Assembly (NCBI RefSeq): GCF_015751905.1
Contig: NZ_JADOUF010000001.1
Coordinates: forward strand, 8,555,501-8,619,500
Length of the DNA: 64,000 nt
Reading direction: 5' to 3'
Source: Longispora fulva
GTDB lineage: Bacteria > Actinomycetota > Actinomycetes > Mycobacteriales > Micromonosporaceae
Shown here: piece after piece, positions 1 through 64,000 of the stretch
Layout of the letters: each line of letters opens with the position of its first letter
Position numbering within the stretch: the stretch's first letter is position 1
Program-made: the position numbers and the translations under genes
Notes under the pieces: model-generated
Told to the model about the DNA's origin: nothing
The model's input: the letters and a program-made list of their open reading frames with translations, nothing else
Database searches by the model: none

Positions 1-515
1 ATCGACGCCGCCGCGACGAGTGCCCGGCGAGGTTCGCCGCCCCGCCCGCGCACCGACCGGTAGTAGACGACCGTGCCGGCCACGATCAGCGTCCCCTCGA
101 CGACGGCGCTGAGCCAGCCGATCCGCCACAGCCCGAACCCGAGCGTCGGCATGCCGCCGACGTTCCCGGGCAGGATCGGCAGGTCGGCCCGGTGCACGAC
201 CAGGTCAAGGATCCAGTGGCTGAACACGAGGCCGCCGAACAGCAGCCCGCCGCGCCGCCCCCACCGCCACCCGGCCAGGGCCCCGCCGACCGCCGCGATG
301 GCCAGCGCCCCGACTAGGGAGTGGGTGTAGTCGGCGTGGATGACCGCTCCGCCGTAGCCGGGGTGCACCTCGTCGAAGTACTCGATCTTGCCGGACAGGT
401 ACAGGATGACGAAGAAGACGTCGAGCAGCTGGGTGGCGAGCATCAGCGCCCACAGCGGGGTGGTGCGGTCTGCGGTCTTGCTCGCGGCGGCGACCGCGAA
501 GTGTCCGGCGAACAT
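1..515 (-). CDS. Integral membrane protein with an SHWxxDLxVHRxDLP motif, 3' end outside the window
   Basis: The ORF opens with ATG at 515 and runs off the window edge after about 171 codons without a stop. The translation is strongly hydrophobic. It begins MFAGHFAVAAASK, has several predicted membrane segments, and carries the stretch FSHWILDLVVHRADLPILPG near residues 90-110. That His/Asp-rich motif recurs in actinobacterial proteins called permease or membrane-bound hydrolase, and I do not know a proven function. An AAAGG ribosome site lies just upstream. The start overlaps the stop of a 29-codon ORF by one base (TGATG), so the two are probably translationally coupled. No substrate can be proposed. 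Confidence 0.75.
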   Translation of the reverse strand, partial: MFAGHFAVAAASKTADRTTPLWALMLATQLLDVFFVILYLSGKIEYFDEVHPGYGGAVIHADYTHSLVGALAIAAVGGALAGWRWGRRGGLLFGGLVFSHWILDLVVHRADLPILPGNVGGMPTLGFGLWRIGWLSAVVEGTLIVAGTVVYYRSVRGRGGEPRRALVAAAS

Positions 516-604
516 CAGCGGCTGCCTTTCGGGGTACGGGTCGCCCAGCGGTCGAGCCAGCCGCCGAGCAGGATGAACAGCAGGGTGAAGACTATGAAGC
601 TCAT
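515..604 (-). CDS. 29-residue single-pass membrane micro-protein
   Basis: The ORF is too short for ordinary gene finders. The translation starts MSFIVFTLLFILLGGWLDRW and ends ATRTPKGSR. That gives one transmembrane helix (about residues 2-17) followed by a basic tail, a usual inner-membrane micro-protein layout. A GAGAGAGGCGAGG purine-rich ribosome site lies directly upstream. Its TGA shares a base with the ATG of the larger membrane protein, so it is the first cistron of a two-gene unit controlled by the iterated operator at 616-663. Whether it is a partner of the downstream protein or only a coupling leader is unknown. Confidence 0.55.
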   Translation of the reverse strand: MSFIVFTLLFILLGGWLDRWATRTPKGSR

Positions 605-615
605 GCCTCGCCTCT

Positions 616-663
616 CTCACTAACGCACTTAGCTAAGGAATTTAGCTACGGCCATTAGCTACG
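616..663. promoter_or_regulatory. 13-bp-period iterated operator (TTAGCTA repeats)
   Basis: TTAGCTA occurs at 629, 642 and 655, exactly 13 bp apart. A degenerate fourth copy (CTCACTA, 4 of 7 bases) lies at 616. The core TAGCTA is self-complementary and the copy at 629-636 is a full TTAGCTAA palindrome. The array sits 12-59 bp upstream of the minus-strand micro-protein start, which is the promoter zone. A cooperative repressor binding site, for example for a MarR- or TetR-type regulator, is an inference. No regulator gene lies in the window next to it. Confidence 0.6.
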
Positions 664-685
664 TCAACCCCACGGTCGCGCACCA

Positions 686-765
686 TGATCAATTACGGAA
701 CATAGATCTAGTTGATCACCGTGAACAGGGGGGATCGAGCCGGCCACGCGCCGGGACACTAAGCT
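686..765 (+). promoter_or_regulatory. pdxT upstream region: TGATCAA inverted repeat and leaderless -10
   Basis: Arms TGATCAA (686-692) and TTGATCA (712-718) form a perfect 7-bp inverted repeat with 19 bp between them. A TAAGCT hexamer at 760-765 ends 6 nt before the pdxT GTG, and no Shine-Dalgarno is visible. The layout suggests a leaderless transcript with a dyad operator 42 bp upstream. The assignment is from spacing only. Confidence 0.4.
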
Positions 766-771
766 CGCACC

Positions 772-1383
772 GTGAGTGAAGACTTGATCATTGGTGTGTT
801 CGCCCTCCAGGGGGACGTCCGTGAGCACTTGGCCGCCCTGGCCGAGTGCGACGTGGTGGCCCGGCCCGTCCGCCGCCCCGAGGAGCTGGCCTCGGTGCAC
901 GCCCTCGTGATCCCCGGGGGTGAGTCCACGACCATGAGCAAACTGGTCGAGATCTTCGGGATGCTGGAGCCGATCCGGGAGCGGATTCGCGGCGGCATGC
1001 CCGTGTACGGCTCCTGCGCCGGCATGATCATGCTGGCTGACCACGTACTCGACGGCCGCAGCGACCAGGTCTTCTTCGGCGGGATCGACATGGTCGTCCG
1101 GCGCAACGCGTTCGGCCGCCAGGTCGACTCCTTCGAGGCGAATGTCGACCTCGCGGGGGTTGAGGGCGACCCGTTCCACGCCGTGTTCATCCGCGCGCCG
1201 AGGGTCGAATCGGTCGGCGAGGGCGTCGAGGTGCTCTCGCGGATCAGCGGCGGGGACGCTGACGGTACGATCGTGGCGGTGCGGCAGGGCCCCCTGCTGG
1301 CGACGGCGTTCCACCCGGAGTTGACGGGGGACCTGCGCGTACACGCTCTCTTCGTCGAGATGGTGCGCGCCGCCGCGCGTTAG
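772..1383 (+). CDS. pdxT: Pyridoxal 5'-phosphate synthase glutaminase subunit PdxT
   Basis: A class I glutamine amidotransferase of 203 residues, the usual PdxT length. It releases ammonia from glutamine for PdxS, which assembles pyridoxal phosphate from ribose 5-phosphate and glyceraldehyde 3-phosphate in the cytoplasm. The nucleophile is Cys82 in YGSCAGM, with GGESTTMSK near 49-57 and the catalytic His181/Glu183 in FHPEL. The GTG at 772 has no ribosome site and follows a -10-like TAAGCT by 6 nt, so the mRNA is probably leaderless. pdxS, normally adjacent, is not in this window. The neighbour yebC starts 25 nt downstream. Confidence 0.95.
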
Positions 1384-1408
1384 TCGAGACGACGGAGGAA
1401 AGCGACAG

Positions 1409-2161
1409 ATGAGCGGCCACTCAAAATGGGCGACGACGAAGCACAAGAAGGCCGTCGTCGATGCCAAGCGTGGAAAGATGTTCGCCAAGCTCATCAAGAA
1501 CATCGAGGTCGCCGCGCGCACCGGCGGCGGTGACCCCACGGGCAACCCGACCCTGTTCGACGCCATCCAGAAGGCGAAGAAGAGCTCGGTCCCCAACAAC
1601 AACATCGACGGCGCGGTCAAGCGCGGCTCGGGCGCCGAGGTCGGCGGGGCCGACTGGCAGACGATCATGTACGAGGGCTACGGCCCCAACGGCGTCGCGG
1701 TCCTGATCGAGTGCCTCACCGACAACCGCAACCGCGCGGCCGCCGAGGTGCGCACCGCGCTGTCCCGCAACGGCGGCAGCCTCGCGGACCCGGGCAGCGT
1801 CGCGTACATGTTCAACCGCAAGGGCATCGTGATCATCGGCAAGCAGGGTCGCTCCGAGGACGACATCCTGGAGATCGTGCTCGACGCGGGCGCGGAGGAG
1901 GTCAACGACCTCGGCGACGAGTTCGAGGTGGTCTCCGAGCCGACCGATCTGGTCGCCGTGCGCACCGCGCTCCAGGGCGCCGGCGTGGACTACGAGTCGG
2001 CCGAGTCGAGTTTCGTGCCGACCATGAACGTCCCCCTCGAGGAGGAGGGCGCGCGCAAGATCTTCAAGCTGATCGACGCCCTCGAGGACAGCGACGACGT
2101 GCAGAACGTGTACGCCAACTTCGACGTGTCCGACGAGGTCATGGAGAAGCTGGACGCCTGA
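1409..2161 (+). CDS. yebC: YebC/TACO1-family protein
   Basis: 250 residues beginning [20 protein letters not shown], the diagnostic YebC N-terminus, and full length for the family. Members were long annotated as transcriptional regulators. Newer work links them to relief of ribosome stalling. A GGAGG ribosome site at 1394-1398 sets the start. The gene follows pdxT by 25 nt and lies upstream of ruvCAB, the conserved actinobacterial order pdxT-yebC-ruvC, except that two minus-strand genes are inserted here. A perfect hairpin follows at 2171-2192. Confidence 0.95.
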
Positions 2162-2170
2162 GTGCCCGAC

Positions 2171-2192
2171 GCGCCCCGGGTCACCGGGGCGC
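2171..2192. terminator. Hairpin terminator between convergent yebC and the LLM gene
   Basis: Arms GCGCCCCGG (2171-2179) and CCGGGGCGC (2184-2192) form a perfect 9-bp stem with loop GTCA. It starts 9 nt after the yebC stop and overlaps the stop codon of the minus-strand gene. It can serve both directions. There is no U-tract, as is common in high-GC genomes. Confidence 0.65.
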
Positions 2193-3071
2193 GTTGAACT
2201 CGGCGGCCACCGCCTCGAGCACGCGCATGTCGGCCCGGAAGTGTCCGTCGGCCCGCGGCCAGTGCAGGACAAAAGCACCAAAACCCATTTCCGTGTACCG
2301 GCCCACACAGTCCCGGAACGCCGCCACCGAGGCGAGCGGCCGGCTGTCCCCGGTGCCGAGCAGCATCAGCCGGTCCACGTGCCGTCCCGTGGCCGCGCAC
2401 GCCGCGTCCAGCGCCTCGACCTGGGCCTTCGGGTCCCCGACGTCCTGGGTGACCCAGGTCTGCGCGTAGCGGGCCGCCAGCCGGATCCCGCGCGGACCGG
2501 TGCCGGCGATGGTCAGCGGGATCCGGGGCAGCGCGCCGCCGGTCCAGGCGTTCTCCGCCGACCACGTGGGGCCGTGGTGCGTGGTCTCCTCGGCGCTCAG
2601 CAGGGTGTCCACCAGCGTGACCCACTCGGCGAACCGGTCGGCCTTCTCCTTCGGCGGCCACGGGCCCTCGCCGGTCACCCGCACGTCGCTGGAGTTCCCG
2701 CCGGCCCCGACCCCGAGGCTGAACCGGCCGCCGGAGATGTCGTCGATCGCCAGCGCCGCCTTCGCCGTCGTCACCGGGTGCCGGAAGCCTGGGGCCGTGA
2801 CCAGGGTGCCGAGCCCGATCCTGGACGTCACGGCGGCCGCGGCGGCCAGGGTGGCGTACGCGTCGAACCACGGCCGCAGGTCCCGCCAGGCCACGTGGTC
2901 GAACAGCCACGCCCGGCCGAAGCCCAACTCCTCGGCACGCAGCCAGTCGGCCTTCGCTTCCCTCCACGGGGCGGTGGGCCACATCATCACGTCGACCCGG
3001 GGCGCCGCGTCCGCGCGGGCGGGCGGGGCGTCCGCCAGGGGCGGCGTCGGCTCGCGCGGGTCAGAGGTCAT
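2181..3071 (-). CDS. Luciferase-like (LLM class) F420/flavin-dependent oxidoreductase
   Basis: 296 residues with the LLM TIM-barrel pattern: DHVAWRDLRPWFDAYATLAAAA near 60-80, RIGLGTLVTAPGFRHP, then DISGGRFSLGVGAGGN around 120-135 and a C-terminal TIAGTGPRGIRLAARYA. In actinobacteria such proteins usually use coenzyme F420, though FMN is possible. The substrate is unknown. The start at 3071 overlaps the cupin stop in an ATGA junction, which supports it despite a 28-residue proline/alanine-rich N-terminal extension. It is the second gene of a cupin-LLM operon transcribed away from ruvC. Confidence 0.85.
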   Translation of the reverse strand: MTSDPREPTPPLADAPPARADAAPRVDVMMWPTAPWREAKADWLRAEELGFGRAWLFDHVAWRDLRPWFDAYATLAAAAAVTSRIGLGTLVTAPGFRHPVTTAKAALAIDDISGGRFSLGVGAGGNSSDVRVTGEGPWPPKEKADRFAEWVTLVDTLLSAEETTHHGPTWSAENAWTGGALPRIPLTIAGTGPRGIRLAARYAQTWVTQDVGDPKAQVEALDAACAATGRHVDRLMLLGTGDSRPLASVAAFRDCVGRYTEMGFGAFVLHWPRADGHFRADMRVLEAVAAEFNAPR

Positions 3072-3391
3072 GCCGCCGATCCGCTGTAGGGCGGGGCGAA
3101 CACCACCAGGAGGGCCAGATCCTCGGTCACGTCGGTGAACCGGTGCTCCTCGCCCGCCGGTACGAACACCACGGAACCGGGGCCCAGGTCAGCCTCGCCG
3201 TTGGAGGTCACGATCCGCGCCCGGCCGGCCGTCACCACGTAGATCTCGTCCTCGCGGTGCGGCGACTGGTCGTCGTGCCCGCCGGCCCGGATCGAGTACG
3301 TCCCGACGGTCATGTCCGTCGTGCGCAGTGTCTCCACATAGTGGTTCGGCGCGTCGCCCGGCGTGCTGAAGGCGTGTTCGATGAGGCGCAT
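3068..3391 (-). CDS. Small cupin-domain protein
   Basis: 107 residues. A single cupin barrel is visible: [18 protein letters not shown] (motif 1, about residues 43-60) and [15 protein letters not shown] (motif 2, about 71-85), with the metal-ligand His and Glu residues present. Cupins bind a metal and can be isomerases, oxygenases or sensors, and nothing here fixes which. It is the first gene of the operon with the LLM oxidoreductase. The ATG at 3391 lies exactly 6 nt after TAGGGT and has no ribosome site, which indicates leaderless transcription. The LexA box of ruvC lies just upstream of this promoter. Confidence 0.85.
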
Positions 3392-3397
3392 GTCAGT

Positions 3398-3403
3398 ACC
3401 CTA
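3398..3403 (-). promoter_or_regulatory. Leaderless -10 box of the cupin-LLM operon
   Basis: On the minus strand TAGGGT is followed by six bases and then the ATG at 3391. It sits in the short inverted repeat CCTAC-G-GTAGG (3400-3410). No -35 match to TTGACA is obvious at 17 bp. Confidence 0.5.
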
Positions 3404-3416
3404 CGGTAGGTTTTGC

Positions 3417-3430
3417 CGAACAGGTGTTCG
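3417..3430. promoter_or_regulatory. LexA (SOS) box upstream of ruvC
   Basis: CGAACAGGTGTTCG is a dyad of CGAAC and GTTCG separated by 4 bases, matching the core of the actinobacterial SOS box (TCGAAC-N4-GTTCGA, 10 of 12 positions). It lies 17 bp before the ruvC GTG. DNA-damage induction of ruvCAB is established in related bacteria. Because the site sits between divergent promoters, it may also affect the cupin operon. Confidence 0.8.
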
Positions 3431-3446
3431 TCGGAGAGGGCTGAGC

Positions 3447-4004
3447 GTGCGGGTTCTAGGAGTCGACCCGGGGCTGACCCGGTGCGGCGTCGGCGTCGTC
3501 GAGGGGCTGCCCGGCCGCCCCTGCCGGCTCCTGCACGTCGAGGTCATCCGCACCGATCCCGACGCGGACCTGGCGACGCGGCTGCTCGCCGTCTCCGACG
3601 GGATCACGGCGGCCCTGACGGCGTGGCGGCCGGAGCAGGTCGCCGTCGAGCGCGTCTTCAGCCAGAACAACGTGGGCACCGTGATCGGCACGGCCCAGGC
3701 CAGCGGGGTGGCCCTGCTGACGGCGGCGCGCGCGGGGCTGCCCGTGGTGACGTACACGCCGAGTGAGGTCAAGGCCGCCGTCACCGGCTCCGGAACGGCC
3801 GACAAGGCCCAGGTCACGGCGATGGTGACCAAGCTCCTCCAGTTGAAGGTCGCCCCGAGGCCGGCGGACGCCGCCGACGCCCTCGCGCTGGCCATCTGCC
3901 ACGTCTGGAAGGGTGGCACCCAGGCCCGGATCGCAGCGGCGATCCAGGCCGCCAAGACCGCGCAGACGGCCGCGAGGCAGGCGCAGACAGGAGTCCGACG
4001 GTGA
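3447..4004 (+). CDS. ruvC: Holliday junction resolvase RuvC
   Basis: 185 residues starting [14 protein letters not shown]. RuvC is a dimeric RNase H-fold endonuclease that cuts Holliday junctions delivered by RuvAB. The catalytic acids are Asp7, Glu68 (VAVERVF), Asp141 and Asp144 ([12 protein letters not shown]). I chose GTG 3447 over an in-frame ATG at 3363 because GGAGAGGG lies 6 nt upstream, the protein then begins at the family position, and the longer form would span the LexA box and the divergent promoter. The tail after about residue 155 is Ala/Gln rich. It overlaps ruvA by 4 nt. Confidence 0.96.
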
Positions 4005-4615
4005 TAGCGAGCGTGCGCGGTCAGGTGACGGCCATCGGGCCGGACACGGTCGTGGTCGAGGTCGGCGGGGTGGGCCTCGCGCTGCACTGTTCGCCGGGCA
4101 CCCTCGCGGACCTGCGGGTGGGCGCGCAGACCCGGCTGGCGGCGAGCCTTGTGGTCCGCGAGGACTCCCTGACGTTGTACGGGTTCGCCGACGACGACGC
4201 CAAGAGCCTTTTCGAGCTGCTGCAGACCGCGAGCGGGGTCGGGCCGCGGGTGGCGCAGTCCATTCTCGCGGTGCACAGCCCCGACGCGGTGCGGGTCGCG
4301 ATCGCCACGGCCGACACCGCGGCGCTGACCCGTGTGCCGGGGATCGGCAAGAAGGGTGCCGAGCGCCTGGTCCTGGAGCTGCGGGACAAGATCGGGGCGG
4401 TGGCGGTCCTCGACGACGGCGGGGTGACCACGGTCGGCGGGGCGCACGTCTGGCAGGAGCAGGTCCGCCAGGCCCTGACCGGGCTGGGCTGGACGGCCCG
4501 GGACGCGGACTCGGCGGTGTCCGCGGTGCACGAGTCGCTGGACAAGAGCGCGGACCCGCCGCCGGTGCCGGCGCTGCTCAAGCAGGCGATCCGGATGCTC
4601 GGGCGGACCCGGTGA
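4001..4615 (+). CDS. ruvA: Holliday junction branch migration protein RuvA
   Basis: 204 residues. RuvA tetramers clamp the four-way junction and load RuvB. The N-terminal OB fold (MIASVRGQV, about 1-62) is followed by two helix-hairpin-helix motifs ([11 protein letters not shown], about 78-88, and [12 protein letters not shown], about 112-123). A C-terminal RuvB-contacting domain follows a linker (about 145-204). The GTG at 4001 overlaps the ruvC TGA and has AGGAG upstream. It is the middle gene of the SOS-controlled operon. Confidence 0.96.
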
Positions 4616-4646
4616 ACACCCCGGTGGTTTCGTCCGGGGGCCCCCG

Positions 4647-5726
4647 ATGACCGACGAGTTCTTCGACGACGGGTCGATGCTGGTGTCGCCGGACGCGACG
4701 GACGCGGATCTGGCCGCCGAGACCAGCGTCCGGCCGAAGCGGCTGGAGGAGTTCATCGCCCAGCACCGGGTGCGCGAGCAGCTCCAGGTCCTGTTGCAGG
4801 GCGCGGTCCGCCGGGGTTCGCCGCCCGACCACATCCTGCTGTCCGGGCCGCCGGGGCTGGGCAAGACGACCCTGGCGATGATCGTGGCCGCCGAGCTGGG
4901 CACCGGTCTGCGGATGACGTCCGGGCCGGCCATCGAGCGTTCCGGCGACCTGGCGGCGATCCTCACCGGGCTCGGGCCGGGCGACGTGCTGTTCATCGAC
5001 GAGATCCACCGGATCGCGAAGCCCGCCGAGGAGTTGTTGTACTCGGCGATGGAGGACTTCCGGGTCGACGTGATCGTCGGCAAGGGCCCGGGCGCGACGG
5101 CGATCCCGCTGGACGTGGAGCCGTTCACCCTGGTCGGGGCGACCACCCGGGCCGGCCTGCTGACCGGTCCGATGCGCGACCGGTTCGGCTTCGTCGCGCA
5201 CCTGGACTTCTACGAGCCCGACGCGCTGCGCCACATCCTGCACCGTTCGGCCCGGATCCTCGGCGTGGACGTCTCCGACGACGGGGCCGTCGAGATCGCC
5301 GGCCGGTCGCGGGGCACGCCCCGGATCGCCAACCGGCTGCTGCGCCGGGTCCGCGACTACGCCGAGGTGCGGGGCGACGGTCGGGTCACGCTGGACGCCG
5401 CGCAGGCCGCGTTGAAGGTGTACGACGTCGACGAGCTCGGGCTCGACCGGCTGGACCGCGCGGTGCTCCGCGCCCTGGTCACCTCGTTCGGCGGCGGTCC
5501 GGTGGGCCTGTCCACGCTCGCGGTCGCGGTGGGGGAGCAGCCGGACACGGTCGAGGAGGTCTGCGAACCGTTCCTGGTCAGGGCCGGTCTGCTGGCCCGG
5601 ACGCCCCGGGGCCGGATGGCCACGCCGGCCGCGTGGCGGCACCTGGGCCTGCAGCCGCCGGACAGTGCGTTCGGGGCGGCGCAGAGCAGGATCGACCTTC
5701 CGGATATCTTTGGGACTGATCCGTGA
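4647..5726 (+). CDS. ruvB: Holliday junction helicase ATPase RuvB
   Basis: 359 residues. RuvB is a hexameric AAA+ motor that drives branch migration with RuvA. Walker A is GPPGLGKTT (about 68-76), Walker B LFIDEIH (115-121), sensor 1 [10 protein letters not shown], and the C-terminal winged helix includes the family stretch [16 protein letters not shown]. It starts 31 nt after ruvA, the longest gap in this operon, still within the same transcription unit. Confidence 0.96.
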
Positions 5727-5772
5727 CCGGACCGTGACCCACACCACCCCAGGTGTGTTCCGCGGCACCGAC

Positions 5773-5778
5773 TAGACT
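5773..5778 (+). promoter_or_regulatory. Candidate -10 box for yajC-secD-secF
   Basis: TAGACT lies 45 nt upstream of the chosen yajC GTG in the ruvB-yajC gap. A direct repeat CCGTGACC (5721 and 5732) precedes it. There is no clear -35 hexamer. Confidence 0.35.
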
Positions 5779-5822
5779 CCCCGCGATCCAACTCATCGCG
5801 CGTGACCGGAAGGCTCTACACA

Positions 5823-6167
5823 GTGCTTCTCTCAGAAGGCGCCTCGGGCGGCAGCAGCCTCTTCCCGCTCCTGATGTTCGGCGCGCTGATCGTCGGGATG
5901 TATTTCCTGCTGATCCGCCCGCAGCAGAAGCGGCGCCGGGAGATGGCGGAGCAGCAGCGCAACATCGGGATCGGCGACGAGATCGTCACGATCGGCGGCC
6001 TGTACGGCACCGTGGTCGCGATGGATGACGAGACCATGACTCTGCGTATCGCAGAGGGGGTCAACGCGAGGTACGCGCGGCAGGCCTTCGGTCGCGTCGT
6101 CACTCCGCAGGACGGTTCCAACGAGTCGATCGCTGACGAATCCGGCGAGGGCGACTCCGCTAAGTAA
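5823..6167 (+). CDS. yajC: Preprotein translocase accessory subunit YajC
   Basis: 114 residues with one membrane helix (about 13-31, PLLMFGALIVGMYFLLIRP), then the family signature RPQQKRRREM and a small soluble domain containing GDEIVTIGGLYGTVV. YajC associates with SecDF at the translocon. I chose GTG 5823 because GGAAGG ends 9 nt upstream. A GTG at 5802 would add seven residues but has no ribosome site. The acidic tail (ESIADESGEGDSAK) is unstructured. It is followed by secD and secF in the usual order. Confidence 0.9.
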   Translation: MLLSEGASGGSSLFPLLMFGALIVGMYFLLIRPQQKRRREMAEQQRNIGIGDEIVTIGGLYGTVVAMDDETMTLRIAEGVNARYARQAFGRVVTPQDGSNESIADESGEGDSAK

Positions 6168-6225
6168 CGTTTTCCCGTGGATTCCGGGATGAGGACTTCC
6201 CGAGCGGACGCGGATACTGAATAGT

Positions 6226-6253
6226 CATGTCCGGCCAGTATTGGCCGGACATG
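6226..6253. repeat. 12-bp-arm perfect inverted repeat between yajC and secD
   Basis: Arms CATGTCCGGCCA (6226-6237) and TGGCCGGACATG (6242-6253) flank the loop GTAT. No T-run follows, so a classical terminator is not indicated. The hairpin lies 52 nt before the secD start. It may be a processing or attenuation structure that separates YajC and SecD dosage, or an operator. Confidence 0.6.
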
Positions 6254-6305
6254 CGGCCTGGGCCGGCCTGCGCCGGCGACGACATTGCAGGGAGACGGGA
6301 CAGCC

Positions 6306-8240
6306 GTGGCAGCACCACAAGGACAGCTGCGGGTGAAGTGGTACTTCATCTCGCTCTTGAGCATCACAGCGGTGCTCTTCGCGTTGGTATTCGGAACCGG
6401 CTCCGGTTCGTTCACCGACCGGCTCAAGCCGCGGCTCGGCCTCGACCTGCAGGGTGGCACGAGCATCACGCTGCAGACGAAGACGTCCGACAACAAGCCC
6501 CCGGCGAAGGACAAGCTGGACGAGGCGCGCAACATCATCGAGCAGCGGGTCAACGCGACGGGTGTCGCCGAGCCCGAGGTCGTCGTCGAGGGTGACCGCA
6601 ACATCGTCGTCAACATCGCCGGTGCGCAGACCGGTGACGGCTTCCGCGCTCTGGTCGCCCCGGCGGAGCTCCGGTTCCGCCAGGTCGTGACGTCGACACC
6701 GGACATCGACGAGGCCGCCGTGAACGCGACCCCGTCGCCGTCGCCCAGCGCGTCGGGTTCCCCGGCGCCGAGCGCGAGCCCGTCGGCGTCGGCCAGCCCG
6801 AACGCCGCGGTGTCCCCGACCCCGGAGGCGACCGCCAAGCCGAGCGCGACCCCGTCGGCGTCGGCCAGCGCCGCCCCGTCGGCCACCCCGGCCCCGTCCG
6901 GCAGCGCGGCCCCGAGCCCGAGCCCGACCGTGAACCCGGACGTGGCCAAGCGCAAGGAGGAGGCGCTCGCCTCCGCCAAGGCCGCCGTCGGCGACGCCAA
7001 CTGGCAGCTCGCCCAGCAGCTGATCGACAACCCGAGCCAGTTCCAGGGCCACGAAAAGGACGTCTACAACCAGCTCAAGCCCTTCGGCAAGCTGACCGGC
7101 GCCCAAGTCGACGCGCTGCCGCTGAAGATGCAGTTCGGCGTCTACAACATCTCCTGCAAGCAGCTCGGGGAGCGCCCGCCGGGTGCCGTCGCCGACCCGA
7201 CCCAGAACGTCGTGGCCTGCGGCAAGGACACCAACACCGACCCGAAGACGAAGAAGAAGACCACCAGCTGGACGAAGTACGTGCTGGACGTCGCCTCGGT
7301 GCTGGGCACCGACGTGGCCGACGCCACCGGGTCGTACGACACCGGGTGGAAGGTCAACATGAAGTTCAAGAGCGCCGGTCAGGACAAGTGGACCGAGCTC
7401 ACGAAGAAGGCCTACAACGGCGGCCAGAACGCCACCCAGCAGAACGGCACCGACCGGGTCGCGATCGTCCTGGACAACGCGGTCGTCTCGGCCCCGGCCA
7501 TCCAGGGCGTCATCAACGGCGACGCGCAGATCACCGGTTCGTTCAGCCGGGAGGACGTCACCAACCTGGCGGCCCAGCTCCGGTTCGGCTCGCTGCCCCT
7601 GACGTTCGAGCAGAGCCAGGCGCAGACGATCTCCCCGACCCTCGGTAGCGCCCAGCTCAAGGCGGGTCTGCTCGCGGCCGGCATCGGCATGCTGCTGGTG
7701 ATCATCTACTCGTTCTTCTACTACCGGCTGCTCGGCACGGTCATCTTCCTGAGCCTGATCATGTCGGCGATCCTGGTGTTCGGCGCGCTGGTCCTCCTCG
7801 GCCGGCAGATCGGCTTCACCCTGACGCTGGCCGGCATCGCCGGATTCATCGTCTCGCTAGGCGTCGCCGCCGACTCGTTCGTCATCTACTTCGAACGACT
7901 CAAGGACGAGATCCGCGACGGACGCAGTCCACGGAGCGCGGTGCCGCGCGCCTGGGCCCGCGCCCGGCGGACGATCATCTCGGCCAACGCGATCTCGATC
8001 CTCGCGGCCGTGGTGCTCTACATCTTCGCGATCGGCACGGTCCAGGGCTTCGCGTTCGCGCTGGGTCTGGCCACGGTGCTCGACCTCGTGGTCGTGTTCC
8101 TCTTCCGGCACCCGATCATGGCGGCGTTCGCCAGCACCAAGGCGTTCCTCTCGCCCCGGGTCAGTGGCCTCGGCCGGGTGCTGAACAAGCCCACCGAGCA
8201 GGGCGACACCATCATCAGCACCAACCCGAAGGAGGCGTGA
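6306..8240 (+). CDS. secD: Protein translocase subunit SecD
   Basis: 644 residues. SecD with SecF uses the proton gradient to pull exported proteins out of SecYEG. Helix 1 is about residues 11-31. The first extracytoplasmic domain begins with GLDLQGGTSITLQ. The C-terminal helices 2-6 (about 455-610) contain GVAADSFVIYFERLKDEIRDGR, the conserved SecD cytoplasmic loop. GTG 6306 is preferred over TTG 6285 because AGGGAG lies 11 nt upstream. Residues about 139-213 are a Pro/Ser/Ala-rich low-complexity insert in the extracytoplasmic domain. Confidence 0.95.
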   Translation: MAAPQGQLRVKWYFISLLSITAVLFALVFGTGSGSFTDRLKPRLGLDLQGGTSITLQTKTSDNKPPAKDKLDEARNIIEQRVNATGVAEPEVVVEGDRNIVVNIAGAQTGDGFRALVAPAELRFRQVVTSTPDIDEAAVNATPSPSPSASGSPAPSASPSASASPNAAVSPTPEATAKPSATPSASASAAPSATPAPSGSAAPSPSPTVNPDVAKRKEEALASAKAAVGDANWQLAQQLIDNPSQFQGHEKDVYNQLKPFGKLTGAQVDALPLKMQFGVYNISCKQLGERPPGAVADPTQNVVACGKDTNTDPKTKKKTTSWTKYVLDVASVLGTDVADATGSYDTGWKVNMKFKSAGQDKWTELTKKAYNGGQNATQQNGTDRVAIVLDNAVVSAPAIQGVINGDAQITGSFSREDVTNLAAQLRFGSLPLTFEQSQAQTISPTLGSAQLKAGLLAAGIGMLLVIIYSFFYYRLLGTVIFLSLIMSAILVFGALVLLGRQIGFTLTLAGIAGFIVSLGVAADSFVIYFERLKDEIRDGRSPRSAVPRAWARARRTIISANAISILAAVVLYIFAIGTVQGFAFALGLATVLDLVVVFLFRHPIMAAFASTKAFLSPRVSGLGRVLNKPTEQGDTIISTNPKEA

Positions 8241-8241
8241 C

Positions 8242-9342
8242 GTGGCTGGTCTCGGTCTCGCAACCCGGCTGTACCGCGGTGACGCCGGCCTCAACATCAT
8301 CGGCAAGAAGAAGGTCTGGTTCTCCGTCGCGCTGACGGTCCTGCTGATCACGGTGCTCAGCTTCGTGTTCCGGGGTCCGCAGCTGGGCATCGACTTCACC
8401 GGTGGCAACAAGTTCCAGGTGCCGGCCAGCGTCGGTGACGCCAAGCAGGTCGAGTCGGCCATCGCCAAGGCGGTGACGGACGTCGACCCGAAGGGCAAGA
8501 CCCTGGCGGCCGTGAAGATCGGCGGCGGCGAGGCGAGCTACGAGGTCAAGACCACGTCGCTCAACCCGGACCAGTCGTTCAAGGTCAAGACGGCGCTGGC
8601 GCAGAAGTTCGGCATCGACGTCACCAAGATCAGCGACACCCAGGTCAGTGGCGCGTGGGGTAGCCAGGTCACGTCGAAGGCCCTGACGGGTCTGGCGGTC
8701 TTCCTGGCGATCGTGATCGGGTACCTGGTGATCCGGTTCGAGTGGCGGATGGCGATCGGCGCGGTCGCCTCGCTGATCCTCGACCTGACGCTGACGGCCG
8801 GCGTCTATCTGCTGGTCGGCTTCGAGATCACGCCGTCCACGGTGATCGGCTTCCTGACGATCCTCGGCTTCGCGCTGTACGACGTGGTGGTCGTGTTCGA
8901 CAAGGTCCAGGAGAACACCGGCGGCATCCTGGCCCGCAACACGATGACGTACCCGGAGGCGGCGAACCTGGCCGTCAACCAGACCCTGATGCGTTCGATC
9001 AACACCGGTCTGGTCGCGCTGCTGCCCGTCGGTGGTCTGCTGTTCATCGGCGCGGGTCTGCTCGGCGCCGGCACCCTGAAGGACCTCGGCCTCGTGCTGT
9101 TCATCGGCATGGGCGCGGCGGTCTACTCCTCGATCTTCTTCGCCACGCCGGTGCTGGTGTGGCTGAAGGAGAAGGAGGGCCGGGTCGCCGCGCACACCCA
9201 GCGGGTGTTCGCCCGCCGGGCCAGCCTGGTGGAGAAGGGCGAGGACGGCGTGCCGACCCCGCGCGTGCCGGTGTTCGTCGACGGCGGCACGCTCGCCCCG
9301 AAGCCGGGCCAGCGCCCGGTCAGCCGGCCCCGGAAGCGGTAG
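8242..9342 (+). CDS. secF: Protein translocase subunit SecF
   Basis: 366 residues with helix 1 (about 23-42), the periplasmic-side signature LGIDFTGGNKFQV, and five C-terminal helices including ILGFALYDVVVVFDKVQEN, the SecF motif matching SecD's FERLKDE. A basic, disordered cytoplasmic tail (about 300-366) is typical of actinobacteria. It starts 1 nt after the secD stop with GGAGG just upstream, so SecD and SecF should be made in near-equal amounts. Confidence 0.96.
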   Translation: MAGLGLATRLYRGDAGLNIIGKKKVWFSVALTVLLITVLSFVFRGPQLGIDFTGGNKFQVPASVGDAKQVESAIAKAVTDVDPKGKTLAAVKIGGGEASYEVKTTSLNPDQSFKVKTALAQKFGIDVTKISDTQVSGAWGSQVTSKALTGLAVFLAIVIGYLVIRFEWRMAIGAVASLILDLTLTAGVYLLVGFEITPSTVIGFLTILGFALYDVVVVFDKVQENTGGILARNTMTYPEAANLAVNQTLMRSINTGLVALLPVGGLLFIGAGLLGAGTLKDLGLVLFIGMGAAVYSSIFFATPVLVWLKEKEGRVAAHTQRVFARRASLVEKGEDGVPTPRVPVFVDGGTLAPKPGQRPVSRPRKR

Positions 9343-9345
9343 CTG

Positions 9346-9894
9346 GTGGTTTTCGCTGGGGACAGCGGTCCCGAGGCCGCCCGGCTGGTCGCCAGCCGGG
9401 TGGCCGACGTTCCGGACTTCCCGAAGCCGGGCATCCTGTTCAAGGACCTGAGCCCGCTGTTCGGGGACGGCGCGGTGTTCCGTGCCGTGATCGACGAGAT
9501 CGTCGGGTTCCACGGCGCGGACAGCTTCGACGTGGTGGCCGGCATGGAGGCCCGTGGCTTCCTGCTGGCCGCCGCGATCGGCTACGCGACGGGCAAGGGC
9601 GTCGTGCCGGTCCGCAAGGCCGGCAAGCTGCCCCGCGAGGTGCTGTCGGCGTCGTATGACCTGGAGTACGGCCAGGCGACCCTCGAGGTGCACGCCGACG
9701 CGTTCGCGCCCGGTGCCCGGGTGCTCGTCGTGGACGACGTCCTGGCCACGGGCGGCACGGCCGAGGCGACGTTGGGCCTGGTCGAGCGGGCCGGCGGCGT
9801 GGTGAGCGGGTTCAGCGTCCTGCTGGAGCTGGGCTTCCTGGCCGGCCGCGAGCGCCTGGCGCCGCGCCCGGTGCATGCCCTCCTGGCGGTTTGA
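9346..9894 (+). CDS. apt: Adenine phosphoribosyltransferase
   Basis: 182 residues. The enzyme salvages adenine to AMP using PRPP. The type I PRTase motif VLVVDDVLATGGTAE (about 127-140), the adenine-site region DFPKPGILFKDLSPLF (24-39) and the AGMEARGF loop are present. The GTG lies 3 nt after the secF stop. The secDF-apt-rel order is conserved in actinobacteria and places purine salvage beside (p)ppGpp metabolism. The N-terminal ten residues are variable, so the exact start is less certain. Confidence 0.93.
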   Translation: MVFAGDSGPEAARLVASRVADVPDFPKPGILFKDLSPLFGDGAVFRAVIDEIVGFHGADSFDVVAGMEARGFLLAAAIGYATGKGVVPVRKAGKLPREVLSASYDLEYGQATLEVHADAFAPGARVLVVDDVLATGGTAEATLGLVERAGGVVSGFSVLLELGFLAGRERLAPRPVHALLAV

Positions 9895-9965
9895 CGTAGC
9901 TTGGGGTACGACGCGGGGGAGTGAGGGGCGCTCAAGGGCTACGATGAGACGTCCTGAGAGATCTC

Positions 9966-12419
9966 ATGGCGAGGAGCAGGCGGTTGTCGAGCGACGTCAC
10001 ATCCCCAGCGGAGGGTTCAGTGGCGGGTTCCGGCGCGCCGGTTCCGCCGGGCCCCAAGGACACCTCCACCGTTAACGGTCAGAAGTCCGCGCTGAACGCC
10101 GTCGTGCCGGCGGATGACCAGGTCCCGGGCGAGGAGTCCAGCGGCGTCCGCCCCGGGCTGGGCAACGTGCCGACCGGCCGGCGGGTCCGGGCCCGGCTGG
10201 CCCGGTTCAACGCGCCGTGGCAGAGCACCCAGGTCCGCGAGGTCCTCGAGCCGCTGGTCGCCACGCACCGCGCCAGTCACGCCAAGGCCGACGTCCGCCT
10301 CCTCCAGCAGGCGTACGACGTGGCGGCGAGCTACCACACCGGGCAGTACCGCAAGTCCGGCGACCCGTACATCACCCACCCGCTGGCCGTGGCGACGATC
10401 CTCGCCGACCTCGGGATGGACACCACCACCCTGGTGGCGGCGCTGCTGCACGACACGATCGAGGACACCCCGTACTCCCTGGAGGAGATGCGCCGCGACT
10501 TCGGCGGCGAGGTGGCGCTGCTGGTCGACGGCGTGACGAAGCTCGACAAGGTCAAGCTGGGCGACGCGGCCAAGGCGGAGACGATCCGCAAGATGGTCGT
10601 CGCGATGGCCAAGGACCCCCGGGTGCTGGTGATCAAGCTGGCCGACCGGCTGCACAACATGCGTACCCTGACGTTCCTGCCGCAGGCCAAGCAGGAGCAG
10701 AAGGCGCGCGAGACGCTGGAGATCCTGGCCCCGCTGGCCCACCGGCTGGGCATGAACACGATCAAGTGGGAGCTGGAGGATCTGTCCTTCGGCACGCTGT
10801 ACCCGAAGCGGTTCGACGAGATCCGCCGGCTGGTGCAGGACCACTCCGGCCAGCGTGACGCCCTGCTGGCCCAGGTCACCGACCGGGTCAACACCGACCT
10901 GCACACCTCGAAGATCAAGGCGAGCGTCACCGGCCGCCCCAAGCACCTGTACTCGATCTACCAGAAGATGATCGTCCGGGGCCGCGACTTCAACGACATC
11001 TACGACCTGGTCGGGGTGCGGATCCTGGTGGACACCGTGCGCGACTGCTACGCCGCGCTCGGCGTGGTCCACGCGAACTGGCAGCCCGTCCCGGGCCGGT
11101 TCAAGGACTACATCGCGATGCCCAAGTTCAACATGTACCAGTCGCTGCACACGACCGTGATCGGCCCGAACGGCAAGCCGGTCGAGATGCAGATCCGCAC
11201 GTACGCGATGCACCGCACGGCGGAGTACGGCATCGCGGCGCACTGGAAGTACAAGGAGACCAAGGGCGCCACGATCGTCGGTCCGCCCGCGCACATCGAC
11301 GAGATGGCGTGGCTGCGCCAGCTGCTGGACTGGCAGCGCGAGGCCGCCGACCCGAGCGAGTTCCTCGACGCGCTGCGCTATGACCTGTCCAGTCAGGAGG
11401 TGTACGTCTTCACCCCGAAGGGCGACGTCATCGCCCTGCCGAAGGGGTCCACGCCGGTCGACTTCGCCTACGCCGTGCATACCCAGGTCGGGCACAAGTG
11501 CATCGGCGCGCGGGTCAACGGCAAGCTCGTACCCCTCGAATCGTCGTTGAACAACGGCGACGTGATCGAGATCTTCACGTCGAAGTCGGAGACCGCCGGC
11601 CCGACCCAGGACTGGCTCGGCTTCGTCAAGAGCCCCCGGGCGCGCACCAAGATCCGGCAGTACTTCAACAAGGAGCGCCGCGAGGAGGCGATCGAGGACG
11701 GCAAGGAGCAGATCACGAAGGCCATGCGCAAGCAGGGCCTGCCGCTGCAACGGATGCTCACCCTCGACTCGCTGACCACGATCGCCCGCGACCTGCACCT
11801 GCAGGACGTGTCCTCGCTGTACGCGGCGGTCGGCGAGCACCAGGTGTCCGCCCAGTCCGTCGTCCAGAAGCTCGTCGCCGGCTACGGGGGCGAGGAGGGC
11901 CTGGTCGAGGACGTCGCCGAGACCGCCCTGCCGACCAGGGTGTCCTCGCGGTCCCGGGGCCAGTACGACCCGGGTGTCGTCGTGCACGGTGTCTCCGATG
12001 TCTGGATCAAGCTCGCCCGGTGCTGCACCCCGGTGCCCGGCGACCAGATCATGGGCTTCGTGACCCGCTCCGGCGGGGTCAGCGTGCACCGCCAGGACTG
12101 CGTGAACTCCGACGACCTGCGCAGCCAGCCCGAACGGCTCGTCGAGGTGACGTGGAAGCCGAGCGCCGGGTCGACGTTCCTCGTCGCGATCCAGGTCGAG
12201 GCCCTCGACCGCCACAAGCTCCTCGCCGACGTGACTCGGGTGCTGTCCGAGGAGAAGGTCAACATCCTGTCGGCGACGGTGACCACGACGCGGGACAGGG
12301 TGGCCGTCAGCCGGTTCACGTTCGAGATGGCCGACCCGAAGCACCTGGGGCACCTGCTGAGGGCCGTACGTGGCGTTGACGGGGTCTACGACGCCTACAG
12401 AGTCACCTCCGGGGCTTAG
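9966..12419 (+). CDS. relA: Bifunctional (p)ppGpp synthetase/hydrolase RelA/SpoT (Rel)
   Basis: 817 residues. It makes (p)ppGpp from ATP and GTP/GDP during amino-acid starvation and hydrolyses it otherwise. Domains in order: a disordered N-terminus (1-85), the HD hydrolase domain with an intact HDTIED (162-167), the nucleotidyltransferase domain, TGS ([10 protein letters not shown], about 478-540), a zinc-finger/helical region with RCCTPVPGD, and a C-terminal ACT domain. The synthetase carries RFKD at 378-381, the RXKD motif of bifunctional enzymes rather than the EXDD of monofunctional RelA. A weak purine tract (CTGAGAG) precedes the ATG. A long hairpin repeat begins 8 nt after the stop. Confidence 0.96.
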
Positions 12420-12427
12420 GCCGTTTG

Positions 12428-12544
12428 GACCCGCTGAGGACGACGCTGGACTGCGCACTGGCAAAATGCGCAGGGCGAGCCCTGGCGCCTTTCGCCACTG
12501 CTTGCCAGCGCCGCCCTCAGCGGGCCACTGCGCCTTAGATCAAA
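12428..12544. repeat. Long-hairpin repeat element, copy 1 (3' of relA)
   Basis: The outer arms are CCCGCTGAGGACGACGCTGG (12430-12449) and CCAGCGCCGCCCTCAGCGGG (12505-12524). Differences between the arms are A opposite C on the plus strand, which become G-U pairs in minus-strand RNA. A middle stem pairs 12456-12471 with 12485-12500 imperfectly, and the apex is AGGGC...GCCCT-like. A conserved flank continues to AGATCAAA (12537-12544). The element begins 8 nt after the relA stop, between convergent genes. Copy 2 lies at 54301-54418. Terminator, structured RNA and mobile palindrome are all open. Confidence 0.85.
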
Positions 12545-12615
12545 ACCTTTTTGACGGTTACGGTGGTTCCTGCTTTGGCATGCATCGGTTCTTCCTGTTC
12601 CGCCCGGGGCGGGTA

Positions 12616-13218
12616 TCAGGGGGCGGTCTCGTCGGCTGTGGTGATGTGCTCCGCGATCGTCAGCAGGTCGTGGCGCTGCCGGAAGGTGAACGATTCGGTG
12701 GAATCCGGTCGGCGGAGCGCCCGCACGTGCAGGGCCAGGAGTGACCGGTCGGCCGGGTCGAGCCGGCCCGTGGTCAGGCAGGTGGTGGCGAGTCCGCGCA
12801 GGTCGACGGCTGCCGGGTGGCCCGTGGCGGTCAGCGCGGCGAAATGCCGACGCGTCCAGCACCACAGTGCGTGCAGGGCGCCCTCGCGGGGATCGGCGTC
12901 CCACCGGAGGCTCCGGTGCGGGTAGGGCTCGTCGGGGCCGGGTACCCGGCGGCCGGCCCGCTTGGCGGCCGTGCGCCGGGCCGCGTAGGCCTCCGACGCG
13001 CGGTGGCGGGCGGCGCGGCTGGCCGACAGCAGGTCCAGGGCCGCCAGCAGGGTGGCCTCGTCCCGCGCGTACGGACCGGCCAGCCTGGTCAGCAGGCTCA
13101 GAGTGATGTTGAAGCCCAGCGGGCGGTAGATCTGCACGCACGATCCCAGGGCGTTGACCCGCCGGCCCCAGGGCAGGTCGGGATTGCGGACCCGCGCGGC
13201 CGAGCTGGCGAAACTCAC
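12616..13218 (-). CDS. Uncharacterised protein
   Basis: 200 residues from a GTG at 13218 with AGGAG upstream. The translation reads MSFASSAARVRNPDLPWGRR, then a hydrophobic helix-rich stretch (NITLSLLTRLAG) and a C-terminal region with DPADRSLLALHVRALRRPDS. I recognise no family. It has no signal peptide and no clear membrane helix. It is convergent with relA, with the hairpin repeat in between, and is transcribed in the same direction as the cyclophilin genes behind it but separated from them by a terminator. The codon bias matches its neighbours. Confidence 0.65.
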   Translation of the reverse strand: MSFASSAARVRNPDLPWGRRVNALGSCVQIYRPLGFNITLSLLTRLAGPYARDEATLLAALDLLSASRAARHRASEAYAARRTAAKRAGRRVPGPDEPYPHRSLRWDADPREGALHALWCWTRRHFAALTATGHPAAVDLRGLATTCLTTGRLDPADRSLLALHVRALRRPDSTESFTFRQRHDLLTIAEHITTADETAP

Positions 13219-13317
13219 CGGGCATCTCCTGGGCCGAGTCGGTGCGAGGGGAGGTCCCGGGCTGCCCGGTGAGCGCCGGGGTGCCCGGGGGAGTGGCGTG
13301 GCGTACCCGAAAAGGAA

Positions 13318-13345
13318 GGGCGCCCCGGGAGATCCCGGAGCGCCC
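13318..13345 (-). terminator. Terminator downstream of the cyclophilin genes
   Basis: Stem GGGCGCCCCGGGA (13318-13330) with TCCCGGAGCGCCC (13333-13345), 13 bp with one mismatch that becomes a G-U pair in minus-strand RNA. On the minus strand it is followed by the T-rich TTCCTTTTC. It lies about 25 nt after the 13371 stop. Confidence 0.75.
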
Positions 13346-13370
13346 CACTCTCGTGCGGTGTGACCTGGTG

Positions 13371-14240
13371 TTACGGCGCCGGGGTGGGGCTGGTGCCCGC
13401 GCTCGTCGACGCCGACGGCGCGGCGGTGACCGGGCCGACCGTGAGCGTCTTGATCTCGAACGGCTGCTTGGGCTCGCCGTCCGTGGCGTCCGCGCCCGTC
13501 TTGTCCTTGGCGCCCTTGGCCGCCACGGCCTTCACGATGTCGAGACCCTTGGTGACCTTGCCGACGATGGTGTAGTCGGCACCGAGGTCGGTGTCGGCGT
13601 ACACGATGAAGAACTGGCTGCCCGTGGTGTTGGGGGCCTGGGTCTTCGCCATCGCCAGGGTGCCAGCCGGGTAGGCGGGCTTCTTGCCGGTCGGCAGGTT
13701 CTCCTCGGCGAACTTGTACATCGGGCCGCCCATGCCGGACGCCGACGGGTCGCCGCACTGCAGCACGGAGATGCCGGCCGTGGTCAGGCGGTGGCACTTC
13801 GTGTTGTCGAAGAACTTCCGCTCCGCCAGGTACGCGAAGCTGGCCGACGCGCACGGCGCGTGCGCGACGTCGAGCTCGAAGGACACGTCACCGAGGTTCG
13901 AGGTGATGTCCATCGTCCGGGTGCCGGTGTGCGGCTCGCCGGCAGGCGGCGTGCCGACGTCCTTGAGGCTCGGGTTGCCGCCCTTGTCCTCCGGCAGCCA
14001 GTTGCACGCGCCCGCCGACGGGGTCGCCCCCGGCTTGGCCGTGCTGTCCTTCTTGCCACCGCTGAACACCGCGATGCCCACCCAGATGCCGATGCCGACG
14101 ACCAGGACGAGGGCGATCGCGGAACCGATCGCGGCCTGCAGCTTGCGGCGCTTCGCCGCGGCCTCGGCCTTGACGGTCATGCCCTGCTGGAGTTTGGCGC
14201 GCGCGGCGTCCCGCTGCGCGCGCTCCCGCTGAGAACTCAC
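13371..14240 (-). CDS. Membrane-anchored cyclophilin-type peptidyl-prolyl isomerase (second of a tandem pair)
   Basis: 289 residues. A charged cytoplasmic head (1-35, with RERAQRDAARAK), one membrane helix (about 37-60), then an extracytoplasmic cyclophilin domain. Retained active-site elements are CHRLTT...LQCGD (the Arg55 and Gln63 equivalents of CypA) and GSQFFIVYADTD (Phe113 region). Several cysteines (GACNW, CASASF, CHRL, LQCG) suggest disulfides outside the membrane. The C-terminus is Pro/Ser/Thr-rich. It probably helps fold exported proteins. It lies 20 nt downstream of its paralogue, so the two form an operon. Confidence 0.88.
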   Translation of the reverse strand: MSSQRERAQRDAARAKLQQGMTVKAEAAAKRRKLQAAIGSAIALVLVVGIGIWVGIAVFSGGKKDSTAKPGATPSAGACNWLPEDKGGNPSLKDVGTPPAGEPHTGTRTMDITSNLGDVSFELDVAHAPCASASFAYLAERKFFDNTKCHRLTTAGISVLQCGDPSASGMGGPMYKFAEENLPTGKKPAYPAGTLAMAKTQAPNTTGSQFFIVYADTDLGADYTIVGKVTKGLDIVKAVAAKGAKDKTGADATDGEPKQPFEIKTLTVGPVTAAPSASTSAGTSPTPAP

Positions 14241-14260
14241 GTGAACTGCTCCTCTGTCGC

Positions 14261-15100
14261 TCAGGTGGCCGATTCGGTCGGCTTAGCGACGGTCAGGGAC
14301 TGGATGATGATGTCGTTCTTGGGCTTGCCGTCCTTCACCTTGGCACCGCTGGCGTCCACGGCGCCCGCCTCGGCGGCCTTCGTGATGAGGTCGAGACCCT
14401 TGGTGACCTTGCCGACCACGCTGTACGCGGGGCTCGCCGGCGTGTCCTTGTAGAAGATCATGAACTGGCCGCTGTTGGTGTTCGCACCCTTGGTGACCAG
14501 GGCGATCGTACCCGCGGCGTAGGTGACCTTCGGCTCGGTCGGCGTCGCCGACGGGCTGGCGGTCGGGTCCGGCGCCGGCACCTGCGGCAGGTTCTCGCTG
14601 GCGTAGGTGTACCCGGGCTCGCCCGTGCCCTCGGCGTTGTGACTGCCGCACTGCAGGACGAACAGGTTCTCCGTGGACAACCGGTGGCACGGGCCGTTGT
14701 CGAAGTACTTCTTGCTGGCGAGGAAGCGGAAGCTCTCCGCCGCGCACGGCGACTTCGCCACGTCGAGCTCGGCCGAGATCGCGCCGAGGTTCGTCGTGAT
14801 CTCCATCGGGGCGACGCCGGACTTGGCCATCCCGGTGGTGGCCGGCGTGCCGACGTCCTTCACGCCGGGAGCCTTGTTGGGCTGCCAGGTGCAGTCGCCG
14901 ATCGCGGCGGGCGGCGTGGGCTTCTTGTCGAAGACCCCGCCCATCCACAACGCGCCGACGACGATGACGAGCAGCGCGATCCCGCCGGCCACACCGGCGC
15001 GGATCTGCCGCTGTCGCCGGGCGCGAGCGGTCCGCCGGGCGGTCTGTCGATCGAGCTTCGCCCGGGCCAGCTGGCGCTGCCGGTCTCTGCTGGAAGCCAC
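14261..15100 (-). CDS. Membrane-anchored cyclophilin-type peptidyl-prolyl isomerase (first of a tandem pair)
   Basis: 279 residues with the same plan as the next gene: basic head, helix about 34-55 (GVAGGIALLVIVVGALWMGG), extracytoplasmic cyclophilin fold with matching cysteines (GDCTW, CAAESF, CHRL, LQCG). CHRLSTENLFVLQCGS keeps the Arg55/Gln63 equivalents, but SGQFMIFYKDT has Met where CypA has Phe113, so catalysis may be altered. A Pro/Ala/Thr insert (PDPTASPSATPTEP) interrupts the domain. A tandem pair next to rel and hisS is usual in actinobacteria. The leader contains a 7-bp hairpin (15122-15140). Confidence 0.88.
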   Translation of the reverse strand: MASSRDRQRQLARAKLDRQTARRTARARRQRQIRAGVAGGIALLVIVVGALWMGGVFDKKPTPPAAIGDCTWQPNKAPGVKDVGTPATTGMAKSGVAPMEITTNLGAISAELDVAKSPCAAESFRFLASKKYFDNGPCHRLSTENLFVLQCGSHNAEGTGEPGYTYASENLPQVPAPDPTASPSATPTEPKVTYAAGTIALVTKGANTNSGQFMIFYKDTPASPAYSVVGKVTKGLDLITKAAEAGAVDASGAKVKDGKPKNDIIIQSLTVAKPTESAT

Positions 15101-15279
15101 GTGTGCTCCCTCCCCAAGGTGGGCACGGTGGATCCGTGCCGTAGGTCACATCCGCCCGAGTGTACGGTCGGGTCGGTTCGCTAGGGTACCGGGTCAACCT
15201 GTATCTGTGTGCGGCCGTCCGGCCGGGCTCGGTAGGCTCTATGGCGGAGTCGTCGCCTCGCCTGAGAAGGACCCTTTCG

Positions 15280-15969
15280 TTGTTTATTGTCGGGTTTCCC
15301 GCCGCCGCCCTCGGTACGAATTGTTACGTCGCAGCGGGCGACGGGCCGGGCGGCGCGTGCGTGGTGGTCGACCCGGGCGTCGGCGTGCTGGCCGATCTCG
15401 ACGCGCTCCTCGCCGAGCACCGGCTCACCCCGGTCGCGGTCCTGCTGACCCACGGCCACTTCGACCACGTCTGGTCGGCGGCCGCGCTGTGCGCGGCCCG
15501 CGACATCCCGGCGTACGTGCACGCCGGCGACCTCGGGCTCCTCGCCGACCCGACCATGGGTCTCCCGATCAGCCTCGACCAGCTGGTGGGGCCGGGGCGG
15601 GACTACACCGGCCTGGTGGAGCCGCGTCTCGTGGCCGACGGCGACGTGCTGGAGCTGGCCGGGGCCGAGTTCACCGTCGACCACGTGCCCGGCCATACCG
15701 GCGGGTCGGTGCTGTACCGGACCCTCGGGGCCGAGCCCGTCTGCTTCACGGGCGACGTCCTGTTCGAGGGCACGATCGGCCGCACCGACCTCCCCGGCGG
15801 GGACACCGCGACGATGATGGCCAGCCTGCGCGAGCGGCTGCTGACCCTCGACGACGCGACGGTGTGCCTCCCGGGGCACGGCGCCCGGACCACGATCGGG
15901 CGCGAGCGGGTGGCGAACCCGTACCTGACCGGCCTGGCCGCGCCGGAGACCCGGCGGACCGGCTTCTAG
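15280..15969 (+). CDS. Glyoxalase II-like metallo-beta-lactamase-fold hydrolase
   Basis: 229 residues. The metal site motif THGHFDH (57-63) and downstream His/Asp ligands (HVPGHTGGS, FTGDVLFEGTIGR, CLPGHG) are all present. Members hydrolyse thioesters such as acylated thiols, and the actual substrate is unknown. I chose TTG 15280 because AGAAGGA ends 9 nt upstream and homologues begin at this point. An in-frame ATG at 15241 lies only two bases after TAGGCT, which reads better as the -10. The gene lies between the cyclophilins and hisS, a conserved neighbourhood. Confidence 0.88.
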   Translation: MFIVGFPAAALGTNCYVAAGDGPGGACVVVDPGVGVLADLDALLAEHRLTPVAVLLTHGHFDHVWSAAALCAARDIPAYVHAGDLGLLADPTMGLPISLDQLVGPGRDYTGLVEPRLVADGDVLELAGAEFTVDHVPGHTGGSVLYRTLGAEPVCFTGDVLFEGTIGRTDLPGGDTATMMASLRERLLTLDDATVCLPGHGARTTIGRERVANPYLTGLAAPETRRTGF

Positions 15970-16049
15970 ATCCCGTCCGCGTCGTTGTCCTCCCGGAGGG
16001 CGGCGACCCCCGCACGGCGAAGACTCTGATACGAGAGAGAGCACCCGAC

Positions 16050-17363
16050 ATGACCCGTCCGACTCCGCTCAGCGGCTTCCCCGAGTGGCTGCCCGGCCAG
16101 CGCATCATCGAGCAGACGGTCCTCGACCGGATCCGGGGCACCTTCGAGCTGCACGGCTTCGCGCCGATCGAGACCCGCGCCGTCGAGCCGATGGACCAGC
16201 TGCTCCGCAAGGGCGAGACCTCCAAGGAGGTGTACGTGCTCCGCCGGCTGCAGGCCGAGGGCGCCGACTCCTCCGACTCCGGCCTCGGCCTGCACTTCGA
16301 CCTGACCGTGCCGTTCGCCCGCTACGTGTTGGAGAACTCCGGCAAGCTGGCGTTCCCGTTCCGCCGGTACCAGATCCAGAAGTGCTGGCGGGGCGAGCGC
16401 CCCCAGGAGGGCCGCTACCGCGAGTTCTACCAGGCCGACATCGACATCATCGACCGCGAGACCCTGCCGAACCACTACGAGGCCGAGTTGCCCGTCGTGG
16501 TGGCCGACGCCCTGGCGAGCCTGCCGGTCCGGTTCACGATGCACGTGAACAACCGCAAACTGTCCGAGGGCTTCTACCGGGGCCTGGGCCTGTCCGATCC
16601 GATGGCGGCGCTTCGGGTGATCGACAAGCTGGACAAGGTCGGCCCGGACAAGGTGGCCGTGATGCTCGCCGAGCAGGCCGGCGCGTCGGAGGCCCAGGCG
16701 GCCGCGTGCCTCAAGCTCGCCGACATCTCCACGCCCGACAGTTCCTTCGTGGACGCCGTCCGCGCGCTCGGCGTCACCGACCCGCTGCTCGACGAGGGCC
16801 TCGAGGAGCTGGCCGCCGTGCTGGACACCGCAGCCGAGCACGCGCCCGGCCTGCTGGTCGCGGACATGCGGATCGCCCGGGGCCTGGACTACTACACCGG
16901 CACCGTGTACGAGACGTTCATCGAGGGCCGGGAGAAGTTCGGCTCGGTCTGCTCCGGCGGCCGGTACGACACCCTGGCCCAGTCCGGCAACGACACCTTC
17001 CCGGGCGTGGGCCTGTCGATCGGGGTGAGCCGGATCCTCGGCGTCCTGTTCGGCTCCGGCGCGCTGACCGTGAGCCGGCCGACCCCGACCTGTGTCCTGG
17101 TCGCGCTGCCCGCCGAGGAGGACCGGCCGGCGTGCAACCGGATCGCGGCGGCCCTGCGCGGGCGGGGGATCGCGGTGGAGGTCGCCCCGGCGGCGGCGAA
17201 GTTCGGCAAGCAGATCAAGTTCGCGGAGAAGCGCGGGATCCCGTTCGTGTGGTTCCCCGGGGACGAGCAGCAGGTGAAGGACATCCGCAGCGGCGAGCAG
17301 GCCGTGGCGGACCCGGCGACGTGGACGCCTCCGGTGGCGGATCTGCGGCCGACCGTCGCGTGA
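16050..17363 (+). CDS. hisS: Histidyl-tRNA synthetase
   Basis: 437 residues, class II aminoacyl-tRNA synthetase. Motif 2 is in the FRRYQIQKCWRGERPQEGRY region (about 108-127). The histidine-specific RGLDYYTGTVYE (about 277-288) and motif 3 GLSIGVSRI are clear, followed by an anticodon-binding domain (about 345-437). ATG 16050 has a GAGAGAGAG purine tract upstream and is preferred to the very long in-frame extension. It follows the MBL hydrolase by 80 nt. I see no T-box leader. Confidence 0.95.
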   Translation: MTRPTPLSGFPEWLPGQRIIEQTVLDRIRGTFELHGFAPIETRAVEPMDQLLRKGETSKEVYVLRRLQAEGADSSDSGLGLHFDLTVPFARYVLENSGKLAFPFRRYQIQKCWRGERPQEGRYREFYQADIDIIDRETLPNHYEAELPVVVADALASLPVRFTMHVNNRKLSEGFYRGLGLSDPMAALRVIDKLDKVGPDKVAVMLAEQAGASEAQAAACLKLADISTPDSSFVDAVRALGVTDPLLDEGLEELAAVLDTAAEHAPGLLVADMRIARGLDYYTGTVYETFIEGREKFGSVCSGGRYDTLAQSGNDTFPGVGLSIGVSRILGVLFGSGALTVSRPTPTCVLVALPAEEDRPACNRIAAALRGRGIAVEVAPAAAKFGKQIKFAEKRGIPFVWFPGDEQQVKDIRSGEQAVADPATWTPPVADLRPTVA

Positions 17364-17509
17364 GTTCGCGGCGCCGCGGGCCTCCGTCGAGGACCGCGGT
17401 GCCGCCGACCCGGCCGCCCTACGCTGCCCCCGCGCAGACCCGACAGCCCTTCGCCGCCCCTCCGCGCCGGCCTGGTGGCCCCCGGGCGCGCGGCCGGCCC
17501 GGTGGACGC

Positions 17510-18001
17510 TCAGTCCCGTCGCGCCGGCGCCGTCGCCACCATCCACGCCGCCTGCACCCCGAGGAACACCAGCGCGCACAACAGCAGCGCCTCCACCTGC
17601 AGGTTCGTCAGGTCGCCCCGGATCGCGGCCCCCAGCGGGGGGATCGCGGCGACGGCGGCGACCGCCAGGTACACCGGCACGGCGCACAGCAGCACCCTGC
17701 CGGCCGCCCGGCGCCCGGTCGCCTGGCGGAGCGCCGGCACGAGCAGCGCCACGGCGAGTGCCCCGACCAGCCCGGCGAACGTGAACGACGACCGCCACAG
17801 CGCTGGCACGTCCGGCGCGACCTGGGACAGCAGCGCCATGGTGCCGGGCACGACGAACTGCAACGAGACGAGGTAGGCGGCCTGGTGCACGGCCGAGCCG
17901 GGGTCCGCGAGGTCGGCCCGGTCCTTGGTTGTCACCCACCACAGGCCGAGCAGGGTGAAGTTGACCGCCGCGACGACGCCGTAGAACGCGCTGAGATCCA
18001 C
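17510..18001 (-). CDS. Four-helix integral membrane protein, unknown function
   Basis: 163 residues from GTG 18001, chosen because AGGAG lies 8 nt upstream. Hydrophobic segments lie at about 5-22 (YGVVAAVNFTLLGLWWV), 40-60, 70-90, 100-125 and 133-155, giving four or five helices with short loops and few charged residues. I recognise no family. It is convergent with hisS and divergent from aspS. A CATAAT hexamer at 18023-18028 on the minus strand is a plausible -10. Confidence 0.7.
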   Translation of the reverse strand: MDLSAFYGVVAAVNFTLLGLWWVTTKDRADLADPGSAVHQAAYLVSLQFVVPGTMALLSQVAPDVPALWRSSFTFAGLVGALAVALLVPALRQATGRRAAGRVLLCAVPVYLAVAAVAAIPPLGAAIRGDLTNLQVEALLLCALVFLGVQAAWMVATAPARRD

Positions 18002-18356
18002 GAGAGCTCCTAGGGGCGCGTGATTATGCACTGATTGTAGGAGTTTGCCTGGTCTGGGCACGGCGCAACGCCCACGTGGTCCGGCGCCGCCGACCCCGGA
18101 GGGCGGCCATCGTCCGGGGCCTGCCGGGACCACGGCCCGCCAGGGCCGGTCCGGACAGCGCCCGCCGCCGGCGAGCCCTGACCGTGGCCCGCCCAGGCCG
18201 GCGCCGCCGACCGCCCGGCGACGGTCCGGAGCCCCGACAACGGAGCCGGACCGAGGCTGTCGGCCCGGCCCGCCCACGGCGGGGGTGCCCAGCCCAGCGC
18301 CCACCGGGCGCTCTGCGAGAATGTTGCGCGACGAAAACGGACGAAGGAGAAGCTCT
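18002..18356. other. 355-nt gene-free stretch upstream of aspS
   Basis: After the minus-strand promoter (CATAAT, 18023-18028) the segment is extremely G+C rich and has no convincing coding frame with a ribosome site. It contains a 15-nt direct repeat CCGGCGCCGCCGACC at 18081 and 18198. The last 60 bases are less G+C rich and hold the aspS ribosome site. No T-box or other riboswitch is recognisable. Confidence 0.5.
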
Positions 18357-20096
18357 GTGATCCGCACCCACGAGGCCGGGGCGCTGCGTTCCACGCACGT
18401 CGGCGAGCGCGTGACCCTGGCGGGCTGGGTCGCCCGGCGCCGCGACCACGGCGGCGTGATCTTCATCGACCTGCGCGACGCCTCCGGGTTCGTCCAGGCC
18501 GTGTTCCGCGGGGAGGACGACGCCGCCCACGGCCTGCGCAACGAGTACTGCGTGAAGGTCACCGGCACCGTCGAGCTGCGCCCCGCCGGCAACGAGAACC
18601 CCGAGCTGCCCACCGGCGAGATCGAGCTGAACGTCACCGAGCTTGTCATCCTGTCGGAGGCGGCCCCGCTGCCGTTGCCGATCGACGACCACGTCGAGGT
18701 GGGCGACGAGGCCCGGCTGAAGTACCGCTACCTGGACCTGCGCCGCTCCGGCCCGGCGAAGGCGCTGCGGATGCGCTCGGACGCCAACCGGATCGCCCGC
18801 GACCTGCTCAACGAGCGCAAGTTCGTGGAGATCGAGACCCCGACCCTGACCCGGTCCACCCCGGAGGGCGCGCGCGACTTCCTGGTGCCGGTGCGGGTCA
18901 AGCCGGGTTCCTGGTACGCGCTGCCGCAGTCCCCGCAGCTGTTCAAGCAGCTTCTGATGGTCGCCGGCATGGAGCGGTACTACCAGATCGCCCGCTGCTA
19001 CCGCGACGAGGACTCCCGCGCGGACCGGCAGCCGGAGTTCACCCAGCTCGACATCGAGATGTCCTTCGTGACCCAGGAGGACATCATCGAGCTCGGCGAG
19101 TCGATCGCCGCCGCCCTGTGGCGCGAGCTGGTCGGCTACGAGATGCCCCGGCCGCTGCCGCAGATCACCTGGCACGACGCGATGGACCGGTACGGCTCCG
19201 ACAAGCCCGACCTGCGCTACGGCGTGGAGCTGGTCGAGCTGACGACCTACTTCCAGGGCACAGAGTTCCGGGTGTTCCAGGCCCCCTACACCGGCGCGGT
19301 CGTCATGCCGGGCGGGGCGGCGCAGACCCGCAAGGAGCTCGACGGCTGGCAGGACTGGGCGAAGTCCCGGGGCGCACGCGGCCTGGCGTACGTGCTGTTC
19401 GACGCCGAGACCGGTGAGGCCCGGGGCCCGGTCGCCAAGAACCTGTCCGAGGCGCACCTGGCCGGCCTGGCCGACGCGGCCGGCGCGAAGCCGGGTGACG
19501 CGGTGTTCTTCGCCGCCGGCGAGCGCCGCGCGTCCCAGGAGCTGCTGGGCGCGGCCCGGATCGAGATCGCCAGGCGGTCGAACCTGATCGACGAGGCCGC
19601 GTGGGCGTTCTGCTGGGTGGTCGACGCCCCGATGTTCGAGAAGAACGACGACGGTTCCTGGACCGCCGTGCACCACCCCTTCACCTCGCCGAACGAGGAG
19701 TGGGAGCCGAAGTTCGAGGAGTCCCCGGACGGCGCCCTGGCCTACGCCTACGACATCGTCTGCAACGGCAACGAGATCGGCGGCGGCTCGGTCCGTATCC
19801 ACAAGGGCGGTGTCCAGCGCCGGGTGTTCGACCTGCTGGGCATCACCGAGGAGGAGGCGGCGGACAAGTTCGGCTTCCTGCTGGAGGCGTTCAACTACGG
19901 CCCGCCGCCGCACGCGGGCATCGCGTTCGGCTGGGACCGGGTCTGCATGCTGCTCGCCGGCTCGGACACGATCCGCGACGTGATCGCGTTCCCGAAGTCC
20001 GGCGGCGGCTACGACCCGCTGACCGGCGCGCCGACCCCGATCACGGCCCAGCAGCGCCTCGAGGCGGGCGTGGACGGCCCCCCGAAGAAGGCATAA
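18357..20096 (+). CDS. aspS: Aspartyl-tRNA synthetase, probably nondiscriminating (Asp/Asn)
   Basis: 579 residues, bacterial-type class II enzyme with an N-terminal OB-fold anticodon domain, catalytic core and GAD insertion. Landmarks are [42 protein letters not shown] and the C-terminal [21 protein letters not shown]. His31 (RRRDHGG) replaces the Leu of the discriminating E. coli enzyme. In Pseudomonas His31 is linked to charging both tRNA-Asp and tRNA-Asn, so GatCAB probably finishes Asn-tRNA. GTG 18357 follows AAGGAG and removes 104 spurious upstream codons. Confidence 0.95.
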
Positions 20097-20135
20097 ACCC
20101 AACCCATTTTTCGGGTACGGGGAAGCGTCACCCGA

Positions 20136-20161
20136 GCGCGGCGGCCGATCGGCCGCCGCGC
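20136..20161. repeat. Perfect 26-bp palindrome between aspS and the next gene
   Basis: The half-site GCGCGGCGGCCGA is followed immediately by its exact reverse complement, with no spacer. It ends 6 bp before the TAGTCT -10 box of the downstream gene and 40 nt after the aspS stop. An operator over the promoter is more likely than a terminator because a loop-free hairpin is poor. Confidence 0.6.
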
Positions 20162-20167
20162 CGGCGT

Positions 20168-20173
20168 TAGTCT
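20168..20173 (+). promoter_or_regulatory. Leaderless -10 box
   Basis: TAGTCT is followed by six bases and the GTG at 20180, with no ribosome site. Its upstream edge adjoins the 26-bp palindrome. Confidence 0.45.
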
Positions 20174-20179
20174 CCTCCC

Positions 20180-20986
20180 GTGGACACTCTTCTCATCACG
20201 GGCGCGTCCGGCTTCCTCGGCGCGGAGGTCGCCCGCCGGGCGGTCGCCGCCGGCTGGCGGGTCGTCGGCACCTACCAGTCCCGGGTCCCCGAGATCGGCG
20301 GCGTCACCTGGCACCGCCTCGACGTCACCGACCGGGTCGCCGTCGCAGCCCTGGTCGAGGACGCGGACCCATCCGCCGTCGTGCACACCGCCTTCGCCCG
20401 GAACTCCTGGTCGGTCAACGCCGACGGCGCGGCGAACGTGGCCTTGGCGTCGGTGGGCCGCCGGCTGGTGCACGTGTCCAGCGACGCGGTGTTCGCCGGT
20501 CGCACGGCGCCCTACACCGAGCAGGACACCCCGGAGCCGATCACGTCCTACGGCGGGTCGAAGGCCGCGGCGGAGACCGCGATCCACGCCGTACACCCGG
20601 ACGCGGTGATCGTGCGCAACTCCCTGATCCTCGGCGACGGCGACAGCGCCCACGAGAAGATCATCCGGGATCTGGCGGAGGGCCGCCGCGACGGCGTGCT
20701 GTTCACGGAGGAGCTGCGCTGCCCGATCCACGTCGCCGACCTCGCCTCGGCCCTGCTGGAACTCGCCGGCAACGACCACGCCGGCGTCCTCAACGTCGCC
20801 GGCCCCGACGCCGTCAGCCGCTACGAGCTGGGCGTCCTGTTCGCCGCGCGGCTCGGGATCGACCCGGACAGACTGCGAGGCGGACCCGCCCCCTTCGCGT
20901 GCCCGGGGGAGATCCGCCTCGATACCAGCCTTGCCCTGGACCTGCTGCACACCAGGCTCAGGGGCGTACGCGAACTCGCGGCCTGA
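20180..20986 (+). CDS. NAD(P)-dependent sugar-epimerase/dTDP-4-dehydrorhamnose reductase-like protein
   Basis: 268 residues of the extended SDR/RmlD type. The nucleotide-binding GASGFLG lies at 8-14, with SSDAVFAGRTAPYTE (about 99-113) and the catalytic YGGSK (about 124-128). RmlD-like proteins reduce dTDP-4-keto sugars, but no sugar operon surrounds this gene, so the substrate is open. It is monocistronic, with a palindrome over its promoter. It ends 5 nt from the convergent 72-residue gene, leaving almost no room for a terminator. Confidence 0.85.
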   Translation: MDTLLITGASGFLGAEVARRAVAAGWRVVGTYQSRVPEIGGVTWHRLDVTDRVAVAALVEDADPSAVVHTAFARNSWSVNADGAANVALASVGRRLVHVSSDAVFAGRTAPYTEQDTPEPITSYGGSKAAAETAIHAVHPDAVIVRNSLILGDGDSAHEKIIRDLAEGRRDGVLFTEELRCPIHVADLASALLELAGNDHAGVLNVAGPDAVSRYELGVLFAARLGIDPDRLRGGPAPFACPGEIRLDTSLALDLLHTRLRGVRELAA

Positions 20987-20991
20987 TCAGC

Positions 20992-21210
20992 TCAGAGCCG
21001 GGAGTCGTCGTTCGTGCAGGACAGCCACCCGCTCGTCGCCTCGCGGGCCTCGGCCGCCTGCGCCGCTGTCACCAGTCCGTTCACGTCGGAGGACCGTCCG
21101 AGGATGGCCTCCACCTGGGCGCGCTGTTCGACCGTGATCGCCCAGAAAGCGGACGACGCGCTTCCGTCAGCGTGCCAGTCCACAATGCTCAACGTGCGTC
21201 GCTCAACCAT
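20992..21210 (-). CDS. Small hypothetical protein, 72 residues
   Basis: ATG 21210 has GGGAGG 5 nt upstream, a strong ribosome site, so the gene is probably real. The sequence starts MVERRTLSIVDWHADGSASS and contains VEQRAQVEAILGR and a single cysteine near the end (SGWLSCTND). No family is recognised. It lies 58 nt downstream of the cold-shock gene on the same strand with no terminator between, so co-transcription is likely. Confidence 0.6.
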   Translation of the reverse strand: MVERRTLSIVDWHADGSASSAFWAITVEQRAQVEAILGRSSDVNGLVTAAQAAEAREATSGWLSCTNDDSRL

Positions 21211-21268
21211 CACTGCCTCCCGCAACCGTGTGAGGGCGCGGTCTAACGGCGGGGAGAGCTGGCTGCCG

Positions 21269-21472
21269 TCAGATCGCTTTGACGTTTTCCGCCTGCGGGC
21301 CCTTCTGGCCCTGACCCACATCGAACTCGACCCGCTGGTTCTCATCCAGGCTGCGATAGCCCTGGCTCGCGATAGCGGAGAAGTGCACGAAGAGATCCTG
21401 CCCGCCGTCGTCCGGAGTGATGAAGCCGAAACCCTTTTCGGCGTTGAACCACTTCACTGTTCCTTCGGCCAT
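21269..21472 (-). CDS. Cold-shock protein, CspA family
   Basis: 67 residues: [18 protein letters not shown] with RNP-1 KGFGFI and RNP-2 LFVHFSAI. It is a single five-stranded RNA/DNA-binding barrel that melts RNA structure. The start is fixed by the conserved MAEGTVKWF and an AGGAAGG ribosome site. An upstream in-frame ATG adds residues unlike the family and would cross the promoter. The promoter lies within the 3' end of the neighbouring GNAT gene. Confidence 0.95.
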
Positions 21473-21512
21473 TGACCCGGCCTTCCTGTTGCTACCGCGT
21501 GACTTACCCCCC

Positions 21513-21518
21513 AGCCTA
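21513..21518 (-). promoter_or_regulatory. -10 box of the cold-shock gene
   Basis: TAGGCT on the minus strand, 41 nt before the cold-shock ATG. It overlaps the last codons of the GNAT gene. The -35 region (GTGTTC/TGTTCG) is poor. Confidence 0.45.
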
Positions 21519-22274
21519 GCCCGGTATCGCCCCGCGAACACGCGAATCGGACGATGCCAACCTGCCGGCGGTCCGCGCGATGGTCCCCCGGTAGCCCAGT
21601 CGGCTGTACAGGGCCGCGGCGCGGGCGTTGTCCGAATACACCCCCAGGCCGGTGATGCCGTGCTCGGCGAGCAGGGTCCGGGTCACCGCGGCCGTCAGCG
21701 CCGCGCCGAGGCCGCGGCCCTGGTGGGCGGGGTGCACGGCGATCCCGGAGACGACCCCGAACCCGGGGGAGCTCTCGTCGGCGGCGACCGCGGCGAGAGC
21801 GCCGGCGACCCGGATCCCGAACCATCCCCGGGCCTTCCCGTCGGTCGGCCGGATCGAACTCTCCGGCAGCGCCAGGTCCAGGACGGCGTCGATCTCCGCC
21901 GCGGACGTCGGGCCGTCGAGCCGAAGCACCTCGGGCGCGTCGGGCGCCTCCGGCGGGGCGGACTCCGTCCACAGGAAGTCCCACTCGTGCACCCGTCCCT
22001 CGAACCCGGCGGCCACGCCCCGGGGCCCGTTGAACCAGTGCCCGGCGGCCAGCAGCCCCTCTTCGCGGGCGAACGCCAGCAGCGCGGCGCAGGCCCCCGG
22101 GTCGCCCAGCCCGTGGCCGCGGGGCTCGCCGTCGGGCCGTCGGCTGAGGACGAGCAGGGCGCCGCCGTGCGCGTACCCCGTGACGGGTGCCTCCTCGAGG
22201 AGCACCAGGCGCAGGTAGGGGCTGTCGTCGAGCGCGCGCAACGCCGCGCGGTCGGTGAGGATGACGGGTTCCAC
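21516..22274 (-). CDS. GNAT-family N-acetyltransferase
   Basis: 252 residues. The C-terminal half is a GNAT domain with [20 protein letters not shown] (acetyl-CoA pyrophosphate loop QGRGLG, about 188-193) and [19 protein letters not shown]. The N-terminal half resembles a second, degenerate acetyltransferase fold, a common two-lobe layout. The substrate is unknown. The GTG at 22274 is 6 nt after TACCGT on the minus strand and lacks a ribosome site, so a leaderless mRNA is expected. It is divergent from rarA across 83 bp. Confidence 0.85.
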
Positions 22275-22344
22275 GCCCCGACGGTACCGGTGAGCGTCGT
22301 CACCGCTCGCCGGGCGATGACCGGGTTCCGTCGGGGGTCGCCGG

Positions 22345-22350
22345 TAAGGT
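22345..22350 (+). promoter_or_regulatory. Leaderless -10 box of rarA
   Basis: TAAGGT is followed by 7 nt and the rarA GTG at 22358, with no Shine-Dalgarno between. The divergent GNAT promoter (TACCGT, 22281-22286 on the minus strand) has the same geometry. Confidence 0.45.
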
Positions 22351-22357
22351 CTGCGGC

Positions 22358-23842
22358 GTGGACGCGCTGTTCGAGATGTCGGAGCCCGGGGGTTCGGCCA
22401 CCGCGTCCCCCGGCGAGTTCGCCGACGTGCCGCCGGGAGCCCCGCTGGCCGTCCGGATGCGACCCCGCGCCATCGACGAGCTGGTCGGTCAGGCGCACCT
22501 GCTCGCGCCGGGGGCCCCGCTGCACCAGCTGGTCAGCGGCGACTCTCCGATGTCGGTGATCCTCTGGGGCCCGCCCGGCTCGGGCAAGACGACTGTCGCG
22601 CACCTGGTGGCCCGGTCCTCGCAGCGCCGGTTCGTCGCCCTGTCGGCCCTGTCCGCCGGGGTCAAGGACGTCCGCGAGGTGATCGCCGCCGCGAAGGCCG
22701 ACCGCCGGCGCTCCGGCCGGGCGACGGTGCTGTTCATCGACGAGGTGCACCGGTTCACCAAGACCCAGCAGGACTCGCTGCTGGCCGCCGTGGAGGACCG
22801 CACGGTCACCCTGCTCGCGGCGACCACCGAGAATCCCTACTTCTCGATCGTCTCCCCGCTGCTGTCCCGGTGCGTGCTGCTCACCCTGCGGGCGCTGGAC
22901 GAGGTGGCCGTCGGCGGGCTGGTCGACCGGGCGTTGACCGACGAGCGCGGCCTGGCCGGCACGGTCACGCTGACCCCGGAGGCGCGCGACCATCTCGTGC
23001 GGCTCGCCGGGGGAGACGTCCGCAAGGCCCTCACGGCCCTGGAGGCCGCCGCGTCCGCGGCCCGGGCCCCGGGCGACGCCGCGCGGCCCGAACAGGCGTC
23101 GGGTGACGCTGCCGCGGCACCCGGAGACGCCGCCCGGCCCGACCCGGCGGCCGACGGTCGCGCGTCGGCCGTGCCGGGGGCCGCGGGGCCTCGTACCCGG
23201 ATGATCGATCTCGCGACGATCGAGGCGGCCATCGACGTCGCCGCCGTGCGCTACGACCGCGACGGCGACGGCCACTACGACGTGACCAGCGCGTTCATCA
23301 AGAGCATGCGCGGCTCCGACGTCGACGCCGCCCTGCACTGGCTGGCCAGGATGCTCGTCGCGGGTGAGGACCCCCGGTTCATCGCCCGCCGGCTGGTCAT
23401 CTTCGCCAGCGAGGACGTCGGGATGGCCGACCCGACGGCGTTGCAGGTCGCGACGGCCGCCGCGCAGGCCGTGGCGCTGATCGGTCTGCCGGAGGGCCAG
23501 CTCAACCTGGCCCAGGCCGTGGTGCACCTGGCCACGGCCCCGAAGTCCAACTCGGTGACCACGGCGATCTTCGCGGCGATCGCCGACGTGAAGGCCGGCC
23601 GGACCGGCAACGTCCCGCCGGCCCTGCGCGACGCGCACTACGCGGGCGCGAAGGGCCTCGGCCACGGCGCCGGTTACCGCTACCCGCACGACGACCCGCG
23701 CGCCGTCGTCGCCCAGCAGTACGCGCCGGACGAGGTCGTCGGCCGCGACTACTACCAGCCCAGCTCACACGGCGCGGAGCGCGCGGTGTCCGAACGACTC
23801 GACAAGCTGCGGACCATCATCCGCTCCCGGGGAGACTCCTAG
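22358..23842 (+). CDS. rarA: Replication-associated recombination protein RarA (MgsA)
   Basis: 494 residues, AAA+ clamp-loader-like ATPase acting at stalled forks. [16 protein letters not shown] opens the core, Walker A is [10 protein letters not shown] (about 69-78), Walker [11 protein letters not shown], sensor 1 AATTENPYF. The C-terminal tetramerisation domain has [11 protein letters not shown] and YPHDD. Residues about 232-275 are an Ala/Pro/Asp-rich insert with repeated PGDAARP, absent from E. coli RarA and sited at the lid/C-domain junction. The stop overlaps the next GTG by one base. Confidence 0.94.
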
Positions 23843-24237
23843 TGCGCACGAAGTTCCTGGTCGCCCTGTCCGTGGCGGCCCTGGCCCTGACCGGCTGCGG
23901 GGGCCCGAGCGGTGCCGCCGAGGCGCTGGACAAGGTCGAGGCGCCCGACTGGCTCGGCAAGCCGGCCGACACGACGAAGGGCGACAACCTGGTCCGGACG
24001 TACGTGGGGGTGCCCCGGCGGGCGGCGGAGGCCGAGTCGGCGTACTCGCAGGCGCTGGACCGGGCCGGCTGGCGGTTCCACGACGGCGGCCCGTCGTGCG
24101 GGAAGAATCCGACGAAGGACGGCTGCTGGACGGCGGAGGACCTCCTGATCACGGTGTCAGGTGGTGGTAACGACAGTGCCACTCCGGATGCCACTCCGGC
24201 GACCACCTTGACCATCATGGTGATGGCGAAGCCCTAG
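23842..24237 (+). CDS. Putative lipoprotein
   Basis: 131 residues. An N-terminal signal MRTKFLVALSVAALALTGCGG has a lipobox ending at Cys19, so the mature protein should be lipid-anchored on the outer face of the membrane. The remainder contains CGKNPTKDGCW, a likely disulfide pair. I recognise no domain. The GTG shares its first base with the rarA stop, and GGGGAG lies just upstream, so it is coupled to rarA although the functions look unrelated. Confidence 0.75.
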   Translation: MRTKFLVALSVAALALTGCGGPSGAAEALDKVEAPDWLGKPADTTKGDNLVRTYVGVPRRAAEAESAYSQALDRAGWRFHDGGPSCGKNPTKDGCWTAEDLLITVSGGGNDSATPDATPATTLTIMVMAKP

Positions 24238-24321
24238 CCGGTGCCTCCGGGGGTCGCGCCGTCGCGGAAGGGCCGTCGCGTGTCCGTGAAGGCCTGGCGC
24301 TGGTCGGCCGGGAGCTAGCGA

Positions 24322-24327
24322 TAGGGT
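24322..24327 (+). promoter_or_regulatory. -10 box upstream of the DUF948 gene
   Basis: TAGGGT lies 34 nt before the GTG at 24362. It would start a separate transcript for the DUF948 and DUF6167-like genes and possibly alaS. Confidence 0.35.
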
Positions 24328-24361
24328 CAGCGCGAGAGGTTTGTCACGAAGGGGGACCGCA

Positions 24362-24817
24362 GTGTCGTTCGGAGAGGTCGCGGCCCTGATCGCGGCCGTC
24401 GCATTCGTAGGTCTGGTGGCGGCCCTCGCGGTGCCGATCCTGAGGCTCCGGCACACCGTGGACGCGGCGACCCGGGCGCTGACGGACCTCACCGACCGGA
24501 CCGGTCCGCTGCTCGGCAACGTCAACACGACGGTCGACAACGTCAACGTGGCCCTCGGCCAGGTGCAGGTGACCCTGGACGGCGTGAACGAGCAGCTCGC
24601 CCGGGTGGACACGATCACCAGCCACGCCTCGCAGCTCACCGCCAACGTGGCGAACGTGAGCACCCTGGTGTCGGCGGCGGTGGCCAACCCGCTGGTGAAG
24701 GTCGCGGCCCTCGGCTACGGGTTCCGCAAGGCCGCGGCCAAGCGCCGTGCCGCCGACGAGGACCGCGAGGTGCGCGACGAGCTCAAGTCGCGCCGCAAGG
24801 CCGCCAGGAAGGGCTGA
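24362..24817 (+). CDS. DUF948-family membrane protein
   Basis: 151 residues: one membrane helix (about 5-28), then a long amphipathic coiled-coil stretch with heptad-like asparagine/valine repeats (LLGNVNTTVDNVNVALGQVQ) and a strongly basic/acidic tail (KRRAADEDREVRDELKSRRK). This is the DUF948 plan, found upstream of alaS in many actinobacteria. The role is unknown, and an envelope stress or scaffolding function has been suggested for relatives. GTG 24362 follows a GGGGG ribosome site. Confidence 0.85.
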   Translation: MSFGEVAALIAAVAFVGLVAALAVPILRLRHTVDAATRALTDLTDRTGPLLGNVNTTVDNVNVALGQVQVTLDGVNEQLARVDTITSHASQLTANVANVSTLVSAAVANPLVKVAALGYGFRKAAAKRRAADEDREVRDELKSRRKAARKG

Positions 24818-24818
24818 C

Positions 24819-25082
24819 ATGTTCAAGCGACTGCTGTGGCTGGGCGTCGGGGTCGCCGTCGGGGTGGTCGTGGTCCGCAAGCTGACCCGCACCGCGCACG
24901 CGTTCACGCCGGCCGGCATCGCGGGCAACCTCGGCCAGTCCGCTGGCGGGCTGCTCGACTCGGTCCGTAGTTTTGTGGAAGACGTCCGCGAGGGCGCGGC
25001 CGAGCGCGAGGCGGAGATCGCCGACGCGATCGCGCACGGCCTTCTGATCACCGACCCTGAGATGGAAAGCGAAGAATACTGA
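24819..25082 (+). CDS. Small membrane protein (DUF6167-like)
   Basis: 87 residues with one N-terminal helix ([21 protein letters not shown]) and a soluble tail with [22 protein letters not shown], likely helical. It starts 1 nt after the DUF948 stop with AGGAAGG upstream, and its TGA overlaps the alaS ATG (TGATG). The three genes are therefore one translation-coupled unit. The family name is from memory of the alaS neighbourhood and is moderately sure. Confidence 0.8.
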
Positions 25083-27769
25083 TGCGGACCGCGGAGATTA
25101 AGCGCCGGTTCCTGGCCCACTTCGAGGCGAACGGGCACACGGTCGTGCCCAGCGCGCCCCTGCCAGCGATTGATGACCCGAACCTGCTGTTCATCAATGC
25201 CGGTATGGTGCAGTTCGTCCCCTACTTCCTGGGCCAGCAGGCAGCTCCGTGGAAGCGTGCGGTCTCGGTGCAGAAGTGCATCCGGACGCCCGACATCGAC
25301 GAGGTCGGCAAGACCAGCCGGCACGGCACGTTCTTCCAGATGAACGGCAACTTCTCCTTCGGGGACTACTTCAAGGCCGAGGCCATCCCGATGGCGTGGG
25401 AGCTGCTGACGAAGTCCCTGGACCAGGGCGGTTACGGCCTGGATCCGGAGTCCCTGTGGGCCACCGTCTACCTCGACGACGACGAGGCCATCGACATCTG
25501 GCACCACACCGTCGGGCTCCCGATGGACCGGATCGTGCGCCGGGGCAAGAAGGACAACTACTGGTCGATGGGCATCCCCGGCCCGTGCGGCCCGTGCTCG
25601 GAGATCTTCATCGACCGCGGCCCGTCCTACGGCCGCGAGGGCGGCCCGGAGGTCGACGAGGACCGCTACATGGAGATCTGGAACAACGTCTTCATGCAGT
25701 ACGAGCGCGGCCCGGGCACCGACAAGGAGAACTTCCCGATCCTCGGGGAGCTGCCGGCGCGCAACATCGACACCGGTATGGGCCTGGAGCGGATCGCCTC
25801 CGTCCTGCAGGGCGTGGACAACCTCTACGAGATCGACGAGGTCCGGCCGCTGATCGAGAAGGCCGAGGAGCTGACCGGCAAGCGGTACGGCGCGTCGAAG
25901 AGCCACGTGGCCTCCGAGTCCCACCCCGACGACGTGCGGCTGCGGGTCATCGCCGACCATGTCCGCACCGGCCTGATGCTGATCGGCGACGGCGTGACCC
26001 CGGGCAACGAGGGCCGGGGCTACGTGCTCCGCCGCATCCTCCGCCGGGCGATCCGCTCGATCCGCCTGCTGGGCTTCGAGGGTCAGGCGATGCCGCACCT
26101 TATGCCGGTCGCCCGGGACTGCATGGCCCCGAGCTACCCCGAGGTGGCCAGCGACTACGACCGGATCGCGCGGTACGCGTACGCGGAGGAGGACGCCTTC
26201 CTGTCCACCCTGCGGCAGGGCACGACGATCCTGGACCTGGCCCTGACGGAGACCAAGTCGGCCGGCGGCGAGAAGCTCGCGGGTTCCAAGGCGTTCCAGC
26301 TGCACGACACGTTCGGCTTCCCGATCGACCTGACGCTGGAGATCGCCTCCGAGCAGGGCCTGTCGGTGGACGTGGAGGGCTTCAAGGCCCTGATGCTCGA
26401 GCAGCGGACCCGGGCGAAGGCCGACGCGGCGGCGCGCAAGAGCGGGCACGCGGACCTGTCGGCGTTCCGGTCGGTACTCGACGAGCACGGCCCGACGGAC
26501 TGGGTGGCGTACACGACGCTGGAGTCCGACGCGACGATCCTGGCGATGCTCAAGGAGGGCCTGCCGACCCGGCACGCCGCCCCGGGCGAGGTCGTCACCG
26601 TGATCCTGGACCGGACCCCGTTCTACGCCGAGTCCGGCGGCCAGGACTCCGACGCCGGCCGCCTCGTCGGCACGGACGTCGAGGCCGAGGTGCTCGACGT
26701 GCAGCGGCCGGTGAAGAAGCTGGTCTCGCACCAGGTGCGGGTGCTGCACGGCGAGCTGCACGTGGGCCAGAAGGTGCACGCGGCGGTCGACAAGGAGTGG
26801 CGGATCGGCGCGCGGCAGGCGCACTCGGGCACACACGTGGTGCACGCGGCGCTGCGCCAGGTGCTCGGCCCGGCGGCCCTGCAGTCGGGTTCGTACAACC
26901 GCCCCGGATACCTGCGGTTGGACTTCTCGTGGCGCGGCGCGCTGTCGCCGGAGACCCGCAGCGAGATCGAGGAGGTCTCCAACCTCGCGGTCCGCAGCGA
27001 CCTGCTGGTCACGGCGAACGTGATGCCGATCGCGAAGGCCAAGGACCTGGGCGCGATCGCCCTGTTCGGCGAGACGTACGACGAGGACGTCCGGGTCGTG
27101 GAGATCGGCGGCGAGTGGTCGCGCGAGCTGTGCGGCGGCACGCACGTCGAGCGCTCGGCGCAGATCGGCCCGATGGCCGTGACCGGCGAGTCCTCGGTCG
27201 GCGCGGGTTCCCGCCGGATCGAGGCCGTGGTGGGCCACGAGGCGTTCCGCTACCTGGCCCGCGAGCGCGACCTGGTGCTGCGGCTGGCCGAGCTGTTCCG
27301 GGTGCCCAGTGACCAGCTGGGTGACCGGGTGGCGCAGATGATGGCCCAGTTCAAGGACACCGAGAAGGAGCTGGAGAAGCTGCGGGCCCAGATGGTGCTC
27401 GCCAACTCCGGCGGTCTGGCGGCGGGCGCGAAGGACGTGCGCGGCGTGGCGTACGTGGGCGCGGAGGCCCCGGAGGGCACCGGCGCGAACGACGTGCGGA
27501 CCCTGGCGCAGGACGTCCGGGGCAAGATCGACCCGAAGCGGCCGGCCGTGGTGGCCGTGACCGCGCGGGCCAACGGCAAGGCGTCGATCGTCATCGCGGT
27601 GAACGCCGCGGCCAAGATCGCGGGCCTGTCGGCCGGCGAGCTGGTGAAGGGCGCGCTGTCGGGCAAGGGTGGCGGCAACGCCGACCTGGCCCAGGGCGGC
27701 GGCGTCCCGGCGGATCAGGCCGCGGCGCTGCTGCTCGCGGTCGAGAAGCTGGTCGCGGAGCGGCCTTGA
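25082..27769 (+). CDS. alaS: Alanyl-tRNA synthetase
   Basis: 895 residues, full length. Domains: class II catalytic core (motif 1 region [15 protein letters not shown], motif 3 GLERIASV), tRNA-recognition helices, editing domain with zinc-binding HSGTHVVH (about residue 580) and CGGTH (about 683), and a C-terminal oligomerisation/DHHA1 domain with [12 protein letters not shown]. The editing residues needed to clear Ser- and Gly-tRNA-Ala are intact. The start overlaps the upstream small gene and the stop overlaps ruvX. Confidence 0.97.
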
Positions 27770-28227
27770 CCGGCACCGGCTGGCAGCGGGGCGTCCGACT
27801 CGGAATTGATGTCGGGAACGTCCGGATCGGGGTCGCGCGCTCCGATCCGGACGGCATCCTCGCGACCCCGGTCGTCACCGTCGCCCGGGACCAGTCCGAG
27901 GCGGAATCTCCCACCGATCTGTCGGAGATCGCCAAACTTGTCACCGAATATGATGCAATCGGGGTCGTTGTAGGGCTTCCAATCGCTCTGAATGGCAAAG
28001 AGGGACTGGCGGCGAAGGCTGTCCGTGACTACGCTGCGCGTTTGGCCGTGGTGCTGGGGACCGTGCCGATCCACCTGTCCGACGAGCGGATGTCCACCGT
28101 CGTGGCGGGACGTAGGCTCGCGGAACGGGGTGTCAAGGGGAAGCGCCAGCGCGCTGTCGTCGACCAGGCGGCCGCGGTGGAGATCCTGCAGGGTTGGCTC
28201 GACGCTCAGCGGAGGCTACGCGGATGA
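27766..28227 (+). CDS. ruvX: RuvX/YqgF-family RNase H-fold nuclease
   Basis: 153 residues. [16 protein letters not shown] carries the first catalytic Asp, [14 protein letters not shown] the second strand, DERMSTVVA the Glu, and [15 protein letters not shown] the terminal Asp. Members act on pre-16S rRNA ends or on Holliday junctions. The family role is still debated. The start is TTG 27766 inside the alaS stop. Like most alaS-ruvX-mltG-aroE clusters, all genes here are coupled by short overlaps. Confidence 0.9.
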
Positions 28228-29396
28228 TGGACGAACTGGGGTTGTACGAGGACGTCGACCCCGGCCGGCACCGCCGCCGGAAGAAGAAGCGCGGCAGGAG
28301 CGGCCTCGCGCTGGTCCTCGTGGTCGTCATCCTCGGCGTGCTGGGCGCCGGCGCCTGGTGGGGCGCGAACAAGATCGGTGACATGCTCACCACCCCCGAC
28401 TACGCCACGGGCGGGACCACCGAGACCACGGTGCAGGTCAAGCCCCGCCAGACGGTCGCGGACATCGCCAACACGCTGTACCACGCTGACGTGGTGAAGA
28501 GCGCGAAGGCGTTCGTCGAGGCGGCGGGGGAGAACCCGAAGGGGACGGCGTTTCAGCCGGGCACCTACAAGGTGCACAAGCAGATGCGGGCCAAGGACGC
28601 GGTGACCGCGCTGCTCGACCTGAACAACAAGATCACCACCAAGGTGACCCTGCGCGAGGGCCTGACGTACAAGGGCACGTTCGCCGAGTTGGAGAAGGTC
28701 ACCAAGATCCCGGCCGCGGAGTTCGAGGCGGCGGCGAAGGATCCGGTGGCGCTCGGCGTGCCGGACTTCTGGTTCAAACGCGGTGACGGCAAGCCGGTGG
28801 AGAAGTCCATCGAGGGCTTCTTGTTCCCGGACACCTACGAGTTCGAGCCCGGCTTCACGGCGACGTCGATCCTGGAGCGCCTGGTCGCCCGGTTCAACGA
28901 GGAGATGGAGTCCAGCGGCTTCATCACCAAGGCGGAGAAGGAGCGGCAGATCTCGCCGTTCGAGGCGCTGATCGTGGCCTCGCTCGCCCAGGTGGAGGCC
29001 GGCAACGCCGACGACCTGGGGAAGGTGGCCCGGGTGGCCTACAACCGGGCGTACAAGAAGAACATGCCGCTCGAGTTCGACGTGACGGCCAACTACTGGC
29101 TGATCAAGCAGAACAAGCCGTCGAAGAGTTCGTCCGACCTGACCCCGGCGGAGCTGGACGACCCGAAGAACCCGTACAACGTGAAGAGCGTGCGGGGTCT
29201 GCCCGCCGGGCCGATCTCCAACCCGGGGGCCGCGGCGCTGAAGGGCTCGATCGACCCGCCGGTCGGCGACTGGGTGTACTTCGTCGCCGTCGACAAGCAG
29301 GGCCACTCCGCGTTCGCCGTCACGCTCGCCGAGCACGACGCGAACCGGCGCAAGGCCTGCCAGGCCGGGGTGCTGACCGGGGACGCCTGCCGGTGA
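28224..29396 (+). CDS. mltG: Endolytic murein transglycosylase MltG (YceG-like)
   Basis: 390 residues. A short basic cytoplasmic head, one membrane helix (about 27-46), a LysM-like region (VKPRQTVADIANTLYHADVV) and the YceG catalytic domain. The predicted catalytic glutamate is Glu258 in LIVASLAQVEAGN, and GLPAGPISNPG near the C-terminus is a family hallmark. It cuts nascent peptidoglycan strands and so sets glycan length. GGAGG lies 8 nt before ATG 28224. ATG 28227 is an alternative. Confidence 0.92.
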   Translation: MMDELGLYEDVDPGRHRRRKKKRGRSGLALVLVVVILGVLGAGAWWGANKIGDMLTTPDYATGGTTETTVQVKPRQTVADIANTLYHADVVKSAKAFVEAAGENPKGTAFQPGTYKVHKQMRAKDAVTALLDLNNKITTKVTLREGLTYKGTFAELEKVTKIPAAEFEAAAKDPVALGVPDFWFKRGDGKPVEKSIEGFLFPDTYEFEPGFTATSILERLVARFNEEMESSGFITKAEKERQISPFEALIVASLAQVEAGNADDLGKVARVAYNRAYKKNMPLEFDVTANYWLIKQNKPSKSSSDLTPAELDDPKNPYNVKSVRGLPAGPISNPGAAALKGSIDPPVGDWVYFVAVDKQGHSAFAVTLAEHDANRRKACQAGVLTGDACR

Positions 29397-30199
29397 GGGC
29401 GGCGGTGCTCGGTCGACCCGTCGGCCACTCGCTGTCCCCTGTCCTGCACAACGCCGGTTACGCCGCCCTGGGCCTGTCCGACTGGTCCTACGCCGCGATC
29501 GACGTCGGCGAGGACGAGCTGGAGTCCTTCGTGGCCGGTCTCGGCCCGGAGTGGGCCGGGCTGTCGCTGACCATGCCGCTCAAGGAGGTCGCGCTCTCGG
29601 TGGCCACGGAGGTGACCCCGCTGACCCGGGTGCTGGGCGCGGGGAACACCCTCGTGCTGCGGGGCGGCGGGCTGTTCCTGGACAACACCGACGCGCCCGG
29701 CGCGGTGGCGGCGCTGGCGGACGCTGGCTGCACGTCCGCCGCCGAGATCGCGATCGTGGGCGCTGGCGGCACGGCCCGCGCGGCGCTGGCGGCGGCGTCC
29801 TCGCTCGGGGCCCGGGCCACGGTCTACGCCCGGCGTCCCGCCGCCGTGGTGGACCTGCTGCCCGTCGCGGCCCAGCTGGACGTGCCGATCGTCGCCGCGC
29901 ACTGGGAGGACCTGGCCGACGCCGCGCGCGCCGACGTGATCGTCTCGACGGTGCCGAAGAGCGCCGCCGGCAGCCTCGCAGACCTCAAGCCGCATCCGGA
30001 CACCGTCGTGTTCGACGTGCTCTACGACCCGTGGCCGACGCCGCTGGCCGCTGCGGCGCTGGCCGCAGGCTGCCGGGTGGTGAGCGGGCTGGACCTGCTG
30101 GCCGCGCAGGCGTATCTGCAGTTCGCGCTGTTCACGGGGCTGGCGGCCCCGAAGGCCGCGATGCGCGCCGCCCTCGACGCGGCGGTCGCGGCACGCTGA
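29393..30199 (+). CDS. aroE: Shikimate dehydrogenase
   Basis: 268 residues. It reduces 3-dehydroshikimate to shikimate with NADPH. The substrate-site Ser13/Ser15 (GHSLSP), catalytic Lys64 (MPLKE), Asn85 (LGAGNT) and Asp100 (DNTDAPG), and the nucleotide motif VGAGGTARA (about 122-130) are present. GTG 29393 overlaps the mltG stop by 4 nt. The remaining shikimate genes lie 2.5 kb downstream, separated by a secreted peptidase and a prepilin peptidase gene. Confidence 0.93.
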   Translation: MRAAVLGRPVGHSLSPVLHNAGYAALGLSDWSYAAIDVGEDELESFVAGLGPEWAGLSLTMPLKEVALSVATEVTPLTRVLGAGNTLVLRGGGLFLDNTDAPGAVAALADAGCTSAAEIAIVGAGGTARAALAAASSLGARATVYARRPAAVVDLLPVAAQLDVPIVAAHWEDLADAARADVIVSTVPKSAAGSLADLKPHPDTVVFDVLYDPWPTPLAAAALAAGCRVVSGLDLLAAQAYLQFALFTGLAAPKAAMRAALDAAVAAR

Positions 30200-30230
30200 G
30201 AGGCCCGCCCCGCGAAGGGACGGGCCTCTC
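30198..30230. terminator. Hairpin between convergent aroE and the secreted peptidase gene
   Basis: Arms GAGAGGCCCG (30198-30207) and CGGGCCTCTC (30221-30230) are a perfect 10-bp stem. Further CCC/GGG pairs extend it, with one G-U only in minus-strand RNA. It overlaps the aroE stop and lies 20 bp from the other gene's stop. No T-run follows. Confidence 0.65.
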
Positions 30231-30250
30231 AGATCATTCGACGGGTACGT

Positions 30251-31807
30251 CTAGAACGGGCTGTTGTCCGCGGCGCACACGAGGTTCTTCGGCGGCAGGA
30301 CCCCGGTGAACAGGTAGTCCCGCTTGGCCTTCTCGCCACAGGTGCTCGGCACGTACATGCCGGTGTGCCCGGCGCCCTCGATCACCATCAGCTGCGCGTT
30401 GGCGAGCTCGGCGGTGCCGTCCTGCGCGCCGTGCAGCGGGGTGGCGGGGTCGTACCGGTTGTTCACGACCAGGATCGGGGCCGGGGTCCACCGGTTCCAC
30501 GGGCCCATGAACCGGTCGGTGTCGTGGCCCGGCCAGGTGGCGCACGGCTGGTAGTCGAAGACGCCGGTCCGGCCGAAGTACGGCACCCGCTGGTCCTCGG
30601 GGTCCGCGAGCCGGCTGTAGGTGGCGTTGTTGCGGGGCACGACACTGTCGGTGCAGTTGATGGCGAAGTACGCCTCGCTGCGGTTGTCCAGATACTGCTC
30701 GCCGAGCAGTGGCTTGGCCGGCCGCGCCGCGAGGAGGGACTTCGCGGCGGCGGGCTGGACGTTCGCGAGCCGGTCGAGCAGGGTCGCGAGGTCCTTCCAC
30801 CACGCCGGGTGGGCGAGGTTGCCGCCGACGGAGCTGATGATCGTCGTGTACGACCAGCTCTCGCCGTCGAGCACGATCGGCGCGACCCGCGCCCGGTCGG
30901 TCAGAGCCTTGAACCGGTCTTTGGGAGAGCCGCCCTTGGCGAACGCGCACCGGTCCGGACCAGCCGCCTCGCACTGGGTGAGGAACTGGTCGAACGTCTC
31001 GGCCATGCCCCGGGGCACGTCCTGGCGGGTGTCGATCGGCTTGGTGAAGCCCTCGATGCCGTGGCCGGTGGCGCTGCCGGCGAAGTCCAGCGCGCCGTCG
31101 AGGACCAGGGCCCGGAACTTCGTCGGGAACAGGTTGGCGTAGGTCGCGCCGACGTGCGTGCCGTACGACAGGCCGAGGTAGCTGAGCTTGTCGTCACCGA
31201 CGGCCCGGCGCATCACGTCGAGGTCGCGCGCGGTGTTGGCGGTGGACAGGTGGTTGATCAGGTCCCCGCCGCGTTCCTTGCAGCGGGTGGTGAGGTCGGC
31301 GGCCTGCGCGTAGAACGCCGGCTCCTGCGCTGCGGTGGCCGGGAACGCCGGGACGGCGTTGAAGTAGGTCTCCTGCTCGGCCTTGGTCTCGAAACACCGG
31401 ATGGCCGTGCTCCGGCCGACGCCCCGGGTGTCCCACGAGACGACGTCGAACCGGGCGCGCAGCTCCGGTGAGAACAGCCAGTCCCAGTGGCCGCGCCACT
31501 GGAGCCGGTCGACGCCGGACGCGCCGGGACCGCCGAAGTTGACGAACAGCGAGCCGATCCTGTGCGCCGGGTCGGTGGCCGGCATCCGGATCATCGACAG
31601 CGAGATCTGCTCGCCGCGCGGCCGGTCGTAGTCGAGGGGGGCGGCGGCGGTCGCGCACTCATAGCCGTCGGCGCAGGTGCTCCAGGTGAGCGTCTGGGCC
31701 GGGGGAGCCTCCGCGACGGCCCCGGCGGGCGATGTCACGGCCAGGGTGGCGGCCACGGCCGCGAGGGCCGTGCCCGCCGCCATCCGGAGCCGGGTGAAAG
31801 GGGTCAT
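30251..31807 (-). CDS. Secreted alpha/beta-hydrolase, tripeptidyl-aminopeptidase (TAP)-like
   Basis: 518 residues. A signal peptide (MTPFTRLRMAAGTALAAVAA...SPAGA, cleavage about 31) precedes an alpha/beta-hydrolase fold. The oxyanion region is VNFGGPGASG, the nucleophile Ser is in GLSYGTHVG, Asp in NNRYDPATP and His in GAGHTGMY. The TAP-like C-terminal domain is characteristic of Streptomyces secreted mono-/tripeptidyl peptidases. Several cysteines could form disulfides. ATG 31807 follows AAGGAG, and an in-frame ATG at 31864 would add residues ahead of the signal peptide. It is divergent from the prepilin peptidase gene. Confidence 0.9.
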   Translation of the reverse strand: MTPFTRLRMAAGTALAAVAATLAVTSPAGAVAEAPPAQTLTWSTCADGYECATAAAPLDYDRPRGEQISLSMIRMPATDPAHRIGSLFVNFGGPGASGVDRLQWRGHWDWLFSPELRARFDVVSWDTRGVGRSTAIRCFETKAEQETYFNAVPAFPATAAQEPAFYAQAADLTTRCKERGGDLINHLSTANTARDLDVMRRAVGDDKLSYLGLSYGTHVGATYANLFPTKFRALVLDGALDFAGSATGHGIEGFTKPIDTRQDVPRGMAETFDQFLTQCEAAGPDRCAFAKGGSPKDRFKALTDRARVAPIVLDGESWSYTTIISSVGGNLAHPAWWKDLATLLDRLANVQPAAAKSLLAARPAKPLLGEQYLDNRSEAYFAINCTDSVVPRNNATYSRLADPEDQRVPYFGRTGVFDYQPCATWPGHDTDRFMGPWNRWTPAPILVVNNRYDPATPLHGAQDGTAELANAQLMVIEGAGHTGMYVPSTCGEKAKRDYLFTGVLPPKNLVCAADNSPF

Positions 31808-31911
31808 GCAGGCAACTCCTTCGGATGAGGGATTCCTAGTCACAAACGTTATGGCTCCACCCAAGGTTGCACCCTGTGATGTTGATCATGAAACCGTTTG
31901 CGCCCGGTCGG

Positions 31912-31917
31912 TATAAC
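31912..31917 (+). promoter_or_regulatory. Leaderless -10 box of the prepilin peptidase gene
   Basis: TATAAC, the best -10 match among the leaderless set, is followed by exactly 6 nt and GTG 31924. There is no ribosome site. Confidence 0.5.
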
Positions 31918-31923
31918 TACGGC

Positions 31924-32613
31924 GTGATCTGGGTCGCCGTGCTGCTCGGGGTCGGATGCGGGCCGGTCCTCGTCGGGGCCGCCGACCGGTGGTGTCCGAC
32001 GCCGGCCACCTGGCGGGACCGGTGGATCGGCGCGCTGGTCCTGGCGGGTGCGCTGGTGCTGCTGGTGGCCAGGCCTCCGCTGGCGCCCGCCAGCCCACCA
32101 GTGTCCGCCCCCGGCGCGCTGGCTCGGCTCGGGTGGACGGCGGCAGCGGTGGCGCACCTTCCGGCCACTGTGTCCGACTGGAGTCCGATCGTCACAATGT
32201 GTTACTTCCCGCTCGCGGGGCTCGGGCTGGTCCTCGCCCGGGTGGACCTGGCCGCGCTGCGGTTGCCGGACGCGCTCGTGCTGCCGGCGTACCCGATGGT
32301 GGGTCTGCCCTTGATCCTCGTCGCCCCCGGCGGGACGCCGCGCGCCCTGCTCGCCGCCACCGCCTGCCTTCTCGGGTACGCCGCGCTCTGCGCCACCGGC
32401 GGCCTCGGCTTCGGCGACGTCAAACTCGGCGGGGTCCTCGGTCTGGCCACCGGCTGGGTGTCCTGGCGGGCCGTCGCGGCGAGCGTCCTGATCGGCCTCG
32501 GGTGCGGCGCGGCGCACGCGGTGACCCGCCGGCTGGCCGGCCGCCCCGGCCCGGCGCCCTACGGTCCGGCGATGCTCGCCGGGGCCCTCGCGGCGCTCGC
32601 GGTCCCGTGGTGA
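31924..32613 (+). CDS. A24-family prepilin peptidase
   Basis: 229 residues with six to seven membrane helices. The two aspartates of the type IV prepilin/prearchaellin peptidase site are visible in LRLPDALVLPAYP and GGLGFGDVKLGG. The cytoplasmic Cys-rich N-terminal domain and methyltransferase part of E. coli-type PilD are absent, as in TadV/CpaA-like enzymes. It would process Flp/Tad or competence-like pilins encoded elsewhere. GTG 31924 is chosen over ATG 31867 because of the leaderless promoter and because it starts at the first helix. Confidence 0.85.
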   Translation: MIWVAVLLGVGCGPVLVGAADRWCPTPATWRDRWIGALVLAGALVLLVARPPLAPASPPVSAPGALARLGWTAAAVAHLPATVSDWSPIVTMCYFPLAGLGLVLARVDLAALRLPDALVLPAYPMVGLPLILVAPGGTPRALLAATACLLGYAALCATGGLGFGDVKLGGVLGLATGWVSWRAVAASVLIGLGCGAAHAVTRRLAGRPGPAPYGPAMLAGALAALAVPW

Positions 32614-32734
32614 CCGTTCGCGCTGGGGCGCGAATTGCCCTGATCGAAGCTACTCTGCGGCCCCCCGGTCCCAGAGGCTGAGAAACGCGCGGACACGCCC
32701 CGGAGCCGCCCTGCTGACCCGTCCGGGCACGTGA

Positions 32735-32740
32735 AAGACT
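32735..32740 (+). promoter_or_regulatory. Possible leaderless -10 of aroC
   Basis: AAGACT (first base off TANNNT) ends 6 nt before GTG 32747. There is no ribosome site in front of aroC. It is weak on sequence, but the spacing matches the other genes. Confidence 0.3.
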
Positions 32741-32746
32741 CGTCAC

Positions 32747-35529
<2,783 letters not shown>

Positions 35530-35533
<4 letters not shown>

Positions 35534-35976
35534 GGGTGTATGTCCTCAACGGACCGAACCTGAACCGCCTGGGCACCCGCGAGCCCCTGATCTACGGCTC
35601 CACCACCTACGCCGACCTGGTCGCGCTGTGCGAGTCCACCGGCAGGGAGCTCGGCCTGGACGTGGACGTCCGGCAGACCAACGCCGAGCACGAGCTGATC
35701 GGCTGGCTGCACGACGCCGCCGACGAGGGCGCGGCCGTGGTTCTCAACGGCGCGGCGTGGACGCACTACTCGATCGCGGTCCGCGACGCGTGTTCGCAGC
35801 TCACCGGCCCGCTGGTCGAGGTGCACATCTCCAACATCCACGCCCGCGAGGCGTTCCGGGAGCACTCGGTGATCTCCGCGGTCGCCACGGGCGTGATCGT
35901 CGGGCTCGGGGTCGACGGCTACCGGCTGGCGCTCCTGCACCTGGCCGGCCGGCAGCCGAAGCCGCTGTCCGCCTAG
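35530..35976 (+). CDS. aroQ: Type II 3-dehydroquinate dehydratase
   Basis: 148 residues, the dodecameric type II enzyme. [17 protein letters not shown] holds the catalytic Arg and Tyr22, [17 protein letters not shown] replaces the usual NPGAYTH form (Pro missing), and [20 protein letters not shown] is the C-terminal signature. It dehydrates 3-dehydroquinate to 3-dehydroshikimate. It ends in a 4-nt tail-to-tail overlap with the chitinase gene, which leaves no intergenic terminator. Confidence 0.94.
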
Positions 35977-37280
35977 CCTGCGTACCCGGCGAAGATCTTG
36001 GAGAACTCGTACGGGGACTGCGGGATGTTCGTGCACCGGTAGAGCGGGCCGGTGCACGCGTTGCGGTCGCGGGTGGCCTCCCAGAACGCCAGCATGCCCA
36101 GGTGCCTGGACTGGGCGAAGGCGACGAGTTGGCGGGCGTCGGCCTGGTCGTACACCCGGCCGTCGTCGTTCTTGCCGAGCATCGGCGTGACGCCGACCAT
36201 CTTCCAGACCTGAGCGTCGGTCTTGGCCGGGTAGAGCGCCTTGAGCTGGGTGAACGTGCTCTGCGCCGCCTGCACGGCGAAGCCGCCGTAGTCGCCGTCG
36301 CGGTAGTAGTCCATCGCCATGATGTTGACGAGGTCCAGGTTCACCCCGGCGTCGCGGGCGGTGCGGACCACGTTGAGGCCCTCGGTGGTGAGACCCTCGG
36401 GCAGCACCGGCAGCGTGAGCGAGACCTTCAGCCCCGGATTGGCCCGTTGCAGGTTCGCCATGGCGGTGTTCCGCCGGGCGATCGACGCCGGCTCGGCGAT
36501 GGCGGCGCCCTCGATGTCGAAATCCACATACTTCAACTGGTACGCGGTCACCACGGCCTGGTACTCCGCGGTCAGCGCCCCGGTGTCGGTGCACGCTTGG
36601 GCGAGTTCCGCCCCGGAGGCCCCGCCGAAGGACACCTTCACGTCCCCGCCCCGGGCCCGCAGCTTGTCGATCTCGTCCTTCTGCCAGCCGGTCCGCGGGT
36701 CGTACGCGTTGAACCACATGGCCTTGCACGCCGACGCGGTGACGAACCCGAGGCTGTAGCCCTGGGTGGCCTCGTCCGACAGCACCGGCGTGGGCCACGC
36801 GCCCATGTCGATGTACGGCGCGACGGGCAGCGGCCCGGCGACCGGCGGCGGCCCGGTGGGGGAGACCGTGGGGGTCGGCGACGGGCCGGCGCCGTCACAG
36901 GACGCCCCGTTCACGGTGCAGCCCGTCGGCAGTCCCGTGCCGCTGACGACGAAGCCGAACACGACGCTGGCCCCGGGGGCCACGGTGCCGTTGTAGGTGC
37001 GGTTCGCGGCCATGGTGTGCGTGCCGGTCGTGGTGACGAGCGCGTCCCAGTAGGTGCCCATCGTCGTGCCGGCCGGCAGGTCCCAGCCGACGGTCCACGA
37101 GCTGATCGACGAGCCCGTGCCGTTCGTGACGGTGTACTGGGCCTGGTACCCGCTGGCCCACACCGACGTCCGCGCGAACGTCGCCGTGACCCTGCCGGCC
37201 GCGTGCGCCGTCCCGACCAGGCCGCCGGTGACCAGTAGTGCGATGGTGGCCGCGACGAGCGCGGCACGATGTCTGAGCAT
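35973..37280 (-). CDS. Secreted GH18 chitinase with N-terminal cellulose/chitin-binding module
   Basis: 435 residues. Signal peptide ([20 protein letters not shown], cut near AHA27), a CBM2-type module (about 28-125, aromatic-rich, [14 protein letters not shown]), a Pro/Thr linker (about 130-148), then GH18. The catalytic motif is YVDFDIEGA, with the acid Glu near residue 256, and [10 protein letters not shown] is the second family motif. It should hydrolyse chitin outside the cell. ATG 37280 is chosen because AAGGAG is 6 nt upstream, while ATG 37286 abuts the ribosome site. Confidence 0.92.
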
Positions 37281-38295
37281 GACCATCTCCTTGAGGGGTG
37301 GGGGTGATGATCAGCTCTCCTCTCCGTCCGGCCAGCCTAGGCAGGCCCGGGACCCCGGTCAATCGATGGAACGCTATCCAGTGCTTCGTGTCCCAGGTGC
37401 GGACCGGCACCCGGGGCGTCTCGGCCACGGCCGGCGCGAACGGCAACGGCGGGGGCGGGGGCAGGGGGCTGGGCCGCGTCGTGGGCGGCGGGGTCGCCGG
37501 CGGCGGGACGGCGGGTGCGGCCGGCGGGGGCGCTTTGCTGGCCGGCCGCGGCGCGGCGACGGGAGCACAGCCGGTCGCGTCGCTGGTGGCAGCCAGGGGA
37601 CCGGACCCGAGCCGGGTCACGGCGGCCGGCCGGTCCAACGGGACGGCGTACCAGGTGGAGTGGCCGGCCCGGTTGTTCTCGAGCGCGTAGAGCACCCGGC
37701 CGGGCCCGAGGAACGCCGAACCGTACGCGGACCCCGGCAGTCGGGCGACGGTCCGGGTGGCCCCGGTCGCCGGGTCGGTGCGCAGCAACTGTGCCGGCCC
37801 GCGCCCGTCGGCCGTGACGCCGTACAGCCCGCCGTCGGCCGGGTCGTACTCCCAGTCGCCCACCGTGGCCGCCGTGCCCATCGGCGCGCTGCTCAGTACC
37901 CGTCCGGTGGTCGGGTCGATGACGTGCATCCGGCCCCCGGCGGCCACGACGTAGTGGCCTGCGACCATCGTGCCGGCGTAGGACTCGATGGTCCCGGTGC
38001 CGACGGCGCCGTGGTCGTGGGTCGTGCCGTCCGGGTCGATCGTGACCAGGTGCGCGCCGTCGCCGAAGGGCGCGCCGTGCCAGCGGATCGCGAGCGCGTG
38101 CAACCGGGGGCCGTCGACGGCGAGGGCGTTGAGCTGGTACCCGGTCCGCGTGACCCGCCCGTCGGGCCAGGTGAGCCACGAGTCGGTGTACGGCGTCGCC
38201 GCGTACACCACGTGGCCGCACGGCAATCCGGCCGGCGGAGCGGCGACCGGCACGCTCCCGACGACAAATATGGCGGAAAACAAGACATTAAACAT
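36895..38295 (-). CDS. Secreted Pro-rich repeat-like protein whose frame runs into the chitinase gene
   Basis: The 466-codon ORF has a signal peptide (MFNVLFSAIFVVGSVPVAA). A body of short DPTTGRV/DPATGATRTV-type units suggests a beta-propeller (about 20-245), then a Pro/Ala-rich linker (about 250-295, many PPP). The last 130 codons overlap the chitinase start region in another frame and look like antisense-style low-complexity coding. The natural end is probably near 37337-37374, where other frames stop. That implies a frameshift in the G/C-run linker or a readthrough tail. Function unknown. Confidence 0.5.
   Translation of the reverse strand: MFNVLFSAIFVVGSVPVAAPPAGLPCGHVVYAATPYTDSWLTWPDGRVTRTGYQLNALAVDGPRLHALAIRWHGAPFGDGAHLVTIDPDGTTHDHGAVGTGTIESYAGTMVAGHYVVAAGGRMHVIDPTTGRVLSSAPMGTAATVGDWEYDPADGGLYGVTADGRGPAQLLRTDPATGATRTVARLPGSAYGSAFLGPGRVLYALENNRAGHSTWYAVPLDRPAAVTRLGSGPLAATSDATGCAPVAAPRPASKAPPPAAPAVPPPATPPPTTRPSPLPPPPPLPFAPAVAETPRVPVRTWDTKHWIAFHRLTGVPGLPRLAGRRGELIITPTPQGDGHAQTSCRARRGHHRTTGHRRPGRDGARGRQGHGDVRADVGVGQRVPGPVHRHERHGLVDQLVDRRLGPAGRHDDGHLLGRARHHDRHAHHGREPHLQRHRGPRGQRRVRLRRQRHGTADGLHRERGVL
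37334..37362 (-). promoter_or_regulatory. Promoter of the chitinase gene
   Basis: On the minus strand, -35 TTGACC (37357-37362) and -10 TAGGCT (37334-37339) are separated by 17 bp, close to the SigA/HrdB consensus. The predicted start is near 37327, giving a leader of about 47 nt. The promoter lies inside the 3' part of the upstream ORF. Confidence 0.7.
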
Positions 38296-38320
38296 GATTT
38301 CTGGAGTTTATTACCTCAAA

Positions 38321-39124
38321 ATGCTCAAGGTGAACATCTACCTCGAAGGTTTGCTGTGGGTCGTCGGCGCGGGGGTCCTCGCCGGGGCACTCGTCTACCT
38401 CCAGCACCGGTACCTCTCGGCGGAGCTGCGGGCGCAGCACAACGACGTCACCGGCGCGTTCTTCGAGATCATCGGCGTGCTCTACGCCGTGATGCTCGCC
38501 TTCATCGTCATCGCGGTGTGGGACACGATGAACGAGGCCGAGGACAACAGCTACAAGGAGGCCAACGCCCTGGTCGAGGTCTACTGGGTCGGCCACAACG
38601 CGCCCGAGCCCCAGCGCGCCACGATCGAGGCCCTCAGCCGGCTGTACGCGAACACCGTCGTCGACAAGGAGTGGCCGCAGATGGCCGCCCGCGACGAGAT
38701 CTCCCCGGAGGGCTACGCGATCCTCGACGACCTGCGGGTCCAGGTCGAGAGCCTCAAGTCCACCGACCCGGTGACCACCAAGCGCTACCAGGACACGGCG
38801 GACAAACTCCGCGAGGTCGTCGGCGCCCGGGGTGCGCGGCTGTCCGCGGTCGACGGCGGGGTCAACCCGGTGCTGTGGTTCGCGCTGATCGCCGGCGCCG
38901 TGCTGTTCGTCGCGTTCGCCTACCTGTTCGGGGTGCCCGGGCGGCTCGCGCACGCGACAATGGTCGTGACGGTCACCATGATGGTGGTGATGCTGCTGTA
39001 CGCGGTCTACGAGCTGGAGTTCCCCTTCAGTCGGGGGACCGCCGTCGGGCCGGACGCGATGCGGTTCGCTCTGGAGCGGTTCGTGCAGATCGGCGGTGGT
39101 GGGTCCGTTCCACCGAGCCGGTAG
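38321..39124 (+). CDS. DUF4239 (bestrophin-like) membrane protein
   Basis: 267 residues. Two N-terminal helices (about 8-26 and 45-68) surround NDVTGAFFEIIGVLYAVMLAF and VWDTMNEAEDNSYKEANALV, the DUF4239 signature. A soluble helical middle follows, then two C-terminal helices (about 185-235). Relatives are predicted channel-like, and function is unproven. The start is uncertain: ATG 38321 has only a distant TGGAG, and ATG 38294 would collide with the divergent gene's start. It shares an AT-rich promoter region (38262-38320). Confidence 0.8.
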   Translation: MLKVNIYLEGLLWVVGAGVLAGALVYLQHRYLSAELRAQHNDVTGAFFEIIGVLYAVMLAFIVIAVWDTMNEAEDNSYKEANALVEVYWVGHNAPEPQRATIEALSRLYANTVVDKEWPQMAARDEISPEGYAILDDLRVQVESLKSTDPVTTKRYQDTADKLREVVGARGARLSAVDGGVNPVLWFALIAGAVLFVAFAYLFGVPGRLAHATMVVTVTMMVVMLLYAVYELEFPFSRGTAVGPDAMRFALERFVQIGGGGSVPPSR

Positions 39125-39127
39125 ACT
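39122..39127 (+). promoter_or_regulatory. -10 box of the efp operon
   Basis: TAGACT, whose first three bases are the stop codon of the DUF4239 gene. It lies 67 nt before the efp ATG. No clear -35 is visible. Confidence 0.4.
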
Positions 39128-39194
39128 GTCCGACGGCCAGTAGCGGCCACCGTACCGAAGTAGTCAACCCATACGAAAGAGGACGTAGCGAGGC

Positions 39195-39744
<550 letters not shown>

Positions 39745-39752
<8 letters not shown>

Positions 39753-40194
39753 GTCCTCCCACGACCCGGCGTACAACCCGGCGCGCCGCAAGGCGCGCCG
39801 GCGCGCGCTGGACGTGCTGTACGAGGCGGACATCCGGCAGATCGGCATGCTCGGCGTGCTGACCGCGCGGCAGAAGATCTCGCTGCGCGAGCCGGAGGCC
39901 CCGAAGTTCTCGGAGTACGCCGTGACCCTGGTCGAGGGCGTCGCCCAGCGGCGCGAGGAGATCGACGAGTTGATCTCGACCTACGCCGAGGGCTGGACCC
40001 TGGAGCGGATGCCGACCGTCGACCGCAATCTGCTGCGGATCGCTGTCTTCGAGCTGATGTGGGGCGACGGCATCGACGCGCCGGTCGCGATCAGCGAGGC
40101 CGTCGAGTTGGCCAAGGAGCTGTCCACGGACGACTCCCCACGCTTCATCAATGGCGTACTGGGTCGGATATCCGACTATTCCGGCCGCTGGTAA
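39745..40194 (+). CDS. nusB: Transcription antitermination factor NusB
   Basis: 149 residues, all-helical. It starts with [20 protein letters not shown], the RNA-binding N-terminus that with NusE binds boxA of rRNA operons, and ends with [33 protein letters not shown] and [12 protein letters not shown]. The GTG is 8 nt inside efp. The efp-nusB-bldD-pyrR order is conserved in actinobacteria. Two large hairpins follow. Confidence 0.95.
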
Positions 40195-40224
40195 CCACAG
40201 CCCCGCCGCGCGGACGTCGAAACC

Positions 40225-40290
40225 GTTCGTGGCGGGTTGGTGTGAAGAGAGTCAAAGGCTCTTCTCTCTTCACGCCAACCCGCCACGAAC
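40225..40290 (+). repeat. 27-bp-stem hairpin downstream of nusB
   Basis: The arm 40225-40251 (starts GTTCGTGGCGGGTTGG, ends GTGAAGAGAG) pairs with 40264-40290 over 27 positions with one G-U and no mismatch. The loop is 12 nt. It is far longer than a terminator stem needs, starts 30 nt after the nusB stop, and precedes a second hairpin with T-runs. An RNase III-type processing or RNA-stability element is a reasonable inference. Confidence 0.75.
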
Positions 40291-40305
40291 CCCCGCGCGA
40301 GAACC

Positions 40306-40369
40306 AAAAAACTGAACCGGCCACTACGAGACGGGGGGTTGTCTCACAGTGCCCGGTTCAGGCGTTTTT
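40306..40369. terminator. Bidirectional intrinsic terminator between nusB and bldD
   Basis: CTGAACCGG (40312-40320) pairs with CCGGTTCAG (40353-40361). Inside, CACT/AGTG and GAGAC/GTCTC continue the stem. TTTTT (40365-40369) follows on the plus strand. AAAAAA (40306-40311) precedes it, giving a T-run for minus-strand transcripts. It serves efp-nusB and bldD. Confidence 0.88.
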
Positions 40370-40381
40370 ACAGGGGACCGC

Positions 40382-40885
40382 CTAGTTCTGGCCACCCTGG
40401 TTCTGCATCAGCGAACGCGGATCGGCGACCAGCACGCCGAACTCGTTCAGCTGCTCGACCAGCCCCGACGGGGTCGTGTCGAACACGACGGCGAGGGTGC
40501 GCAGGTCGTCGGCGCGGATGGACAGCACCCGGCCGTTGTAGTCGCCGCGCTGCTGCTGGATCCCCCGGGCGTACCGGGCGACCACCGTCAGCTCTTCGGC
40601 GGGGTGCTCGTACAACTTCTCAAGATCAAGAATGATCTTGTTGGCCTGCTCATGGCGGACGCTGCTGCCGTCAGGCAACAGTTCACCCACCGGTACCCGG
40701 TAGAACTCGGCGAGTTCTGCCAGACGGGCGACAGTTACGGCACGGTCGCCGCGCTCGTAGGAACCGACAACCACGGCCTTCCAACGACCGCTCGACTTCT
40801 CCTCGACACCCTGCAGGGACAGCCCCTGCTGCTGCCGGATGGAGCGGAGCCGAGAGCCGAGGGCCTTCGCGTACTCAGAGGGCAT
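40382..40885 (-). CDS. bldD: Developmental master regulator BldD
   Basis: 167 residues. N-terminal helix-turn-helix (MPSEYAKALGSRLRSIRQQQ, GRWKAVVVGSYERGDRAVTV) followed by the C-terminal domain with RGDYNGRVLSIRADDLRTLAV. BldD in Streptomyces dimerises on tetrameric c-di-GMP and represses sporulation genes. The RGD-x8-RxxDD c-di-GMP motif is intact (RGDYNG...RADD). ATG 40885 is fixed by the family start and GGGAG. Presence of bldD indicates a differentiating, mycelial or sporulating actinomycete. Confidence 0.95.
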   Translation of the reverse strand: MPSEYAKALGSRLRSIRQQQGLSLQGVEEKSSGRWKAVVVGSYERGDRAVTVARLAELAEFYRVPVGELLPDGSSVRHEQANKIILDLEKLYEHPAEELTVVARYARGIQQQRGDYNGRVLSIRADDLRTLAVVFDTTPSGLVEQLNEFGVLVADPRSLMQNQGGQN

Positions 40886-40943
40886 GCGGACACTCCCAGT
40901 CACTTGCCCGGGGACGCTCCCCAGTTCATCGCTACGGAGCGTG

Positions 40944-40972
40944 ACGGTACGGCTCTTTGAGGGCTCGGTCAA
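40944..40972 (-). promoter_or_regulatory. bldD promoter with possible BldD-like site
   Basis: On the minus strand -35 TTGACC (40967-40972), 17-bp spacer, -10 TACCGT (40944-40949). TCACGCTCCGTAG, overlapping the -10, partly matches the BldD palindrome TNACNCNGNGTNA (6 of 8 fixed positions), which fits autorepression. Confidence 0.6.
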
Positions 40973-40990
40973 GTAGTTGTTACCCACCCG

Positions 40991-41018
40991 TTGAGTTCGA
41001 CCAGGCAGTTGTTAGGCT
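40991..41018 (+). promoter_or_regulatory. Promoter of the pyrR operon
   Basis: TTGAGT (40991-40996), 16-bp spacer, TAGGCT (41013-41018). It is back to back with the bldD promoter, 18 bp away. The predicted start near 41025 leaves a leader that contains the PyrR-binding hairpin. Confidence 0.65.
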
Positions 41019-41044
41019 CGAGCACGCCAGACAACCTTTAACGA

Positions 41045-41062
41045 CCCGTCCAGTGAGGCGGG
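41045..41062 (+). promoter_or_regulatory. PyrR-binding RNA hairpin in the pyr operon leader
   Basis: CCCG (41045-41048) and CGGG (41059-41062) close the loop TCCAGTGAGG. UCCAGNGAGGC is the consensus binding-loop sequence for PyrR. The right arm merges with the GGGGAAGG ribosome site, so PyrR-UMP binding would block translation of pyrR and the operon. This is the actinobacterial mode rather than a Bacillus attenuator. Confidence 0.82.
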
Positions 41063-41080
41063 GAAGGCGGTTTGATTGAT

Positions 41081-41644
41081 ATGAATGACACCACTATGCC
41101 CGAAATGTCTGACGTGAAGGAGATTCTCTCCGCGTCGGACATCACCCGGATCGTGGACCGGGTCGCGCACCAGATCCTGGAGAAGACCTCCGGGGCAGCC
41201 GACACCGTCCTGCTGGGCATCCCCACCCGGGGCACCCCACTGGCCCGTCGCCTGGCCGAGCGGATCCACGCCTTCGAGGGGATCGCGGTGCCGCACGGCA
41301 CCCTGGACATCACCCTCTACCGCGACGACCTGCGGCTGCACAGCGCCCGCCCGGTCGGCCCCACCGACCTGCCGCCCGGCGGCATCGACGGCCAGCGGGT
41401 CATCCTCGTCGACGACGTGCTCTTCTCCGGTCGTACGGTCCGGGCCGCCCTCGACGCGTTGAGCGACCTCGGCCGCCCACGGCAGGTGCAGCTCGCCGTC
41501 CTCGTCGACCGGGGCCACCGCCAGCTGCCCATCCGCGCCGACTACGTCGGCAAGAACATCCCCACCTCGCTGTCGGAGAGCGTCCGGGTCTCCCTCGCCG
41601 AGATCGACGGCACCGACGCCGTCCTGCTGACCGGGAACATCTGA
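41081..41644 (+). CDS. pyrR: Bifunctional pyr operon regulator / uracil phosphoribosyltransferase PyrR
   Basis: 187 residues. The PRPP motif [20 protein letters not shown] and the UMP-site region [17 protein letters not shown] are clear, with DITLYRDDL in between. PyrR binds the operon leader when UMP is abundant, and the leader hairpin at 41045-41062 is its likely target. ATG 41081 lies 13 nt from GGGGAAGG. TTG 41072 is closer (4 nt) and ATG 41096 is possible. Its stop overlaps the pyrB ATG. Confidence 0.93.
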
Positions 41645-42561
41645 TGATCAAACACCTGCTGTCCGCCGCGGACCTCGATCTCGACTCCGCCACCCTGGTG
41701 CTCGACACGGCCACCGAGATGGCCGCGATGGCCTCCCGGGAGGTGAAGAAGCTCCCCACCCTGCGCGGGCGCACCGTCGTGAACCTGTTCTACGAGGACT
41801 CCACCCGCACCCGGGTCTCGTTCGAGACGGCGGCCAAGCGGCTGTCCGCCGACGTGATCAACTTCTCGGCCAAGGGTTCCTCGGTGGAGAAGGGCGAGAG
41901 CCTCAAGGACACCGCGCTCACCCTGCAGGCGATGGGCATCGACGGGGTCGTGGTCCGCCACCCCGCCTCCGGCGCGCCCACCACGCTCAGCCAGTGGGTC
42001 GACGGTTCGATCATCAACGCCGGCGACGGCACGCACGAGCACCCGACCCAGGCGCTGCTGGACGCGTACACGATGCGCTCCCGGCTCGGTCAGCTCAAGG
42101 GGCTGCGGGTCACCATCGTCGGCGACGTGCTGCACAGCCGGGTCGCCCGGTCCAACATGCTGCTGCTCACCACCCTTGGCGCGGAGGTGACCATGGTCAG
42201 CCCGCCGACCCTGGTGCCGGTCGGCGCGCGGGACTGGCCGGCGAAGGTGTCCTACGACCTCGACGCCGCCCTGCCCGACTCCGACGTGGTCATGATGCTG
42301 CGCGTGCAGCGCGAACGCATGACCGAGGCGTACTTCCCCTCCACCCGCGAGTACGCCCGCCGCTACGGCCTCGACGTCCGCCGAATGAAACTTCTTCCGG
42401 AGCATGCAATAATTATGCATCCCGGCCCGATGATCCGGGGCATGGAGATCGCCCCCGAGGTGGCCGACTCCCCGCGCTCCACGATCGTCGAGCAGGTCGC
42501 CAACGGCGTCAGTGTCCGGATGGCCTGCCTCTACCTGTTGCTCGGCGGGAGATCCCTGTGA
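41644..42561 (+). CDS. pyrB: Aspartate carbamoyltransferase catalytic subunit
   Basis: 305 residues. It joins carbamoyl phosphate and aspartate. The carbamoyl-phosphate loop [10 protein letters not shown] (52-61), [11 protein letters not shown], and the aspartate-site residues near [10 protein letters not shown] are present. There is no pyrI regulatory subunit gene, as is usual in actinobacteria, so control is by PyrR and product levels. The ATG is in TGATG with pyrR. Confidence 0.96.
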
Positions 42562-42596
42562 ACGCCAGTCCCGCCGCCGCGAACGAAAGGCCCCCA

Positions 42597-43910
42597 GTGA
42601 CCACGTACCTGATCAAGAACGTCTCGGTTCTCGGCGCGACACCGACGGATCTGCTACTGCGCGACGGCCTGGTGCACGACGGCGCCGGGCAGAGCGCGGA
42701 CGTCGAGATCGACGGCAAGGGCCTCGTCGCCCTCCCCGGCCTCGTCGACCTGCACACCCACCTGCGCGAGCCCGGCCGCGAGGACGCCGAGACCGTGGAG
42801 ACCGGCTCCCGGGCCGCGGCGCTCGGCGGCTACACGGCCGTGTGCGCGATGGCCAACACCGACCCGGTGGCCGACACCGCCGGCGTCGTCGAGCAGGTCT
42901 GGCGGCTCGGCCAGGCGGCCGGCCTCGTCGACGTGCAGCCGATCGGGGCCGTCACCATCGGCCTGGCCGGCGAGCAGCTCGCCGAACTCGGCGCGATGGC
43001 CGATTCGCCGGCCAAGGTGCGGATGTTCTCCGATGATGGGTTCTGTGTCCACGATCCGCGCCTCATGCGACGGGCCCTCGAGTACGTGAAGGCCTTCGAC
43101 GGGGTCATCGCCCAGCACGCCGAGGAGCACCGGCTCACCGTCGGTGCCCAGATGCACGAGGGCGTCGAGTCGGCCAAGCTCGGCCTGACCGGCTGGCCGG
43201 CCGTCGCCGAGGAGGCGATCATCGCCCGCGACGTGCTGCTCGCCGAGCACGTCGGCTCCCGGCTGCACGTCTGCCACGTCTCGACGGCCGGCAGCGTGGA
43301 GATCCTCCGGCACGCCAAGGCGCGCGGCGTGCACGTCACCGCCGAGGTCACCCCGCACCACCTGCTGCTCACCGACACCCGGGCGTGCACGTACGACCCG
43401 GTGAACAAGGTGAACCCGCCGCTGCGCACCCAGTCCGACATCGACGCGCTGCGCGCCGGGCTCGCCGAGGGCGTCATCGACGCCGTGGCGACCGACCACG
43501 CGCCGCACGCGACCGAGGACAAGGAGTGCGAGTGGGCCCGGGCCCGGCCCGGCATGCTCGGCCTGGAGACGGCGCTGTCGATCACCGTCCAGGTGCTCGC
43601 CGGCCGCGAGGACGCGGGTGCCGGCGACGGCGGCGTGACCGACGCGGCGCTCTGGGACCTGATCGCCGAGCGGATGAGCCGCACCCCGGCCCGGATCGCC
43701 GGCCTCACCGGCCACGGCCACGACCCGGTGCCCGGCGCGCCGGCCAACCTGACCCTGGTCGACCCGGCCGCGCGCTGGACGGTCGACCCGGCGGCGCTGG
43801 CCAGCCGGAGCAGGAACACCCCGTACACCGGAATGGAACTCCCGGGCAGGGTCGTCGCGACCTTCCTGCGCGGCGAGGCGACCGTGCTCGACGGAAAGGC
43901 TCAGAAGTGA
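42597..43910 (+). CDS. pyrC: Dihydroorotase
   Basis: 437 residues, class I amidohydrolase. Metal ligands are in [10 protein letters not shown] (about 54-63), HAEEH, the VCHVST stretch, and ATDHAPH (about 298-304). MFSDDG is the family signature. It closes carbamoyl-aspartate to dihydroorotate. GTG 42597 is preferred because AAAGG lies 7 nt upstream. A GTG at 42558 overlapping the pyrB stop would add 13 residues ([11 protein letters not shown]) and keep tighter coupling. Confidence 0.94.
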
Positions 43911-45005
43911 CTGACGCGATTCTGGTACTCGAGGACGGCCGCACCTTCCGCGGCACCGCCTACGGCGCGGTGGGGGAGACCTTCGGCGAGGCGGTGTTCT
44001 CCACCGGGATGACCGGCTACCAGGAGACCCTGACCGACCCGTCCTATCACCGCCAGGTGGTGGCGATGACCGCCCCGCAGATCGGCAACACCGGCTGGAA
44101 CGACGAGGACGACGAGTCCTCGCGGATCTGGGTCGCCGGCTACGTGGTCCGCGACCCGGCCCGGGTGCCCTCCAACTGGCGCTCGACCCGGTCCCTGGAG
44201 TCGGAACTGGACCGGCAGGGCGTCGTCGGCATCAGTGGCATCGACACCCGGGCGCTGACCCGGCACCTGCGCGAACGCGGCGCGATGCGGGTCGGCATCT
44301 CCAGCGTCTCCACTGACGTGGACGCGCTCCTGGCCCGCGTGCGGGACAGCGCGGAGATGACCGGCGCGAACCTGGTCGCCGACGTCACCACCGCCGCCCC
44401 CTACGTCGTCCCGGCCGTCGGCGACAAGCGCTACACGGTCGCGGCGATCGACCTGGGCATCAAGAGCAACACCCCGCGCCGGATGGCCGAGCGCGGCATC
44501 GAGACCCACGTGCTGCCGGCGACGGCCACGATCGAGGACGTGCTGGCCACCGGCGCGGACGCGGTGTTCCTGTCCAACGGCCCGGGCGACCCGGCCACCG
44601 CGGACCTGACCCTGGTCCGCGAGGTGCTCCGCCGCAAGCTGCCGCTGTTCGGCATCTGCTTCGGCAACCAGATCCTCGGCCGGGCGCTGGGCTTCGGCAC
44701 CTTCAAGCTCAAGTACGGCCACCGGGGCATCAACCAGCCCGTGATGGACCGCACCACGGGCAAGGTCGAGGTGACCGCGCACAACCACGGGTTCGCCGTG
44801 GACGCCCCGATCGGCGAGGTGGTCGACACCGAGTTCGGCCGGGTCGAGGTCAGCCATGTCTGCCTCAACGACGACGTGGTCGAGGGGCTCCGGTGCCTGG
44901 ACGTGCCGGCGTTCTCCGTCCAGTACCACCCCGAGGCCGCGGCGGGCCCGCACGACGCCGACTACCTGTTCGACCGGCTGGTTGAGCTGATCGAAGGGAA
45001 CCGCA

Positions 45006-45013
<8 letters not shown>
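43907..45013 (+). CDS. carA: Carbamoyl-phosphate synthase small (glutaminase) subunit
   Basis: 368 residues. The N-terminal CarA domain ([31 protein letters not shown]) precedes the class I amidotransferase domain with Cys251 in LFGICFGNQ and the His/Glu pair in SVQYHPEA. It supplies ammonia to CarB. The GTG overlaps the pyrC stop by 4 nt, and CarB begins 8 nt before its end. There is only one carAB set in the window, so it may serve both arginine and pyrimidine synthesis. Confidence 0.96.
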
Positions 45014-48331
<3,318 letters not shown>

Positions 48332-48335
<4 letters not shown>

Positions 48336-48454
48336 CGACGGGTACGAGGGCCGGCGGCACCGCCGCCGGCCCCGCCCTCCGGCGTGCCCTGACATCGGGG
48401 CGAGATGCCTGCTTCACCCTGGTTGCTCAGGATTCGTTCGGAGGTGCCGCGTGA
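48332..48454 (+). CDS. 40-codon ORF bridging carB and pyrD
   Basis: GTG 48332 overlaps the carB stop (GTGA) and its TGA overlaps the pyrD GTG (GTGA). It would encode [20 protein letters not shown] followed by [20 protein letters not shown]. It contains no recognised domain and has no separate ribosome site. A perfect 10-bp stem (48349-48358 with 48362-48371) lies in its first third. The GGAGG that serves pyrD is in its last codons. It is either a coupling leader for pyrD or a real small protein. Confidence 0.45.
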
Positions 48455-49473
48455 TCTACGAGAAGACCCTGCGCCCGGTCCTGTTCCGGCTCCAGGGCGG
48501 TGACGCCGAGCGGGTGCACGAGTGGACGATGCGCCGGCTGGCGGCCCTGGCCGGAAGGCCGCGGATGGTGCGTACCCTCCAAAAGGTCTTTTCGATCCAG
48601 GCTCCTAGGACGCTCTTCGGGGTGAGATTCCCGTCACCCGTCGGCCTGGCCGCCGGCATGGACAAGGACGGTCACGCCCTGCCGGCCTGGCCTGCCCTCG
48701 GCTTCGGCTTCGTCGAGGTCGGCACCGTCACCCGGCACGCCCAGCCCGGCAACGACCGCCCCCGGCTCTTCCGCCTGCGGGAATCCGAGGCGATCGTCAA
48801 CCGGATGGGGTTCAACAACGCCGGAGCGCAGGCCCTGGCGACCCGCCTGGCCAGGCTCGGGCCGCTGAGCGTCCCGCTGGGCATCAGCCTGGGCAAGTCC
48901 AAGGTGACACCCCTGGAAGCCGCCGCGGAGGACTACGCGGCCTCCTACGCGGCTCTAAAGGGCTACGGCGACTACTTCGCGGTCAACGTGAGCTCGCCGA
49001 ACACCCCTGGCCTGCGCGCACTGCAGGACCGGGCGGCCCTCGGGGACATCCTGGCGGCCCTGCGCGGCGACAAGCCGATCCTGGTGAAGATCGCCCCGGA
49101 CCTCACCGACCACGCGATCGGCGAACTCCTCGACGTGTGCGCCGAGCACGGCGTCGCCGGCCTGATCGCCACCAACACCACCCTGGGCCGCGGCGGGCTC
49201 GCCCCGGCCGACCGGGAACTCGGCGGCGAGGCCGGCGGCCTGTCCGGCCGTCCGCTGACGGAGCGGGCCCGCGAGGTCGTCGCCCTGGTCTCGAAGGAGA
49301 CCGGCGGTCGGCTGCCGATCATCGGCGTCGGCGGACTCGGCAGCCCGGACGACGCGCTGCGGATGCTCGACGCCGGCGCGAGCCTGCTGCAGCTCTACAC
49401 CGGCTTCATCTACCACGGCCCGCCGCTGGTCCGCGCGATCAACCGCGCGGTGGCCGCCCGACCCACGGTCTAG
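48451..49473 (+). CDS. pyrD: Dihydroorotate dehydrogenase (quinone), class 2
   Basis: 340 residues. The N-terminal membrane-associating extension ([24 protein letters not shown]) marks class 2, which passes electrons to quinone. FMN/orotate residues are in [38 protein letters not shown] and TNTT, and the catalytic base Ser is in NVSSPN. GGAGG upstream fixes GTG 48451. pyrF follows by 10 nt. Confidence 0.95.
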
Positions 49474-49483
49474 GAGAAAACCC

Positions 49484-50329
49484 ATGGATTCTTTTGGTAC
49501 CCGGCTGCACGCCGCCCTCGACGAGCGCGGCCCGCTGTGCGTCGGCATCGACCCGCACAGCCAGCTGCTGGCCCACTGGGGCCTGGAGGACGACCTGGCG
49601 GGGCTGGAGAAGTTCTCCCGCACGGTCGTGGAGGCCCTGGGGGACCGGGTGGCGGCGCTCAAGCCGCAGTCGGCGTTCTTCGAGCGGCACGGTTCGCGGG
49701 GGATCGCCGTGCTGGAGAGCGTCGTCCGTGAGGCCCGCGCGGCCGGCGCACTGGTGATTCTCGATGTCAAGCGCGGCGACATCGGCTCGACCATGGCGGC
49801 GTACGCCCATGCGTACCTGGACCCGACGAGTCCCCTGGCCGTGGACGCCGTGACGGTAAGCCCTTACCTGGGGTTCGGCTCGTTGAGTCCGATAATTGAC
49901 ACTGCGGCCGCGCACGGGGGTGGCGTGTTCGTGCTGGCCCTGACCTCGAACCCGGAGGGTCCGCAGGTCCAGCACGCGATCACCACCGAGGGGGTCACCG
50001 TGGCGCAGACGATGCTGGATGCAGTGGCGGACCTCAATGAAGGTGCGGTACCGCTAGGTTCGTTCGGAGTCGTCGTCGGCGCGACAATCGGGGAGACTGC
50101 ACACGATATTTCCCGACTTAACGGTCCAATTCTCGTCCCCGGGCTCGGCACCCAGGGTGGCCGTCCCGAGGATCTTCGGCGCATTTTCGGCGAGTCCGCC
50201 GCCGCGATCCTGCCCTCCTACTCCCGGGAGGTGTTGGCTCACGGACCCAGCGTGACGGGCCTGCGGGACGCTGCTGGCCGGGCCCTCGAGGAGTGCCGGG
50301 CGGCTCTCCAGCCGAATGTAAACGGCTAA
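49484..50329 (+). CDS. pyrF: Orotidine 5'-phosphate decarboxylase, type 2
   Basis: 281 residues, the long actinobacterial type 2 form. The catalytic block LDVKRGDIGSTMAAYA contains Lys96 and the Asp pair, with GIDPHSQLL at the N-terminus and LVPGLGTQGG near the phosphate site. It makes UMP. AGGAG precedes ATG 49484. It is the last gene of the pyr operon. The next gene, mihF, has its own promoter. Confidence 0.95.
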   Translation: MDSFGTRLHAALDERGPLCVGIDPHSQLLAHWGLEDDLAGLEKFSRTVVEALGDRVAALKPQSAFFERHGSRGIAVLESVVREARAAGALVILDVKRGDIGSTMAAYAHAYLDPTSPLAVDAVTVSPYLGFGSLSPIIDTAAAHGGGVFVLALTSNPEGPQVQHAITTEGVTVAQTMLDAVADLNEGAVPLGSFGVVVGATIGETAHDISRLNGPILVPGLGTQGGRPEDLRRIFGESAAAILPSYSREVLAHGPSVTGLRDAAGRALEECRAALQPNVNG

Positions 50330-50411
50330 AAATTTACGCCCGATAAGTACGTTTTGCCCGGAAATTCCGTCGGAATATCGGTGCGTGGTTAGATGATCAC
50401 GCGCGGCGACG

Positions 50412-50454
50412 TTGCCGGAATGGGCCTTTGGCCACTAGGTTTCCAGCGCTGGAA
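50412..50454 (+). promoter_or_regulatory. mihF promoter with palindrome over the start site
   Basis: TTGCCG (50412-50417), 18-bp spacer, TAGGTT (50436-50441). The perfect palindrome TTCCAGCGCTGGAA (50441-50454) covers the expected transcription start, so a repressor, possibly mIHF itself or a growth regulator, could act there. Confidence 0.5.
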
Positions 50455-50490
50455 CCACCTTTCGCCTGTTCCTCGACCAAAGGAGACCTG

Positions 50491-50814
50491 GTGTCGCTCC
50501 CCACGCTCACCCCCGAGCAGCGCGCCGCCGCGCTGGAGAAGGCCGCCGTAGTCCGTAAGGCCCGTGCTGAGCTCAAGGACAAGCTCAAGCGCGGCGAGAC
50601 GACCCTCGGTGAGGTCATCGAGCTCGCTGACGGCGACGATGTCGTCGGCAAGCTCAAGGTGTCGGCCGTGCTCGAAGCACTGCCCGGCATCGGCAAGATC
50701 CGCGCCACCGCCATCATGGAGCGCCTGAAGATCGCCGACTCCCGCCGCCTGCGGGGTCTCGGCGAGCAGCAGCGCAAAGCACTTCTGGGGGAGTTCCCCG
50801 CAGCCGGCAAGTGA
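50491..50814 (+). CDS. mihF: Actinobacterial integration host factor mIHF
   Basis: 107 residues, mostly helical. PEQRAAALEKAAVVRKARAELK is the N-terminal helical arm, and LEALPGIGKIRATAIMERL (about 61-79) is the helix-two-turn-helix that contacts DNA. mIHF is a nucleoid protein unrelated to E. coli IHF, essential in mycobacteria and involved in Streptomyces development. GTG 50491 follows AAAGGAG. The mihF-gmk-rpoZ-coaBC-metK order is conserved. Confidence 0.95.
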   Translation: MSLPTLTPEQRAAALEKAAVVRKARAELKDKLKRGETTLGEVIELADGDDVVGKLKVSAVLEALPGIGKIRATAIMERLKIADSRRLRGLGEQQRKALLGEFPAAGK

Positions 50815-50834
50815 GCGGTTGCTAGAAACACCTA

Positions 50835-51458
50835 GTGAGCTTTGAAGAAGACGCACGTCCGGCCGGGTGGAGTGACGCTCGACTGCTGGTCCTTTCCGGC
50901 CCCTCCGGGGTCGGCAAGGACAGCGTGATCGAGTGGGTCCGGAGCCACCCGCACGAGTTCTGGCTGTCGGTTTCGGTGACCACCCGGCCGCGGCGCGCGT
51001 ACGAGGTCGACGGGGAGCACTATTTCTTCGTCGACAACGCCGAGTTCGACCGGTTGCTCGAGACGGGGCAGTTGCTCGAGTGGGCGGAGTTCGCCGGCAA
51101 CCGGTACGGCACCCCGCGCAAGCAGGTGCTCGCCCGGTTGGCGGAGGGGGTCCCCGTCCTCCTCAAGATCGATCTCCAGGGTGCCCGGCAGGTCAAGTTG
51201 ACGATGCCGGAGGCGCTGCTGGTGTTCCTCGCCCCGCCGAGCTGGGACGAGCTGGAGCGCCGCCTGCGGGGCCGGGGCACGGACGACGCCGAGACCATCG
51301 CGCACCGTCTGGAGCACGCCCGCGAGGAGCTGGCGTCCGAGGCGGAGTTCGACGTGACGGTCGTCAACGGCTCCGTCGAGAAGGCCGCGGCCGAGTTGAT
51401 ACAATTGCTCGATTCCTCATCCAAGACTCCTGTGAGTCACCGTCGATCCAGAGGTTGA
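50835..51458 (+). CDS. gmk: Guanylate kinase
   Basis: 207 residues. The P-loop GPSGVGKD (22-29), GMP-site [20 protein letters not shown] (about 51-70) and [13 protein letters not shown] are present. It converts GMP to GDP. No ribosome site precedes GTG 50835. TAGAAA ends 6 nt upstream, which could mean leaderless initiation, or translation coupled to mihF 20 nt away. A short Ser/Arg tail ([14 protein letters not shown]) extends past the normal C-terminus. Confidence 0.94.
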
Positions 51459-51464
51459 TCCGCT

Positions 51465-51728
51465 TTGTCTGGAACCGTTGCTAACCCCGTAGGCATCACC
51501 AACCCGCCGATCGACGAGCTGCTCGACAAGACCCAGTCGAAGTACGCGCTGGTGATCTTCGGCGCCAAGCGCGCCCGGCAGATCAACGCGTACTACAGCC
51601 AGCTGGGCGAGGGTCTCCTGGAGTACGTCGGCCCGCTGGTGGAGACCACCCCGCAGGAGAAGTCGCTGTCGATCGCCCTGCGGGAGATCAACGCCGGCCT
51701 GCTGACGGCGGAGCCCACCGAGGGCTGA
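51465..51728 (+). CDS. rpoZ: RNA polymerase omega subunit
   Basis: 87 residues from TTG 51465, with AGAGG 10 nt upstream. The omega signature [19 protein letters not shown] is followed by [17 protein letters not shown] and a C-terminal [15 protein letters not shown]. It supports assembly of beta-prime and the response to ppGpp. It lies 6 nt after gmk. A 9-bp hairpin terminator follows at 51779-51807. Confidence 0.94.
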
Positions 51729-51778
51729 TTGCTACGCGATCGCGGGATGCCGCTTCGCGGCGCCACCTGCGATGCTCG

Positions 51779-51807
51779 ACCCCGTGATCCAATAGTGGTC
51801 ACGGGGT
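51779..51807 (+). terminator. Terminator after rpoZ
   Basis: ACCCCGTGA (51779-51787) and TCACGGGGT (51799-51807) form a perfect 9-bp stem with an 11-nt loop. The right arm overlaps the -35 region (TGGTCA, 51796-51801) of the coaBC promoter. Confidence 0.6.
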
Positions 51808-51818
51808 TCGTCCGTTCT

Positions 51819-51824
51819 TAAGGT
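51819..51824 (+). promoter_or_regulatory. Leaderless -10 box of coaBC
   Basis: TAAGGT ends 7 nt before GTG 51832. A TGGTCA lies 17 bp upstream. The same TAAGGT-N7-GTG layout is seen at rarA. Confidence 0.5.
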
Positions 51825-51831
51825 GGTGTTC

Positions 51832-53016
51832 GTGAGAATCGTGCTCGGAGTCGCCGGTGGCATCGCCGCCTACAAGGCGTGTGAGCTGCTCCGGCTGCTG
51901 ACGGAGGCCGGGCACACCGTGCGGGTCGTGCCGACGGCGGCGGCGCTGCAGTTCGTGGGCGCCCCGACCTGGGCGGCGTTGTCGCACCAGCCGGTGAGCG
52001 CCGACCCGTTCCACGACGTGCACGAGGTGCCGCACGTGCGGATCGGCCGCGAGGCGGACCTGCTGATCGTGGCCCCGGCGACGGCGGACCTGATGGCGAA
52101 GGCGGCGCACGGCCTGGCCGACGACCTGCTCACGAACACCCTCCTGACTGTGGGCTGCCCGGTGATGTTCGCCCCGGCGATGCACACCGAGATGTGGGAG
52201 CACCCGGCCACCGTCGCCAACGTGGCCACCCTGCGCGCCCGGGGCGTGGTCGTCGTCGAGCCCGCCGTCGGCCGGTTGACCGGCTCCGACACGGGCAAGG
52301 GCCGGCTGCCGGACCCGACCGAGCTGTTCGCGGTGGCCAACCGGCTGCTGCGCGGGCGGACGGCCCCGGACATGGCGGGCCGGCACGTGCTGGTCACCGC
52401 CGGCGGTACCAGGGAGCACCTGGATCCGGTGCGCTACCTCGGCAACATCTCCAGCGGCAAGCAGGGCTACGCGTTCGCCAGGACGGCTGTGGCCCGGGGG
52501 GCGCGGGTCACGTTGATCAGCGCCAACGTGTCGCTGCCGGACCCGGCCGGGGTGGAGGTCGTGCGGGTGGGTTCGACGGCGGAGTTGCGGACGGCGGTGC
52601 TGGAGCACGGCGACGATGCCGACGTGGTCGTGATGGCCGCGGCACCGGCGGACTTCCGGCCGACGAAGTACGCCGAACAGAAGATCAAGAAGGCCGTCGA
52701 CGGGACCGCGCCGGTGATCGAGCTGACGACGAATCCCGACATCGCCGCGGAGTTGGGCGCGCAGCGTCGTCCGGGGCGGATTCTGGTCGCGTTCGCCGCG
52801 GAGACGCAGGATTTCGTGCGCAACGCCCAGCAGAAGTTGACCCGGAAGAACGCCGACCTCATCGTTGTCAATGAAGTGGGAAACGGCAAGGCGTTCGGCA
52901 CCGACGACAACGCGGTCACGGTGCTCACCAGGGACGGAACCGAGACCACTCTTTCGGCGGCACCGAAAGAGGACATCGCTGACGCGGTGTGGGATATTGT
53001 CCTACCTCTGTGGTAG
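51832..53016 (+). CDS. coaBC: Bifunctional phosphopantothenoylcysteine decarboxylase / phosphopantothenate-cysteine ligase
   Basis: 394 residues. The N-terminal flavoprotein half (CoaC) has GVAGGIAAYKACEL, the active-site His in VPHVRIGREAD and PAMHTEMWEHPA with the substrate-recognition pattern. The C-terminal half (CoaB) has GTREHLDPVRYLGNISSGKQG and the KIKK motif in AEQKIKKAVDG. It catalyses two steps of coenzyme A synthesis. GTG 51832 is preferred to GTG 51823 because it gives the family start (MRIVLGVAGG) and fits the leaderless promoter. Confidence 0.95.
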   Translation: MRIVLGVAGGIAAYKACELLRLLTEAGHTVRVVPTAAALQFVGAPTWAALSHQPVSADPFHDVHEVPHVRIGREADLLIVAPATADLMAKAAHGLADDLLTNTLLTVGCPVMFAPAMHTEMWEHPATVANVATLRARGVVVVEPAVGRLTGSDTGKGRLPDPTELFAVANRLLRGRTAPDMAGRHVLVTAGGTREHLDPVRYLGNISSGKQGYAFARTAVARGARVTLISANVSLPDPAGVEVVRVGSTAELRTAVLEHGDDADVVVMAAAPADFRPTKYAEQKIKKAVDGTAPVIELTTNPDIAAELGAQRRPGRILVAFAAETQDFVRNAQQKLTRKNADLIVVNEVGNGKAFGTDDNAVTVLTRDGTETTLSAAPKEDIADAVWDIVLPLW

Positions 53017-53070
53017 GGATTACAGATTCAGGTCTGACCAGGCTGCTATGCCGTGGTCAGCGCACGGAGA

Positions 53071-53076
53071 TAGACT
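53071..53076 (+). promoter_or_regulatory. -10 box of metK
   Basis: TAGACT lies 34 nt before metK. A 7-bp dyad CTGACCA/TGGTCAG (53034-53040 and 53054-53060) precedes it and may be an operator. No SAM riboswitch fold is visible in the 93-nt leader region. Confidence 0.4.
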
Positions 53077-53109
53077 TCCCCAAACCCAACAAACCCCGCT
53101 AGGAGAGCT

Positions 53110-54300
<1,191 letters not shown>

Positions 54301-54418
54301 GACCCGCTGAGAACGACGCTGGACTGCACGAAAGGAACACCCGCAGGGCGCTGCCCTAGCGGGTGTTCCTTTCGTTTGCCAGCGCCGCCCTCAGCGGGCC
54401 ACTTCGCCTGAGATCAAA
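54301..54418. repeat. Long-hairpin repeat element, copy 2 (abutting metK stop)
   Basis: Outer arms CCCGCTGAGAACGACGCTGG (54303-54322) and CCAGCGCCGCCCTCAGCGGG (54379-54398). Middle stem CGAAAGGAACACCCGC (54329-54344) pairs perfectly with 54359-54374. Apex AGGGC (54345-54349) with GCCCT (54353-54357). The flanks match copy 1 at about 41 of 43 and 26 of 27 positions, yet the middle stem is unrelated in sequence. All outer-arm mismatches are A opposite C on the plus strand, hence G-U in minus-strand RNA. The 177 bp from here to priA hold nothing else recognised. Confidence 0.85.
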
Positions 54419-54582
54419 TACCAAGATCATTCTTTTGTCACGGTGGGGACCGGCCCTGCGCGCGGCGGTCGGGGCCCAGTGGGGTCCCGGCCCGTGTCCG
54501 GGTGACGGGAGTTCTCGGGATCGGGGCTGTCGGGCCGTCCCGTCGGTGCGGCTCGGTTGCGGGGAAAGTCGTAGGGGTCTGG

Positions 54583-54588
54583 TAGGAC
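54583..54588 (+). promoter_or_regulatory. Leaderless -10 box of priA
   Basis: TAGGAC is followed by 7 nt and GTG 54596, with no ribosome site. Confidence 0.4.
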
Positions 54589-54595
54589 TTTGGGC

Positions 54596-56803
54596 GTGAC
54601 TGAAGACGGGCTGTTCGAGCTGCCGGCCGTGCCAGCCCCCCGGGGAGCCCGGTCGGCCGTCAAGCCGCCCGCGTCGAAGACCCCGGCCGAGCACCTGCCC
54701 GTGGCGCGGATCTGCGTCGACCTCGCGTTGCCGCATCTTGACCGGCCGTTCGACTATCTCGTGCCCGCGAGCATGGATGCGAAGGTCGTCGTCGGTGGCC
54801 GCGTCCGGGTCCGGTTCGCCGGGCAGAAGGTCGACGGCTACGTGCTCGACCGGGTCGCCGCCAGCGAGCACGGCGGCAGTCTGTCGTTTCTCGAGCGGGC
54901 GGTGTCCGCCGAGCCCGTGGTGTCGCCGGAGATCGCCCGGCTGGCCAGGGCCGTCGCGGACCGGTATGCGGGCAACCTCGCCGATGTCCTCCGGCTCGCC
55001 GTGCCACCCCGGCACGCCCGCGCGGAGGCCGCGGTCCCACCCCGGCAGGCCCGCTGGGAGGCTGTGGTCCCGACCGGTGATGTTCCCGCGGAGACGGAGG
55101 TCCCGACCCGGGCCGGGGGGGTGTCGGGCTCTGGTGGGAAGCCGGGTGAGGGGTCCGAGGTCTCCGGGGACGGTGATGGTGGCGGGCCGCCAGGCCGGCC
55201 GGCGTTCCCGGCCACGGTTGGCTGGGCGGCGTATCCGGCCGGGGCAGCCTTTCTGCGCGCCCTCGCCGACGGCCGGGCGCCCCGCGCGGTGTGGACCGCC
55301 ACGCCGGGGGAGGACTGGGCGGCCCGAGTCGCCGAGGCCGTCGGGGCGACCCTGTCGGGTGGCCGGGGCGCGGTGGTGGTGGTGCCCGACGGCCGCGACC
55401 TGCACCGGCTCGACCGGGCGCTCCTCTCGCTGCTCGGCGAGGGGCGGCATGTGGCGCTGTCGGCGGCGACCGGGCCGGAGGAGCGCTACACCCGGTTCGT
55501 GACGGCGCTGCGCGGCCATGTCGGGGCCGTGATCGGGACCCGTGCGGCGATGTTCGCCCCCGTGGACGACCTGGGCCTCGTGGCCATCTTCGACGACGGC
55601 GACGACGTGCACGCCGACCCGCACGCGCCGTACCCGCACGCCCGCGAGGTGCTGCTCACCCGCGCGGAGCTGGCCGGGGCGGCGGCGCTGGTGGCGGGGC
55701 ACTCCCGGACGGCGGAGGGGCAGCTGCTGTTGGCCACCGGCTGGGCGAAGGAGCTGACCGCCGACCGGGAGTCCCTGCGGACCCGTGCCCCCCGGGTGGT
55801 GACGACCGGCGACGACGTGCAGCAGTCCCGGGATCCGGGAGCCGTGTCGTCCCGGCTGCCGAGTGTCGCACTGCAGGCCGCCCGGGTGTCCCTCGCCGCT
55901 GGCCGGCCGGTGCTGGTCCAGGTGCCGAGGCGGGGTTACATCCCGGCCGTGGCCTGTGAGACGTGTCGGGCTCCGGCGCGTTGTCCGCACTGTTCCGGGC
56001 CGCTCGCGCTGGAGTCCGGGGTCCTGGGCGGGAACGCCGGGGTGGCCGGCGCGTCGCCGGAGCACTCGGGGCCGAGCTGCCGGTGGTGTGGACGTGGTGC
56101 GACGGGTTTCACCTGCCCGGTGTGCGGGGGGCGTCGGCTGCGCGCGTCGGTGGTGGGCGCCCGTCGGACGGCGGACGAGATGGGCCGGGCGTTCGCCGGC
56201 GTGCCGGTGCGCACATCGGGGCGCGGTGAGCTGCTCGACACCGTTCCGGACGGTCCCGCGCTGGTGGTGGCCACGCCCGGGGCCGAGCCGGTCGCCGACG
56301 CTGGCTACGGGGCCGTGCTGCTGTTGGACACCTGGGCGCTGCTGACCCGGGCGGATCTGCGGGCCGGTGAGGAGGCGCTGCGGCGCTGGCTGTCGGCGGC
56401 GGCGTTGGCGCGCGCGGACGGCACCGTGGTGATCGTGGCGGACGCGTCGGTACCCGTCGTGCAGGCTCTGGTTCGTTTCGACCCGGCCTGGTATGCGGCC
56501 CGGGAGCTCGACGAACGCGCCGAACTCGGCTTCCCCCCGGCCGTCCGGGTGGGCAGCCTGACGGGTTCGCCGGCCGCGATCGCCGAGCTGCTGGCGGGTG
56601 CGCGGATGCCGGCGGGGGTGGATGAGCTGGGGCCGGTTCCGGTGTTCGGCGGGGACGAGGGCGTGGAGCGGCTGCTGCTGCGGGTGCCGCGGTCGACGGG
56701 GCCGGCGCTGGCGCGGGCGTTGCACGAGGCGGCGGGGGTTCGCAGCGCGCACCGGGCGAAGGAGCCGGTCCGGGTCCAGATCGACCCGCTGGAGCTGCTG
56801 TGA
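54596..56803 (+). CDS. priA: Primosomal protein N' (PriA), helicase-motif-degenerate
   Basis: 735 residues. The N-terminal 3'-end-binding domain (VARICVDLALPHLDRPFDYLVP) and the zinc region with four CxxC pairs (CETC, CPHC, CRWC, CPVC, about 453-515) are PriA-like. Walker A is replaced by TATPGEDWAARV and the DEAH box by FDDGDD, so no ATPase is expected. This is the known state of actinobacterial PriA. A Gly/Pro/Glu-rich insert (about 138-205) has PRHARAEAAVPPRQARWEAV near-repeats. It probably acts as a structural restart factor. It follows metK as in other actinobacteria, but fmt is not behind it. Confidence 0.92.
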   Translation: MTEDGLFELPAVPAPRGARSAVKPPASKTPAEHLPVARICVDLALPHLDRPFDYLVPASMDAKVVVGGRVRVRFAGQKVDGYVLDRVAASEHGGSLSFLERAVSAEPVVSPEIARLARAVADRYAGNLADVLRLAVPPRHARAEAAVPPRQARWEAVVPTGDVPAETEVPTRAGGVSGSGGKPGEGSEVSGDGDGGGPPGRPAFPATVGWAAYPAGAAFLRALADGRAPRAVWTATPGEDWAARVAEAVGATLSGGRGAVVVVPDGRDLHRLDRALLSLLGEGRHVALSAATGPEERYTRFVTALRGHVGAVIGTRAAMFAPVDDLGLVAIFDDGDDVHADPHAPYPHAREVLLTRAELAGAAALVAGHSRTAEGQLLLATGWAKELTADRESLRTRAPRVVTTGDDVQQSRDPGAVSSRLPSVALQAARVSLAAGRPVLVQVPRRGYIPAVACETCRAPARCPHCSGPLALESGVLGGNAGVAGASPEHSGPSCRWCGRGATGFTCPVCGGRRLRASVVGARRTADEMGRAFAGVPVRTSGRGELLDTVPDGPALVVATPGAEPVADAGYGAVLLLDTWALLTRADLRAGEEALRRWLSAAALARADGTVVIVADASVPVVQALVRFDPAWYAARELDERAELGFPPAVRVGSLTGSPAAIAELLAGARMPAGVDELGPVPVFGGDEGVERLLLRVPRSTGPALARALHEAAGVRSAHRAKEPVRVQIDPLELL

Positions 56804-56873
56804 CCCGGCCCAGGTCCGGCGTGGGGAGTGGGCGTGCGGGTCTGTTTCGGACGTTGGTGTCACCTGTCGTCGG

Positions 56874-56879
56874 TAGGCT
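56874..56879 (+). promoter_or_regulatory. Leaderless -10 box
   Basis: TAGGCT followed by exactly 6 nt and ATG 56886. A GTG at 56883 is in frame but would leave only 3 nt. Confidence 0.45.
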
Positions 56880-56885
56880 GCGGTG

Positions 56886-57422
56886 ATGAGGATCGTTGAG
56901 TGTCTGGCCCCGTTCGTGGGCGACTGGCAGGGCGTCAACCGGCTGCGGCTGATGCCGACGGAGGAGTACCGGGAGTCGGACGCCGGCGCGACGGTCAGTG
57001 TGACGGCCGGGGAGTTCGTGACGGTCGCCTACACCTGGTCGGAGGGCGGCAAGCCGCAGAACGGTCTGATGCTGCTCGGTGGCAAGGCCGCTCCGGCCGG
57101 GGAGGCCCCCAATCCTGAGGAGGCCGCGGGCCCCGGGGAGGCGGCGGACGGTCCGGGGGAGGCGACGGTGGTGTGGGTCGACTCGTGGCACACGGGGCCG
57201 ACGTGGATGACGCTGTCGGGGCCCGTCGGCGAGGACGGCGTGGTCAGGCTGACCGGTTACTACCCGGCCCCGACCGGGCCGGACTGGGGCTGGCAGATCC
57301 ACATCGACCCTGGTCACGGCGACGGCGGGGTCATCACCATGCACAACATGGTGCCGGGGGAGCCCGTCTACCAGGTCGTCGAGATCGTCTGTGACCGGCG
57401 GCGGTCCGGGTCGGCGGCCTGA
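56886..57422 (+). CDS. DUF1579-like protein
   Basis: 178 residues. The N-terminal APFVGDWQGVNRLRLMP, then VDSWHTGPTWMTLSG and GWQIHIDPGHGDGGVITMHNM, resemble the lipocalin-like barrel of DUF1579 proteins (moderate certainty). Residues about 68-92 are an insert of degenerate GEA/PEEAAG repeats in a loop, which look like replication slippage. No catalytic residues can be assigned. It appears monocistronic and leaderless, and it is convergent with the following hydrolase gene. Confidence 0.65.
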   Translation: MRIVECLAPFVGDWQGVNRLRLMPTEEYRESDAGATVSVTAGEFVTVAYTWSEGGKPQNGLMLLGGKAAPAGEAPNPEEAAGPGEAADGPGEATVVWVDSWHTGPTWMTLSGPVGEDGVVRLTGYYPAPTGPDWGWQIHIDPGHGDGGVITMHNMVPGEPVYQVVEIVCDRRRSGSAA

Positions 57423-57440
57423 CCGGTACGCCGGCCGCGC

Positions 57441-57497
57441 GGCTGCCCGGGACGCCCTTCAGCGGCTGCCCGGGACCGCGTTCAGCGTCCGCCCGGG
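57441..57497. repeat. 23-bp tandem repeat, about 2.5 copies
   Basis: Units at 57441-57463 and 57464-57486 share GGCTGCCCGGGAC and TTCAGC (20 of 23). A third partial unit (GTCCGCCCGGG) follows. It lies in the 126-bp convergent gap between the DUF1579-like gene and the alpha/beta-hydrolase gene. Confidence 0.6.
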
Positions 57498-57548
57498 TTC
57501 GGCGAGCCCAGGGCCGCGGGGGACTCGCCGTCAGGTCGCGTCAGCCGA

Positions 57549-58526
57549 TCACCGGCGGATGAAGGACGTGAGCGTGTCCGCGTACCGGTCGGGTTCCTCG
57601 AGGTGGGCGAAGTGGCCCGAGTCGTCGAACATCTCGGTCCGGCCGTGGGGCACCGAGGCGCGGAACGCCGCGACGTCCGCCGGGGCGGTGACGTTGTCGT
57701 GCCGGCCCTTGATGAGCAGCGCCGGATGCGTCAGTTCGCCGAGCAGGGGAACCAGGGACTCGTACAGGCTCGGGTGTGCTGAGATCTGGTCGAAGTGCGT
57801 GCCGGCGCGGGTCCACGTGTCCCGGGTGAAGGGCGCGGAGTCCAGGCAGGCGGCCATCCGGGCGGCCGCTGCGGCCTGGTGGACGTAGATCTCGTTGCGC
57901 CGGTCGCCGAGCAGGCCCAGGGTCCGCACGAACTCGAGCCAGTCGGCGCGGTCGGCGGGGAGCCTGGGGAGTGCGTCAGGCAGGTCAGGGTCGTGAAGCC
58001 CTCGTGCGGGGTCCGCGCTGGGCCGAGGTCCGTCGACGGCCGCGCCCGGCCGCAGCCGAGCCTCGGCCCGCTCGGCCTCGGCGTGGTGCCCCAGCTCCCG
58101 GAGGACAGGGATCGCCGCCCGCCGCAGGCACGCCATGGCCGACACCAGGTCCCAGCCGGGGTTCTCGAAGACGACGCCGGTGACGGTTTCCGGGTGCGCG
58201 AGGGCGTAGCGCAGGGCGATGCGGCCGCCGTGCGACTGGCCGACGACGGTCCAGGTGTCGATGGCCAGGGTCCTGCGGACGGCTTCGAGGTCGTCGACGA
58301 GGTCGTGTTCGGACAGTGTGCCGGTGGTGTCCAGCGGGTCGGAGCGCAGTACTCCCCGTTGGTCCAGGGCGATGATCCGCAGGTGTCGGGACAGGAGTTC
58401 GCCCTGGTAGGTCATGAACTCATAGGAGCCGTGACCGGGGCCGCCGTGCACGTACACGACGGTGGGCGCGGTCTTCGGGCCCCGGTCGTCCACGAAGAGG
58501 CGGGTGGTGCCGATGTCCAGCAGCAT
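57549..58526 (-). CDS. Alpha/beta-hydrolase, proline-iminopeptidase-like
   Basis: 325 residues without signal peptide. YVHGGPGHGSYEF is the oxyanion HGGPG box typical of prolyl aminopeptidases and related peptidases, the nucleophile Ser lies in VGQSHGGRIALRYA (about 95-108), Asp in KGRHDNVT and His in GHFAHLEEPDRY. A Pro/Asp/Arg-rich cap segment (about 165-195) is variable. The substrate is not determinable. ATG 58526 has GGGGAG upstream. The very long in-frame extension beyond it is rejected because it crosses the next gene antisense. Confidence 0.85.
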   Translation of the reverse strand: MLLDIGTTRLFVDDRGPKTAPTVVYVHGGPGHGSYEFMTYQGELLSRHLRIIALDQRGVLRSDPLDTTGTLSEHDLVDDLEAVRRTLAIDTWTVVGQSHGGRIALRYALAHPETVTGVVFENPGWDLVSAMACLRRAAIPVLRELGHHAEAERAEARLRPGAAVDGPRPSADPARGLHDPDLPDALPRLPADRADWLEFVRTLGLLGDRRNEIYVHQAAAAARMAACLDSAPFTRDTWTRAGTHFDQISAHPSLYESLVPLLGELTHPALLIKGRHDNVTAPADVAAFRASVPHGRTEMFDDSGHFAHLEEPDRYADTLTSFIRR

Positions 58527-58643
58527 GCGTGCCCACTCCCCGCAGGAGACGATGATCAGGTTTCGTACCCTAGCGCGACGGGCGGGCGTCGGTGCGCTCG
58601 AAGGACACCGGCCTGAGGCCGAGCCCAGTCGGGAGTACGCGCA

Positions 58644-59003
58644 GTGAGTTACTACTTCGAGGTCGACGGCGAGACGGTGTGGAATCCTGCGCTGCAGCCG
58701 GGCCTGTTGTTCGTGGCCGTGGCGCACCGTCTGGCGGACGTGTTGGAGCTGCCCAGCGGGCTGGCTCCCGGCGTCGACGACATCTGCCGGGTGGACGTGG
58801 CGGTGTTCGGCCGTTTCGTCGGGGCTTTGCACGATCGCTATTTCTCCTCCGGCCACAAGGTCCAGCGCGGGCTGCTGCGCGGGGTGCTCCTGCCGTCTCT
58901 CGTCGTGCTGGAGCGGGCGGACGCGCCGATCGTGCCGGCGGATGACGGCCAGCGGGCGCTGCGGGAGGAAGCCCTCGTGCTGGCGCGGACGATGGCGACC
59001 TGA
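58644..59003 (+). CDS. Small uncharacterised protein (DUF6086-like)
   Basis: 119 residues from GTG 58644 with CGGGAG 8 nt upstream. MSYYFEVDGETVWNPALQPG, LELPSGLAPGVDDICRVD and FGRFVGALHDRYFSS match my memory of the DUF6086 family, whose function is unknown. The middle and C-terminal parts are helical. The protein is acidic overall and lacks signal or membrane segments. It is divergent from the alpha/beta-hydrolase gene across 117 bp. Confidence 0.6.
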   Translation: MSYYFEVDGETVWNPALQPGLLFVAVAHRLADVLELPSGLAPGVDDICRVDVAVFGRFVGALHDRYFSSGHKVQRGLLRGVLLPSLVVLERADAPIVPADDGQRALREEALVLARTMAT

Positions 59004-59285
59004 GTGCCGCGGGGCCTCCCGCCAGGTGAACACCTCACCAACGCGGAGTACCCACACTCTCACTCCACGTGTGGGAATTCTCACTAAAGGCGATGGAACC
59101 CTTTCGGAGTGTAACTCCAGTTGGATCCACTGTGGCAGGTCACCGCGTTTCGGGCATAGCGCTGTCACACGTCGGTACAAAATCTAAGCGTTTTCCATAA
59201 AATTTCCTTAAGAAAGGGTGTTTGCGGTGGATCCTCCATATAGGCAGGCTGTCGCGTGTCATCCCAACCTTTGGAAGGACATGTC
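59004..59285 (+). promoter_or_regulatory. AT-rich 282-nt upstream region of the inhibitor gene
   Basis: This is the most A+T-rich stretch of the window (runs such as CCATAAAATTTCC, 59195-59207). It holds a 7-bp hairpin CCCACAC/GTGTGGG (59051-59057 and 59069-59075) and a 5-bp hairpin GGAGT/ACTCC (59106-59118). A possible TTGCGG-N17-CAGGCT promoter ends at 59250. No known riboswitch is recognised. The length and composition suggest regulated expression of the secreted product, or a transferred segment. Confidence 0.4.
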
Positions 59286-60017
59286 ATGCGTCAGTCCCTC
59301 ACCCGTACGGCCCGCCACATGGTCGCCGTCCTGGGTGCGCTCCTGATCGGTGCGGGCGTCGCGGCGGTGCCAGCGTCCGCAGCCGCACCGGCCCGCGCGC
59401 AGAGCGTGACCCTGGAGCAGACCGGAGGCCTGGCCGGCGTCCAACGCCGGTTCACGGTCGACACCTCGACCTCCGACGCCCGGCGCGACCCGCTGCTGGC
59501 GACGGTGGCCCGGCCCGACTTCCTCGCCCTCGACCCGAGCTACGTCAGCGACGACTCGTGCTGTGACCGTTTCGTCTACGAGCTGACCGTGCGTTACCCC
59601 AATGGTTCCGTGAAGTCCGTCGTCACCGTCGAGGGCGGGGGAGCCCCGGCGCTGGTCGGCGACGTGATCGAGCGGACGAAGAGCGTCGGCACGGTGCGCG
59701 AGGTGTCGCCGAGGAGGTCCCTGCTGTTCGTCGAGCGCGCCGAGGACCCGTGGTCCACGCCGGACTGGTGGATCATCGACTGTCCTGCGGACGGGGCGAC
59801 CCGGCCGGTGTGCGCGGAGCTGACGGCGCGCGCGGAGGCGACGCTCGCCCCGGTGCCGCCGGGCACGGCCTGCACCCGGATCTGGGGCGGCCGGCAGACG
59901 GCCCGGATCTTCGGGGTGTGGCGGGGCGCGTGGGTCGACGCCGAGTTCAACCGGCGCGGCGGTTGTGAGATCGCCCGCTGGGACGGGGCCGCCGCGCTGC
60001 TGACACCTCCCCTGTAG
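59286..60017 (+). CDS. Secreted two-domain protease inhibitor candidate: emfourin-like plus SSI-like
   Basis: 243 residues. Signal peptide about 1-34 (cut near ASA). Domain 1 (about 40-131), VTLEQTGGLAGVQRRFTVDT with DRFVYELTVRYPNG, resembles emfourin, an inhibitor of M4 metalloproteases. Domain 2 (about 160-243) has the SSI-type cysteine pattern Cys166-Cys176 and Cys196-Cys227 and GVWRGAWVDAEF. The SSI reactive site aligns to CTRIW, giving Arg198 at P1, which predicts trypsin-like targets. GGAAGGA lies 6 nt before ATG 59286. Both family calls rest on pattern memory. Confidence 0.7.
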   Translation: MRQSLTRTARHMVAVLGALLIGAGVAAVPASAAAPARAQSVTLEQTGGLAGVQRRFTVDTSTSDARRDPLLATVARPDFLALDPSYVSDDSCCDRFVYELTVRYPNGSVKSVVTVEGGGAPALVGDVIERTKSVGTVREVSPRRSLLFVERAEDPWSTPDWWIIDCPADGATRPVCAELTARAEATLAPVPPGTACTRIWGGRQTARIFGVWRGAWVDAEFNRRGGCEIARWDGAAALLTPPL

Positions 60018-60031
60018 CGGCAGCGGCAGGT

Positions 60032-60065
60032 GGTGGCCCCCGATCTGAGGGGGCCGGGGGCCACC
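60032..60065 (+). terminator. First of two tandem hairpins after the inhibitor gene
   Basis: GGTGGCCCCC (60032-60041) with GGGGGCCACC (60056-60065), a perfect 10-bp stem starting 14 nt after the stop codon. Confidence 0.6.
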
Positions 60066-60075
60066 ATCTGAGAAC

Positions 60076-60109
60076 GGGCCCGGGGCGGCACTGCGCCCCG
60101 GGCCCCTTT
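60076..60109 (+). terminator. Second tandem terminator hairpin
   Basis: GGGCCCGGGGCG (60076-60087) with CGCCCCGGGCCC (60094-60105), a perfect 12-bp stem with a 6-nt loop, followed by CTTTC. It can also serve the convergent operon ending at 60175. Confidence 0.75.
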
Positions 60110-60174
60110 CCACGATCAAACCCATCATTTCCTACGGTGAGGCCTGACCGGTGAACCCGGCACCCTGCGAGGGC

Positions 60175-60846
60175 TCAGGCCGAGGCCTGGATCAGGGCCT
60201 CGAACAGCCGCGCGTCGCGCATCTCCTCCGGGTGCCACTGCACCCCCAGGTAGAACGGCCGGTCGGGGTCCTCGAGCACCTCGATCATCCCGTCGGCCGC
60301 CCACCCGGTCGCCGTCAGGCTCCCCGGGTCGGCCACCCCCTGGTGGTGGTAGGAGTTGACCTCCCCGTGCAGCCCGAAGATCGACTCCGCGAGGCTGCCG
60401 GGCGCGAACCGGGCCGGGTGCGAACCGAACACCCCCGGCTCCGGCTGGTGCCCGGTGTGGCCGAGCTCGTCGGGCAGGTGCTGGAACAGCGTCCCGCCGG
60501 CGTGCACGGCCATCAGTTGCATGCCCCGGCACACTCCGAGGACCGGCAGGTCGCCGGCCGCCGCGAGCAGGGCCAGCTCGCCCTCGTCGCGGTCGGGCCG
60601 GCTGACCGTCCGTTCGTGCGGTTCCGCCCCGTACCGGCCGGGGGAGACGTCCGCGCCGCCGGCCAGTACCAGGCCGTCGAGGCGGGACAGGATCGCCGGG
60701 GACGGGTCGGGCGGGAGCACCACCGGGTGCCCGCCGGCCGCCGTCACGCACTCGACGTACGTGGCGGGGATCAGCACGGCGGGCACCGACCAGACCGACC
60801 ACTGGGCCGGTTCCCGGTACGCGGTGATGCCGATGACGGGCCTCAT
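60175..60846 (-). CDS. Gamma-glutamyl-gamma-aminobutyrate hydrolase-like (PuuD, C26) amidotransferase
   Basis: 223 residues. Class I amidotransferase-fold hydrolase: nucleophile Cys in VLGVCRGMQLM, and the His-Glu pair in GVQWHPEEM. NSYHHQGV is the PuuD-type substrate region. PuuD releases GABA and glutamate from gamma-glutamyl-GABA. It is the last gene of a four-gene operon, overlapping the SDR stop by 4 nt. The operon context (GS-like ligase first, hydrolase last) supports a gamma-glutamylation pathway. Confidence 0.88.
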   Translation of the reverse strand: MRPVIGITAYREPAQWSVWSVPAVLIPATYVECVTAAGGHPVVLPPDPSPAILSRLDGLVLAGGADVSPGRYGAEPHERTVSRPDRDEGELALLAAAGDLPVLGVCRGMQLMAVHAGGTLFQHLPDELGHTGHQPEPGVFGSHPARFAPGSLAESIFGLHGEVNSYHHQGVADPGSLTATGWAADGMIEVLEDPDRPFYLGVQWHPEEMRDARLFEALIQASA

Positions 60847-61610
60847 GACAACGGCGTCACGTACGCGCCGGTGATGCCGCCGTCGACCACGAAGGTGTTG
60901 GCGGTCATGAACGAGGAGTCGTCGCTGGCCAGGAACGCGACGGCCGCCGCGATCTCCGACGGCTCCGCGAACCGGCCCAGCGGCACGTGGATGAGCCGGC
61001 GGGCGGCCCGCTCCGGGTCGGAGGCGAACAGCTCCTTGAGCAGCGGGGTGTTCACCGGTCCGGGGCACAGCGCGTTGACCCGCACGCCCTGCCGGGCGAA
61101 CTGCACGCCCAGCTCCCGGGTCATGGACAGCACGCCGCCCTTGGACGCCGAGTACGAGATCTGCGAGGTCGCCGCGCCCATCAGCGCCACGAACGACGCC
61201 GTGTTGATGATGGAGCCCTTGCCCTGCTCGATCATGTACGGCAGCGCGTACTTGCAGCCGAGGAACACGCTGGTCAGGTTGACCTTCTGCACCCGCTCCC
61301 AGGCGTCGAGCCCGGTGTCGAGGATGGAGTCGTCGTCGGGGGGCGAGATGCCGGCGTTGTTGAACACGATGTCGAGTGAGCCCAGCTCCGCGACGACCTC
61401 GGCGAACATGTCGCGGGTGCCGGCCTCGTCGGTCACGTCGAGCACCTTGAAGATGCCGCCGACCTCCTTGGCGGTCGCCTCGCCGGCGTCGGCGGAGATG
61501 TCGACCGCGACGACGCGGGCGCCCTCCTCGGCGAACCGGCGGGCCGTGGCCAGCCCGATGCCGCTCCCGGCCCCGGTGATGACAGCGACCCTGCCCTGCA
61601 GACGAGTCAT
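60843..61610 (-). CDS. Short-chain dehydrogenase/reductase
   Basis: 255 residues, classical SDR. Cofactor motif TGAGSGIG (12-19), Asp of VVAVDIS indicating NAD(H) preference, NNAG, catalytic Ser in NTASF and YSASK (Tyr/Lys), then CPGPVNTPLL. It probably oxidises or reduces an alcohol/carbonyl intermediate of the same pathway. Similar genes are annotated 3-oxoacyl-ACP reductase. It overlaps both neighbours by 4 nt. Confidence 0.9.
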   Translation of the reverse strand: MTRLQGRVAVITGAGSGIGLATARRFAEEGARVVAVDISADAGEATAKEVGGIFKVLDVTDEAGTRDMFAEVVAELGSLDIVFNNAGISPPDDDSILDTGLDAWERVQKVNLTSVFLGCKYALPYMIEQGKGSIINTASFVALMGAATSQISYSASKGGVLSMTRELGVQFARQGVRVNALCPGPVNTPLLKELFASDPERAARRLIHVPLGRFAEPSEIAAAVAFLASDDSSFMTANTFVVDGGITGAYVTPLS

Positions 61611-62971
61611 GATTCCTCCGTACTGATGAAGACGTTCTTGACATCGGTGAACGCGGCCAGGGCGTCGGGCCCCAGCTCACGGCCGAATCCTGACTGTTTC
61701 GCGCCGCCGAACGGTGTCCAGTACCGCACGGACGAGTGGGAGTTGACGCTGAGGTTGCCGGCGTCCACGGCGCGCGCCACCCGCAGGGCGCGCCCGACGT
61801 CGCGGGTCCAGATGGATCCGGCGAGGCCGTATTCGGTGTCGTTGGCCAGGGCGACGGCCTCGGCCTCGTCGGCGAACGGCAGCACCGACACGACGGGGCC
61901 GAACACCTCCTCGCGCCAGGCGACATCGGACGGGCCGGCGGTCTCCAGCACGGTCGGCGGGAACCAGAACCCGGGCCCGTCGGGCACGGAGCCCTGGAAG
62001 GCGACCTTCGACTGCGCCACGTAGGAGGAGACCCGTTCGTGGTGCGCGGCGGAGACCAGCGGGCCGACCTCGGAGGCCGGGTCGGTCGGGTCGAGGACCT
62101 TCACGCCCCGCACGGCTGTCTCGAAGTGCGCCATGAACTCGTCGTAGACGGAGGCCTGCACGAGGATCCGGGACCGCGCGCAGCAGTCCTGCCCGGCGTT
62201 GTCGAACACGGCGTACGGGGCGGTCGCCGCCGCCTTGGCCAGGTCGGAGTCGGCGAAGATGATGTTCGCGTTCTTGCCGCCCAGCTCCAGGGTGACCCGT
62301 TTGACCTGGTCGGCGCACCCGGCCATGATCTGCTTGCCGACCCGGGTGGACCCGGTGAAGCAGATCTTGCGGACCAGCGGGTGGGTGACGAACCGCTGCC
62401 CGATGACCGGTCCGTCGCCGGGCAGCACGGTGAACACGCCCTCCGGGAGGCCGGCTTCCAGCGCCAGTTCGGCGAGGCGCAGCGCCGTCAGCGGCGTCCA
62501 CTCCGCCGGCTTGAGCACCACGGTGTTGCCGGCGGCCAACGCCGGGGCGAACCCCCAGGCCGCGACGGGCATCGGGAAGTTCCACGGCACGATGACCCCG
62601 ACCACCCCGAGGGGCTCGGCGAAGGTGACGTCCAGCCCGCCGGGCACCGGGATCTGCCGGCCGAACAGCCGCTCGGGCGCGCCGGCGTAGTAGTGCAGCA
62701 CGTCGCGGACGTTGCCGGCCTCCCACCGGGCGTTGCCGATGGTGTGCCCGGCGTTGGCGACCTCGAGCTGGGCCAGCTCCTCGACGTGGGAGTCGACGAG
62801 GGTCGCGAACCGGCGCAGCAGCCGCGCCCGGTCGCCCGGGGACACGTGCCGCCAGGTGCCGAAGGCCCCGTGCGCGCGGGCGATGGCCGCGTCGGCCTCC
62901 GGGAGGGTCGTCGCCGCGACGGCGGCGATGTGCTCCCCGGTGGCCGGATTGATGATCTGGTACTCGCTCAC
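61607..62971 (-). CDS. Aldehyde dehydrogenase (NAD-dependent, PuuC/betaine-aldehyde type)
   Basis: 454 residues. VIVPWNFPMP, KPAEWTPLTA, FTGSTRVGK, the general-base Glu in LELGGKNANI and nucleophile Cys in NAGQDCCARSR are all present, along with EEVFGPVVSVLPF. It would oxidise the gamma-glutamylated amino-aldehyde. GTG 62971 overlaps the GS stop by 4 nt and removes a spurious basic extension. Two adjacent cysteines (CC) at the active site are typical of this subgroup. Confidence 0.92.
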   Translation of the reverse strand: MSEYQIINPATGEHIAAVAATTLPEADAAIARAHGAFGTWRHVSPGDRARLLRRFATLVDSHVEELAQLEVANAGHTIGNARWEAGNVRDVLHYYAGAPERLFGRQIPVPGGLDVTFAEPLGVVGVIVPWNFPMPVAAWGFAPALAAGNTVVLKPAEWTPLTALRLAELALEAGLPEGVFTVLPGDGPVIGQRFVTHPLVRKICFTGSTRVGKQIMAGCADQVKRVTLELGGKNANIIFADSDLAKAAATAPYAVFDNAGQDCCARSRILVQASVYDEFMAHFETAVRGVKVLDPTDPASEVGPLVSAAHHERVSSYVAQSKVAFQGSVPDGPGFWFPPTVLETAGPSDVAWREEVFGPVVSVLPFADEAEAVALANDTEYGLAGSIWTRDVGRALRVARAVDAGNLSVNSHSSVRYWTPFGGAKQSGFGRELGPDALAAFTDVKNVFISTEES

Positions 62972-64000
62972 AGCCGTTCGAACCCTCTCTTGAGCTCCCA
63001 GTCGGTGACCGCCGCGTCGTACGCGGACAGTTCCACCCGGGCGTTGTTGGCGTAGTGCGCCACCACGTCCTCGCCGAACGCGTCCTTGGCCAGTGTCGAG
63101 GATTCCCACAGCCCGAGGGCGTCGCGCAGGTTCTCCGGCACGGTCGGCGAGTCGGAGTCATAGGCGTTGCCGACGAACTCCTCCTGCACCGCAGCGTCGC
63201 CGGACAGCCCGTGCAGCGCGCCGGCGATCAGGGCGGCGATCGCCAGGTACGGGTTGACGTCTGCCCCCGGCACCCGGTTCTCCACCCGCAGCGAGGGCCC
63301 GTGGCCGACGACCCGCAGGGCGCAGGTGCGGTTGTCGCGGCCCCAGCGCAGCGCGGTCGGGGCGAAGCTGCCCGGCTGGTAGCGCTTGTAGCTGTTGATG
63401 TTCGGGGCGTAGAGCAGGGAGAACTCCCGCATCGTGGCCAGCAGGCCGGCGTTGACCCGGTCGATCACCTCGGTCATCACGGGGCGGTCGTCGAGGTCGC
63501 GCAGGGAGAAGTGGATGTGGCAGGAGTTGCCCTCGCGCTCGTTGGGCTTGGCCATGAAGGTCAGCGCCATGCCCTCCTGGGCGGCGATCTCCTTGGCTCC
63601 GTTCTTGTACACCGAGTGGTCGTCGGCGGCGTTCAGCGCGTCGGAGTACCGGAAGGCGATCTCGTGTTGTCCGAGGTTGCACTCGCCCTTGGCGCTCTCC
63701 GGGATCAGCCCGGCGCCGTACATCTCGTTGCGGATCCGGCGCAGCAGCGGCTCGACCCGGGCGGTGCCGAGCAGCGAGTAGTCGACGTTGTACAGGTTGG
63801 CCGGGTGCAGGTCGCGGTAGCCGCGCTGCCAGGCCTCCTCGTACGTGTCGTGGTAGAGCACGAATTCCAGCTCGGTGCCCGCGAACGCGGTGTAGCCGGC
63901 CTCGCGGAGCCGGTCGAGCTGGCGGCGGAGGATCTGCCGGGGGCTGGCCGCGACCGGGGTGCCGTCGTGGTTGGCCAGGTCGGCGATGACCATCGCCGTG
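62968..64000 (-). CDS. Glutamine synthetase-like gamma-glutamylamide ligase (PuuA/GlnA-type), 5' end outside the window
   Basis: The C-terminal 343 codons. GTELEFVLY (metal Glu), GECNLGQHEIAF, AKPNEREGNSCHIHFSL, the nucleotide site, and RVENRVPGADVNPYLAIAAL all fit the GS III-like/PuuA catalytic domain. The N-terminal beta-grasp domain lies beyond 64000, as the frame is open and reads TAMVIADL at the edge. The C-terminus lacks the GSI-type adenylylation Tyr loop. With the aldehyde dehydrogenase and PuuD-like genes downstream, a polyamine or monoamine ligase is more likely than glutamine synthesis. Confidence 0.88.
   Translation of the reverse strand, partial: TAMVIADLANHDGTPVAASPRQILRRQLDRLREAGYTAFAGTELEFVLYHDTYEEAWQRGYRDLHPANLYNVDYSLLGTARVEPLLRRIRNEMYGAGLIPESAKGECNLGQHEIAFRYSDALNAADDHSVYKNGAKEIAAQEGMALTFMAKPNEREGNSCHIHFSLRDLDDRPVMTEVIDRVNAGLLATMREFSLLYAPNINSYKRYQPGSFAPTALRWGRDNRTCALRVVGHGPSLRVENRVPGADVNPYLAIAALIAGALHGLSGDAAVQEEFVGNAYDSDSPTVPENLRDALGLWESSTLAKDAFGEDVVAHYANNARVELSAYDAAVTDWELKRGFERL

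Follow-up and report, generated by a model that had tools for sequence, protein, structure and literature searches.

A dispersed family of long-hairpin elements, probably MITE-like, at gene 3' ends in two Longispora species

Introduction

The window, i.e. the whole stretch of 64,000 nucleotides analysed here, represents positions G000:C1:8555501-8619500 of the 8,676,660-bp genome of Longispora fulva (G000). Behind the stop codons of two of its genes, relA and metK, lie two copies of a long hairpin, which raises the question of what this element is and how it came to stand at the ends of these genes. A first-pass annotation had placed it at 12428-12544 and 54301-54418, behind the relA and metK stop codons, and both copies were located as claimed. 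It had further proposed a genome-wide family of palindromes, either terminator-like or mobile. No description of such a family was found in the literature searched, which consisted largely of papers outside subscription journals.

Results

The relA gene (plus-strand ORF 9966-12419; RelA/SpoT TIGR00691 of NCBIfam, 866 bits) ends with a TAG codon at 12417-12419. The left terminus of copy 1, GCCGTTTG, follows at 12420-12427 and, with the G of TAG included, belongs to the G[AG]CCGTTTG type as judged from its sequence and the left-end logo of Longispora albida. The outer left arm (12428-12449) opens with GACCCGCTGAG at 12428, 8 nt past the stop codon, and pairs with the outer right arm at 12505-12526 (inverted repeat 12430-12449/12505-12524). 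Between the arms, folding and covariation among 14 copies defined a hypervariable inner stem-loop (12455-12501) with the tip AGGGC..GCCCT at 12472-12483. A right tail including TTAGATCAAAACC, a T run and GGTTACGG was recognised at 12527-12564 by comparison with other copies.

In copy 2, also read on the plus strand, GACCCGCTGAG starts at 54301, the base immediately after the TAA codon (54298-54300) of metK (ORF 53110-54300; TIGR01034 of NCBIfam, 564 bits). The outer left and right arms occupy 54301-54322 and 54379-54400 (inverted repeat 54303-54322/54379-54398). They enclose an inner stem-loop at 54328-54375 that, according to the inverted repeat and the fold, has perfect 17-bp arms and a tip at 54345-54357; it is likewise hypervariable. 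The right tail, assigned by comparison with other copies, lies at 54401-54436 and contains GAGATCAAATACCAAGATCATTCTTTTG. The middles of the two copies are unrelated in sequence, yet each is a hairpin. The conserved part extends rightwards past the hairpin and includes AGATCAA motifs, a T run and GGTTACG.

Both copies fold more stably than 200 shuffles, with z values on the plus and minus strands of -4.7 and -9.2, respectively, for the relA copy and -10.4 and -11.7 for the metK copy. The predicted folding energies are -81.4 kcal/mol on the minus strand versus -61.1 on the plus strand for the relA copy, and -90.4 versus -74.6 kcal/mol for the metK copy. The earlier description of the element as terminator-like agrees with its position at gene ends, and it is this position that suggests the function; a T-run terminator at the relA copy was not confirmed, as the scan of 12300-12800 gave no match. 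At the metK copy, the scan gave two weak overlapping matches, both inside the stem. A GC hairpin followed immediately by a T run, by which an intrinsic terminator is recognised, was thus not found. No Rfam 15 family matched in the window at gathering score; permissive matches below that score, the best being to miRNA families and several falling on the terminator hairpin neighbouring the copy at L046, were rejected.

One alternative to a mobile element is that the copies are host 3'-UTR structures, i.e. terminators or mRNA-stability hairpins, which were inherited and homogenised by gene conversion and not transposed. We consider this unlikely, and the lack of a T run right behind the hairpin is one point against it; further points on either side are given below with the respective data.

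The 28-base pattern of the right arm, with up to 3 mismatches, was present at 15 places in the L. fulva genome and at none for the reversed-pattern control, and a looser left-arm pattern was found at 43 places versus 4 in the control. A covariance model built from 14 copies produced 72 matches, which correspond to at least 51 distinct sites after merging of matches on both strands; with 150 of the 16,603 first-look candidates scored, 51 copies is a lower bound. The sites range from 4.654 to 8.610 Mb, and no copy at 0-4.65 Mb was present among the 150 candidates scored. Three loose left-arm matches with 3 mismatches in that region were taken for chance because the control gave 4. All 51 copies lie within 2.30 Mb of dnaA (6.313 Mb), which is a point in favour of inherited host structures. 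Orientation did not depend on which side of dnaA a copy lies (17 plus and 18 minus on the right; 6 plus and 10 minus on the left). A blastn search of plasmids and phages with the relA copy gave no match. As is typical of MITEs, the elements are short, dispersed and palindromic, with no transposase gene inside.

Three L. fulva copies (L094, L098 and L060) are found directly behind an apparent ordinary terminator hairpin. No tRNA was present at L094 and L098, and none of the three loci gave an Rfam match.

A second carrier is L. albida DSM 44784 (G001, Micromonosporaceae), in which 86 elements were identified in 60 fetched stretches (140 matches, strands merged). Since 86 candidates were scored, the copy count in this species is also a lower bound; it includes L165:8385 of a second family (see below), and sites L201-L203 stand outside it.

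Elements are about 120-190 bp in length and have nearly fixed outer arms, GACCCGCTGAG..CGACGCTGG and CCAGC..CGCCCTCAGCGGGCC. Mean pairwise identity is 0.87 in the outer arm and 0.41 in the stem for 20 A/C-type elements of L. fulva, and 0.81 and 0.51, respectively, for 68 A/C-type elements of L. albida. The 12-nt stem bases of these 88 elements include 64 distinct sequences. Nevertheless, in the 14-copy alignment 97.7% of cells are paired, and both sides have changed in 15 of 44 pairs, a combination of pairing and two-sided change that was reached by 0 of 500 shuffles. Covariation of this kind would also be expected of host 3'-UTR structures. The recent spread suggested in the first-pass annotation fits the near-identical outer arms and does not fit the very divergent inner stems, nor the many sites that are occupied in both species.

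Subtypes differ in the tip and the inner base. The A tip (AGGGC..GCCCT) is present in 17 of 51 L. fulva elements and in 0 of 86 from L. albida, and the C tip (GTACAACCAGTAC-like) in 0 of 51 and 21 of 86, respectively; the A-tip and C-tip subtypes are species-specific. The B base (CGATGCG) is found in 29 L. fulva and 10 L. albida elements, and an inverted tip in 2 of the 137 elements from both species. The right tail consists of AGATCAAG-like motifs and a T run followed by (G)TTAC or GTAC, and is shortened in some copies. On the reverse strand, the tail of some copies (for example L075 and L046 in L. fulva) reads as a tiny ORF such as ATG ATC TTG ATC TGG CTC TTG ATC TAA, which probably results from the repeated CTTGATCT motif.

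Gene ends were assigned on the basis of codon usage, for which 19 ORFs of the window served as the training set. To the left of the element, the neighbouring gene has its 3' end facing it at 43 of 51 sites in L. fulva and 76 of 86 in L. albida; a left gene 3' end is absent at 8/51 and 8/86 sites, respectively, and 2/86 L. albida sites have no callable left gene. The prediction of a genome-wide palindrome family at gene 3' ends is therefore borne out by at least 51 sites, with the 3' end of a gene to the left in 43 of 51, and neither of the outcomes that had been named as refuting it, a total of two copies or a scatter of copies within genes, was observed. An upstream same-strand stop codon lies within -10 to +12 nt of the left arm in 40 of 51 L. 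fulva and 67 of 86 L. albida sites, as compared with 3.2% in simulated random intergenic insertion, a simulation that puts none inside genes.

The stop codons are placed at preferred offsets. Among the 131 of 137 elements included in this count (6 dropped), the stop is TAG in all 20 cases at +4 and all 22 at +8, and TGA in all 23 cases at -10 and in 9 of 12 at +7, against a background of 544 TGA, 299 TAG and 87 TAA stops. In L. albida, the left-end logos are GGTNGTGCCGACCC (58 elements) and G[AG]CCGTTTGGACCC (16 elements), each preceded by T or TA. The offsets are quantised because the left end of the element contains or completes the stop codon (TAG, TGA). Where the copy lies between tandem genes, the left end points to the stop in 47 cases (15 in L. 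fulva and 32 in L. albida) and the opposite holds in 14 (8 and 6, respectively). Right ends are less closely tied to the stop of the facing gene than left ends. Selection for a hairpin right behind the stop codon would account for position and orientation if the copies were inherited parts of host 3'-UTRs.

At L115:14362 and L139:3395 in L. albida, two left ends stand one behind the other, an arrangement that could result from insertion of a second element at the left end of an existing one. Such remnants were found at 5 of 137 sites, compared with a mean of 2.2 and a maximum of 6 in shuffles and with 0 to 4 in control windows; these data, with L139:3395 and L115:14362 as the clear cases, are only suggestive.

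A left-flank match in L. albida was obtained for 23 of the 51 L. fulva sites (28 gave no match), of which the weak 7866130 and 7788303 were excluded. Comparison of the remaining 21 orthologous sites showed that 8 have no element in L. albida and 13 are occupied, a proportion biased to occupied sites because the L. albida stretches were fetched around known elements. The occupied sites, those at relA and metK included, bear a different subtype or stem. At site 8032347, the two species have matching outer arms but a different stem and a tip in inverted orientation; at site 6198344, the L. albida element is reversed and adjoins the facing gene. At shared gene ends, the two Longispora species thus show both presence or absence of elements and their replacement. 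Joint occupancy at 13 of 21 sites would fit inheritance of host structures, as would the ordinary-looking hairpin seen by eye behind the stop, with much the same spacing, at 4 of the 8 empty L. albida sites; the empty sites themselves and the reversed element argue against it.

Mismatches within the paired arms are distributed unequally between the strands. On the gene-sense strand, the outer arms of 116 of 137 elements contain 253 A.C, 6 G.T and 85 other mismatches in 2320 pairs, and 78 distinct inner stems contain 35 A.C, 10 G.T and 17 others in 1170 pairs; the sister copies included in these counts are not independent of each other. An A.C mismatch on one strand is a G.U pair on the other, and therefore it is the strand opposite the gene that keeps the fold. 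In a 3'-UTR belonging to the gene upstream, the fold would be expected to be kept on the gene-sense strand, and the A.C mismatches there are a further argument against host 3'-UTR structures. The asymmetry could instead have arisen from one-sided (directional) deamination.

A strand that folds behind a stop codon is reminiscent of integron attC sites, which have a folded bottom strand and a variable stem and lie directly behind a stop codon. By this analogy, the folded strand opposite the gene might be inserted strand-specifically beside stops or terminator hairpins, the element supplying the stop and replacing the terminator, and the stem being rewritten during copying and still self-complementary. 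The comparison concerns the way of working only, as no attC core sites were recognised by eye and the Longispora copies are dispersed; we regard this account as tentative and rather doubtful.

Hairpin shape, mismatch asymmetry and location at 3' ends also resemble products of REP/RAYT or reverse-transcriptase (retron or group II) systems. However, the Y1_Tnp domain of RAYT was not found in any of four carrier genomes (L. fulva, L. albida, G036 and G013), while it was found in G018 and G021 and matched in 5 of 14 control cases, and RVT_1 was absent from L. albida, G036 and G013, with one match above cut-off in L. fulva (E 2e-8), one in G018 and 3/14 in the control. An origin from such systems is accordingly very improbable, and the elements are not REP in the strict sense, a class that had been considered for them, since neither Longispora genome contains a RAYT transposase. 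A Y2 (IS91-like) transposase gave no match in 6 genomes, and the control was likewise without a match. No copy was found with a transposase gene between Longispora element ends.

With a 30-sequence model and 8 candidates scored per genome, the core hairpin was detected in at least 61 of 397 genomes from the order. In other genera, the elements with this core share with those of Longispora the central hairpin and the tip TACCGGTGTTGTA, and several end at a stop codon, but they have clear terminal inverted repeats (TIRs) and CTAG- or TNA-like flanks, whereas the Longispora elements have different ends and a long conserved right tail. Among 24 such loci, most of them from genus g4 of the same family as Longispora, which we take to be Micromonospora, CTAG is present at one or both ends in 18, as compared with 0 of 24 control windows. 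In family f13 (eight loci), the stop precedes the arm by 4-7 nt in six loci, no left gene was called in one, and one lies at a gene start; in a single G018 locus, the stop is 1 nt from the arm.

Core-bearing elements elsewhere have GGGCCTGTTTC-like ends resembling those of IS5-like insertion sequences in L. fulva and G036. A second family with GAGGTCCTAAC ends, present in L. albida and G013, can bear the core (L165, L079 and L082) and shares its TIRs with an autonomous element, the IS5-like L275 of G013, which has GAGGTCCTAAC ends and TTA flanks. No autonomous GGGCCTGTTTCATAAG element was recognised in four genomes, where paired ends are 47 to 164 bases apart and a few ends are single. Two very short GAGGTCCTAAC elements of L. 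albida (L151 and L158) have no core hairpin and are flanked by TAA/TAG or TA. In G036, the IS5-family domain PF13340 was matched 27 times, with the same score in many cases and with CTAG flanks in several; this insertion sequence has probably been active recently. A gene between two neighbouring copies in G036 was rejected as the mobiliser, as by eye it reads like an aldo/keto reductase.

In L. fulva, the ends of the IS5-like insertion sequence L294 (G000:C1:3348382) read TA(A)-GACCGTGTCTCAA and have GACCGT in common with the left-end type T(A)-GACCGTTTGG; from its sequence, L294 is a possible mobiliser of copies of the G[AG]CCGTTTGG type. This 6-base agreement is the only one between Longispora ends and 30 IS5-like loci, in several of which the TIRs are unclear, and the other Longispora left-end type had no match in the 30 loci. 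Longispora flanks are T or TA on the left and TTAG or TCAG on the right of the hairpin, with no clean target-site duplication evident.

Discussion

We infer movement of the elements, a mechanism, a terminator function and a mobiliser as follows. With moderate confidence, the family is best explained as non-autonomous palindromes of a MITE-like kind, which enter at the 3' ends of genes and from then on serve as the 3' hairpin. Among the classes proposed at the outset, MITE-like fits best, given the short dispersed palindromes and the empty sites in L. albida.

A copy would enter at a gene 3' end, in most cases oriented so that its left end faces the stop codon; this end would supply or complete TAG or TGA, so that the host gene may lose or gain a few residues. 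The stop codons and the hairpin that come with the element may explain why it is tolerated, and where it occupies the place of the terminator hairpin found in a relative, it probably assumes the terminator role. At gene ends that already bear an element, copies would subsequently be replaced through fresh insertion or through conversion, and such renewal is proposed as the reason why the same genes bear different subtypes in the two species. The fold kept opposite the gene suggests that an enzyme acting in trans may process the element as a single strand in its folded state. Several points fit this account less readily: the conserved right tail is at odds with a simple TIR-to-TIR element, and the 13 sites occupied by different subtypes need replacement or strong hotspots. 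The lack of a transposase-bearing copy and of a clear target-site duplication, the results of the terminator scan, the copies with no gene 3' end to their left and the looser tie of right ends to stops also count against it.

In a narrower form of this explanation, the elements would be ordinary IS5-type MITEs whose target contains TA (CTAG, YTAR or TNA). Such targets cluster at stop codons in a GC-rich genome, and therefore the position would merely follow from the target chosen. Of 400 CTAG sites in the L. albida stretches, 121 are at stops, 228 are intergenic and 51 are coding, and the CTAG and IS5-like ends of core loci in other genera, the T or TA before the Longispora left ends and the GACCGT shared with L294 point the same way. 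A symmetric target predicts no orientation bias, though, contrary to the 47 versus 14 copies among tandem genes, and f13 copies lie behind TGA as well as TAG; hence, target choice alone may not suffice. The shortness of the L294 match, the unmatched left-end type, the lack of an evident target-site duplication and a mismatch asymmetry unexpected of a cut-and-paste element further reduce this narrower account to a possibility that we hold with less than even confidence.

Known repeats most similar to the preferred MITE-like reading by behaviour are ERIC and YPAL, which are matched on the available parts of their published descriptions and not on sequence. ERIC is a dispersed repeat of about 127 bp with long stem-loops, TA termini and target-site duplication (PMC2229807, PMC2759123, PMC10969869, PMC2267715), and it can sit at gene 3' ends, altering the C-terminus or the stop (PMC2229807, PMC2759123, PMC10969869). 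The Longispora elements are likewise dispersed, with long stem-loops and at gene 3' ends, as compared by description only. Unlike ERIC, they occur in another phylum and combine fixed outer arms with a hypervariable stem, a feature absent from the parts of the ERIC descriptions available. YPAL/RU-2 of Yersinia is about 168 bp, not A+T-rich, has internal inverted repeats and lacks TA termini, and its targets span or adjoin dyad symmetry (PMC2229807, in the parts available). Its host also belongs to another phylum, and stop-codon fusion and subtype turnover are absent from the available parts of the YPAL descriptions. REP/BIME with RAYT are dispersed extragenic palindromes like those of Longispora, but the Longispora elements are much longer, and no RAYT gene was found in the four carrier genomes searched.

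An abundant repeat thus stands at more than 100 gene ends in two Longispora species, including those of relA and metK, and its core hairpin is common to different-looking element families across the order. The family provides a natural test of how mobile DNA can be directed, in a dense genome, to sites where it does the least harm, as well as of how hairpin stems can change fast yet stay paired.
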